This document shows positions 1 to 64,000 of a DNA stretch of 64,000 bases, piece by piece. The notes beneath the pieces are model-generated. The model saw nothing but the letters and a program-made list of their open reading frames with translations. It made no database searches and had not been told where the DNA came from. This stretch comes from Macrocystis pyrifera (lineage: Eukaryota; Sar; Phaeophyceae; Laminariales; Laminariaceae). How positions within the stretch are numbered: the first letter of the stretch is position 1; the number at the start of each line of letters is the position of its first letter. The stretch spans positions 10,872,087 to 10,936,086 of the forward strand of contig JASSKH010000024.1 of NCBI GenBank assembly GCA_031763025.1, written 5' to 3'. Both the position numbers and the translations under genes were made by a program.

Positions 1-338
1 TACAGTATGTTGTAGTATACTGTAGTACACGGCAGTTAATGTTGCACCCTACGTTGCTGTCGTGGCAACGGCAGCACAACCTGCCGCCACCCCATGGCTA
101 TCGTGGCCACCGGCGCGTGAGCATGCCCACTCGTCCTTCCTTTGTTGACGTTCTGCAAACTGAAAACTGAAAACTGAAACCAGCACACGCACGTGCCGCG
201 TTTTTCCCCGACCATCCTTTTCCATTAATGACTTCGTTTGCTTCCACTCCTTCGCTTCGCTTCGTTTGCTTCATCTGCTACGTTTGCCGCGTGTGCTTGG
301 GTTTCCTCGGCGGGTGTGATCGCTTCCTGTGAATGCAG

Positions 339-3300
339 AACGAGATTCACTACTTCTCAATCGTGAACTCCCTAATGATCACGCTCTTCCTTACCGGAGT
401 GGTTGCCATGATCATGCTCAGGACGCTCAGGAAGGACATCAGCTCTTACAACGAGGTGCGTTTCATTGTGCCATTTCATGCGCTTTACGATTACTTTGCA
501 CTCTTCCGTTTTTTCTATGCGATTTTGTTGGGCCATCTGATGCGTTTATGTCGGATGTTTTGCGCAAACGCTGAAAAGGGCGCAGGCGTGTTTTGTGTCG
601 CCGAGCCTCGGGCCACATGAACTGTCATACGTAGCGCAGGCTGCTCGGGTAAGGGATGTGTCAAAAGTACAACATGGTGAACTTCGGGAGATGTCCGACA
701 CGCGCGCAGCGCGGTGATATTTGTATCGCTCGAAGCTCATACCGGTGGATACTCGACAAGACCACACTTATCGTTTTTCAGGTCGCTATACCTGAGTCCC
801 GAAAGATTTTGATGGTGCGCCTCCTCGTGCTTTGCTGTTGTGTTGCTTTTTGCTCTGCTTCTCTTGAACTCTGCTGTTCTTGGGCTCTGCCGTTTTTGTG
901 CTCTGCTGCTTTTATGCCGTGCTGATTTTGCACTACGCTGCTTTTGTGCTCTGCTGCTGTTGCGCTCTCTGCTGCACTGCGATGCAGATGCAAACGGTGG
1001 AGGACGCGCAAGAGGAGAGCGGGTGGAAGCTGGTGCACGGAGATGTCTTCCGCCCCCCGTCGCTGAGCCCCATGCTCCTGTCCGTGATGTGCGGCACGGG
1101 TATGCAGGTGCTGGCCATGACACTATCCACCATCACCTTCGCCTTCTTGGGCTTCCTCAGCCCTGCCAACAGGTGACTTCCTCATTTTGCCTGAATTGCA
1201 TGCCGACTAGTTTAGTCACCATACTTGTAATGCATTAACACTCTCCACTATCGCCGACTAGTCTAGTCACCATGCTTGTAGTGTATTCACGCAGTCCACC
1301 ATCACCGTCTAGTTCAGTCACCATGCTTGTAGTGTTTGGACATGGTCCATCATCACCTTCACCTTATTGGGCTTCCTCAGCCCTGCCAACACATGACTTG
1401 TCCATTGCCTGAATTGCACACCGACTGGCGTAGTTGCCAGGCTTGTCCTGTAACAGAGTTGGCTTGCTGCTGTGGCGTCGACGAAATAAGTAAAGGCGAT
1501 GCGTTGCAAGACACAGGACAATAAATTGCCATAATAGAGTGTGTCATATTACCATTGTAGTAACGGTGTGGACCACCACCTTCGCTCTCGTGGGCTTCTT
1601 CGGCCCTGCCAACAGGTAGCTTGCTGCTTGCTCATTGCTCCCTGCTCTTTGCTCATTTCTTGATGCTCATGGCTGGTTGGTAGATGTTGGTGTTGTTTAA
1701 TTATTGTTTGATTGTTGCTATCTCAAGAGTGGCCGACTTCGTGAGCCCTGGAGGAGACGGACCTAGTCTCGTCCCTCTGGACTTTGTTATCAATATGTTT
1801 TCATTGCTCATTATTCGTTGCTCAGTGCTGTTGCTGCTTGGTGCTTGGGTTATGATGTTCAATGTGGTTTGATTGCTGTCACGACAAAAATGGCCGGTGC
1901 GGTGAGCCCTTGCGCAGACGGGCCTTGTCTCTCACCCGGACGATGCTGTCATAGTGCTTTTTATGTAGCAACGGCAGCGGGGCGAATAACGACACATTAA
2001 CATCACCATCAGCAGCAGTAGAATCGTCGTGGTCATCATCACCGCCGCTATCATCCTCACCATGAACACCATCATTATCTTCATCGCGGATACCAGCGGC
2101 ACCCTGTCGTGAAGGTCGTTAAGGTCAAGGTATTGCTGTTGTACCTGGTATGTACCTGGTAGGCGTTTATTTACGTTACTGTCAAGTCTTGTCGTACCAG
2201 GTATACTACTGCAAAAGCAAGACTGACCCACACTAATTTCAAGTATTTTGCTCCCCAAACGTGTAACCATTGTACCATTGCGAACCACATTATTTCTGAG
2301 TACTGTGGCCTTGAAACAGTTCCATGAATGAGCTGTGCTGGAAGACAGAACCGCAAGACTACGTCGCTTTGAGTATCTGCTACTTTGACCTCACTCTCTT
2401 TCCGTTGTGTTTTTGTCTTCGTCGTCCGGCAGGGGTGGCATGCTGACGGCTTTGCTGGTGCTGTTCGTGCTGATGGGCTCCTTCGCCGGCTACTGGTCCG
2501 CAACCATGTACAAGTTCTTCAACGGCAAGAAGTGGAAGCGCAGCACCCTGGCGACGGCTCTACTATTCCCATCAATCATCTTCTCAATATTTTGGTCTCT
2601 CGACCTCATGGTGTGTTCGTTATGCCGTTACCACTTGGTATCAGATGTCACTATGCCACTAATCGCGCCGCACCGTACAGTAGCTATACTATCACCGATG
2701 GAAGTTCTTCAATGGTAAGAAGTGGAAGCGCAGGTCACGATCCTGCTCTTTTCATCTCATATTTTCTTATTCTTGTGGTATCTGGACCTCATGGTGGGTT
2801 GGTTGTGCAGTTTCAATATTAATAGTATACCTCGCCATTTGCGCCGCATCATACAGCACCTATAATATGCCGAGCGGAAGGAGCGAGAGAGAGGGGGGGG
2901 TATAGCGAGGGAGGGAGGGGGGGGAGGGGGGGGGGGGGGGGATTGCCGTCGCCCGGGCTTGCGCGAATGCTGCACACGTTGCTACTGGCTCGCAGGAAAA
3001 CTAATCGACGTCACCGTTTACTACTGCCGAAGTGATCCTCTCTTTTTCAAGTACTAGGCACGGTAGTCTATTCCGAAACGAGGGGTCAAGTTCTCAAGGG
3101 GTTAAAACGGCGCCATAGGTCTATGGCTATTGCAACCATATCCCTATTGTATTTATGATTGCCGCGCTTTTATGCTGCAACCATGCTGTGTCGGGCGGTG
3201 CGGTGCGGTGCGGTGAGATGCGATGCTATACGAGTATATTGCAGCTGTGCTGTGCGTCTTTTTGACACTACTATAACATGTCCGCTCGGCGCTTTGTGCA

Positions 3301-6300
3301 GGTGTGGTCTCGAGGATCGTCTACGGCGGTGCCAGTGTCTGCCTTCGCGTCGTTGCTGTTCTTGTGGTTCTTCGTCAGCGTGCCGTTGGTGTTCGTCGGG
3401 AGCTACTTTGGTTTCCGCGCGGAACCGTACAGCATACCAGTCAGAGTCAACCAGATCGCCAGGTCAGACTGGAGTTACTCTTGCACTGTGATGTTGCTAG
3501 TCGTGTCTCAGTTTGATGTTGTGTTTCAATATGCGTACTTGCTTCGTGCGTGGTAGTATATACCATATCGAGATCTGGTGGTAGCGTTAGTTTAGTTTTA
3601 TTGCGAGCGAGACACTGATAAACCTTGAGGTAGTCAGCTATAGCGGCTAATGTTTTGTGGTGACCATTAATACCAAGAAATACATGATGTTTGTACCAGG
3701 TACCAGGTGTACCTCTTAAACCGCGAGGTGCTCCTCCTGCGAATTGTGCTATACACATGCGGTCCGCCGCCACGGAGGAGCAGATACTTTTTTTACTTGA
3801 CTCGAGTTTAATGCTCTCGATTCGGCGCTTGTACCTACGTGCTACAGTAGCAAAAGTTCGAATGGTGTGAATTATTGCGAAATACGATAGCGTTGTGTGT
3901 CATCATTGTTGCAGTTTTCGACGACGGTGTTGAAAATGAAAGTGTCATTGTACGCACGTTGTCGTGGAGTTTCCCCCAATAGCATCGTTACCAGTGTGTT
4001 ACGTGGAACATGTGTGCAGTGTGTTGCGACTATATATGCATCGTCTCCTCAAAACAAACAATTCCTTAAGTTTTGCACCCTTTGGCACAAAAATTGCCGC
4101 GTACCTGGTACATATTCGAAAGTCGATCGGACTCAACCCATACATCTGACGAGAAACGTAAATACCATGAATACCGGATCTCTATTATTATTTCGACTAT
4201 ACGTAGTATACCTGGTACGTGTGTTTCATTCATGCCGCTCACCAAGCGTGTTGTTGTGTCTCGCCCTGCTGAACTGCTGATTTTTTTTTCATTTGCCAGG
4301 CATGTACCGGAGCAGATGTGGTATACCCATCCCGCTTTCGCGATTGCTCTGGGAGGAGTGTTGCCGTTCGGTGCCGTGTGCATTGAGCTGTTCTTCATCA
4401 TGAGCGCGCTCTGGCTGCACCAGGTTCGTGGCCCGGTGCTCACGTGTATGTGTTTTTTTGGTTGTACGTCTCTCGGCAAGGCAAGACGCCGACCGCCAAT
4501 CGCAGTGTTGGTTGCGGTGTACCGTTGTACCGCAAAGACTCTGCGATAAGAGGCTAACCGCGGCGCTTGACGTTCCCATTTCCTTCATCGGGCACGCTAC
4601 ATGAAAGCTAACAGGTCTATTTGTTCAACCGTTGCCGCCTAGAGATGTGTGCTCGCTGCGATCAGGGTGGAGCAAAATCCCCCTCGCGATAGTCTGTATC
4701 GTACACTTTCGTCTGATGTAATGTTTTAACCTTATTTGCCTGCCAGGAACCTGGTATGGTTCAGGTGCTGCATTCGAACCATAGACTGGGGCATGAGCGA
4801 CTCGTTTCTCTCACATATTGTTGACATGTTCGCCACTTCGCCCAGCTTTTTGGCGCACAGCTTTATCCCTTAATACCGCTGCAAACGTACAGTACTCTAG
4901 TTCCAAGTGGTCTGTCCTCAGAGTATCCCTGAGTGTACTCGTATGGGGGTTAATTTAAGCCACTATCCCAGCGCATCCCTGCGCTACAAGCTGTTTTCTG
5001 TTTTTGGCGCTTACTGTCTTCGATAGATCTACGATCACTACGAATCGGCTAACTCTCGCACTCCCCCCCTCCCTCTATGTTGTGTTTGTGTTCATGGCGC
5101 TCACTGTGGTGTTAGATCTACTACGTCTTCGGGTTCCTGTACGTGGTGTTCTTCATCCTGATCGCTACGTGCGCAGAGATTACGATGGTGATGTGCTACT
5201 TCCAGCTCTGCAACGAAGACTACCGTTGGTGAGAGCTTATCATATTCTGGAATCAAAGATATTATGTTCACGATGGCGAGTGGGTGGTTGTTACTCTGCC
5301 AACGATAAGCAGTGAGTGGTCGTCACTCTGTTGACGATCACCGATGAGTGGTCCGTGGGACTGCAGTCCCGTGTTGGGGGCAAAGCACTCTAATTCTAAG
5401 TAGTTTGTCCCCAAACGGGACTGCAGTCCTAAAATGGTTAATGATTACCGATAAGTGGTCGTTACTCAGTTGGCGGTGAACGATTAGTGGCCGTTATCCT
5501 GTTGACGACGAGCGATGAGTGGCCGTTACTCTGTTAACGATGAGCGATGAGTGGTCGTTACACCGTCAACGATGACCGATGAGTGGTCGTTTCTCTGTAA
5601 ACGATGAGCGATGAGTGGTCGTTATTGTGTTACCCGCGAGCGATGGGTGACCGTTACTCTGTTGACGATATGCGATGAGTGGTTGTTATTGCTGCCCGAG
5701 CGTTGACGATGAGCGATGAGTAGTCGTCTCTGTTGACGATATGCGATGAGTTTTCGTTACTCTGTTGACGATGAGCGATGAGTGGTCGTCACTCTGCGGT
5801 CGACGAGCTATGAGTGGTCGTAGTTCTGTTGACTTAAAATGAGAGGTTGTTACTATCAATGTATGTTTTGTGAACGATAAACGATTTGTGGTGACTCTGC
5901 TAACGATACGCGATGAGCCATGAGTGGTCGGACTGTAAGACCCCAAACGTGACGTTGACATGACACCATTTCCGTACGAACCTGCATAAAACCGTACCAG
6001 GTGGTGGCGCGCCTTCCTGTCGGCGGGGTCAAGCGCCGGCTATCTGTTCGTTTACTCAGTGTGGTACTTCTACTCCAAGCTGGAAATCACCGGCTTCGTG
6101 CCAACCATGGTGTACTTCGGCTACATGCTCGTGATTGCGCTCACCTTTTTCTTGCTCACCGGCAGCAGCGGTTTCTTCGCTTGTTTCTGGTGAGCAACAT
6201 TGTAATTTGGATGTCGACTCGTGCCGTGTATCTGTCTCGCACGTGTAGACAGCGATGCGGGGGTTTCCACTGCTCTTGTAACCCTTGTGGCATTGCTAAG

Positions 6301-6622
6301 AATGATCCCACTTTGATGCCAAGTAAGTAGTTTAGACCTGTGGACTGACTTATTATTAGAGGGTGCGCTTTAGAAGGGGCACTGCCCTTAAGGCTTTTAT
6401 AGCGTTCAAATTTGTCACCAAAGGGTTAAGAACTGCGAATCGGGTGTTCCCGCAGCAACACGTTTTCGTCGCTTTTATTTACTACGGCGTTGCTCTATTA
6501 ATAGTGACTTTCCGATATTGCTCGACTACCGAAGGGGTCATTTTTTCACACATTCCTTTTCTACTGTACCGTTTTGACGCAGGTTTGTTCGCAAGATCTA
6601 CAGCGCCATCAAGGTGGACTAG
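339..6622 (+). CDS. TM9SF: Transmembrane 9 superfamily protein (nonaspanin), 5' end outside window
   Basis: Polytopic Golgi/endosomal membrane protein of the TM9SF/EMP70 family, thought to sort membrane proteins with glycine-rich transmembrane segments. Eight exons join in phase at GT-AG sites: 339-455, 988-1172, 2433-2610, 3302-3462, 4300-4423, 5116-5228, 6001-6189 and 6583-6622 (TAG). They give about 368 residues. Family signatures are [13 protein letters not shown] in exon 2, RGSSTAVP and the GSYFGFR segment in exon 4, [11 protein letters not shown] in exon 5, [12 protein letters not shown] and CNEDYRW across exons 6-7, and the family C-terminus [12 protein letters not shown]. The exons cover TM1, the cytosolic loop and the remaining membrane helices. 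The long lumenal N-terminal domain must lie upstream of base 1. Introns hold relic exon copies, a minisatellite and a micro-MITE, described separately. The TM9SF call is secure; the exact paralogue (TM9SF2/4-like) is not. Confidence 0.95.
1341..1619 (+). repeat. Two relic copies of the 3' part of TM9SF exon 2 inside intron 2
   Basis: The end of exon 2 (1120-1172) plus its donor recurs at about 1341-1397 and again at about 1567-1619. All copies share the core GGGCTTCCTCAGCCCTGCCA or a close variant. The second copy still ends in AACAG followed by GTAGC, so it keeps a splice-donor-like end; the first does not. Short blocks around 1205-1330 carrying AGTCACCATGCTTGTAGTGT are also tandemly repeated. 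These look like old tandem duplications of an exon-intron junction, not used exons. Confidence 0.8.
1724..1940 (+). repeat. Diverged pair of about 50-bp repeats in TM9SF intron 2
   Basis: Segments near 1724-1780 and 1889-1940 share the order GTGGCC/ATGGCC, GTGAGCCCT, AGACGG and TCTC. They are two diverged copies of one intronic block. No coding meaning is apparent. Confidence 0.5.
2510..2885 (+). repeat. Tandem duplication of the TM9SF exon 3 end and start of intron 3
   Basis: The segment about 2510-2700 (last 100 bases of exon 3 plus 90 bases of intron 3) is repeated in diverged form at about 2702-2885. Shared landmarks are AAGTTCTTCAA, AAGAAGTGGAAGCGCAG, GACCTCATGGTG and GCGCCGCA. The first copy carries the open reading frame that fits the family. 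The second copy is shorter and out of frame, so it is read here as a dead exon copy. Confidence 0.85.
2885..2941 (+). repeat. G-rich simple tract in TM9SF intron 3
   Basis: A run rich in GAGAG followed by long G homopolymers. Similar homopolymeric G or C tracts occur at about 7298-7320, 25181-25203, 25550-25565, 39062-39102 and 58498-58513. Confidence 0.9.
5262..5930 (+). repeat. 32-bp minisatellite in TM9SF intron 6
   Basis: More than a dozen imperfect units of 32 bp with consensus GTTGACGATGAGCGATGAGT followed by GGTCGTTACTCT. Unit starts at 5517, 5549 and 5581 show the 32-bp period directly. A palindromic micro-MITE (about 5353-5441) interrupts the array. The array fills most of the intron between exons 6 and 7. 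Confidence 0.9.
5353..5441. mobile_element. Palindromic TTAA micro-MITE (family M1)
   Basis: An inverted pair of GGACTGCAGTCC-containing arms surrounds a centre with TAATTCTAAGTAGTTTGTCC. The right end is TTAA; the left TTAA is not preserved. It belongs to the same family as the complete copies at 40329-40425 and 61310-61409. It sits inside the 32-bp minisatellite, so it is younger than part of that array. Confidence 0.75.
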
Positions 6623-9600
6623 TCTAATGGGCCTGGCAGGGAGGGGATCGTAATTCGTCCGTTCTTACGGTACACGAGTACAAGAGGCGTGGACACCTTT
6701 GGACCGAAACGCTCTCAGATGTGTTTAACGCACAGGAGCACAGCGCCCGTCGGTACCAGAAGGAAAAACTCTCAGATGTGATTTACCGCACAAGAGCACA
6801 AGAACACAAGAGCACAAGAGCCGTGGGCACCTTTAGAGGGAAAGACTCTCCGGTTTTTGGTTTGGGGCTCTTTTTGGAGACACCTTCTGACACGTTTGTG
6901 GATGTGACGTTAGGTGAATAGACGGGATGCGTTTTGTTTTTAGCCACAGACAGTATCGCCCACGGTGCGATGCCGCGCGAAGACGACTGAAGGTCGCCGC
7001 CTTCGTTTGAATACGTATTACCCGAGTTGTGTTTGCAAGGCAGCACAACTACAGTAAACGGGCAGACTCCACTCCGTGTGCGGCGGAAAGGGCAGGGAGG
7101 TGAGGGTGGAATCCTTGACTGCGTCATTAGTTGGAACCCCGCCAACGCGCTGCCCCTATAAATGCCGTGAGTACAAGTGCACATGGTGTTTGCTTTCGTA
7201 TTTTGTGCTGGGGTGTCGGGCTCTGAGGGTGATGATAAAGGATACCTGGCTCAGTGTAGCACAACGCTGTGATTGATTGGAGAAGGAGGGAAGGAAGGAG
7301 GGGGGGGGGGGGGGGGGGGAGGCGAAGGTGCGAAGGTGGGGGGTAGTGCCTTCGGCAAGTTCATGCTGTGTAGTGGCGGATCGACCTTTTACTTTTTTGC
7401 TCGTTCGGTAAGTGTGTGCAGCTCGGATTCTTTGTTCCAATAGTACAGTAGTATAATTGTCGCCACGCTCCAGGGACGAAAAAAAACAGAGGTCATGGGT
7501 GATGACATATGTATTCGGCCAGCCAAAGTGCTTTTGCGGTGGACGTTGACGCGTGTGATATATAAGCGGCAGGTTTTGTTTGGTACAGTATACCGGTCAG
7601 ACGTGTTTGGTGCAATACTGCAGTACTATACTGTATTGTAGTGTGTGGGACTTTCCGCTCTGCGTCGCTCGGGAGGGACATGTTTTTTTAATACGTGCTA
7701 ATGTCTGTTAGTCTTTCAGTTCTGTCATATTTGGATGGATGAGTCAAATCGAAGCAGTTCCGATCGTAAACATCCACCACCCCCCTTCCCTCAACCCTAC
7801 ATGCGCGTTTATATACCGGTACTCTGTGTTGTAGTAGGTGCGATAATTTGCCGTGACGAGTGATATTTGTTCCGTGTGTGATAGCTGCCCCTGGAAGAAG
7901 TTGCGCATGGACAATGGACATACCTCATGTACCGAGTCCCAGCGCAGCAGTCGACGAAAAACCTCCTTGCTTTTCTCACATTACACCAAATGCTCTTTGC
8001 CTATTCTACTGCCTGCTCCACCTGGCTTCACGTTATACCGATAGGGTGTAATTGGCAGCAAGACACAGGGGACCATCGCGGGCGACAAGCAACCAGTTCG
8101 TCTGCTAGCTTTTCTTTGAGGATACTCCTGATCTTGTGCGACTGAGGTACCATGTACAGATCTGTGTGTGCAGAGAGGTCTCTGCGTAAATTAATATGCA
8201 GTTTGATATGTTGAGCGCGCGATGGTATTTCCCAAATGTATCTGGGGTCTATGAGAAAAAATCAAAACCTGTCTGTCTAACTGACCCCTCTCTGTTCACT
8301 CTGCAACGCCGCTATTATACGTTTTTTTTTCCACGAAGTCAAATAAGAAAGCGTCCCGTACGAAACTCATCCATCCAGAAATCCCGAAAATACGAAAAAA
8401 AGACATGCGAAGAAAGAAAAGAAGTCGTGAACTGCCATCCATGCTGAAGTTCGCCCAACCCTCACACATCGTATAAGAAGGCGCGCCCCCTTATCCAAGG
8501 GAATAAAAAGAAGTCACACTTGATGTGTGCACAGCGAGTACTACATACTCATCATCATGCAGACCATAAGAACGCTCTCGTCTCGTCGCCACTATGTACT
8601 CGTGATGCATGACTACATGTAAGCTCGCGTTGTAGCGCATCCGTGGTGGACTCTCTCAGTCCGTCTCCCTCGGCCCGCCTCCCCTCGTCGTTCCCATTCC
8701 TCGAGTCTGCCCTACTTGTGTTTGTGTGACATTATAACTCCTTCTACAACACAAGAAAAAACTGACGCCCTGAGTCTGCGTGGTCTACCGTTCTCAAAAT
8801 ACATACCAGGTACCAGGTAATTATATATCGGCAGTAACTCACACGTTTTGAGAAAAAATGGACTTACTTTCGATAGGAAGCACACTATTTATTATTATGT
8901 ATATACAGTTACAGTCTCATGCACCTAGGGCTTGCCCAGTACTACATCGTGTCTAAAGTAGTCTGCTTATTCGTAGGAGGGCGACGGCCGAAAGAAAAGC
9001 GAAGCCTCGCCCTGCCCTTCCCTGCCCGCCGGAAGAACGATGATTGAATATACATACTGTAAAAAACGGACAGATGATATCAACACGACACACACACTTC
9101 GCAAGGTTTCCTCCTTTCGTTTGAATATTCTTTTGCGTGCTTTGTAGTTATTATTGACCATCGATTGCTATTACTAATAGTAGTTATTATTAATAATAGA
9201 GGTCCGCGGCAAAGTAAAAATGTACCACAACTGGTATGCGTGTTTGTGTGTGTCGGGCGGGTGCCACCAACAGAAAAAAAGAGACCAATGTCATGGCATT
9301 CATGATCCCGTTTCCCCTCTATTGTCGAGGAGGTGTGTTTATAATGAAACACGCCAAACAAATAATACCAACACCCTCCGGGCGGGTTCCGCGGTAAAGA
9401 GGATTCTTGTTTCTGGGGAGGGACGGTGAGTTACCATCCCCCCCCTTGTGTACTGATTTTTTTTCCCCATGAGCCCTGAACATGATCATGACAGTACGTG
9501 AAAAAAAAAAATCGTACAATGTGTCCGGGTTTCAACTCATTTTGTTGCTCAAGGGCGGCGAATATACGAAAACGCAAAATCCGGGGATGGTACCGAAAAA

Positions 9601-9974
9601 TCCCTTGGTTTGAAAAATGCTCCGATGGAGCTGAAAAATTTAGGTTAGGGTAATATTGGGTTGGGGATGACGAATCCGGTATCAGAAAATTCTCAATCGT
9701 TTTTATTTCAAAGTTACATCGATAGATGGTTAATGCATTTTTATTACCGTCGCCAAAAAAATCAGGGTATAGAAAAAATGAAAAAATGAATGTTGCTGAC
9801 GTACGGAAGGATATTCGGTGTATATCGGAATGGCATCTACGCTATATTGACGGCAGACAAGCATAATAATAATAATATTTACAACCGTAGGACGCGTAAA
9901 AAACGCACACAAAATGGCGAAACTACGAACCAACGCTGGTACCCCCCACATCTCTCCCGCTCTGCCCTGTTTTA
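6623..9974. other. Intergenic region, no supported gene
   Basis: This stretch begins with the presumed TM9SF 3' untranslated region. A short duplication at about 6709-6800 repeats CTCTCAGATGTG followed by a CGCACA(A/G)GAGCACA block. A G-homopolymer lies at about 7298-7320. The open frames here are short and overlap on both strands with no family likeness. Around 8805 TACCAGGTA occurs twice in overlap. Nothing else is recognised. Confidence 0.6.
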
Positions 9975-10019
9975 TGTTCGCAGAGTCGAAGTCTGGATGC
10001 CCTGACCACCACGTGGTCT

Positions 10020-10311
10020 TGTTATGGTATCCCCTCTCCCCTGTTGCGGCGTTATGTCCCCTCTCCCCTGTTGTGGCGTTATGGTTTGTAGCAATCGTCC
10101 CCTTATCATACCTGGCACGCGTTGTCGCCTGCTTTTTCTGATGAGCGCTTCGCCCCTTCGTTCAGAAGACATCTGGCGAGGCAAACAGCAACTAGTACAA
10201 GAGCTTATAACATCGTCAAGCACCTTGTGTGAGTGCCCAGAACAGAGCCAAAGGCATCAACCTGCTAGCAGTAGTCGGTCCCTAGGTCCATGTACTGCCT
10301 TACACTTAACA
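10020..10311 (+). repeat. Gypsy-element LTR, left copy (forward)
   Basis: A 292-bp repeat beginning TGTTATGGTATCC and ending CACTTAACA. It matches the reverse complement of 16575-16863 with scattered differences. The bases just inside it are CTGGCGTC, the same as those just inside the other copy. Two internal copies of CCCCTCTCCCCTGTTG lie near its start. Confidence 0.85.
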
Positions 10312-12599
10312 CTGGCGTCGTCGGCAGACTATGACTTCCATTTCTGGGGTAAAGACAAACTTGACGCCTTGTTTCAGAAGGGAAGTGATGGGTCGTATGC
10401 GCTTGGCCATATCGCACCGGAATTTCCTGTAGTAGGAGCGTGCGCCGAAAAGGGAGCGTAGTAGTCTCAGGTCTTTCGGCATGGGCATTTTCGTCAGTGC
10501 TTCCACTTTCTGCGCGTTCGGCATAACGCCGGCTGGAGAGATGGTGTGACCGAGGAAATCCGCATCCGTGCCGCCGATGGTAGCCTTTCAAGGGGACAAC
10601 TTGAGGTTGTGCTATCGAAATCGCAAGAAGAATTCCTTCATGTTGGCGACGTGGAAGGAGGGATCGGCGTCGAAGACGATGACGCCGTCGAGGTAGGCGG
10701 CGACGCGGTCCAAGCCCTTGATGATCTCGTTGATGAATTTGACGAACCACCCAGGAGCAGCGCTGCGTCCTTGAGGCATAACCAGCCACTTGAAAAGACG
10801 CGTGGGTGTACAGAAAGCAGTGAGAGGGGTCGTGTCCTTGTGCACCGTTATCTGAAGAAAAGAGGAGACGAGGTCGAAGAGTGAAAATATTCGACCGGTG
10901 CCAAGCTTGTCGAGAACCTCATCGACGCGCGGGATGGGGAGCTGGCCAAGGATGCTGAATTTGTTCAGCTTCTTGTAGTTCACCGTGATGCGGATGCCAC
11001 CGGAATTCTTCGGGATGACAACCACTGGGCTCGCCCAGGGAGATGTGGAGTGTTGGATGAGGCCGGTGGCGAGGAATTTATCCAGAACCGCGTCCACTTG
11101 CGGTCGGGGGATTGATGCAGTAGGGCCGAGACGTGACAGGAGAGCTGTTCGGGGGAACAGTTATCTTGAAGGGAAGCAGAGAGCATAAGCCAAAATTGGT
11201 TGGAGAGATCGAGAGCACGTCGGAGAATTCAGCGAGAACATCGCCCAACTGGGTGATCACGGTTGGCGTCAAACCGAGACCGCGCAAGTCAAATACGATG
11301 TTGCGCATGTGCGACGGCAAACGGTTCCATACTTGCAGAAAGCTCGTGCGTTGGTCTGTGCTCAATCGTTCGAGCAGCGCAGGTGAAGGGGGGTAGTCGA
11401 CAGGCTTAGCCGAAGAGGCCGCGAATTCTTCGAGTGTCGGGGCTGTCTCGTCGCGTGGATGGTGCACGAAGGGATCCAGGCACTATGGTTGTGAGGGCTG
11501 GTCCGTGCCCATGGAATGGGGGGGGACTGGCCCTGGGACTGAGAAGCCAGAGTCGTGCGAGCTTAAAGAAGGAGCCGGAGCGTCGGACAGGACAGTTTCC
11601 AGGGGTACGCGTAATAGCGGGCTAGAGGAGGTGCCAAGCAAGGCACCTGGGTCTAATCCGCGGCGCCGGCTAATGGGATGAGCTGGCGACCATTTTCCAC
11701 AATTTGTTCTTCCTCAGAAAAATCGGTGGCCGCGTTCAGCATGTTGACCAGGTAGCAACCGGCGAGGGCAGGGGCACCATTTCTGCGGACCAAATCGACA
11801 TCGACATGTCGATGGTCGCGGGACAAGGTGATGCCTGTGTCACCCGCATACAGTAGGTGGAAGCTTTCAGGATGAGCCGAAGAGTCGGGCACAAACGCTA
11901 GTGCGCCCTGCAGTCCTGGGAGGGACAGCGTAAGCTTTCCGAGAACCCGATTAGTCATCGAGCAGGGAGCCAAGGAACGGTAAGAGCGGTCCTGGAACCG
12001 CAACCAGCTGTCGCGTCCGAGTAGCACGTCGTGTTGCATCGCTTCAGATGAGACGACGCGTACTCATACGGCGAGTGATGCAGTTGGTGTATCGCCGTGG
12101 AAGAACTGTACGCTTAAGCGTACTGTAACGGAGGTCTCAAGAGGCGGAGACTTACCAAAGCCGTCCCATGACCGAGGAGGGGTGTGTCGTTCGCAAGTGG
12201 CAGAGGCAGCACTCACGCGTTTCATGCTATCGAACGCGCGGGTGTTAAAGAAGGTCTGCGGCGAGCCCGTATCCAAAAGGGCGACACATCCAAGCTGCAG
12301 AGCAGCTAGGCCGCTGTGGATCTTGATTTTGGTGGTAAAGGAAGAGTCGTCCATGGTTACTAAACCAGCAACAAGACAAGGCCCTTGCTCAGCGAGCAAG
12401 GGGGGCGGACATTACTTCGAGAACATCGCCGCCGTGGTCTGATGGCACGATTGTAGGGGGGTCGGGGTATCCCGGCAGGGAGGCGGCTGCAGGTGTGCCA
12501 CTTGGGCACAGTTGCTGTCGCGTCGAAGGGTCGACTTCGAAGATGCGGTCTCTACTAGAGGGCGAGGTGTCCTGAGGAGACCATGGTTGGGGGCGCGTC

Positions 12600-13090
12600 G
12601 GTGGCGGCACGCGGTCGCGGAAGAGACGTCGCACGGTTTGCAGAGCCTTGCCTAGCAAATTTAAGCCGCGCCACAGGGGTGGCTGGCGTGCAGGAATAGC
12701 GTCAGCCCTGTATCCGATGCCCCATATGAGGTCGTAAGGACTAGCTTCCGCGAGAAGTTTGTCGCCTGTGTCCAAGAGGTGGGTTCGCATGGCGGGGTTT
12801 TGAGCGAACTTGGCGTAAGAGCCGACAAGCACGATATTTCCTCGCTCGCGTTCCCACTCGGCGAGATCGAAGTTACGGACCTCGTCCATATTGCTTGTGC
12901 AGGCGGGGGTCAGACACGCGTATGATGGGTTGTAGGGTCTGATGGTCTCTGAAGAGGCGACTCTTTTCGGCAGCGAAGAACTGTTCGCCGCAGGAATAAG
13001 AGATGCCTTAAACCGTAAAACGGGAAGGCGTCCATTGCGAAAAGCAAGAGGGGGGCTGCCAGAAGAACACGATGTCGCGCGTGCAGTACT
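12600..13090 (-). other. NADAR (YbiA-like, PF08719 type) domain within the gypsy element
   Basis: The minus strand carries hallmark blocks of the NADAR family. In one open frame: FDLAEWERER, YAKFAQNPAMRTHLLDTGDK, LLAEASPYDLIWGIGYRAD and WRGLNLLGKALQTVRRL. Just upstream lie a W-x-PPS-x-FSQW block and an EQFFAAEKSRLF block, which match the N-terminal part of the same family. NADAR enzymes are known to remove ADP-ribose from nucleobase adducts and to act on riboflavin-pathway intermediates. Here the domain is collinear with gag upstream and protease downstream, on the element's coding strand and with no sign of introns. It is treated as a fossil part of the element. Domain recognition is strong; any role in the element is inference. 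Confidence 0.85.
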
Positions 13091-13869
13091 CTTGGGTAGG
13101 ATCAAACGCGGCGGTATTCACCGTCGCGCGAGAAGAAGCGGGGAGTGTGTCAGACACATTCCCGGAAAAGCAGTTGGGGGTCTCTCTCTCGCTGGGAGAC
13201 GGGTCCCAACCTGCTTCCTGCCTTGCCATGCCAGGGCCTCGTTATCGAGGCCGGGGTGGGAGGCGCATTCGCCTGGACCGGTCGTGTTTGCTGTCCCCGA
13301 GACATTTCGGGGAGGGGCAGGGGGCTCCCGACCGGTCCACCTTGACTGGGTGAGCGAAATATCCGCCATGTGGGCGGGGGGCATTTGGAGTGCGTCCACA
13401 GAAAATAGTGTTGTCAGCACGGCCCGGGCGGCTCGCGGGGTCTATTCTCTCAGATCACCTCGTCGTAACTCGTCTGGGTAAGAAGGGGTGCATTTTGGCG
13501 CCAAGGGCGTAGCTGCGTTTAAGCCCTGTGGGGGACATGTGACGCCCTGTCGGGGACACTTGTTCTCCACCAGCTCAGTGGCCTCCGTCGAAACGCCGTG
13601 GCTCAAAGAAGAATCTTCCGCTACGCTCTGGTCAGGATGAAAATCAGAGCTGACTACACTCCGATCGTCTTCGATAATAGTGCGCAGAGGGAGATTCCGA
13701 TAGGTCTTGCTTGAGGACCTCGAGCGGAGCGCCCGTTGTTCTCGAGGGGCCTGTGTTCCTGTACCCGCACCTCAAGACGATCCTCACATCCTGGGAGTCA
13801 CTCCTGGATATGGTGGTTGCCTCAAAAGATGAAGTCGGGGAAGACGCACGCGGAAAATTAGTCGTTTAC

Positions 13870-14335
13870 GCGGGGACCAGGAGTGCCGGGCACTCCTGGT
13901 GTTCGCGGCGGAGAGGCTACGGCGGCAATCATGCAGTCGTCTTCGCCAGGACCAGGAGCGACAAGCATGCCTGGTGCCGGTGGGGAAGAGCCTACGGCAG
14001 CTGGAAGGCGGCCGTTTTCGCGGAGACCAGGGGCGGTACTCATACCTGGTGCCGGCCGTGAACATGTAATACCTACGGTCTCAACCAAAGGACCGTCTTC
14101 GCGGGGACCAGGAGCGGTACGCATACCTGGTGCCGGCGGTGAAGAATATGTAGTATCTACGGTCTCAACCAGGGGACCGTCTTCGCGAGGACCAGGAGCG
14201 GTACGCATACCTGGTGCCGGCGGTGATGAGCATGTCTTACCCACGGTCTCAACCCGAGGACCGTCTTCGCGGAGACCAGGAGCGGTACGCATACCTGGTG
14301 CTGGCAGTGAAGGGGAAACGCTGTCGCCGGGGGGG
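13870..14335 (-). repeat. 84-bp in-frame minisatellite encoding Pro-rich repeats in the gypsy element
   Basis: About five to six tandem units with an 84-bp period: GACCGTCTTCGCG starts at 14091, 14175 and 14259. On the coding (minus) strand the unit is 28 residues with the core APGMRTAPGPREDGPLVETV. The period is a multiple of three, so the reading frame is preserved. It lies in the spacer between the gag zinc knuckle and the NADAR domain. Confidence 0.85.
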
Positions 14336-16574
14336 CGATGGTCAGTGCCTGGGTCAAACGTGCTTCCCGTGAGTGCTATCGGCGGGATGGGAAGTTCAAA
14401 CGTACCGCCGTTGGGCAGTCAATTGGAGCGGAAGGTCCCTGGCTGACGTCCATTGGGGTTGGGGTCAGCAACAGATCCGTAGCGCATACCCGGGGCCTGG
14501 GGGCTGGAGGAAAGCCCCGGGGGAGCGCCGTGCTGGGGTTGGAAAACCGTCAGCGAAGTGGCTAATTGGCCACCACTTTGAGAGCCTCCAGCATTACCTT
14601 GTTGTTGCGCGCCACCGTGACGAAACTGACCAGAGTTGGAGTGCCCGTGGTCGTTACGGCGGTTATTGCCGTAGCGACGAGACGAATTTTTGTTGCGATG
14701 CGACGAAGGCGACGAGCGTGTGTTTTCGCCGCCAACGTGGGTAGGACGGCGATATGAGTGCATGTGGCGCTGCCAACGGCGGTAGGTTTCGCCGTTATCA
14801 CCAAGTCGACCTAGCTCGGGGTTGAGAAAGTGGCTAGAGTTGGTGAAGGGGGCAGCGCACGTCTTAAATGAGTGATCCGTGCCATGGCAGTTGAGACAAT
14901 GGCCCTTGATCTTCCTAAAGACTTGGCGCTTTTCTTCGGGAGTGGTAAAGGGCGTCCATAATTGAATGTCATTGTTGAGAAATATTCGGATACTTGAAAT
15001 ACCTCGTCCCAAGCAGTCGAATTAGCAGGCCATTCGGCCGCGGACGACGAAAATGGATCAGGGAAACGAGCTGATGCTGCGACATTCATCACGATTGGGT
15101 TTCGAGATGACCCCGATGCGCCTTTAAAAGGCTGCGGCGCGGCCGATCGGCCTTGGGTGCGACCGCTTGCATGCGAGCGCAAAGAAAGACCCGCGAGGGG
15201 TGGAAGCGTAAAATGTTTTTCGCTGTTGATGGCGGGAGTCTTACTAGTTGAAAGTCCACTAAACGCCAACCACATGTCGTCGATAGACCCAAAAGGCTTC
15301 GACGCCGTCGCTAAATCTCTCGGGTACAAGACCAGCATGAGACTCGGGGTACTGCTCGCTAACGCTGTTACGAACAACCTCTAGCACAACCTCAACGCCT
15401 GGGGCGAAGACCTGGTCACTGTTCGTAATGGACGCTATCAACAAGCGAAAAGCCCGAGAATAGTCCGCGAAAGGCGTCTTGGTGGCTACCCCAAACGAAT
15501 GGAGCTTGGTCATGGCTGCACTTCGGTCGCCATGGTCGAAGTGGGAGCTGATGAGGCGGAGTAGCAGCTTAAAGGCGTCCGGGCCACTGGTTCCTTTCAT
15601 GAGACTCCGTTTCACCTGCCGAAAAAAATTCGTCGAAGGTGTTAGTGAGGTCAAAGGTCGAAGGTTTGTCGGGTGTGATGGCTCTCTGAACGCATTTGCG
15701 AAGCGGAAGTTCCCACCCGGGAACCCAAGACTGGGAGTCAAGCTCGTCAGAGCATTTCTCGTCACATCGTACTAGTATGTCTGCTGCTGCAAGTTTGACA
15801 CTACGTGTCAACTGGTGTGCTGTGTCGGTTTTGTCGAGAGCTGCGCGAAACGGCATAGGTGTGACACGTTCGATTTTGTGGGCGTCGATGTTGGCGTAAG
15901 CACGCTTTACGGCAGCATTGTGGGCTTCGTCACTCTCTGCTGCGACAGCTTTGACGGTAGCTTGACGTACGTCTGCTGCCGTTGAGGACAACGAGAGCGC
16001 ACGGTCGTCGGTGGCTGGTTCGCTAGGTGACAGTTGGTGGAGACCAGCACCGGAAGAAATATGGAGAAGGGAGGGAACCACTTGCCTGGGGGTTTGCAGC
16101 TGGGCGACGTCCGATTCGGTGTTGTTGGCGTCTGCTGTGGCAGGGGTCGAGCGCTGGCGAGGGCCCTTGCCCAATTTTCGAGACTTAGGTCCCGACGAGG
16201 ACGAAGCGCTACGTGAAGAAGGGCTGCGAGAGGAGGAGGCGCCGCCGCTGCGGTCGCGGCGACCCTTGGGGTCGACGCCGCGCGAACCGCGTTTGCGTGT
16301 CAGGGCGGGGTCGGTGGCGGGGAGAGCACCGTCCGGCCAGGTGGGGGTGCGTATGGCGTGTTGATGCGCCTTACGGGGGGCGAACAGGAGGTCGCAGGCC
16401 GTGTTCATTGTTGCCGTTGGCAACGAAGCGTCAGGGCTCGTTAGCACCATGTTCAGGGTCCCCACTGGGAAGGCGTCCATGAAAGCCAGCAGTGAGCGAC
16501 CCGCGGAGTACACCACCTTCGCGTGCTCTGGGCGGAAGGCGGTTTGCGTGGTTCCTTTGTTTTCTTGACGCCAG

Positions 16575-16863
16575 TGTTAAGTGTAAGACAGTATGGACCT
16601 AGGGACCCACTACTGCTAGCAGGTTGACGCCTTTGGCTCTGTTCTGGTCACTTACACGAGGTGCTTGACGATGTTATAAGCTCTGGTATTAGTTGCTGTT
16701 TGCCTCGCCAGATGTCTTCTGAACGAAGGGGCGAGGCGCTCATCAGAAAAGCAGGCGACAACACCTGCCAGGTATGACGAGGGGACGATTGCTACAAACC
16801 AAAACGCCACAACAGGGGAGAGGGGACATAACGCCGCAGCAGGGGAGAGGGGATACCATAACA
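16575..16863 (-). repeat. Gypsy-element LTR, right copy (inverted)
   Basis: A 289-bp repeat beginning TGTTAAGTGTAAG and ending ACCATAACA on the plus strand. It is the reverse complement of 10020-10311. It abuts the gag end of the element. The minus-strand bases just inside it read CTGGCGTC, the position expected for a primer-binding site. Confidence 0.85.
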
Positions 16864-17029
16864 CTAGCCCACCCTGAAGGGTCGTATATGCAGATTCATA
16901 GAACACTCAGGTAAGAACAAAAACAATCCGGAGAATGGATCGAAGATGCGGCACTTCACAACCCACTCCCATACCTCTAACTTGCAAGGCGGTAGCCGAT
17001 TACACGTGCACACTGCCTTACACTTAACA

Positions 17030-17230
17030 GTCTGATATATTATTTATAGTCGTTGTATTAGAAGACATAGGAGGAGAGATAGAGCGGAGCGTACCTCGTA
17101 GCTCGGAGCGGAGAACGGTGTGCTCGAACTCTCCTCATGAACACACGGCAAAACTTATAATAGCGCCAGCGAAGATACACCCGACCCTCTACAACTTGTA
17201 ACCGTCGCTGCCGGAACGGTCCAAACGAAC
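17030..17230 (-). repeat. Left copia LTR, distal part
   Basis: Continues the LTR begun at 9975-10019. Shared landmarks with 20900-21003 and 24687-24777 are GGAGCGGAGAACGG, GCTCGAACTCTCCTCA, ACACGGCAAAA and CCAAACGAAC. The join to 9975-10019 is separated by the gypsy insertion. Confidence 0.85.
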
Positions 17231-20200
17231 TCCCTCCCTGGCTCTTCACAGCAGTGACGAGACCGAAGAGACTTTCAAGACATGCTAGGACCTAAGAACG
17301 GCCAACGACAGTCCCGCAGGAGGAAACCCGGCCATTGGGTCAAAACCCCCTGTATATAACACATATACTCCAAACCATTGCAATTGAAACAACGGCCGCA
17401 TTCAAAACGATGACCATGGCCAGAAAATAAAATGCCAAGTGGTGCCCTACTCCCCCAAGCGCAGGGTCGGCGACCTGACAAAATATTCCTCGCATCACTC
17501 AAACATGGTACTCATCGAATAATGCTCATGCTCCCTTATTCACCCTCCAAAGGCAGATTCAACAAGAATCTACGGTGAGACTTAAAAGCGGTCGCAGCAA
17601 GGGATTTCGTCAAAATATCCGCGTGTTGCTCTTCCGAAGCTACGAACTGAATGCCTTGTTATCCTCGAAAACCCGAACACATGATCCGCTTAGCTCTGGA
17701 TAAACAAACGACTGCACCGCGCCCGTAAACAAAGCTCCTTCACCCCTTCACCCAGGGCGAGATACTCTGCTTCTGCTGTGGACAACGTGACACACCTCTG
17801 CGTGCTACTTGTACAACTGACGGCCGCACCCCCTCGGGTAATTACCGTCCCCGACACCGAGCGCCTACCGTTCGACTTATCAGCAAAATCAGAATCACTA
17901 TACGCAGTCAAACCCAATCCCGAGCCCCGCACAAAGTCAATCCCACAGACCTGGTCCCGTGGAGGTAAGCCATAATCTTTAAACTACCTTCCAGTGCCTC
18001 TCCGTAGGGTTGTGGGAGTGACACGCCACAGCACGCACAGCGTTCCAGATGTCTGGCCTCGTCATGGTCGACAGCCACATCAAGCTGCCCACAGCTTCCC
18101 TGTATGGCCAGTCTCCTCCAAGTTCGTCCTCCTCTGTTGGGACCTAGTTCCACACCGTGGGTCGCGGGGATGTCAGAGGATGAGTTAACACCAAAATGAT
18201 TCAGCATGCATGCTCTCAATAAACGCCTTATGCGTAATCTCCAATGTCCCCACTTCCCAGTCGCGCTTGAAAGCACAACCAGTGTACAAGTCAGTTCGCC
18301 GAGGTTATTCGTGGGGAATTTCGTAACTAGCGCGGCATAGAAATATCTGCATGTCTCATCCGATCCTGCGATCACGATATCATCTACATGAATGGCTGAG
18401 ATCAGTTCTACCTTGCCGTCCACAACCATGCGAAACACACACGGATCAGACCTACACTGCTCCATACCGTACTCTACTACGGTCTTTACCACTAACCCAG
18501 TCCACTGCCGTCCGCTCTGCGTTAGACCATACAGTGATCCGTTTATTAATAGGCGGACGGTCTTTCCTGACACGTTACCACACCCACCGGGTAGTTTCAT
18601 GTACATCTCGGCGTCGAGTTTCGCGCGAACAAAAGCTTGTGCGACATCTAGATGAAAAATCTTTAAACCATGTTAATTGGCAACAGCCGCCAGAATTTTA
18701 ACTGGCGCTGACGAGGGAGTTGGTGCAAACGTTTGAAAGTAATCTACATCCTGCACCTGGCTAAAACCCTTAGCCACAAGTCTGGCCCTTGTCTTTACTA
18801 TCAGGCCATCCTTGTCCGTCTTGTAGGTAAACACCCACTTCGCACCTACAGGTTTCCGCCCTTGTGGCGGTGTCGCGGCTTCGTACGTACGTTTCGTTTT
18901 GTGACCGTCCGACTCAATTTTCATGGCCTCCTGCCACGCCGCTTTGTACTGAGAACGCTCTACATGTGCTATGGACTGCGGGGGCGGTTCTACGTCTTCT
19001 GCGAAACCACTCGGCATGCACCCGCTCAACTCCCCTCTATTCTTCACAGCAGGTCCTCCGGCCATCAAAGCCACTGCATCCTCCGTCGTTCAGCATGTAC
19101 GATTCAGCATAATCCCAGGCTTCGTCCACCACTCGTACGCTGCCGCAAGCAGCGCGTCTGCGGCTCCATCGTTCATCCGAAGCTGGTACACAGCAGGTGC
19201 ACCCTGCAGGCGTTGGATCTGATGCCGGGTCCGGCCCCGTACTGTCGGGGGGAGCCGTCCCCAGCTGCTGAGCTTGCGTGGCCTACCCGACAGGACCGCG
19301 GGGGGAACCTCACCGTTCCCTTGGCCGGTGTCGGAGGCTGATGCTGCGCCCGGGTCGCTTTTGGCCCTCCCTGCCGGGACCGAGGAGGCGCCCACGGCCC
19401 GCCCTTGAGACGAACCCATCGTCTCGGATGTTTCGTCGCCGGCCTCGCCAGCGGCAGGTGTCTGTTGCGCGCGCTCCTGCATAAACGCGTCCAGGTCAAA
19501 AACCCACGTCACGTCGAGGTCGTTCAAGTGAGCCAGACCGTCGTCCAGCTCGTCCACCACTCCCCAATTACCTCGATCCGACGTGCTCACTTCATCTGCC
19601 TCGGACCCCCCCTTTTCTGTAGAAAGCGAGTCATTCGCCTGGGCAGGTACAGGTGGTGCAGGCGACACGCGTTGCCAGGTGACTTTTCGCGTAATTAAAA
19701 CAGTGCGTTGCCTCGTCAGTACTCATACTGAATCTTGGGGGTAGTTGGGTGCAGGGCTAAGGTGAAAGCACTCTTGTGCTTTCACCTGTGACTTGTTTTC
19801 CCTCTTTACCTTGCAGTAGCCAGGCTTGAGGAAAGGTAGTAGTACTACGGGGGGGGAGCCACCATGCCACATCTCATGCGGCGACTTGCTCTCTGGGTTC
19901 GCTGTCGTTGCTGTGCGGTTCAGGGCGTCACACGCCCAGTGGGACGCTTCCGCCCACAACGATGCAGTGGCCGGGAGTTGCGCGCCAGGAAAAAGCTCTT
20001 GAGTCTGGATTCAGCTTGTCATTGCGGCCGTCTCAACCAAACCTAGCGCGCGCTCAGCTACTCCATTGAATTGGGGACTGTCGGCCGTCGTGAATTCCTG
20101 CTTCATCCCTCGTGATCTACACAGGTCTCCAAACTTGCCCCCGCGGAATTCACCACCCCGATCAAATCGGACGATTACCACCGTAGAAGGGACACCGTCT

Positions 20201-20855
20201 GCACGAGAATCCGCGAGGACCCTGCTCGACCAATTCCCCGGCGTCTGACTTATGGCGCATAAAGTACACCCACGTATACCGTGAAAAATCGTCTCGCACA
20301 ATGAGAGTATACCGCTTCCTCCCGAGAGACTATATCACCTTAGGTCCGCTCAAATCCACAAAAACCCTCCCGAGCTTCTTATGTGCTCGTGTGTGTGTGG
20401 ATTGCTTGATACCTTTTGCGGAGATCCTTAGTCATGGAGCACCCTCTGCACTCCAGCAGCTCTCCTTCGAGGACAATCCCTTGCTGCTCCGCGGTCTTGC
20501 GGAGTAGTAGTCAGGCTCAAGTCAGAGCGTTCGATCTTGTTTCCGTTAAGTGGGACCCTCTACAGCAGTCTGTACGGCTGCCGGGTCGTTGTGGGGAAAA
20601 TGCCTGTGCTGTGTTCGCCCCGGGGCAAACGCCCAACAAGTCTGCGATTAACATCAACGACTTCCACTGCGCGGCTGGACACTCCCTCGAGGACAACCCC
20701 TTGCTGCCTGCCTATGCTCCAACGCCAGCTTGAACTCACGTCACAGCTTTTGAACTTCACTCGAAGAATCGTGCTCCACTTGATCCGATCCCTTCGAAGG
20801 CATCATTCATTGGCTTCTGGTACCAGACAGAGCTCAAACGTTCATGTCACTAGTG

Positions 20856-21003
20856 TGTTCGTAGAGTCCAAGCTTGGATGCCCTGACCACCACGTGGTCT
20901 GATGAGATTCTTTCTAGTCGTTATTAGAGGACAGAGGAGGAGAGAGAGAGCGGAGCGTACCTCTTAGCTCGGAGCGGAGAACGGGGTGCTCGAACTCTCC
21001 TCA
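20856..21003 (-). repeat. Right copia LTR, proximal part
   Basis: Starts TGTTCGTAGAGTCC, includes GGATGCCCTGACCACCACGT (shared with 9975-10019) and runs to CTCCTCA, where the MITE is inserted. The LTR resumes at 24687. Confidence 0.85.
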
Positions 21004-22148
21004 AGCCGTGGTTGCACCCTGAGATAGTAGTGAATCTTTCCGGGGTGTTTGGCCGTCGTGCTTAAAGTCGACCACCCTGTTGATAAGTCCCAGGCAAAGA
21101 AAGATGATGTTTCAGGTTTTAGTATTATTCTCCCGGCAGAGTAGATACAGATGGAAGTGGCCCTGGTGGGGATCACGTACACCCACAGAAGTAACCACCA
21201 AATAATCTCATAATAAGCCAATATACCGAATAGTCATGAAACCGTCAAATACTGAACAAGCACATTCGAACACACTCCCTGCTTTTTCAGCAAAACAGCA
21301 ATGACAATTCAAGATAACAGAACAAAACTCATCTCCATGATCAAAAACCGACCAAAATATTTCAAGAGGAAACCTAACCTGTACCTTACAAGCAAAAACC
21401 TCTTCCTCCTGTATTAAACTATTGCAGATCTCCTTTGCAACAGCTCAATGCCGTAAAAACAAAACAATCATAGAGATAGCTAAATGATAGAACTCGCGAG
21501 GAACCCCATTCCCCGAGACACACGTCTCCCTGTGCCCCCTACTTCCGCCACAAATTATCAGATCGTAGCTAACGCGAGATACCAAATATCTTTCCCTATA
21601 GAGTTTGCCCGGCGCTTACTATTCCCGAAACAATATCCGTTTTGTGTCAGAACCAAAAAGAAAAACACTCCCTGTTTCTGGTTCAGTTCACTAGCTATCC
21701 TTGTTCCCTGAAATACTTCACCTTCCCACTCGTGAACCGAGATTTTCATCACCCCTAATCATGAATAATCATATCCACAATTTTTCATCTTCCAACTCGC
21801 GAACAAGATTTCAATCACCCATCAAGTTCGGAAATACAATATTGGTGGTAGAACAACCCATCAAGAATAAGCATACCCTCCCTTGTTCTGCAACCAATAG
21901 ACCGCAGTACAAAGACAAATCCCTGCCAAACTCAATGAAATCAGTATCCACCAATACCGCTGCATCTGCAATACACCTCTCAAGGTGCACCACGTACTCT
22001 TAATTCGCCAATCCGTCAACTAATAAATATCCGTCCCACCAGTCACCTTCTGGTCCTGTCTATACCACAAAGACTGTTTGATTTGAACATGGAAATTTAT
22101 TTATTTCAAAACTCCAGGCAAAACAAAAGGCTACGTATACCGTCGAGT

Positions 22149-22670
22149 AGACGATAGTATACCTCCGTACCATTTGCGACTTTCCCGGGATAAAAAAATA
22201 TGTTCCGTAACATTCAGAGATCCCTCATCAGTGGTAAACAATACATATCCCACATATCACCCACCACGTACCCGACGGCAAGAACGGTGACTATCACATA
22301 ATTTTTATCCCGAACACGTCGCCAATGGTTTTTATCATATACGACTTAATAACCGGAACGAATCCACACCCAGTCGAAAATGACACATCTCCATTTGACG
22401 AACCTACAGTAGACGATACTATACCTTCTTCGTACAACTCACGACTTTCCCGGGACACAAAATATAACGCACACCATTCAGATCTCCGTAACCAGTAATA
22501 AACGATACATATCCTATATATCATCCAGCACTTACCCGGAAAGAACGATAACTACCATATAATTTAGTATTCCCTAACACGTCGTAAACGGCATGTATCG
22601 ACTTTCCTTTATCCGGAACGAATCCAAATCCGGTCGAAAAAGACATATCTCCATTTGTACGATCAAAAAC
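22149..22670. repeat. 262-bp tandem duplication inside the short LTR element
   Basis: AGACGATA(G/C)TATACC followed by ACGACTTTCCCGGGA/TGCGACTTTCCCGGGA recurs at about 22149 and 22411. The copies share CATATCC, ACGTCG and CCGGAACGAATCCA(C/A)A blocks in the same order. A more diverged third copy may follow near 22815. No coding meaning is apparent. Confidence 0.7.
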
Positions 22671-23309
22671 GTATTTCGACCGACAGGTGTATCCAATCGC
22701 AAGAGAAAACTACTCCTCCGAATACCCACCAGAAGTACTAGACATAACGTCCCGCCCGCTAAGTAGCCGAATTACTAAAAAGCTCCAGCTGGCGAGATAC
22801 CTGTCTGTCCACTTCACGACCTTCCCGCAACATAAATACACACTTGCCCACAGACCCCCTCCAAACCTTTGAAATATGCGATATTCATGTATTGGTATTT
22901 GTCCAGTTGCTCTTCTGGGCCTGCCGACATCGAACACGGAGCGCATCGAAGCGCAGTGGATGTCGTATTCGGCAGTAACATTTCTAACCAAAACACGAAA
23001 ATACGCATTTTCAACTACCAGGTGGGGGACGGGGGGGTACTCATCACGTATATCTTCCAGAAAAAGAAGTCCAAACAATACTTCCGTACGTATCATCTAG
23101 TATTATCGCACATTTCATACGTACTCGTACGTACTACGAATCAATTCACGAAATTTCTACCCTCGTCGTGAAAAGAAACAAAACTTCACAAGGTAATAGT
23201 GGATCGAAGACCTACCATTACGAGTGCAGACGCTATCCCCTCGCCCCGCGTGTTGCTGGACCCATAAAAGGATCCAGCGGACGATCCAACCACGCCTGCC
23301 CCATCCACG

Positions 23310-23415
23310 ACCTCCCGCTGCTGCTGCTGCTGCTGCTGCTGCTTCCTTCCGCGGCTGCTGCTGCTGCTGTTCCTGACCTCCCGCTGCTGCTGCTCCTGCT
23401 GCTGCTGCTGTCGTC
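23310..23415 (-). repeat. CTG/CAG trinucleotide tracts
   Basis: Two clusters of CTG repeats separated by a GCGGCTGCTGCTGCTGCTG block. Read on the minus strand, as the element is transcribed, they give glutamine-rich stretches. Confidence 0.9.
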
Positions 23416-23725
23416 GTGTGCACGCGACTGCTGTGTCACGCGACTTGTTGCCGATGCAGACGTGCCCTCCTTCGTTACTAGTACTGCTGCAGCAGCACCC
23501 GATTCCCCCCACGTCCGCTCCCTCGACTACTACCACACCGTAGTCGAGTGCGCGTATCACGTACGCGGCTTTCCCGACCATGCCACATGGGTGGCCGGGT
23601 GCACACGGCCTGGCTCACCGTGCGACTTCACGCGAAAATGTGCAGATATGCTCCCATCCCCACAGCTCCCAGCCCCACCACAATCTCCCTGGGTGAGGTG
23701 CGCACGTAAAGTTTCGCACGACTTG

Positions 23726-24142
23726 TTATCCCCCGTGCCACTCCCCACGGAGGCGCCTACGGTTTTGTTGCTCCCACCGCAGGGCTTTTTCTTCTCCATT
23801 TAGCACGCCGTCGTATCTCCGGCATACTCCAAGAGCACCAACACAGCTTCCGCCCCCTTTTCCACCGAGGTGGCCATCTTCCGCGGAAACGCGTTTACCC
23901 TCCCGGCTCCCGTTGCCAACATCGGAGTGTTCCGACCCTGGCGTTGAAGCATCTCTCCCTGCTCCAACTGCAGTAGATAGCTGTTGCTGTCTACCGGATC
24001 CCATCTGTGCCATCATCTCGAGGATCTCGGCGTGATTCGCCTTTCGACGCTCCTCTGCGTCGGCGGCCGCCCGCTGCAGCCCCTCGAGGGCGAGGCCCTG
24101 CTCTAATACCATACCCCGAAGATCTTCTACTTCGTCACCCAT
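23726..24142 (-). other. Gag-like coiled-coil open frame of the short LTR element
   Basis: The first methionine after the right LTR opens a frame starting MGDEVEDLRGMVLEQGLALE. It continues with charged heptad-like sequence (EERRKANHAEILEMMAQMG) and then low-complexity Gly/Ser-rich sequence. The position right after the 5' LTR and the predicted coiled coil fit a gag-type protein. No zinc knuckle was seen. Treated as a fossil. Confidence 0.45.
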
Positions 24143-24783
24143 GAGCCTAGGTTGCCAACGTTGAAAAACTCTAGAGTGTTGATAAGTCCCAGGCAAAGAA
24201 AGATGATGTTTCAGGTTTTAGTATTATTCTCCCGGCAGAGTAGATACAGATGGAAGTGGCCCTGGTGGGGATCACGTACACCCACAGAAGTAACCACCAA
24301 ATAATCTCATAATAAGCCAATATACCGAATAGTCATGAAACCGTCAAATACTGAACAAGCACATTCGAACACACCCGACCCGAACCCTAACCCGAACGCT
24401 ATGGTGTGACGAGTGCTTGGATGCTGTTGCTTGTGAAATCTCTACCGATTGTTCGATTACAAAGGATAAACCACTGAGCTACTCAGTCAGCTTGATTCGA
24501 TCGGCTTAGATGCTGTGCTTGGAAAGGCTCCAGGCTGATTTGGCCGGCTCGGGATGCTGTGGCTTGGAAAAACTCTACTATGGGTTGGTTGGGTCGCGTA
24601 CAAAACACCCCTTAGCCAATCAGAGTGCGTAAATAGCCTACCTTGGGAAGATCCACTATCTGGGGGCAACCACTACTGCCTCCTCAGTGAATACACGGCA
24701 AAATTCATAACGCCCGCGAAGATATACGCAATCCTCTACAAGTTGTAACGGTCGCTGCTGGAACGATCCAAACGAACGTTTTA

Positions 24784-25708
24784 CGTGCTACTACCTACCG
24801 CACGCAGAAGGAATCCCCCAATTGTGTACCAGAAACCCTCTCCATCGAGCACACGTTCACCCTCTTGCGGAACATGATCGCCATCGTTTTTTTTGTCCCC
24901 CCAGACAGGATTCACTCCGACCACGGGATCTACACTCCAGTATCCATGATAACCGTCTCCTCCACAACGCCTGCTTCAACGGGACGAGGGCCGGGTACAA
25001 GCTGTGTGTATAGCAGTTTTTTGTTCATGCTGCTGGCAAGCTGAGCAAAAACAAGACGCCGAGCAGGTGTACAGCCTGTGCTCGACAACAACCTTTTCAA
25101 CGCGAACCATCTCTCTACCCGAAACAGGACCCTTCCCTCCCTCTTATTCTTCCTCCTCCTCCTCCTCCTCCTCCGACAGGTCTACTCCCCCCCCCCCCCC
25201 CCCCGAGCCCAATAATGAGTACACCCCCCCCCCCCCGCTCAAGCTCCTCCACAATGTAACATACTATTCCTCCGACTCTATGTCCTCCTCGGATTCTTCT
25301 GGTTCTTCCGATTGCTCTTCTTCGTCCGAATCATCGATCAACTCCGCGGGCCGTCTTCGCACCCTGCTGTCGCGTCTGGTTCCACGGGAGGTAGAAGCCT
25401 GCTCCCACTCGTCCTCCTCCTCTTCCTCGTCCTCACCAACATCCCTGAGCTTCACATTTCTCTTCCGCTTCCTACCGCTGCGCCTGACACCATCAGAGCC
25501 TCCCCCCCCAACTCCCCCTCTTCGCCGCTGCCCTTTTCCTCCGCCTCTCCCCCCCCCCCCCCCCCTCTTCGCTGCTGCTCTCTCCCTCCGCCCCCTGGGC
25601 CTCCCACCCTGGGCTCCATGGCACGTACGGCCTCGGCCTTAGCACGGTGAGCTCCGCCCCCCCCCACCTCCCCCGCGTCCTTACCCGTCGCCAACGACCA
25701 ATCCTTAT
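24784..25708. other. Region without a supported gene, C-rich and acidic-repeat sequence
   Basis: This stretch contains repeated CTC/TCC triplets, several C homopolymers (25181-25203, 25226-25235, 25550-25565) and, on the minus strand, Glu/Asp-rich short frames (25264-25455). These could be the downstream end of the minus-strand frames at 25.7-26.5 kb. They are equally well explained by simple-sequence bias. Confidence 0.5.
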
Positions 25709-26499
25709 TCATGACATCCGAAACGTTCGGGTTTCTTTCGATCCTAGTGGTGGAGGCGTCTGGTCTGGGTCAGTTGGCCTCGATGAACAAAAGTATTCAT
25801 CTCGTGTGCCTTTGATGCCCTTCAGTTCAGGTTTCGGCTTATATACCGCCTTCGGTCCGACGAGGTGAACGTGCACACGCCGAATTCGATACGGAAACCA
25901 CGTGGCGGAGTAGTCAGTGAGCTCCTTGTTCCCGATGTGGTCAAAATAGTCCTTCATGAACTTTCTCCACTAACTAGTTCCGGTGGTGCGGCGTCGCTCC
26001 TCTTCGCCCGGGGGTGAAACCAGTACTTATTTTGGTCCATTGCTAAGGTTGGGGGGAGGTCGGGTCGCAGAGAATTCACCCGCTGACGCGCGGCGGAGAA
26101 CTTCGACGCCGAAACACCAAGGATCTCTGCCTTGCGCTTGTCCGACACCTTTGAAGGTCCATCCCCATCGTACGCAGCAGCTGCGAGGATCGTCTGGTAG
26201 GTCCTCCTCCCCTCGTTGGTTCGCCCAAAGACTGCTGCGTCCTTAAGTGCTTTCCGCGAGGCCGCTTGAAGTTCCCGTGCTTCTTCCTGCTGCGCTCGAA
26301 GCTCTTCGGCGGCGGGCACTCCCTCTTCGGCCAAATATTCCAGCAAGGCCTCCGACGTCATGCCTCTCATCGCCACCAGGAACGGCTCAGACGTGTGTCT
26401 CCAATCGGACGTCTCCTGCTGCAGCCGTGCATTAGTTGAAGAGAGTGTGTGCAGTAGGTTACACAGAAGCCACGGTGCGGCATAATGATAAGAGTACAC
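25709..26499 (-). pseudogene. Unrecognised two-part open frame, possibly a DNA-transposon protein
   Basis: Two minus-strand frames (26499-25954 and 25957-25709) meet at a four-base overlap, so a single ancestral gene may be frameshifted there. The first part has an Ala/Glu-rich helix (PAAEELRAQQEEARELQAA), then a helix-turn-helix-like segment (SDKRKAEILGVSASKFSAAR). It ends with YWFHPRAKRSDAAPP. The second part has MKDYFDHIGNKELTDYSATW and RVHVHLVGPKAVYK. No family could be named. A basic DNA-binding-like segment followed by a conserved-looking YWFHPR...SATWFP block suggests a transposase-like protein. No transposon ends were found around it. Confidence 0.4.
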
Positions 26500-26914
26500 C
26501 CTCTGGCATGTGAGGGCGGGTCCAACATGTGAGGAGTACTCACTTCACAACAAACGCGAGTGTACACATATGTATGTTGTATATGTGCAACGACAATCGA
26601 CAATACAGCAGCAGAGCTCTGAGGCACATTGACGGTGGGTGCACGTCAATGGAGCAAGACGCACGGGCAATGTATGAGTACATGAAAGGTGGGTGCAGAC
26701 ACGCAGGTGGGTGTGTACATTTATGTTGCAGACGCAGACTTCAAAGCTGTACCGTACACTACTATACGTACATTATTTACACAACATACATGCAGTCATG
26801 CACTTGCGATGTATGCTGCTGTTCTTAATAGTTGTATAGACTGCTGTACAGGACACTGCTGTACAACATACACACGTTGGCATACAAACACCCATGACAC
26901 GACATACAATACGA

Positions 26915-27343
26915 TCAGCATATTCTTATCTCTGCCGCTGGCGTGACATTGCCAGCAGTAGTAGTAGCTCGAGTAGGCTGCGAGGCCGTGATAGCCGCGA
27001 CAACAGGGCAGGCGATATTGCTGTCTGCTCTCGCCTTGCCGCGGGCTTGTGATACGCCATTCCTCCGGGCCGCGTCTCTCTTGCCCTTCATAACCTTGTT
27101 GGCCTGGTCGACAGCCGCCTCGGACAAAACTTCTTCGTAGGCGGCAGGGTAAGTAGTGCTCCTGGTTCCGACTTGACCTTTTTTCTGTGGGTCGACGAGT
27201 GTGGTTGTTAGTTTGAGGCCTCTCTCGTGTGGCGCCCAGGTTTGGACGACTTCATACTCGTCCACACCAGCGTACATCATGCGTCGGCACAGGCCATTGG
27301 CCACAACAGCTGGGCCTTGCGGGCCGGCCTGAGAGCCGCTCAT
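26915..27343 (-). CDS. Hypothetical protein, 142 residues
   Basis: Open frame from an ATG at 27343 to a stop at 26915, upstream of and parallel to the frames at 25.7-26.5 kb. It has a soluble, basic middle (KVMKGKRDAARRNGVSQARG) after a segment containing DEYEVVQTWAPHERGLKLTT. No domain is recognised. It may be the first exon of the same transposase-like unit, with an intron of about 0.4 kb; no convincing splice pair was fixed. Confidence 0.3.
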   Translation of the reverse strand: MSGSQAGPQGPAVVANGLCRRMMYAGVDEYEVVQTWAPHERGLKLTTTLVDPQKKGQVGTRSTTYPAAYEEVLSEAAVDQANKVMKGKRDAARRNGVSQARGKARADSNIACPVVAAITASQPTRATTTAGNVTPAAEIRIC

Positions 27344-28049
27344 ACTGAGGCGCCTCCTACCTTGAGTTTCGATCTGATCCTCATTCTGAGTCCGGGAACT
27401 TTTCGCCCCGTCCGTACGAAGTATTTTTTTTACGTACGTACCACGGTTTTCATTTGTGCAAATATTAGAATGTCCTGGTAGGAGTGTGTTTTCTTCATCA
27501 AAAATGTTTACCGGGTATGCGCCCGGGGGGGCGTACTCAACCTCTCAAATACATGTCGCGGTAATCGTTTGCCACTATTTAATAGTACTATTATTATACA
27601 CAGTACTATATTGATACTTTAAGATGAATGATGTAGATCATCTGTCAGAGCAGATGGATTCTATTCCTCATCTGTATGATCTACTGCTGCTGTAGTTCAT
27701 GTTGTGGGAACCGTATATTCTGCAAGATCTGGGGCATGTTTCCTGTGTTGGATCTGTATGTCTGTACGGCGGTACTACAACAGCAGTAGTGCACCATGCA
27801 TATCTTGCGCAACCTACACCTCTCTCATACTATGTCGGGTGTGACATGTGGGTGATACAACAATGTGAACGTGTGGACTATTCTAAATGGCCCCGACCCC
27901 CGTGGCGCACATCTGCTAAAACATCTTCATAAACTCCTTGCCGTGTTTACACTCTTATCATCAATGGGAATGACTAGGCATTCCCATTGCTTATCATTCC
28001 CAATGGGCTTGCGACTTTTCGACAGCAACCTGTGGGTGGGCCGAGAGCG
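27344..28049. other. Intergenic region upstream of METTL5
   Basis: No gene seen. A small hairpin-like pair, GGCATTCCCATTGC and ATTCCCAATGGG, lies at about 27975-28005, just upstream of the METTL5 start. Confidence 0.5.
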
Positions 28050-32243
<4,194 letters not shown>

Positions 32244-33552
32244 ACCCTCATTTCGACACGTGCTTTGGAGGGCGATGGGGCGCTCGGTGTCGCCGCTCCT
32301 GTACATACGATAGGTTTCTTGTGTATAGCTAGATGGTTCGTGCTTGCCGCGTGTGTAATTTACTAATATGTTTTGCACGTATTTTGTGTTCGAGGTTTTG
32401 AGGAAGACATTGTTCAATCGCGGCGTACTGGTACGGAATTCATAATCGCAAGGAGAATGCGGGTTTCCTAGACAGCGTCGCTGTCGTTTTTTTTTCTTTC
32501 GAAAATAGCGCGTTCTGTTACTTGCGTAGCTATATATTTTGAAGCATGTTTAATGTTGCTCAAGGTATCATGCTGCTCAGGAAATACAGTTGGAGGCTGC
32601 TTGCGAGTCAGGGTCGACCGAGAATGCCACATGTGCGTGTCACACGGCATGTTTGTTTTGCCCACCGACGGCAGTGTCATCAATCAGAAATCATACAACA
32701 ATTGAAGGATACATGTAGTGACTAGGAACGTCTGAACGATATACCTGGTACCCAAGAACAATCGAAGCCATTGTATCGAGTTCGGTATGGAAGAGTCTAT
32801 TATAGCATGCTTTACCGCTTAAGGACACCTTTTTCTGGAATACAACCTTTTTGAACCGGCTACACACCAGAAAAGATTTACCAAAGCCGCACCATTGTTT
32901 TAATAGGTGAAGATTACCCTATAGGTCCGCCGCAAAGCTCCACTCATGCTACTATTAACACAGCACAAGACACGTAGCCCCTCCCGTGTCCACCCCCCAC
33001 CGGCAGGGGACATAGGTCAGCGGTGAGGGCAACGTGGCCACGACCAACTCAAACAAAGCCTTGTTGGGAATGTAAAAACCGGCCATAGCTACGAGCTGGG
33101 TCAAGTTGAACGACCTAATTTTTGTCAAGCACGAATGCCGCTTGTAATATCTACTCGAACGTCATATACTTGGTATCATACCGACCGCCATGAACAATAG
33201 AAAAAGGTGACATGGGCAGTTTTTCAGTTGAGGTCCCGGGGCTGGCGCTAACGGCGAAAATGTGTCCCTACCGACCACTGACCTTCAAAAAGGCCGTTGA
33301 CAATCAGGCGTTTTCGTAGGAAAGAACGTTTTCGTTTTCAAATTATTTTTCTGAACGAGTCGGTTCCACGTGCTACAAGGCATGTTTATAGAGACATTCG
33401 CGCAAGTATTCGAACACACACACACATCTGACTGCGTAGGGCCGATATCAAGTCATATTTAACGCCACTGGAACTACTGTAATTAAAAATACCAGGCACC
33501 TGCGCCAATATGCATGTTTCCCGCACAAAAGCCCAAATATTCCACACCCTGT
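32244..33552. other. Intergenic region downstream of METTL5
   Basis: No gene seen. One TACCTGGTA motif occurs at about 32742. Otherwise this is ordinary low-complexity-poor sequence. Confidence 0.55.
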
Positions 33553-33705
33553 ACAACTACAACTAATAGTTGTGCACGGCTGCAACTTGCCCGAAAGTAG
33601 TCCAGGACAACTAGTTGCGTAGCTATTTTAGAAGGTACTCGTCCAGGATAACTAGTTGCGCCGCATTTTTCAAAAGTAATCCAGGACAAACTAGTTCCCT
33701 AGGTT
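33553..33705 (+). repeat. 41-bp palindromic satellite, array 1
   Basis: Three diverged units containing AGTAGTCCAGGACAACTAGT or near variants, spaced about 45 bp apart. This is the same family as the arrays at 34285-34550 and 37262-37495. Confidence 0.75.
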
Positions 33706-34284
33706 TACCTTTTAACGTTGAAAACAAAATCTTGCCCTCTACCAGAACACAGGTAAAGGCCCAGTGTAAGAGTAAATGGCAGGGAAATGCTAAATTTGAT
33801 AGCGGTCATACTGAAGACAGTATAAAACGTACCTTTCACGAATAAGAAATTCGGACTGGACCAACATTCCTGTTTCTTATTTTCCCCCCCCTATTAAGTG
33901 TTTTGAATTGTAGCTCGCCCGAGAAAAACGCCTTTATATTTTTTCTATATATATTTCTTGACCCCTACCCATGGTCCCTGAGCCTTTTCGTACGTGTTCG
34001 TACGAATAGCCAAGCGTAGCTTATATTTCTGAACAAATACCTCACGAATCAGAAAAATACCAAAAAAGGACGAAACCGAGGGAAAAAGTTAAGAATTGGC
34101 AAAAAAAAAAAAAAAAAAAAAAATGCAGCATCTTCAAACAAGTAAAATTCTACCTAGCAAACATCTATGTCGCGAGTCGCGAGAGAATTTCCATACCTCC
34201 GTCCAACCTTTATTAAATGGTAACACCTAGGGAATAGCAGGGCAAAACCCTTGCCCTGCTCTACAATTGAGCAAATTTTCTGAA
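33706..34284. other. AT-rich spacer between satellite arrays
   Basis: No gene seen. It contains a 20-odd-base A homopolymer at about 34101-34124. Confidence 0.6.
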
Positions 34285-34550
34285 AAGTAGTTATCCAGGA
34301 CAACAACTAGTTGCGGAACTTTTCTAAAAAAAAGTAGTTATCCAGCACAACTATTTGCGCAACTTTTCCGAGAAATAGTATCAACTAGTTGCGCAACTTT
34401 TCCGAAAAAAAGTTGTACAGGACTATTCGCGCAACTTTTCCGAAAAGTAGTTATCCAGGACAACTATTAATAGTGGCATAGCTTCTTCGACAAGTAGTTG
34501 TCCAGGACAACTAGTTCCGTGCATTTGTAATTCAGTAGTTGTCCACACAA
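34285..34550 (+). repeat. 41-bp palindromic satellite, array 2
   Basis: Five to six diverged units with the core GTTATCCAGGACAACTA or GTTGTCCAGGACAACTAGTT, each followed by GCGCAACTTTTC(C/T)GAAAA-like spacer. Confidence 0.8.
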
Positions 34551-34786
34551 CTGTTGACTGTGTTGAGAACGAGGTTGACCAAAATGCAGATGGTTTGTTG
34601 TGTGCTGTTGTTCGTGTCCTTTCCCCCCCCGATCATGAGGGTGTCTTCTTTCGTGCATTTGTCTACATGCGTAGTACTACAAGGGGCTCGGTTGACTATA
34701 ATTGCCGTTGCCCCGACATCGTGATCATTTCGGTTCGTTTCTCGGTTGCTTCGTTTCTTTCGCCCCCCCCACCCCAACATTTTGTA

Positions 34787-37195
34787 AGATTTTGAACGAT
34801 AGAATGGGAGCGATGATGGAGAAGGAAGACAAAATAAGCGAAGGGCAAGCAGGGTTTAGGCTAAACCGTAGCTGCGTAGACCACGTGTACACCTTAGGTA
34901 AGATTATTCAAGGTAGGAAAGACGCGGGACTAAGAACGTACTGTTTCTTTCTAGATGTATGTGCAGAAAGCCTACGCGACACAGTGTGGAGAAATCGATT
35001 GTGGAAAAAACTGTGGGTAATAGGAATGAGAGGAAAGATGTGGAGAATGATGAAAAAGATGACGGAATGTGCGAGAAGTGCTGTGATGCTGGACGGGGAA
35101 ATATCTAAGTATGTTGATATTTGGCAAGGGTTTGCACAGGGATGTACGTCGTCACCTATCCTATTCAATATATATACACATATTAACGACCTGATAGTAG
35201 CAGGCGAGGCAGCAAGGCAGGGAGTTATGGTAGGGGAAGATACGGTGTCGGGATTGATGTTTGCGGATGACTTCGTGGGGATATCAGAAACACCCGAAGG
35301 ATTGCAGAACAAATAGAGAAGGTGTGGAAGCCAGGGTCGGAGATATCGTAGATCTCGTAACACGCACGCGCGAAGGACACGTCACCGGTCACAAGCAATA
35401 TCAAATCTTGGGTCACGAGTGGTCTCACGTCATTGACGGTGTTGACCCGTCCCCGGGAGATAGCGATCGGGAGATTATCCGCCGCAGACTCTGGGGTGAC
35501 AAAAAGTCTCCCCCACCGAGTCAGACTAGCTCTAGCATCTCCTTGCTAAATATCAACGAAGAACTCTGCCCGGCTTACGTCGGCCGTAACGACGGCTACA
35601 ATGGACCCTCGCCACGCGACGTCACCACGGCGACCTCTCCGCGACTTCGACACTGCGACGTCTCCCGCGACTACATCGGTACGAACGACGAGCACAGGAA
35701 CTACATTATGACGTGAGACCGCTCGTGACCCGAGATTTGATACTGCTTGACCGGTGACGTGTCCTTCGCGCGTGCGTGTTACGAGATCTACGATATCTCC
35801 GACCCTGGCTTCCACAAAGGCGATATTAAAGAGAATACACTAGGAAATGGAGGGTGACGGCGAACGTCAAGAAATGCGCAGTAGTTGTTTGTAACGAAGA
35901 TAAGGTAAACCCGGTAAATTTCAGTTGGAAGTGGGGAGAAGATGAGTTGCCGATCGTAGACCAGTATACATACCTTGGCGTAGAGATCTCTGAAGACTGC
36001 TCTTGGGATGCACATATAGCAAAAGTAAAAGGAAAGGGTAAAGCACACGTAGGCAAGATGGATGCGATCCTAACAGACTCGCACCTTGACACTAGGATTA
36101 AGAGATGTATCTTGATGAATGTGATAGTACCAAAGCTAGAATATGCAGGAGGAAGAATGGGAAGGGCACGCGAAACTGGTAACACAGTTGGAAACAGTAC
36201 TAATGACAGCAGCTAAAAAATCCCAAGATGCTCAAGTACGACTAGTAATACAGTATTAAGAGCAGAACTGGGAATGCGCCCACTCAAGACAGATACTTGT
36301 AGAGACATGAGAAAGCTGAAATGGCAATATAAAGTAAGGAACATGCCAAAAAAGAGGTTGGCAGCCATAGTTGGTAGAGCTGTATGGGAGAAAAAGTAAC
36401 AAGAGGGCGAGCTGGAATAAGGTGGGATGGCGTAGATGAGAAAGTATGGAAGGATATAGGGGGAAACCAAGAAGAGATGATGTCCGCCGGGATTTTAGGG
36501 AGGTACAAGGCAGAAGTAGAAGAAAGGGTAGAAAGAAGGGAAAGGCTGGCCCTAAAGAACAAGGTGGAATCGGAAAAACACTTTAGCGATATACGGGGGA
36601 TTGAGGGAAGGAATAGGAATGAAAAGTATTTGCACGGCCCAATGGACTTTGCGAAAACGCTGAAACCGCGCTTTCGTGTAGGTGACCTGGACCTGCCAGA
36701 AAGAAGAAAAGAGTTTTACCAGTAGCCAGGAGGAGGAGGAAGTAGATGCACGAATGTGCCCGTGTGGCAAAACAATAGAGAGTAGAACTCACATGGTAGT
36801 AGAATGGGAATTATACAAGGAGGAACGGGATGTGTTAGAAGAGGAGATGAGGGAAATAGACGAATGTGACATGGGGGAGTTTGATACACTGAATAGCAGC
36901 GAGAAAACGATCGCTATCCTAGGAGATAGATGGTGGCCACAGGCGGCCAGACAGGAAGGGGACAAGACTAGCGAAACTTTCTACCAGGTATGTAATATAT
37001 GGAAACAACGTAATGAGCGCCCAATTGTTGGAGGTGCAGGAACGGTGCTCCGTCTCGAAAGGGATGCGTGGGCAATGGTCAAATGACTAAGGCAAGCAAC
37101 AGAAGAGTACGCCCCCCCCCCCGATGAAGATGGTCTCCCATGCATGCATTTGCATTGATTTGAGAATGTCTTTTGCCGGTACGAATTCCCAATAT
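34787..37195 (+). mobile_element. LINE (non-LTR retrotransposon), 5'-truncated, interrupted by a MITE
   Basis: Translated plus-strand frames show a non-LTR reverse transcriptase: ILNDRMGAMMEKEDKISEGQ, AGFRLNRSCVDHVYTLG, YCFFLD, QGCTSSPILFNIY and the catalytic GLMFADDFVGISET. The region after the MITE at 35323-35816 continues the thumb (TANVKKCAVVVCNE, YTYLGVEISED). It then runs to a C-terminal domain with a CPCGKTIESRTH zinc-binding-like motif. The upstream endonuclease and 5' part are absent, as expected for 5' truncation. At least three further frame changes follow the MITE (about 36215, 36390 and 36725), so it is dead. The clade (I, Jockey or L1 group) cannot be fixed by eye. Confidence 0.9.
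35323..35816. mobile_element. MITE with about 105-bp terminal inverted repeats, inside the LINE
   Basis: The left end is TGTGGAAGCCAGGGTCGGAG and the right end is its reverse complement. The inverted repeats extend about 105 bp with few differences, including GATATCGTAGATCTCGTAAC. AAGG flanks both sides (35319-35322 and 35817-35820). It is 494 bp with a non-coding interior. It separates the LINE reverse transcriptase palm from its thumb, so it came in after the LINE. Confidence 0.9.
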
Positions 37196-37261
37196 ATTTA
37201 TATGATGACACAAGGCTAGACTTCCTCCGACTCCTCCAGACCACTACTGACGCATTACATA

Positions 37262-37495
37262 GCATCTTCACCCAGTAGTTGTCCAGGACAACTAGTTGCA
37301 CAGCATTTCTCAAAAGTAGTTGTCCAGGACAACTAGCTGCGCATCATTTTTCTAAAGTAGTTGTCCAGAACAACTAGTTACGCAGCATTTTTCTAAAGTA
37401 GTTGTCCAGGACAACTAGTTGGGTAACTTTATTCAAAAGTAGATGTCCAGGACAACTAGTTGCGCAGCTTTTTCAGTGAGTAGTTGTCTGCCAGA
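37262..37495 (+). repeat. 41-bp palindromic satellite, array 3
   Basis: Five to six units; starts at 37274, 37315, 37356 and 37397 show a 41-bp period. The core AGTTGTCCAGGACAACT is a 17-base near-perfect palindrome, followed by AGTTGCGCAGCATTTTTCT. It follows the LINE 3' end by about 70 bp. Confidence 0.9.
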
Positions 37496-37554
37496 CAACC
37501 AACAACTACAGTAGTTGTACAAAGTGTGAAAAATATTCACGCCGTTTTTTAGAG

Positions 37555-38035
37555 ATGTGTTATGTTCAAGGTCGGGACACTTTGTATCCCTTGTTAGGTT
37601 TGCCTATTGAGCAAGTAGCCCTTTGGGACTCAGGTGTCTTGAATGCTTAGAGATAGAAGAAGTAGAGAAGCCTTATTCTTTTCGAGCACGATGAGAGACT
37701 GAGAGCTAGGCTCGTCCTGCCTCTCTGGGAGAACCCCTGGTGTTCCATCTAAGATACGCCTTCCAAGTGCTATAAATACGATCCCAATGCCTTAACCCAG
37801 GTAATTACCAGCCTTTCGGCCTCATTCAAAGCAGTACCGTGGCACTAGCCCATTCTGATGAGCCGTATATGCAAAATTATGGGAAATTCATGGAAACCCC
37901 CCGATTCCCCGAGCCAGAACATATGAGTCGAAGATGCGCCACCTCAAAACCCACTCCCACACCTCAGAACGGCAAGGTTATGACGCCGTCAAGGTACGCC
38001 AAAACAAAAAAGGCCGAACGGTAAGGGACGGGATA
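37555..38035. mobile_element. Possible LTR-element remnant
   Basis: The segment 37852-37980 (CACTAGCCCATTCTGATGAG, CCGTATATGCA, TCGAAGATGCG, AACCCACTCCCACACCTC) resembles 16864-16990, the sequence just outside the inverted gypsy LTR. Upstream is LTR-like sequence with a TATAAATA box near 37773. Treated as a decayed fragment. The boundaries are uncertain. Confidence 0.4.
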
Positions 38036-39677
38036 AATCGACAACGAGAGCTATCGCCACACCACCCGCAAGGGGCGTGGGGCGATAAAGTGTCTACAGG
38101 ATCCTGAATTTTTGCACACGTGTTGTGTAATCCCCTGTCGACACCTTGATGAACGGTGGTTAGTTTTCTTTCGTCGAAAAACCCGAAAACAAAATCAAAA
38201 ACCAAGACAGAACAAAAACATAGCACCGTCCGTTACGGGTCGACAGGGACTCACAGCTCACGTGTTCAAAATTTCAGGACCCATCCCCCCAAAACGGCGT
38301 GAAATTCTGACTCAGACTAAAGGCCGTTCTTAAAGAACCGAAAAAAAAAAACACGATTCGTGACTTTTGGCATGACTAAAGATCACGATCCAGTGACATG
38401 ACATTTCAACTCTGACGAAAAACGCCGAAAACCGTCACTTTTCGTGATATTTTCAAACTAAAATATTTCCGATATTTCAAATACAACGTTTTTTGCGGGT
38501 GCAGCCAACTCTCGCCAGCGACCGCGCCTGGCCCGGCCCGTGATATATTCGAATCACGGGCCAAAGCCTGACTCAGCCTACGAGATTCCAATCTCACCGA
38601 CCGTCCGCTAAGCCCGGTCCGCAAGATTTCATCTCGCAGGCCGTCTGCCCGGCCTGGCCTGTGACATTCTCCGGTCATTTTCGCTTTTGTCTTCGAGTTG
38701 TGGCTTCTCTTCCTCGAAATTTGGAGGCCACAACGTGCTCGTTAGCCTGCGCCCAGTGGTGTCTTTGGCTAGCCGCCCGCCGTCCACAAGCAGCGTACGA
38801 AGCAGAGTCTGACATGCCCCTATACCGGCCTTCGGTTACCGTTGGTCCGCGTAGATTGCGTAGTGCCTTGATCAGGCGGATTTCGAGACACGACGAATCA
38901 ATGCCACGAATCGTGATTGATTTCGTTTTTTTTAGGGAAAATCTAAAAAGCTGGCGTCATGGAATGTGTTTTTTTTGTCATATGAATGTCATCTGATTCA
39001 CGACAAAAAAAAATCACGATTCAGGAAAGGGCAGGCGAAAAACAAATCTGGACCCACACTACCCCCCCCCCCCCTCCCCCCCCCCCCCCCCCCCCCCCCT
39101 CGGCCGGCCCGAAAACATGTATATTGATTTCGAAGCCATATCAACTCTTTTACATCGATACGAGTATACGTGCCACATCTAAACCGTACCGACGTTCGCT
39201 TTTGTTGTTTTGTCGTCTAAATGTGCGTTCCGACTTGAACAAACCAGCGTGTACATCAAGCACACATGTATGTACGCATATGTCCAGTGTGTGTCCAAGT
39301 GTATCTGGCAAAAAAGTTGGGCAAGCTTGCTTGACAAAGAGCGTATTCGATCAAATTTGGTGTGTATCGCAATGTGTATGGTGTATAGACTGCGAGCAAG
39401 ACAAGTTTAGAGTTTATAATCAAGTACGTAAATAATGGTGGTGTTCTTAATGTAGGTGTGCGGCGGCGGTGTGCTTTAATTTGCTTATTTTCTGTTTTAG
39501 GCAGGGCAAATGAAACCGCCCACTCTACAACCCACGCTACTTGAATGGACGCAAAAAAAAGGCAGAGGACACATACCAAACCTCCGACCACTTCCTCCGG
39601 ACCCCCTCGGCCAATTTTCGACCATTGCAGTTAGCCTCCCCTGTCCCGTCCCTGGCAAGGCGTCGCCCTCTGCCCTT

Positions 39678-39971
39678 CTACGTCCCCCTATTCATCATCA
39701 CGTCCGATGATGATGAGCCCTCCTTTTCTGTTCTCTTCGCCGAACCACCCCCAGCAGCAGCCCTATTCGTAGACCTAGCACCAGCTGCCCCATCTTTTTC
39801 CGGCGGCTTAGGTGGCTTGGTGAGGCAGTAGGTGATGCCACACAGCCAAACATTTGCCTCGTCACGCGTATTCAAAGCGGCTTGAACACAAAGATTGTGC
39901 AACATCATCTTACATCCCGAGCAATGGTGGCTTCCGCCGGCAATACCGGGGTATTTGCAGCCTGAAGACAA
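39678..39971 (-). CDS. Cys/His-rich zinc-finger-like fragment, 97 residues
   Basis: A minus-strand frame starts with a CKYPGIAGGSHHCSGCKMML segment, then HNLCVQAALNT and VWLCGITYC. It then runs into an Ala/Ser/Lys-rich tail. The spacing of Cys and His (C, HHC-x2-C, HNLC, C, C) suggests a PHD- or zinc-ribbon-like fold. It lies inside the inverted-repeat element 38990-40695, so it is most likely a fragment of that transposon's protein. No family name is claimed. Confidence 0.4.
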   Translation of the reverse strand: MSSGCKYPGIAGGSHHCSGCKMMLHNLCVQAALNTRDEANVWLCGITYCLTKPPKPPEKDGAAGARSTNRAAAGGGSAKRTEKEGSSSSDVMMNRGT

Positions 39972-40328
39972 CTACATTTCACCATGGGCGCAATAAATTG
40001 CGCGTAGATCCACCCCGCTTCAATCGGGATGTGCTGTGTGGGCCGATTCAACGCAGACGGGACGTGTACATGTGCGCGCGTGTGCGCGTGTGTGCGTGGT
40101 TGATCGAATCTCGCCGCGTTTTTGGACGATTGTATAAACTTATGAAATACATCAGCTGGGAGTTCGACCGATTAAGTAGTTGATACTCAACTTTGCATGC
40201 TGCTTAATACGCCTCGTCTATATTCACTTTTTACCGAGTATTACAAGTAAGTGTTGGACGGTTTAAAAAAAACGGTTCGCCGATCTCGCGGCGTTATTAG
40301 GTTCTGGCTTTCAAAGCAGAGCCTCGTA

Positions 40329-40425
40329 TTAACCCTTTTAGGACTGCAGTTCCGTTTTGGGGACAAACCACTTGGAATTAGACTGGATTGTCCCCATAAT
40401 GGGACTGCAGTACTAAAGGTGTTAA
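40329..40425. mobile_element. Palindromic TTAA micro-MITE (family M1), complete copy
   Basis: A 97-bp element from TTAA to TTAA. The left arm is TTAACCCTTTTAGGACTGCA and the right arm read inward is TTAACACCTTTAGTACTGCA. The centre contains GGGGACAAACCACTTGGAAT. The arms are inverted repeats over about 35 bp. It is nested in the 38990-40695 transposon relic. TTAA at both ends suggests piggyBac-type mobilisation, as an inference. Confidence 0.8.
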
Positions 40426-40695
40426 TAGTGTACTCTAAGCTAATGTCGCCTGCACTAATCACGTGGCCTAGACTGCCGGATTACTCAGTCTATCATCAAG
40501 TGACTTGTAATGTATAGGAATTAGTGTTGCGTCGTTGTTTTTATAGGATTCAGTATACCAGGAGAATCCCCCCCCTCCCCCAACCTTCCCCCCCCCCTGG
40601 CGGGCCCGAAATGAAGAAAAAGGAGTGTGGGTCCAGGAATATTTTTTTTGCCTACCCTTGATTCAGGACAAAAATCTCACGAATCGTGTTTTTTT

Positions 40696-42541
40696 TTTGT
40701 TCGATAGGAATGGTCCTAAATGTAATGGATTCAGCTTAAACCACCAGCCTCTAATTGTCGTGACTTCAATCACTTGTTTTCTGATAATGCGGTGCGCGAG
40801 CGCGAAGTAGCGCGAGGCTTTTTTTCTTGGTTTGCTAAGGGAAAAAAGCCTCTTCATAGCGGTTCGTACGAGAGTAAGGTGCTGTTTGTTTTTAGTTCAT
40901 CTGTGAGTTAGAGTGGGGGTAGGGGTGGGTGTGTGATTCAACTTCTTTTTCGGCGACGATTATCCACCGCTCTCAACGCACACGGCACAAATGCCAATGC
41001 CGGCGGGCTCTATGCACGCACACACCCCTTAACGAAACTTTCTCTTGCTGGCGCGGTTGTCAGTCGTTCAGGTTGGTCGAGCTAGGTGCGGCAACTTGTG
41101 TAAGCACATGGCGGGGCCATGGTTTAAAAAAATAAAGAACTGTAAACATATCAAAACTGTTTTTGTTATTTGAGTTCTAGTCTACCTAATAACGAAACCC
41201 AACTCTACGAGTACTCGTAGGCAGAATGTGCCCGTCCACAGCAACGTTCGGGCCGTGTTCCTAAGACCTGTTGCAGGTGGTATTGTTAGGCCCACCCTTC
41301 TACTGATGAGGGGAACGGAGAAGCGGGAGAAAAGCTCTGCTGCAGATATCGTACAGCAAGCAGTAGTAGTGGTGGCACCTGCCACGAGAAGGCTTTCTCC
41401 GTTGGACGCAAGTTGTCAGATACGTATAGGTTACCTGGTGCAGATTTTTCGTCTAAATATTATTATGCCGAATTTCGATTTTTTTTTTTTGTTAATCATC
41501 ACTTTCACTTTCCAGCTCAACTCGCAGGAGGTTTTACCCTCAGCGGTCTTCTTCTGGACAAGCCTTGGTCACAGGTGTCGTCCCTTCCCCCCCCCCCCCC
41601 GTACGTGCCTTCATTATTTTTGTGACGCATAGGGTTCAACATCCCCATCTTAGCAGGAACTCTGCATTGGGCGTGTGGTGCGCGGCTCCTGAGTTACGGC
41701 AGCCCGCGGTGGGGGTAAGCACTATCAGCTGTTTTGCCAGCTGGTTGCTGCGTACAATACGTTCATCAAGCTCAGAAGAGCATATTACAAAAGAAAGGGT
41801 CTCAGGCCTGTTGTATTATTATCGGTCTTGTCCGGCAGGACAGGATGGAAGAAGAGAAAGGGAGAGTGAGAGAGTGCGCGGTGCAGTCTCGCTTGTCTCA
41901 GCTCAGCCAAAACAAAACAAAACACGAATACCCTACATCAACCTGTAGACATATAGCAAACCCGAGGACCCCGGGGACCCTTGAACATCAGTTTGATCAT
42001 TTGGGGTTCTCCCGAGTTTTTGTGTTCTGAATATACCAAAACGGCATTTGATCATGCCGCGTATCTTCTCAATCGGCATGTAACACACCGCTCCGCTATA
42101 GTGCCATGGCACCCCGTTGTGCTGCTGTGTGGTCTACTTGCTACAGACGACGTATCCTACCGATCAGCGACTCGGTATAGGCTGCTGGCTACTGCTGGGT
42201 AGCATGGTAGCTATCCTTAATACGACCCCTCGATGGAGGTGACATAGTCAAACTTGATACATTCAACTATCTAATTGGATTACCCAACAACTAGATTATA
42301 ATGTACTCTTGCGTGATACTTACTGAAAGTGACACAACCTACTGCGTCATATATATCTGCTCGAAAATTTAACTTTCGTTACTTGGTCAGTGTACTTGTC
42401 TGTACCACTCGTCTGCATATTTTACGTGTGCATCCGTTGCTATGTCGCAACAAAGTTTCATTTCTCCTTAGCGGCATCTTTTCGGCAATCCCAAGCGTTT
42501 TTAGGCAGCGATACCGTGAAATGTCTTTCTGGCGATCCGGC
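40696..42541. other. Intergenic region, no supported gene
   Basis: No family-like frame was found. A C homopolymer lies at about 41586-41600. The sequence is otherwise unremarkable. Confidence 0.5.
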
Positions 42542-42640
42542 GTTGATAAGGCGACCCCTAATGGCGGTCACTGTTGATAAGGTGACCCCTAGCTGGTGGT
42601 CCCTGTTGATAAGGCGATACCTAGCTGGCGGTCCTTGTTG
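42542..42640 (+). repeat. Three-unit 31-32-bp tandem repeat
   Basis: GTTGATAAGGCGACCCCTA followed by a GGCGGTC(A/C)CT block starts at 42542, 42573 and 42605. Confidence 0.85.
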
Positions 42641-43517
42641 TATTTATCAAAGCTAAAATGCAAAGCCCTTTTCGAAGTCGTCGTCGAAATTAACAACCGA
42701 CTTGTCGTCAGTATTGGTGCGCGTTAGGGCGCCCACCACAGCCGCTGTATGCGTGCTACTCGTCTGTGAGCGCGGAGTCCCTTGCGCGTAGCACTCGGCG
42801 TCGTTGTGCGTGGTCATCCTGTGCATAGTGCACCATTTCTGCCCTATGCAAAGCACCCTCGAAAGCGATACATACAGCAGCAGCGACGACAGCGACGACT
42901 CTGCAGGCCCCGACTCTGACAGCAGCAACAGTGGAGAGTCGTATCAGAGTGTGCTTCTGTGATGCTGACCCCTGGTCCCTGCTGAGTTCAGGGGTGTAGG
43001 TGTGGGTAGCCGCTTCTTTGCGGGTAACCATGTACTCGTTTCCTGTTTTTTTTTCTATCCGTCCACGATTCCTTCGATTTTTGAGCACAGACAGGCGGTT
43101 GTTGATATGTTTTATCGACGGTGGTTCCGCATTACTTTGATACAAAGGATTGTAATTATCAGCGTTACACGGCCAATCATTATGTTGATGACACACATAG
43201 CGCTACTTTCCGATATCTGCCACGTACTGATTGGGTCGAAAAATGTTCACAGCAGTCTAAGACTTCTAAGCGGGAGACCGTCAACCATCGCCCTCATCGT
43301 ACATACTTTCACACTTTCCGCGCATTCAAACCAATAATTGCACGCCAGCGCAATGAAGTAATACACGACACGGCAAGTTTAGGCGGCTTGTGTATCGAAT
43401 CAATCATGGAAACTGTTCGTGCTCGTCGTTTCGGGATAGAACAACAGTACTGCAGATTATCTTCCACTTAAATTGCATTCTTTGTGGCACTGAAATATGG
43501 AGAAAAAACTTCAAAAA
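42641..43517. other. Region with one unrecognised plus-strand open frame
   Basis: A 116-residue frame (43121-43471) contains YFDTKDCNYQRYTANHYVDD and RRFGIEQQYCRLSST. No family is recognised and the composition does not stand out. It may be chance. No other candidate was seen. Confidence 0.3.
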
Positions 43518-43665
43518 TATGGCCGGGTACCACCCGGCAAAAAAAACGGGTACCCGGGTACCCGGTCGTCAAAATGGCATTACCCGGCGGGTAGGGTAGG
43601 GTCCGGGCTCTAAAATTTGGCGGGTACCCGTTTTTGGCGGGTACCCGCAGGGTCCAACCTCTACA
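43518..43665. repeat. GGGTACCCG-rich tandem block, first locus
   Basis: Repeated palindromic GGGTACCCG/CGGGTACCC units separated by AAAATGG or TTTTTGG-like spacers. The same motif builds the larger array at 51860-52620. Confidence 0.8.
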
Positions 43666-46600
43666 TCTCTATCTAACAGCCACCAGGCAGGGAAGTTGGG
43701 GAACCAGGAAACACACAACAAAATCGAGTGTGTGTACAGAGGGTTCAAGGGTTCGACCGACAAGCCGAGCGTACAGCGACGCTACATACCCCTGGCCTCG
43801 TGTGCCCTACTACTGCTGCTGCTGTGTTGTTGTTGTTGTGCAGCCGCCACGTCTGCTAAAAATGCTGACAGTGTGCTGCTGCTGCAGATGTTTTTTTTTG
43901 CAAGAATGGACCCACAAACAAACGTCACGGATATACGTACGACCGCGTACTACGTAGAGATGTTCGTTCCTGTGTGTTGGTCCACAACAATATCCCCATT
44001 CGCCCAGAATGATGCATCGCAGATTTGACTGAGGTCGCGCCTCATTACCACCTAATAATACTGCTTACTACTGTTTGTTGTAGTAATTACTCATCAATCA
44101 TCGTTTATCTGCAGGCTGCGTATGTACGAAGAGTATTATTATCATGCGGAGGAAGAAACAAGAAACACATTTCGAAGCCAATATAATATGATATACCTAC
44201 TCCCTCTTACTATTATTACGTTCCTATACACATACATACACGCAACATGGGTGGAGGCAATATACCTGTAACCACTTTTAGAACTGCACCCTCTATTGGG
44301 GGATAAAGTAGTACCAGGTAGTTGGCAATTGATGTGTGGGATCCTCTTTTTGCAGTAATGTTAACAGTGATAATAGTAAAAAGGGCGCATCAAACTCGCG
44401 AGAATTCCGCTGCTTGGTGACGAGTTGTAGGTTGTAGGTATGACACGTGGTGAACCTCATAATCGATCCGCCGCAAGCACCCAGCACTCTGTGCCAGGTA
44501 CGAGGTGAACGCGTATATATACCTGACGAACCCCACTCTGCTGTGCTGCTGCTGTGCCGCTGCTGCTGCTTGCTGTGCTGACGATATCTGGAGATCTCGA
44601 GATCTGTGACGTCTTTTCCCCCCTCATGGCACGCCTGTAATACGATCACACACAGCTGAAAACCGTAAGCACGTAGTACGTAGTACCTTTCTAATTGTGG
44701 GCAGTGATTGGCAGTATTATAGTACTCGTACGGGTATTATTTATCCGCAGGCTCTCTTTCCAGCGGCATGCTGCTGGCGGCATGCTGCCGGTATGATTTG
44801 TATGATTTTTTTACTTTTCCGGTGGGTTGTGGCGTCGATATTAACCCCTTCCCCCTGCACACAAATGCCGCAGGTGTTCTTCTCGATTTGGCCCAAACCC
44901 CAAACCCCACAAAACGAAAGCCTTCTTTGGACGCCGGCGACACGCCTAAACAAACCAAACAAAAAGAGCGAACCCTGCAGCACTCGCTTGGCGCCCCCAT
45001 CTCTCAGCTCCGACACACGGACACACCTCTGGCACCCCTCGCTTACACTGACTGCTAAGAACACCATACTAATATGGCGTTGAGATCGTTAAGGCGCGCC
45101 GGGGTTGAAGTGGGGGGAAGAATGGCTGGAAAAGGGAGGGTTGGAGCAACTATCACGCACAGGAACCTCATTGCAGGCGTGGAGCGAAAATCATCTTCGT
45201 TCGTAGGGCAAGGGCAGGGGCAAGGGCACTTCGGGCGCTCGCAGACACCATCTTACAGACAAGGTGTGTCATTTTGAGGCTGATGATGCCTGCTAGCGGT
45301 TGAGTGACGCTTAAAAGTGTGACGTGACCTCGCCGACAAGGGGATTGCATCCAATTTGTTTACTCGAGGTACTACGGCTTCGCCAAGACTGCTATATTTT
45401 ATTTTATTTTATTTCGAGGTTTGATCCGTGAAAAAACCTTTTTCTCTTTCGCGATGAAAATCAATTATGCAAGACTGAAGAGCAATCCTTCTTGATTTTG
45501 GCCTTGTCTCTCCCGTTGTTTCCTTTTCCCTCCCCGCCATCCAGATGCCGGTATATTTCTGTCCTTCTTGAGTACGTATGCTCTCCCTTGCAGCCTTTCT
45601 GATCTCCTTGGGTCATTTGTATTCTGTTCGTATCGTATATATTTTTTTTGCTTTATTGTCTTTTGGTTCTTATTATTTTCTGGTCTTGCTTGTTGTTGTG
45701 TTCTCTTGTGTGCCCCCGAAGATTTTACGATCCATTTCATTTTGGATCATTTTATGTTTTATGTTTTGGGTCTTTCTTCTCTGTCTCGCACAGCGCAATG
45801 ACGACAGAATGACTGCTACTTGTAGTACTCGTACGGTATCTCTCTAGGATAAGGAATCAGGACCGACACTGGGTGTACTGATGAAGGTGAGTAGAAAATA
45901 CTATTAATTTTAATGTGAAGACAACACACAGCAGTAATACGTCCCGCAAGCATCATATTTATACACTGCGGCGGCAGCAGTTTAAGTTTTCCCTGGCTTG
46001 GTGAACCTCCGCGTCTGGCCCGGGCTTCCGAAAAACCTTGACCGCCTGGCGTTGACCCACCGACCACCGACCCGCCGACTATCAACCTTCAGCACAAACT
46101 CAACACGATAATCATTCACAATTCCGTGCGCTTTTTTTCCAAGTACGTAGGATATCGATCGCTTTGCGTCGTGTCTTCGTTGATTGTCTTGCTCTTCCGC
46201 CCCCTGCTGAGCACTCTCACGACCGAGCACAGCGCAAAGCTGCTGTATACATGCTGTGTATGATGCATGGCCGGGCCATGACATACAAACCATTTTACAC
46301 GACCAAGGCTGCTGGTAGATAGACATCGTTTGAACCTTGAACCTCATCATCCTATCACAGAGCGTTGCCACAGCAGAGTTACGTCGTAGCGGTAAGAATA
46401 CGTACTACGAGTGAGTGGGGGCGATACGTATCCGGTCTATTCCCCATCCATGTTCCATTTGTTTTCAGAGACTGCATGCAGATGCAGGCTGCAAACGGAA
46501 GACAGCAATAGTGACATGTCCCTACTCTCTGGTATTGTAAGGAACGAAGAATGAAGAGAGCACAGCAGATGCTCCCAGTGTGAGTAGCGGGGAGTATCTC

Positions 46601-47114
46601 GGGGTTTGATCCTGCGAGTACCGCGAGAATGGTACTCGCAGTAGGCTCCGAGTACTCGTATGAACCAAAGAAATCTATCTACAGCAGTACGTACACGTAC
46701 GAGTATGTGTATACCCTGAAATATCTATGAAGAGATGGAAGTAGGGATATGAAATGTACTACAGCAGTGTACAGCGTCTCTATTCTGTCGGATGTGTGGA
46801 TGTTTTAACATTTTTTTTGCCTTTTGAACCTCGATGTTCAAGGTCTGTCCTGTTCCCGTGCGCGTACTCGTACCGTTTCATATGGCTGCCATAATAATAT
46901 CAGCAGTACGCGAGTCCCACACTGCCCGGAAGAGACGACTGTCCAGGGTGTCTATTTTCACCGCACCTGCCCCTATCGGGGGTCAGGTCGGGTATACGAG
47001 CCCAAGCGCCAATGGTAACAGCAGCGTGTTCTGATGTTGCAACGGGTGCTATACTATTAATAGTAGGTTAAATTGATACACGACACGAAATTTGAACGTG
47101 TAAGTGTGATGAGC
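43666..47114. other. Gene-poor region
   Basis: No supported gene. It holds a half micro-MITE (44269-44312, ACCACTTTTAGAACTGCACC) and an (ATTTT)n stretch near 45395. GCCATAATAATATCAGCAGT occurs at about 46887 and again near 48758. Short open frames lack family likeness. Confidence 0.45.
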
Positions 47115-47117
47115 TTA

Positions 47118-48639
47118 GGCCGTTTCCTATGCGGTTCGATTTCGAGCTTCAGATTTGTATTTTTCGATCTCAAAATCGAATGACCCTGCTTATGCAGTCC
47201 GATTATGCAAAATCCAACCGGAATTTTTTCGATTTGAGAATCCGATGACCCAAGTCGTCGGATTTTGACCTGGGTCATCAGATTTTGAGATCGAAAAATG
47301 GCATGCTCTCTAAATTCAAGATGTTATCCACGACAGCAAACAGCAGCAGAACGATCGATGAGTTGGATGGTGATACAGCTGTATAGCGACGTTGCTTCGC
47401 GCCCGACGCGCGGACGGCGCGTCCCTCCGTGGCCAGACTAGAGTCGGCTGGCGCGGGCTCGGGCCTAGAGACCAAGAGAAGAGCACTCGGCACGCGCCTC
47501 TCCGTGGATACGTACTCGTAGACTACACCGCAGCTGTACAGCACCAGCAGCAGTCAAGTCACAAAATCAAACACAAAATACCAAGACAGGTTGACTCTAG
47601 CGCACTCGCCACATCTCTTCGCCACCAGACTAGAGGCAGTCAGCGTGGGCTCGGACGTTTGGGTCCTACGCGCAGGGCAGCGCACCCAGCGCGTCTCTTC
47701 GCGGCGCCAAATCACAAAAACAGCAGTTGGTCTTGGGGTTTGCTCGAATCTCTACACCCACAATAAAAAATCTGATTTTTCCGCATAGGAAGGCCCTTTC
47801 GATTTGTCAAGCTCGTATCTGAAAATGCCATCGGGTCAAAATCTGAAGCTCAAAAATCGAACCGCATAGGAAACGGCCTTCCGCATATTAAACGGCGGCC
47901 CGATTTCGAGCTTCAGATTTGTATTTTTCGATCTCAAAATCGAATGACCCTACTTATGCAGTCCGATTATGCAAAATCCAACCGGAATTTTTTCGATTTG
48001 AGAATCCGATGACCCAAGTCGTCGGATTTTGACCTGGGTCATCAGATTTTCAAATCGAAAAATGGCATGCTCTCTAAATTCAAGATATTATCCACGACAG
48101 CAAACAGCAGCAGAACGATCGATGAGTTGGATGGTGATACAGCTGTATAGTGAAGTTGCTTCGCGCCCGACGCGCGGACGGCGCGTCCCTCCGTGGCCAG
48201 ACTAGAGTCGGCTGGCGCGGGCTCGGGCCTAGAGACCAAGAGAAGAGCACTCGGCACGCGCCTCCCCGTGGATACGTACTCGTAGACTACACCGCAGCTG
48301 TACAACAGCAGCAGCAGTCAAGTCACAAAATGAAACTCAAAATACCAAGACAGGTTGACTCTAGCGCACTCGCCACATCTCTTCGCCACCAGACTAGAGG
48401 CAGTCAGCGTGGGCTCGGACGTTTGGGTCCTACGCGCAGGGCAGCGCACCCAGCGCGTCTCTTCGCGGCGCCAAATCACAAAAACAGCAGTTGGTCTCGG
48501 CGTTTGCTCGAATCTCCACCCACACAATAAATCTGATTTTTCCGCATAGGAAGGCCCTTTCGATTTGTCAAGCTCAGATCTGAAAATGCCATCGGGTCAA
48601 AATCTGAAGCTCAAAAATCGAACCGCATAGGAAACGGCC
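47118..48639. mobile_element. PIF/Harbinger-like MITE present as a head-to-tail tandem pair
   Basis: Two units of about 760 bp (47118-47878 and about 47893-48639) are nearly identical. The outer ends are GGCCGTTTCCTATGCGGTTC and its reverse complement, followed inward by GATTT(C/T)GAGCTTCAGATTT. TTA flanks the pair at 47115-47117 and 48640-48642, a 3-bp target duplication typical of PIF/Harbinger. Between the units only one intact end remains; the left end of unit 2 lacks the first 20 or so bases. Interior Arg-rich frames recur in both units but are GC-rich shadows, not recognisable proteins. Confidence 0.85.
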
Positions 48640-48642
48640 TTA

Positions 48643-50199
48643 AGCTTTATTTTTACCAATTCGCCGGAGGATGAAAAAAAAAATGAAGTTGTCGAATACG
48701 CATCCCACTTCAAACACTGCTTACAAGAGCCTACCTGAGACCAGAACCTTATGACTGCCATAATAATATCAGCAGTACGTTACAGCAGTACGTATCCCAT
48801 TTCAAACACTGTTTACAAGAGCCTACCTGGTACCGGTACCCCCCCCGGTACAGGAGGCGCTGGTATTGTCGTATTGTGATACAAACGCCTCGCGTCGCGG
48901 GCGGTTCCGCCCGCCACGCTCGCTCACGAGGAAGGAGAATGGAACGGAACAGACGTTCGAAACATTTAGGTGCAAACAGGCGATTTGCAGATGCCAAGAG
49001 CTCCGTGCTCCATCCAGGAAAAGAACCCGAACGCCGCATGCCGTACGTACGTACATACCCCAGGTACTGGTAGGGTACTTATTTTCTCCTTTTGATACAC
49101 TGTACGAAAGAGAAAGCACAGCACGGCAGAACAGCATTGCTACAACAATGAAAATGAAACCGAGAATTTCAGAAGGAAAAAAAAATCGCCGTTCCCTCTC
49201 ATGTAATTATTTTCTGCCTGATTGGAACATCTTGCATCGGTCAAAAGAAAAAAATTGAACAGCAGAGCTTCTCTCTCAACCTCGTACGCTGCCCGCCCCT
49301 CTCGCGACCACCTCGCCACCGATTCGGTCCGGGCAAATATTTCCTCCACCTCTACCACAGTGATCCACGTCGCCCGCCTCGCGTGAAGACCAGTGCTCAC
49401 CGCGGCCCTCGTTCGCCAGCTCGACAATGTTGATGCTCAGACTGCGTAGCTCTATCCGCGAACTTCAGCTTGGTCGCAAAAATAGGCCCCGCTTGAATCC
49501 CGAACGACCCTTATAAACTCATACATATGCTATCCAACTCCACAGAAGGAGGCCAGACAGACCCATTAATGCTTCCCTCGTGTCTCGAGGCACACGCGAT
49601 GCCTATTCACGAAAGTGGCGACCGCGCTCCTTGCAAACCCCCCAATACCCCCCATCGCTCGCTGACGCCCGCGACGGCGCCACGCTCGCCCGCGGTGCCG
49701 TGCTCTGAGTACACGCACACACACGAAACAAAAAAAGAAGAAAAGGAAAAATAACTGAAAGTGCGAAGAAAATAGAGAAAATAAAGAACCGCTGAAAAGG
49801 TTCGGCAAGTAATAGACGGAGGCGGTGTCCAAGTGGAAGCTCTGAGAGGCCAGGGATGTACCAACCGAGCACGCTCAGAGAGAAAGATATCTGATCTGTA
49901 AGTAGTTCTATTAATTATGTTATGTTTGTGAAGTTTTCTTACTTTTTCGAACATATCTCTTCGTACGTTTTGGCGAAACACTATTAATAAGTGATCGACG
50001 CGGGAAGCCCGTCCGGACACATTGGTCGAGGTCCGGGTGCGATCCGTGCCGTCTGGAGCGCGTGCAAGCCCTCCAACTTTTTTTGGGGGCTGAATAAGAC
50101 GATTTCCCTTGTTTCAGGACTAAAGACCCTATTTTGTACCTGGTACGTACATGCGGGTAAAACGTCGTCAGTTTTTTGCCCTTTCACGAGCGCACATGC
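48643..50199. other. Gene-poor region
   Basis: ACAAGAGCCTACCTG(G/A) with the preceding TTTCAAACACTG block occurs twice, near 48707 and 48800. A minus-strand frame at about 49430-49260 (RRATWITVVEVEEIFARTES) looks protein-like but is too short to name. No supported gene. Confidence 0.4.
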
Positions 50200-51150
50200 A
50201 CCAGGTAGATGACAGACAACAGGCAGAGAACAGAACGTGTGCAACGCTGCAGCGCATAGGCACCAGCAGGCAACATCATGCGTGTGTGACATACCCATCT
50301 GCGCTGTGTACTGCAATGGCTAGTTGTGTTTATCGGAGCCTACGGTCCGTATTCTACCGTCTACCTCTCTTTGCTGCTGCTGTGTGACAGATCCACGCAC
50401 ACTGAACGAAAATGTAAGAAACGTTTGGATTGAATATGAATACCTCAACTGCCCTTATATTTCCGGCGTTTTGTGTTTCTTGGCCGAGGCACACCCAATA
50501 AATCCAGACATCAGGCAACATGCAAAGAACGCAAACAACGTTGAAACCCCGCCTAGCAGCACAAGCAGCAGCGGGCCACACCACGCGCGTGTCGCAGGTC
50601 CGTGGTGTACTGCTATGGCTAGTTGCTTTATCGGAGGCTGCGGTCCGTCATCTGTCATCACCACATTTCTCTCTTGTGCTGCGCTGCTACTGCTGTTCAT
50701 TTGTGTGCAACGACGGTGCGGTGTGTCGAGCGCGCCGCGAAAAGTTATCCAAGGTAATTTGGATCTTTGTTAGTTATATTGGTCACGATGCCCTATTTTG
50801 AACTTGAAGGCGCGAGTTCGATCCTTGCAGAGATTTATGTTTTTTTTCTTCTCTACCAGATAATTTTTTTTTTTTAACTTCTTTTTGGTATCAAGTACGT
50901 AACCCACAGACACCACAGACAACAGACAACACATGAGCAGTGCAGAGCGCGTGGTACGACCAGCTGGCTATAACGCTATACACGCCTGCCGCCCGCCAGC
51001 AGAGCAGGAGCAACATCACGCGTGTGGGGTAGTTTGTCCTCGCTGTATTGCTGTGGTTCCTATTAATACGTACCAGGTAGTTGCTTTTATCGGACCCTAC
51101 GATCTCTACGTAAAGCTGGGCGTCTCTGCTGTTGTGTGATGGATGCTGCC
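50200..51150 (+). repeat. Three diverged copies of an approximately 200-bp block
   Basis: Copies at about 50205-50390, 50515-50700 and 50900-51145 share, in order, an AACA-rich start, CACGCGTGT or CATGCGTGT, TGTACTGC(A/T)ATGGCTAGTTG or a variant, TTATCGGA(G/C), GGTCCGT-like sequence and a CTGCTG end. They are separated by unique sequence and look like old local duplications. Confidence 0.65.
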
Positions 51151-51859
51151 ACAGGTACGACACTGCTGCTGCTGATACAGTGCAATTTTCGTGGGCAGCC
51201 GAATGTGGTCGAGAGTTCCAGCCCCTTGTTCGGTGTATCCTTTTATTTTTCTATAATATTATCCCACTCCTGTACTCCCATGTTTGGTGTGTAGGGTGTG
51301 AGTGCCGTGTGTCTCGCGTGGAGTACTTTCAAACCTTGCTTTTTGTCGGCAGTCCTCTGTTTTGTGCGGGAGAGGCGTTCTTCGCCGTGAGCGCCACAAC
51401 AAGACATTTACTAACATTCTGACAAAAGTCACACAATGTTTGGCGGAATCAAGAAAATCAATAAAAGCGATGCAGTCAATAGTAACAGTTCCACACTGTT
51501 TCGAAGTATGTTTTGTCCCCAAAATTGCAGGTGGTCCAGTTATGTAAAAGTGTATTTTAGTGCGATGTACCGTGTACTATAAAAAACTATTGATAGCTCA
51601 GTGTTCGAGGGGGTAAAGATGGAGGGGTACGTACAATATTTCAGCGCCAACTGAGGTTTCTCGCGAATCATGTTTTTGGTATGGTACACCTGATATATAC
51701 CATGCTTGGAAGTGTGTACTACAGGCTCGTAGCCCGTTTGGAGGCTATTAATAACGTACCAGGTAACGTTTATCTACCTAAACCACGAGAAGTACGAGCT
51801 TATGAACCGTCTTAGAACCTTATAGGAAAAGAGCGGGCAGCAATTATAAGTGTTGCCCG

Positions 51860-52620
51860 AGTACCCGTCTTGAACGGGTACCTGCCAACTTTGGGAAAAA
51901 GTAGCCGGGTGCTCGCGAGTATTTACGGCCATTTTGGGCGGGTACCCGGGTACCCGTTTATCGGCGGCTACGCGTATATCACCCGGGTACCCGTGTAACA
52001 GCCGGGTGCCCGAGTGCTCGGGGCCCTAATAGACCCGTGTAACAGCCGGGTGCCCGAGTGCTCGGAGCCCTAATAGTCGGCGAGTATGAAGTGTTACCCG
52101 TGCCCGCGATAGCAAGCCGGGTACTACTCGCGAGTACCCGGGTATTTGGCAAAAGAGTGACACCTCGAATATGGTGTGAGATATGAGGCATCAGACAGCA
52201 TTCATTTTGAAAAGGGTTTCCTGGAGAATATATACCAGGTACCAATTTCTACCCAGGGGACGTGATTTACAGCAGTAGGGGATAAGTCACCTTGTCCGGT
52301 ATTTCCAAGGTAAATCAACGGGTACCTGGTTACCCGAGCCCCAAAAACTAGGCGAGTATGAAGCGTTACTCGTACCCGTGACGGGTATTAGCAAGCCGGG
52401 TAATACTCGCAAGTACCCCGGTTTACCTGGGCCCCAGATACTCGGCGCGTATGAAGTGGTACTCGTACCCGTGACGGGGGTTAGCAAGTCGGGTAATACT
52501 CGCAAGTACCCCGGTTTACCCGGACCCCAAATACTCGGCGAGTGTGACGTGTTACTCGTGCCCGTGACGGGTATTAGCATACCGGGCAATACTCGCAAGT
52601 ACCCCGGTAACTGGCAAAAG
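51860..52620. repeat. GGGTACCCG satellite, larger array
   Basis: First part (51860-52150): two units of CCCGTGTAACAGCCGGGTGC followed by CCGAGTGCTCGG, amid GGGTACCCG motifs. Second part (about 52340-52620): three units with a 94-bp period (GCG(A/C)GT(A/G)TGA at about 52351, 52445 and 52538) containing CCCGTGACGGGTATTAGCA and AATACTCGCAAGTACCCCGG. Confidence 0.85.
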
Positions 52621-54074
52621 GGTAACACCTCGAGCAGCAATATACGGTATCGTATTCACTTGGTACGTACGATGACCATGTGACCATGCTGCACGTGTGT
52701 CGTACATCTCCCTACGTCGCACTTCGAATACAACCCAATACCCAATACCCCAGCAACCCGGGCTATGATAGTTCGTGTAGTCGATGCTGTGATGCTGTAA
52801 TCATGTATTCGGTATGTTGGTATTTTCGACTGTTTCCCCTCTAAAGTCCCAAGAAGGTTATTGGTTTAATACCAGGATGTACGTATAGGCGCGGGTGTAG
52901 TATTAATCACCAGTACGGTACAAAATAACCAGTTCCTGGTCCAGCCAGCCACAGCAACCAGCATGATGCAGCGGTTTTTGCTGTTTGTGGTCAGCGTTAG
53001 AGCTCTTATCATACGTACAAGGTCAGTTTCTGTTTTATTTATGTTGATACTATAGTACTGTAAACTGTAATAGTACCTGTAGGAGCGATCGCCATTGCCC
53101 GAAGTCTTAGCACTGGCTGAACCATTTTGACCGATGGAGACTCTGTCAATCCTGAAAACCGAATACCTGATACTGTATACTTCTGCTGTGCACACCTGTA
53201 CAAACTTACTCAAGCTATTTCGCTCGGATGGTTTGCCTTCGACTCATACTACAGCAGTAGTAATATCTTGCATGAATCTACTTACTACTGCGACAGTATG
53301 TTTGATATAATCACATGGGGACCAAATCTGTGGCGTCCCTGCTGCGCTCTGAAGGCGTAGGTACGTGTAGTAGTAGGAGCAACCAATCAGACTTGGACGA
53401 CGTATATATGAACTGCTCTGTAAGCCCTAGGCTCTACCAGGTATGATTTAGTGTTTCACGGCAGTTGGTAAGAAAAAACCTTGCGTGACTTTGCCTGTAG
53501 TGTCAACATTTCGATGTTCCCTGGCGAGCGGGGTTTCTGAATCCGTTGTCTAAAGAGTACTCGTATCGTACGGGCAGTTTGCTCGCTTATCCTGATCACG
53601 CTCTTTGTGGTGTAAGTTATAATATACTGAAACCATAAACTGGTATAGTGGTAAGTCCCATACGTGTGGCCGATGCACCAATCGTGATTTTTTTCAAGAT
53701 TTCTGTTGTCCCTGTTGGCCTCTGATACGAGATGTAAGAGATGGCCTCAAGTCCCAAAAGGGTTCATGTATAAGTTTGAAGAACATTATTACATGGGCAG
53801 TTCACGTATTATTAATAGTAGTATTACGTAGTGCAGGGATATTTCTTCACGGGAGACGCAGACCCGTATATAGCGCAGTTTTATGGTTCAAGTCCTTGAG
53901 CCTTATGGCGCTCTTTTTTATTTTTGTGTGTTGCCGTGTCGTACCCAAAAGTGATGGATGGTTATTGCGTCGGGTCAACACTCCCCGCCGTGCCCGTAGT
54001 GTCAACGTTTTTTATCCCACCCAAGACGCGACGGGCGAAGAGGCGCGCTTATCTCTTGTTCCAAAGCATGAGTA
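52621..54074. other. Intergenic region, no supported gene
   Basis: Nothing beyond a TACCAGGTA motif near 53436 and scattered ACAGCAG repeats. Confidence 0.5.
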
Positions 54075-54640
54075 TGTCTTCTCGCTTCTCGCTGCAACTG
54101 CAGCAGCACATACTGCTGCTCGAGCTCGTGCTGCGCGAGCTCATGCTCGTGCGCTCGAGTGCGCAGCAGTACAACAACAGTGCTGCTCGAGTCGAGAGTT
54201 GCTCGTGTGCTCGTGACTGCTTGGCCACGTCGTACTCGTGTTGGTCTCGTGCTCGTGGCGCTCGAGCAATCGAGTGATCGTGGTCTCCTGTTTTTTTTTT
54301 CGGTGCAATAGGCTTGCAAACCTACCCAGATCTTCGTATTTGTAGCTGCAAAACGTCGTTTTTCTCGCTTCTCGCTGCAACTGCAGCAGAACACAGTGCT
54401 GCTCGAGCTCGTGCGAGTCCAGCTCATGCTTGTGCGGCTGGATGCAGCTAGCTGCCCGTGTGCGATGCGCACATGAGAACTACTACCGCTGTAGTCATCC
54501 AATGCAACAACAACAACAAAAACAACAGGCGTACGTGTGCTGCTCGAGCTCATGCTCGTGTGCTCGTGACTGCTTGGCCACGTCGTGCTCGTGTTCGTCT
54601 CGTGCTCGTCGCGGCCGAGCAATCGAGTGATCGTGGTCTA
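54075..54640 (+). repeat. Tandem duplication of a CTCG-rich block
   Basis: About 54075-54290 and 54363-54640 share TCTCGCTTCTCGCTGCAACT, GCTGCTCGAGCTC, GTGCTCGTGACTGCTTGGCC and AGCAATCGAGTGATCGTGGT. The block is rich in palindromic CTCGAG and TGCTCGTG. Confidence 0.85.
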
Positions 54641-54779
54641 TGGCCGTACATGAATCAATACAGAGAGCTGCTTCCTGCTGTCAATAGTGATGTTTTAGGT
54701 TATTCGGCCTTCTGTGTTATTGACGCTGTTTTGACACGCAGGTGCACAGCAGTGGTTAGTATAGTATAGAATAGTTGTA

Positions 54780-55329
54780 GTATTAATATTGATAGAAGCC
54801 CATGCTACCGAGTGCATGCTGCTTTTATTACTGCCTGTCGAATAGCAATAGTATTAGTCGTTGCGGTGTCCGCTATTTTGCTGTTGTTGCCGTCTGCATG
54901 CTGCTTCTACCTGGCCAATAGCAGTAGATGCTCTCAACCGTCTTTGATACGTAGCCTGTACATTTACCAAATCATCAGTGTAGTCGTAGTAGTCTATTAC
55001 TATTTAATAGTACTGTATTTTGTAGCGTGCATGCTGCTTCTACCGTTACTACCGTTTATCTCTCCATAATAGTGGTAATGGTGTACATCAAGAGTAACAG
55101 TATAGTAGTCGTGCCCCCAACCCATGGTACCGCTTGCATGCTACGTTGCCGTTGTATGGAAGTTAGTATTATAGGAGCAGTAGTATTGATAAGAGTAGGT
55201 ATAGTAGTGTAGTACTTTTTCATGCTGCTTCCACCTGTACTGCATCTGCGTATTGCTGGTGGTGTACAGCAGTAACAGTATAGTAGTCATGCCCCAACCC
55301 ATGGTACCTCGTGGTTATTTGAGACTAGA
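54780..55329 (+). repeat. Dispersed GCATGCTGCTTCTACC repeats
   Basis: GCATGCTGCTT(C/T) followed by TACC or a near variant recurs at about 54827, 54897, 55027, 55229 and 56289. It is often near CAACCCATGGTACC. Probably degenerate copies of the unit that forms the clean pair at 56290-56627. Confidence 0.5.
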
Positions 55330-55985
55330 GCCAACTCATCCTCGGCAGACATGGATCGACAAAAACAGCGACGTCGTCATGAAATCTGAACGGAATGCGC
55401 TGATTAAGGTCTCCGACCGACCCTAGTGTCACAGCGTTCACACCTCGGTCGGTGATATGTGGCGCGGGCTGACCAGGCGTCTGGTGCGAAAATATTTTGG
55501 CGCTAGTCTGTAGAAGACAGACGACAAAAATTCTCGACCCCTCTCCGATCGCACGAAAGAGACCATTTTTCAGGTTTGACATCGATCGACATACCCAACG
55601 ACTGCGTCACGAACTCTGAACGAAGCGCGCTGGTTAGAGACTTCGACCCACGCTCTTAATAGTGTCACAGCAGTGCTCACACCTCGGTCGGTGATATGTG
55701 GCGTGGGTTCGCCAGGCGTCTACTAAAAACTTATTCGGCAGCTGGTGTGTAGGAAACAGACGACAAAAACTCTCGATTCCTCTCCGTTGGCACCAAACAG
55801 AACTTTTTTTAATGTTTAGACGAAGAGCGTAGGACGCCGCGGCGACCCTCTCGCCCCATAGACCACGGATTCCCATGATACCTTCGGCGCCATCATTAAC
55901 ATTCATCGGCCTTGCCCGGTACGAAGCTCGTTGACCGTGAGTTGATTAATTTTCGAGATCGAAGGTCAATCGTAGCGTGACTGCC
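55330..55985. mobile_element. Family R1 transposon copy with internal tandem duplication
   Basis: Two tandem copies (about 55340-55575 and 55575-55812) of the R1 core carry GACATGGATCGACAAAA or GACATCGATCGACATA, then ACACCTCGGTCGGTGATATG and TTCGAGAT. The downstream part 55830-55985 matches METTL5 intron sequence at about 29130-29260 (ATCGGCCTTGCCCG). It is diverged from the other copies, with no intact ends seen. Confidence 0.65.
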
Positions 55986-56289
55986 GGTGTGCGAGCTGCG
56001 AGCTGTGTCTGTCTTCTTGTTTGTGTGCGGCCTGATTTCGCGTGGTTCGCGTGGTCCGCGTTAATGCAGCGATTTGATTGGAAGATGGCTACCGTCGTCT
56101 ACCGTCGTGTGCGTTATTTCAGCGGTTTGATTGGGATATAGCTGGCGTCAACTGCCCCGTATTATTCAGACTTGCCTCTCTGTGTACCGTGAGGTTGTCT
56201 GTATATTGTATGAGCGTTTGGTCAGCCTTTGTACTTGGTAGTAGCATAGTTAGTAGTCGTAGTAGTGTACCAGGTAGTATTTTGTAGAG

Positions 56290-56627
56290 TGCATGCTGCT
56301 TCTACCCGTACTACATCTGCATAGTAGTGTTGGTGTATAGTGACGGTATAGTAGTCAACCCATGGTACCGCATGCATGTAGTAGTGTAGCATTCACCACA
56401 GAAAGAGTAGTACTCAGTTCCTGCCGACTACCATTACTCTTTCCTTCGAGCAATACGCTGCGTCTACCTGCACTGCATCTATCTGCGTAGTAGTGGTAGT
56501 GGTGTATAATGACGGCGTTTCAGTCAACCCATGGTACCGCGTGTATGTACCTAGTAGTGCAGTATTCACAGAAAGAGTAGTACTCGGTTCCTGCCGACTA
56601 CTAGTACTCTTCGCTTCGAGCAATACG
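56290..56627 (+). repeat. Tandem pair of about 170-bp units
   Basis: Units at about 56290-56456 and 56457-56627 share TCAACCCATGGTACCGC, CAGAAAGAGTAGTACTC, GTTCCTGCCGACTA and TTCGAGCAATACGCT. Confidence 0.85.
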
Positions 56628-56830
56628 CTAACCCATGGCTCCCGTTTCCGCAAAGAACAACTATACGGTTGTTACCTGTGACTCCCTTTTCGCCTTGCGA
56701 CGCCCCCGGGATTTCACGTTACCCACATCCCGAAGGGGAACCTTGCACAAATTTACGATATCTCTACGTATACAAATTAGAAACATACTTGGGCTGTGAG
56801 ATGGAATTTTTGGTTGAACCTCATATTTTG

Positions 56831-57162
56831 CAAGCTGGATGTGATACTTTGAGCGCGCGTGCATTCCTGTGTCAGCATCATAAGAACATCGAGGTACTGC
56901 TATGGTACTGCTTGTTACTGAACATTTCATAATCTGCTTTTCACGACGACCGCACGATAATCATATATTTCAATTGAATTACGCTGCCTAAAATAAGCTG
57001 GATGTGATACTTTGAGCGCACATGCATTCCTGTATCAGCATCATAAGAACATCGAGGTGCTGCTACGATACTGCTTGTTACTGAACATTTCACCTCCGGT
57101 TTTTCACGACGACCGCACGATAATCATATACGTATTTCAATTGAATTACGCTGCCTAATATT
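56831..57162 (+). repeat. 164-bp tandem duplication just upstream of bL34m exon
   Basis: AAGCTGGATGTGATACTTTG starts at 56831 and again at 56995. Both units end ATTGAATTACGCTGCCTAA. The units are highly similar, so the duplication is fairly recent. It lies in the presumed intron or promoter of bL34m. Confidence 0.9.
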
Positions 57163-57221
57163 CTGCCTCACCAAACAATTCCTACCTCCGCATCGAATCC
57201 CGTTCTCCGCTGGCTTTTCAG

Positions 57222-57727
57222 GATCGTTGGGTGCTGGCACTCAGCTTTTTAAGCTCGTGGAAACGGACCTCATGTCCAAGGAACTTACCCGTTATGGGCC
57301 TTCCGACGCGGAGCACCTTGGGCTGTTCTCGATCCAGGACGTGCTCTTGGAAATCACAGCCGCAAAATCCGCGCTCGAGCCCGCTGCGCCCGTAGCAGAG
57401 GCGACTCCAGCTCTCTCTCCAGCCGAGACGTCGCAGGAGTCGGAGTTGGTGTCGGCAGCACCAGCGGCGAGAAAGGAGGAAGTGCTGGCTGCGTGGGGCT
57501 TGGGGCCGCGGGTGACGAATGCCGCTGAAGGCGGAGAGCTAGGCGAAGGGCTACAGGAGCCCGCGGAGGAGGCGGGGGCGGAGAAGATGGCCATCAAGCG
57601 TACATACCAGCCCAGCACACTGAAGAGAAAGAGGAAGCACGGCTTTTTGTACCGCGCCAAGACACGTTTGGGTAAAAAGATCCTCCAGAGGCGACAGGAG
57701 AAGGGACGCTGGAGGCTAGGCATCTGA
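57222..57727 (+). CDS. MRPL34: Mitochondrial large-subunit ribosomal protein bL34, last exon
   Basis: The C-terminal 43 residues are a complete bL34 protein: [43 protein letters not shown], then TGA at 57725-57727. bL34 is a small basic protein of the bacterial-type large ribosomal subunit. It is preceded in frame by about 125 residues that are acidic and Ala/Glu-rich ([20 protein letters not shown]), a long extension probably belonging to a mitochondrial precursor. The exon is preceded by a good acceptor (TTTTCAG at 57215-57221) and enters in phase 1. The start codon must therefore be in an upstream exon that was not fixed. An internal ATG at 57272 is a less likely start. The mitochondrial assignment rather than plastid is inferred from the nuclear, spliced setting. 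Confidence 0.85.
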
Positions 57728-59883
57728 GCTGATGGAGCCGTTGATCACGATAGATTGCCTCTATGTATTCAAGTCGTAGGCAGGCCGCTTAACCCCTATA
57801 AAAATCCCCCGACGGTGACAAAATGCTTGGAATTAGTGTGATCATTTATCAAATGGAGCGTCGCTGCTCCCTCGGTCAGCTCTTTTTTCCGTCTGTAGTG
57901 TCTACGCTACAAGCTGTTGACGGTTGGTTGCCCGATGAGAGACGGGGGCATGGCGCACTATTCAGGCACGTCCCGTGGTTGTGCCGGCGTATCGCGGGAG
58001 AAGGCGTTAAGGGGGTGGAAATAGTGTGCTGCTTGCCACCACATCGCCGTGGTCCTGTCCCTCATACTACGGAGGCGATGCAGTCCGGCTGGTATTTCCT
58101 TCCAGATATCTGGCATCAGCCGCTGGTTGCGCTCAGTACCACCGTAGACAGACGTCCTTCATCCACTTTTGACTGTTACTCGATGTCGCTGGATGCAACA
58201 TCTACATGTGACGAATGCTGTCTTGACGAGAGGGGATAGAGGCGAGCAGATTCTGGAGGTAGGTTGGTTGATGCAGATACCGCTTGTTGCTCTGAGCGAC
58301 TGAGCACAGGGAGCTGTTGTTTTATTTTGCAACACGTGGGATGATTGGATTGAGTCCCCCCCTCGCTGATTTGAGGCGACATCGATTCTAGTGGATTGTC
58401 GAGGTGCAGATAGATGCAGACGCTCCTCGTTGTTCCGAGTGGCAAAGCACTTGGAGTTTTGTTTTGGAACCCCTCGGATGATTGGATTGAGTCTATCCCC
58501 CCCCCCCCCCCCCACTATGTACCGCCATTTCAGTCATTTTGGATTTTAAATTTTACCCATCGTTTTTGCTTTGAAGTTAAACATAAAATTTCCAAAATGG
58601 CGGCGCGAGGGGGGGGGGCTCCTGGTGCCCGGGAGCTGACTTTTGTCCGAGGTCAGTGTGCGTGCTCGAAGGCACTGACGGGTGATGTCGGTCGAGCAAC
58701 TTGCTTGCTTTTTATTTTTGTAGTCGTATTATTGGTAGTTTCGTGCGGTAGCGATGCGGCCAACATTATTCCCTTTAGAACTGCACCCTCGTTTTTTGGG
58801 GACGAATTACTTGGAGGTAGAGAATAGGCTCATTTTTGTAGTAGAAGGCTTTCAGTCGTGTCTAAACACGTGCCTTTTGGGGGACGTTTCTCCTAGCGGC
58901 TGTTTTCGCGTGCGAAGGAAAATATCACACCGATTGCACCACGCTTGGCTAAGTCGCTTTTATTCAAGTGCAGAGTTAATTTTTGCTGTTGCTTCTTGGG
59001 CAGGACTGCTGTTGGTACGTGGTGTGGACTGATGAGTGGTATGCATAAACGTTCAGTGACGTTGGTAGCTGCGGGCAGGGGGCAAGAGGCAATGAAGCAC
59101 AGAAATTTGGCATGATAGGATGCTAGCTATGCCAATAGTTATGCCAAGGTTTTTTTCCAGTCAAAAATATCACCATTTTGCTTTGTGACTTCGGCCCTGA
59201 GAGTCACACCGGACGGGAATCAATCGTCGTTGCGTTGTTAACGTCTCGGCTTACGTATGATACGACTGCTGTTGTCGTATACGTACCATATGATAACAAA
59301 CACCTGCTGAGATGGATCTAAAAACAGTGCCGGTAACAAGTTAGGCGGTCAGTGTTATACAATATTTACAAAAATGCAGGGGTCGAACCTTGTAACAAGT
59401 AACAAGCAAGTCAAATAGGAATTCCTCGATAATAGGGAGCAAGGCTTCGATGCCACTCGGTATGTTCGAGTCGTACTCGGTGCGGTACTTAATATTGTGC
59501 CCCCAGTCAGTATTTTTTAATGTCATGCTCCTAGGGCGACGGGACGATGGGCAGTCTTATTCGGCCCCTTTGTGAACCGATGCGCGAGCCTTACCAGGGA
59601 GCAGCAAGTGACCTACCCCTCTACTCAAACGGTAGATGCCACTACAAATCGAGCATGAAAGCCCGTGTAACGTTGCCCAATCGCTCGAGCTTGGCAAACT
59701 TGCAGACTTGAGAATGAGCTCTGATGGCGGTTTGCTTGTTTTATTTTGACATCTCGCTTGTTTCACAGAGACTAACCCCGAGAATACTCTTAGACTTCGA
59801 CCGTTATCGGCGTTGGTGCTTGGTAAGGGCGTCAGAAACGCCGAAAATGGGGGTTAAATACGGTCAGATTCGCTTTTATTTCT
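57728..59883. other. Intergenic space between convergent bL34m and KDM8
   Basis: Contains degenerate half copies of the M1 micro-MITE at about 57789-57836 and 58766-58823 (TTTAGAACTGCACCCTCGTT). A GGATGATTGGATTGAGTC(C/T) block occurs near 58339 and 58477, the second next to a C homopolymer. Open frames on both strands (for example 57823-58239) have no family likeness. Confidence 0.5.
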
Positions 59884-62874
59884 CTACTTGTTGGGAATCA
59901 CTTCTGACAGCGCACGGCGCTTCCCCCACCAAAAGCTGACAGAAAAGCTAACGTCGAGCGATTCGATGTGGTGCCAAAAAAGCGGGGGGATGTAAAGCAT
60001 ATCTCCCTTTCTCAGCTCGCACTCCATCAGAGGCATCGCCTCTGCGAATAGAGGGTGCTTAGACAAATCGGGGTTGGTGGCGTCCACTTCACTGGTGTTA
60101 GTCATCAGGCCAGGCCGGGGGTAGACCGCTGCCGACAATTTCCGGTCCACCAGCAGAACCTGATCGGCACAACAAAAGCATCAAGAAAAGGATAGGGATG
60201 CACGTAGTGGGCAACGATTGCAGCAATACCAGGGATGTTCTTGTAGAGGATGCACCAGACTCTTCAGCGTGGGCATCCTACGCAGCTTAACAAGTTAGGG
60301 GATTCAACCAGACATGAGCACACCTTCACCACGTACGTACCTGCGTATTTCGTATATATATACAATCCCTCAAGACCGTCATACCGTTAGCTACTTGTCA
60401 GCGCCGGCTACAGTAAGGTAATAAGTAGCCCCACAGGTACTAACGAACAGGTGCATCGACTAAACCCTACCTGATTCCACAAAGCAAACAGTGCTATCAT
60501 ATCTACGCGTCTTACTGCAAAAGTGTACGAGGTATGTCACAGGTTACCCACTGTTGGTACTTGTCATGGTGCCTCATAGAGGGGAGGACACAGGGATGTC
60601 GATTCTGGCCAGGGCACTCTTCTTGGTAGAGTTCTTCCTGTTGCTTATCTCATGGAGAGCTCAATTGGAGTACAGGAACAGAGTGCGACAAAGGGGGACA
60701 GTCGAGTGGCAGACTGTCCCCTGAACCATGTATCTTCATACATGTAAAATCTGCTAGACGTTTCCTTTACTGGCACGTCACGCGCTCTCACACTCGTAGT
60801 ACGTAACTGCCTGTCTCCCCATACTGAAAAAATCTACGTAGACGTTTCCGTTCGTGACACGTCATGTGCTCTCGTACTGGTACGTATTGCACCGCTTTAA
60901 GGCTACTGGTACGTGATACCATCACATACTAGTGTACACCGAACAACGAACTTCTCGCAACAAATACCGTTGGCGCTGCGAATGCGAGAAGCCAAGTATA
61001 CCACATCAAAATAGCGCCGCTTCGTGCGCGTCGTACAGTAAAGAGTGCAAGGCAACGATCGCACGAGGCGGCGAGCCTCCAGACGTGTTCAGAAAAACTT
61101 CCTGTTACAGCAGTATGATGTTCGTTACAGCTTGTCTCACTGAACAGAGTCCAGAAAAAATGAAAGTATAAGTACTCAAGTTACGTACATAAGCGGAGCG
61201 TCGCGGAGAACCAGCGCTACTGATAGTTGACCGATCGAAGCGTAAAGCACTACAACACAAAAAAACTACACTAAACGCACTATGCCTGACATACACTGTC
61301 AGCAAGCAGTTAACCCCCTTAGAGGTGCACTCCCATTGTGGAGGCTTGTGACTTGGAATTAGGGTCACAATTAGGAACATGTACAACAGTGCACTACTAA
61401 AAGTGTTAAATATCCGCACCCGTGATGAAATATGGAGCAGACCGCCACACTCACCCGTTTGGAACCGACAACTTGCGCGAGAAGGTTGTGGAAGGGGTCG
61501 TTATGAAGCGGGGACACGGTCCCTCCTGGACCGAACCACGCGTTTGTGGCCACGCTTTCTGCGCCCCCATCGTCCTCCTCATCGGCAAGAAGCAAAGCAC
61601 AGTAGTCCGGGGTCATGATATCCCGCTTGAGGGGAGGGATCTGGTCGAACAGTTCGTGCTGCGCCAAGTAAGCCGTTTCCCCTCTTGGCGCTCTCCCTTT
61701 CCCACTCGCTGTTGCCCGCGAGCTTGGTCGCGCTTCGTTGTCCAGCATTTCCTCTTCGCCATGCGCCCCATCGGCCGGGGCTTGTGGCCTATTGGCCGAG
61801 GGGGCGTCGGTGTGAGAAGCGTTCGAGTCGTCCGCTTGTGGCTCAATAAAGCGCCCGATAAAATCGCGCCGACGGTCATGAGCTCCTGTCGCCAGCCATC
61901 GCTTGTGTAGCAACCCCCCAGCTCGACAGGAACGGTTCGCCTACCCGCCACTGCACGTAGATAAGATGGATTTGACCAGTCGTGGGACGCTTGGTTACCC
62001 AGCCCCAGCGCGGGCCACCCGTCCATAACCTGAACGTTGCAATCAACCAATCACACCCGACGCGAGTTGATCTCGATACGTTGGTCATATTTTACGACAT
62101 GCATCCAACTTCGTCGTCTGCTGCTTTCAGTGGTAATCCATCAAAAAGGAAGTCCCTACAGTACGTACCAGGTATACAACAGTCGCGCTCTGTTGGTAAG
62201 TTTCGTAATAAGTCATACCGCAACTTCTATGTAGTCATGACATGCACTCTCCTGAGCATGCGAATTGAACGCACAAACATCGTAACGATGCGATCCATCC
62301 GACACGGAGTCACTCCTACAACTTTGCCCACAAAATGTATTTATGAAGCTAAAAAGACACATCAGCTGTGAAATCGAAAAAATCCTCGCAAAAATGTACC
62401 AGGTATGGATGCATTCTGTAGGGTTTTCACTCTGCACGAAGGCGCCAACCATTTTCAACTCACCCCTGTCAGTATCACCGGCGTGGATGTTTCCATATAC
62501 TCTCTTTGGAAGACGTCGAGGGGGGGCATTCGGATCCGTAGAATTCTCCCGTCCGCGCCTGGCTGCTCGTCCTTGGCCGGCGATCGACCCCGCTTGACTT
62601 TCTTCTGGCGCGGCTCGACAGAGTCCACCCCTGGTGACGTTGCCGGAGCAAGACCCGCTGCCGTAGCAATGCTGAAGTTTGTCTCGTGAAGGGTGCAGTG
62701 TGCCGTTTTTCCGTCTGCTGGTGGTTGTTGAGCTTGTGGTTTTGCTCTGCTGGTGACAGGATTAAACTTCTGCCCGAGGTGTGCATGTGCTTCCATGTGC
62801 TCGATGAAGAGGTTGGCTACGGTTTGGAAACGTCCCCCCGCCATCAACGCCACGAGGTCCAGGTTGTATACTGC
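59884..62874 (-). CDS. KDM8: KDM8/JMJD5-like JmjC protein, N-terminus outside or not found
   Basis: Fe(II)/2-oxoglutarate oxygenase of the JMJD5 group (arginyl hydroxylase/peptidase activities are reported for the family). Exons on the minus strand: 62874-62464, 62029-61455 and 60159-59884 (TAG), with GT-AG ends in phase 0. Exon 1 here has [18 protein letters not shown], then [16 protein letters not shown]. The middle exon has [38 protein letters not shown] and the iron-binding PLHNDP. The last exon has [33 protein letters not shown] and FWWGK with the distal His. The middle exon is 575 bases, two more than a multiple of three. The frame changes just after ELMTVG at about 61883, within GGCGCGAT. 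So this copy is frameshifted, or the assembly has a GC slippage error. A complete start was not found. Confidence 0.88.
61310..61409. mobile_element. Palindromic TTAA micro-MITE (family M1), in the last KDM8 intron
   Basis: A 100-bp copy from TTAACCCCCTTAGAGGTGCA to GTGCACTACTAAAAGTGTTAA-like sequence. Its centre is GACTTGGAATTAGG. TTAA is present at both ends. It is more diverged than the copy at 40329-40425. Confidence 0.75.
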
Positions 62875-62916
62875 CTGTTCATGGCCGCGAGGCAATGCCG
62901 TCAACAAAAAATGTTT

Positions 62917-63368
62917 GGACTTAGACCTATGCCAATGGAAACGCAAAGTTCCCACGAAAATTTTGAATTCCAAAGACTCCCGTTAGAATTTCTCATGTAC
63001 AGCTTGCTATGGGCACGATTCTTCAAAAGGAATGTTCCAAACTTTTGAAAAACCCCGAAAAAAAACATTCTGGGGTCGACGTTGGGCCAAGATCGGCTTC
63101 ATAAAAACTCAGGCGGGTGTTTGGTTCGAAACGGCGAGATTCCGAGTCCTCGACAGACATCGATCTACAAAACCAACGACTGCGTCATGGAATATGAACG
63201 GAGTGCGCGCGTTAAGGGCTCCGACCCACCCTAGAGTCGCCGTGTTCACACAATGGCCGGTGACATGTGTTGGGCGCTGGCCAGGCGAATAATAAAAAAC
63301 AATTGGCCTTTGGTGTTCACAAAACAGATGACAAACATTGTTCGACCCGTCTCGAATGGCAAAAAATA
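62917..63368. mobile_element. Family R1 transposon copy beside KDM8
   Basis: Starts CTTAGACCTATGCCAATGG and runs colinear with 28662-29115 in METTL5 intron 1 at high similarity through TCTCGAATGGCAAAAAATAG. Only the left end is present; the similarity stops near 63368. It lies immediately upstream of the first KDM8 exon found. Confidence 0.8.
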
Positions 63369-63399
63369 GCAGGGTGGTGTTCGGAATTTTTCCCGTCGT

Positions 63400-63700
63400 T
63401 GTCCTGGTGGACGGTCCCGGAATTCCGGCGGTTTTCCTGCACATTTCGTGTTACCGTCTACCGCCAAGGGCAGTACCGCCGAAAAAAACGAAATGCCGTC
63501 TACCGTCAGCAAACAACCGTCGTATTGCATCACCGTCAAAAATATTTCCGTCAAGGTTCACTATTACCGTCTACCGCCAATAAATTTCCGTCAGATTCAC
63601 TATTATCGTCTACCGGCAAATAAATACCGTCAACTCTAGACACCGGCAGAAAAGTTCCGGCAACACTGGATACCGCCAGAAAAGTTCCGGCAACACTGGT
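63400..63700. repeat. Degenerate ACCGTC-rich tandem sequence
   Basis: Short units built on ACCGTCTACCG(C/G)CAA and TTTCCGTCA recur about every 38-40 bp. They are followed by two copies of CCAGAAAAGTTCCGGCAACA or CGGCAGAAAAGTTCCGGCAA. No gene is seen here or in the remaining bases to 64000. Confidence 0.7.
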
Positions 63701-64000
63701 TGAGATTTCCTAGATGCCACGACTTGTTACCATCCAAGCGAGATCACGAGTAGCTAAAGTCCTCAGACAATTTACATTAATCAGTTGTTGGCATCGTGTA
63801 GGCGAGCAGCTCTTGTGGGTCAGGTGGGGACAACTCGTTATAGTTTGGGTTTGAAATGAAAAATGGCAGATGAGAGGGGGGGAGTTAGACGAGGCTCGGT
63901 CGGGCCTATCCCCTGATTTTCTATTTTTATATTTTCTCCGGTGTTTGTTGTTTGTTGTTTGCATGATACTGCTCAATTTCGATGTGATGAAGAGAGAAAA

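Follow-up and report, generated by a model that had tools for sequence, protein, structure and literature searches.

A YbiA-type NADAR domain between gag and protease in a Ty3/gypsy lineage of the kelp Macrocystis pyrifera

The window is a 64,000-nucleotide stretch of the Macrocystis pyrifera genome (assembly GCA_031763025.1, contig JASSKH010000024.1, forward-strand positions 10,872,087 to 10,936,086) with a GC content of 50.3%. It contains the remains of a Ty3/gypsy-like retroelement with a NADAR domain (Table 1). A preliminary description had noticed four NADAR blocks on the coding strand of this element. All four (KFAQNP, LLDTGDK, EASPYDLIWGIG and NLLGKAL) are present on the minus strand within the open frame 12389-13117, which encodes the C-terminal half of the domain. 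In a Pfam search of the translated window, this frame matches PF08719 (NADAR) with an E-value of 1.9e-27 and 97 bits, far over the cut-off of 35.1. The N-terminal half (FFWQPP..GEQFFAAEK) lies in a different frame. It is split into the pieces 13011-13241 and 12876-13007 with a stop between them, and both are matched by the NADAR profile (E about 3e-16 and 5e-16). This means, the domain is interrupted by one stop at 13008-13010 and one frameshift near 12880-12890. The window copy is dead, and NADAR protein cannot be made from it. A six-frame profile scan of the whole window found no second NADAR; the weak match at 11656-12063 (minus strand, E 3e-6) in that scan is due to the protease tail included in the profile.

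Table 1. Features of the NADAR-bearing element in the window
Feature	Position	Strand	Basis
LTR copy, inverted, fused to the broken RT end	10020..10310	+	94% identity with the second LTR, which lies on the opposite strand
RT C-terminal/connection stretch, ended by the inverted LTR	10306..10587	-	inspection only; no Pfam match over cut-off
Reverse transcriptase (RT) core	10612..11160	-	Pfam RVT_1, E 1.4e-15
Region past the protease motif, VLLGRDSWLRF, kept between copies	11653..12063	-	frame and copy comparison
Aspartic protease, first part, LLDTGSPQTF (DTGS at about 12262-12273)	12064..12411	-	motif; homologous frame after NADAR in 20/20 sampled genome copies
NADAR domain, YbiA type	12612..13106	-	Pfam PF08719 for the C-terminal part, NADAR profile for the N-terminal part, translations
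Tandem units (5-6, each about 75-84 bp; repeat families D1 and D2), proline-rich linker between gag and NADAR	13863..14313	-	
End of gag with zinc knuckle CX2CX4HX4C (about 14857-14898)	14419..15021	-	motif in translation
gag, two overlapping frame pieces (15259-15771 and 15569-16576)	15259..16576	-	frames and homology to genome copies; no Pfam match
5' LTR of the window copy, begins TG, orientation of the coding strand	16576..16863	-	

The gag zinc knuckle upstream of NADAR and the DTGS protease and reverse transcriptase downstream of it were likewise found where the preliminary description had placed them. The protease is assigned by motif and homology because Pfam protease matches on relatives stay below the cut-offs. 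Within the RT/RNase H region the element ends abruptly at an LTR of the wrong orientation. Its LTRs are inverted instead of direct, and its domain order ends after RT. Outward of the right-hand LTR lies a sequence which, read by eye, precedes the 3' LTR in the relative L035. Together with the inverted LTRs this indicates that pieces of at least two copies are fused in the window. A complete pair of ends is found in a relative of the window subfamily (L034/L035). There, an LTR about 290 bp long, which shares 92-93% identity with that of the window, occurs twice in direct orientation. This copy has the direct LTRs (TG..CA) and the target duplication (apparently 4 bp, CAAG) by which Ty3/gypsy elements are recognised. 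Since its two LTRs show 99.3% identity across 287 aligned bases and are flanked by the apparent duplication, the NADAR-element lineage has moved recently. Since they are direct, the window locus is a rearranged remnant and not an inverted-end element. For the same reason an inverted-end type such as DIRS, raised by the inverted repeats of the window, was rejected; in addition, for all seven NADAR copies beyond the window with a listed LTR no more than 10 kb away, LTR and NADAR share one strand. The window thus holds a decayed, rearranged Ty3/gypsy copy, and its lineage has a YbiA-type NADAR fixed in the polyprotein between gag zinc knuckle and protease.

The window carries further repeats and a probable host gene. 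A Ty1/copia-like element at about 17056-21003 on the minus strand (RVT_2 at 17908-18672, E 7.1e-18) is bounded by direct repeats at 17056-17137 and 20922-21003, which are 94% identical. An 84-bp direct repeat that ends in ACCACGTGGTCT is present at 9936-10019, just outside the left LTR, and at 20817-20900, just before the copia-like repeat; its copies are 74% identical. A second reverse transcriptase fragment was detected at 34702-35316 on the plus strand (RVT_1, E 3.7e-13). The plus-strand frame 57047-57727 ends in a match to ribosomal protein L34 (E 7.1e-19) and is probably an organelle-targeted host gene.

The searched genome comprises 537,376,219 bases in 223 contigs, of which the largest encountered has 26.5 Mb. 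At least 150 NADAR copies are over the cut-off in the profile search (150 of 150 scored), and there are at least 1264 first-look candidates. The same family search gives matches in three of 14 control genomes. Among the 40 scored of 236 DNA matches to the window NADAR, 39 are further matches over all or nearly all its length at 93-95% identity. For the window LTR, 1704 candidates were obtained, of which 40 were scored. To compare insertions, 20 ten-kb stretches were sampled, roughly every eighth of the 150 best-scoring NADAR copies. The question raised in the preliminary description, whether independent insertions carry the domain at the same place, can be answered in the affirmative: In all 20 loci the same element protease follows NADAR on the same strand. 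This supports the earlier proposal that a retroelement lineage recruited the domain. By our count by eye, NADAR (in L026 only its C-terminal part) and protease share one open frame in 14 of the 20 loci. RT matching that of the window is found in ten, and gag-homologous frames precede NADAR in many, not all, genome copies. Pfam searches of long frames recovered NADAR in L028, L023, L004 and L032. In L028, the frame after NADAR contains RVT_1, RNase H and the H2C2 integrase domain, and RVT_1-RNase H was found in L023 and L017. The Ty3/gypsy order protease - RT - RNase H - integrase is therefore present in relatives (L028; partly L023 and L017), with the protease recognised by motif and homology only. 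Many copies contain stops or frameshifts. No LTR pairs, and hence no insertion ages, were obtained within the 20 ten-kb loci, which belong to subfamilies A and B (see below).

A search of protein databases with the element protease yielded 131 matches. Among the 120 listed, NADAR lies upstream of the protease in 56, and 64 begin too close to it for a decision; in none is there an open upstream frame of at least 200 aa without NADAR; as the query was cut from a NADAR-bearing protein, distant NADAR-less relatives may be missed. Within the reach of this search, NADAR is a standing part of this gypsy lineage. Bacterial or viral contamination was rejected, as the window lies inside a 12-Mb contig of the 537-Mb genome. 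Viral contamination is also disfavoured by IMG/VR, whose NADARs are at most 50% identical to the domain of the window relative L012 among the 80 listed of 523 loci.

The kelp elements fall into three subfamilies: W (window type), A (P0023-like) and B (P0079-like). For NADAR, identities amount to 0.56 (W-A), 0.49 (A-B) and 0.44 (W-B), for the protease to 0.61, 0.54 and 0.53, and for RT, where W is represented by the decayed window copy alone, to 0.71, 0.79 and 0.74. By these values, A is closest to B in RT, and W is closest to A in NADAR and protease. The W copies L011 and L012/L034 lack most of the gag stretch of the window between LTR and NADAR (L034 2504-2792 to 3963). Subfamily B supplies 12 of the 20 sampled loci. 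Ten of them (L016, L021, L024-L027, L029-L031 and L033) lack one common stretch, about 6471-7645 of L028, which corresponds to a deletion of ~1.17 kb. The ends of the deletion agree within about a dozen bases, and the flanks align at 85-98%. According to the Pfam positions in L028, RVT_1 is lost entirely and RNase H almost entirely; NADAR and protease are kept. One breakpoint common to ten insertions means that the RT-deleted form itself multiplied and retained NADAR and protease. It is an amplified non-autonomous derivative.

Selective constraint was estimated from copies drawn from the 150 best NADAR scores, a sample biased toward intact, conserved domains, and copies with interrupted domains were omitted. 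Within subfamily A, pN/pS is 0.51 for NADAR (12 of 15 copies), 0.35 for the protease (7 of 15) and 0.42 for RT (6 of 15). Within W, it is 0.33 for NADAR (4 of 4) and 0.29 for the protease (2 of 4). In the RT-less B copies, values of 0.80 for NADAR and 0.66 for the protease were obtained (8 of 10 each); with pN/pS of 0.74-0.80, subfamily B is under weak constraint. In all three subfamilies the protease is constrained slightly more strongly than NADAR. Comparisons between subfamilies give a pN/pS of 0.43-0.55, synonymous sites being close to saturation. In the copies examined, the constraint on NADAR resembles that on protease and RT.

The AlphaFold model of the L012 domain has a pLDDT of 95.4. 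Foldseek places it with the YbiA fold: The best PDB matches are 8bau (TM 0.83, 29% identity) and E. coli YbiA, 2b3w (TM 0.72, 26%), and no further PDB match has an E under 1. 8bau is a Phytophthora nicotianae NADAR with bound ADP-ribose, whose residue roles were taken from PMC11543638. In an alignment of 45 full-length rows, of which 30 are kelp copies and many of these near-identical, nine of the 11 ADP-ribose-site residues named for 8bau are kept in 37-45 rows: E43 (43), K50 (44), K75 (44), R79 (41), W89 (44), R93 (37), E125 (45), D130 (43) and W133 (44). The other two differ. Y84 is replaced by F in 44 of 45 rows, and D86 is not retained. According to PMC11125620 and PMC11543638, the last strand of YbiA-subfamily domains carries Glu instead of Asp or His. 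The element domains follow this rule with E125 and with the first-helix E..K pair, E43 and K50. As judged by predicted fold and conserved residues, the NADAR of intact copies most likely has both the fold and the activity of an ADP-ribosyl N-glycosidase, and we regard its catalytic competence as probable.

The origin of the domain was approached with two trees. The quick tree contains 104 of 121 rows, after rows covering fewer than 80 model positions had been dropped. The careful tree is built from 88 chosen rows: 78 of 237 proteins, nine genome copies and the C-terminal half of the window NADAR. In it, 18 database rows are labelled as elements. A protease in the same protein is present in P0006, P0007, P0014, P0023, P0079 and P0155 only, and the remaining labels are by resemblance; P0134 and P0153, labelled without firm ground, were put with the algal set in the AU tests. 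The W and A NADARs form a group (95/92) with the stand-alone zinc-finger type known from Ectocarpus, Scytosiphon and Pylaiella, and with a few others. B, P0079 and P0155 (98/88) are placed among bacterial-type rows in a group supported 81/74, and a starred branch separates B from W and A. The preliminary description had proposed to compare the element NADARs with host genes in a tree. This comparison joins W and A to brown-algal stand-alone genes and leaves B among bacterial-type rows; the kelp gene itself, which is not among the tree rows, was compared by exon.

Stand-alone brown-algal NADARs are present in the database for Ectocarpus, Scytosiphon, Pylaiella and Hapterophycus, the last of which was left out of the tree. 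A genome search with the Scytosiphon gene gave 1351 candidates; among the 150 listed the best identity is 54%, and those recognised by position are element copies. Only with the N-terminal part of the Scytosiphon gene as query was the kelp's own zinc-finger-type gene recovered (exon matches L120 1468-1821 and L122 2949-2602 and 942-769, all minus strand). It is split into at least three exon matches, presumably by introns. Compared by exon with one copy of each subfamily, it is 50-61% identical to W, 52-67% to A and 32-52% to B, in agreement with the grouping in the tree; tblastn gave 40-55% with middle-exon alignments that overran the exon end. A single insertion near-identical to a host gene, which the preliminary description had named as a sign of chance capture, is thus not what the genome holds: There are many copies, and the host gene is both diverged and split. 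A recent chance capture was rejected on this basis. NADAR was captured long ago. Because the W and A NADARs group with brown-algal stand-alone zinc-finger genes, these two more likely derive from a stramenopile host gene, or from one closely related to it, with moderate to good tree support. One- and two-origin readings are both compatible with the data, and the second, at which the tree hints, is possibly correct. The AU test does not reject a single clade comprising every element NADAR (p 0.134).

For the elements of Ectocarpus, Dinatale et al. proposed a direct capture from bacteria by horizontal transfer, and this might have happened more than once. The position of B with P0079 and P0155 among bacterial-type NADARs and the starred branch speak for it, although the 81/74 support for the place of B itself is weak. 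In addition, P0079 stands apart from the other element rows in the quick tree, too, and the blastp searches described in PMC12477816 returned almost only bacterial matches. Against it stands the cluster of W and A with brown-algal genes, and the AU test rejects neither one element clade nor B inside the algal set (p 0.358). We consider bacterial capture rather unlikely. Tree and exon identities weaken, without overturning, this proposal, which rested on blastp matches.

What the element gains from the domain can be approached from the known activities of its relatives. The NADARs tested, which belong to several subtypes, take ADP-ribose off guanine in DNA according to PMC11125620 and PMC11543638, and removal from guanine in RNA is described in PMC11833690. 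Translated beside nucleocapsid and protease, the element NADAR would be packaged with the polyprotein into the virus-like particle, where it might be released by the protease or stay beside it. There, it could remove ADP-ribose attached to guanines, either in the element's RNA or in single-stranded cDNA as this is being synthesised. Reverse transcription would thereby be unblocked despite ADP-ribosyltransferases of the host or of toxins. Our preferred explanation comprises a decayed copy of a NADAR-gypsy lineage, an ancient capture and an active domain that protects the element's own RNA or cDNA in the particle; taken as a whole, it falls slightly short of even probability. Guanine-linked ADP-ribose as the substrate is somewhat favoured, while the idea that the domain serves to protect the nucleic acid of the element itself is put forward tentatively. 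Several observations count against this explanation: The window copy is unable to make the protein, D86 is lost and Y84 is replaced by F, and constraint is weak in B. Furthermore, E. coli YbiA is active on guanine-ADP-ribose in vitro and, as reported in PMC11125620, fails to protect cells against DarT1 or YarT.

Alternatively, the domain might act on small molecules, either soluble ADP-ribose derivatives or reactive intermediates of the riboflavin pathway, and so clean the particle or blunt an ADP-ribose alarm signal and not serve nucleic acid at all. The role described for bacterial and plant NADARs is indeed that of an N-glycosidase on riboflavin intermediates, soluble ADP-ribose derivatives have been proposed as targets of viral NADARs, and YbiA-type domains are without the extensions of other NADARs (PMC11125620). 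However, the position in the polyprotein beside nucleocapsid and protease suggests a particle-associated role. NADARs of RNA viruses are also found in polyproteins, and a macromolecular target has been argued for these. A small-molecule substrate is unlikely in our view. A third idea is that catalysis is irrelevant and the domain holds ADP-ribose or RNA or helps to fold the polyprotein as a spacer. The changes at D86 and Y84 and the weak constraint in B would fit. But the two glutamates and the lysine of the catalytic site are retained in 43-45 of 45 rows, and this between subfamilies with differences at more than 40% of positions. We regard a pure binding or spacer function as quite improbable. 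That the domain was captured by chance and has persisted as a functionless passenger, as the broken window copy and the stops and frameshifts of many others might suggest, is very improbable given the absence of NADAR-less proteins among the informative protease relatives listed, a constraint within subfamilies comparable with that on protease and RT, the pN/pS of 0.43-0.55 between subfamilies, and the conserved active site.

A farther-reaching version of the preferred protective function can be built on the B copies. In one gypsy lineage, NADAR would have entered the slot between gag and protease on two occasions, or would have been swapped there, with a brown-algal type in W and A and a type nearer to bacteria in B. 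As the RT-less B form keeps NADAR and protease, NADAR activity at the particle would then have been selected repeatedly, without dependence on the RT of the element itself, and would protect against ADP-ribosylation of nucleic acids. This is a speculative proposal, to which we assign a low probability.

The NADAR-gypsy fusion itself is already known: Dinatale et al. (2025; PMC12477816) describe it for one Ectocarpus Gypsy lineage, e.g. Gypsy-12_Ec32, and the kelp elements are further members. Among the listed results of a literature search, no other paper treating a NADAR-retroelement fusion was recognised. Compared with the Ectocarpus report, the present analysis adds the kelp members with their three subfamilies, active-site and constraint data, the comparison with a host gene, an RT-deleted subfamily that keeps NADAR-protease, and a tree that hints at brown-algal ancestry; we do not claim that the RT-less form is unreported. 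A recently described, unexplained domain fusion is thus extended from Ectocarpus to kelp. The kelp family numbers well above a hundred copies, and in those examined the active site is preserved and the domain is under constraint. Why a retrotransposon needs an ADP-ribose hydrolase is a question that can be tested on a small purified domain. If NADAR does clear ADP-ribose from element RNA or cDNA, nucleic-acid ADP-ribosylation would be a pressure on algal retroelements.

Among the closest known systems is the NADAR Gypsy lineage of Ectocarpus. It belongs to another alga and is likened to the kelp elements by its published description. Near relatives of the W and A domains in the tree are the zinc-finger NADAR genes of Ectocarpus (P0034), Scytosiphon (P0122) and Pylaiella (P0031). 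These stand-alone genes show by inspection a zinc-finger-like stretch before NADAR; for P0034, Pfam gives NADAR alone. The P. nicotianae NADAR and E. coli YbiA share the fold of the element domains, and the former also their catalytic glutamates and lysine, whereas both are stand-alone proteins of limited identity (see above), and the element NADARs have lost D86 and carry F for Y84. A second retroelement with a YbiA-family NADAR is the Tx1 LINE of Crassostrea gigas, which according to PMC12477816 carries the domain in ORF1; in contrast to the LTR element of kelp, it is a non-LTR element with a divergent domain. DarT1-NADAR toxin-antitoxin systems and phage NADARs belong to the same superfamily and are described to remove ADP-ribose from guanine (PMC11543638, PMC11125620, PMC11833690). 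Unlike the kelp domains, however, they are not fused to a polyprotein, and their catalytic residue in the last strand is Asp or His, where the elements have Glu.
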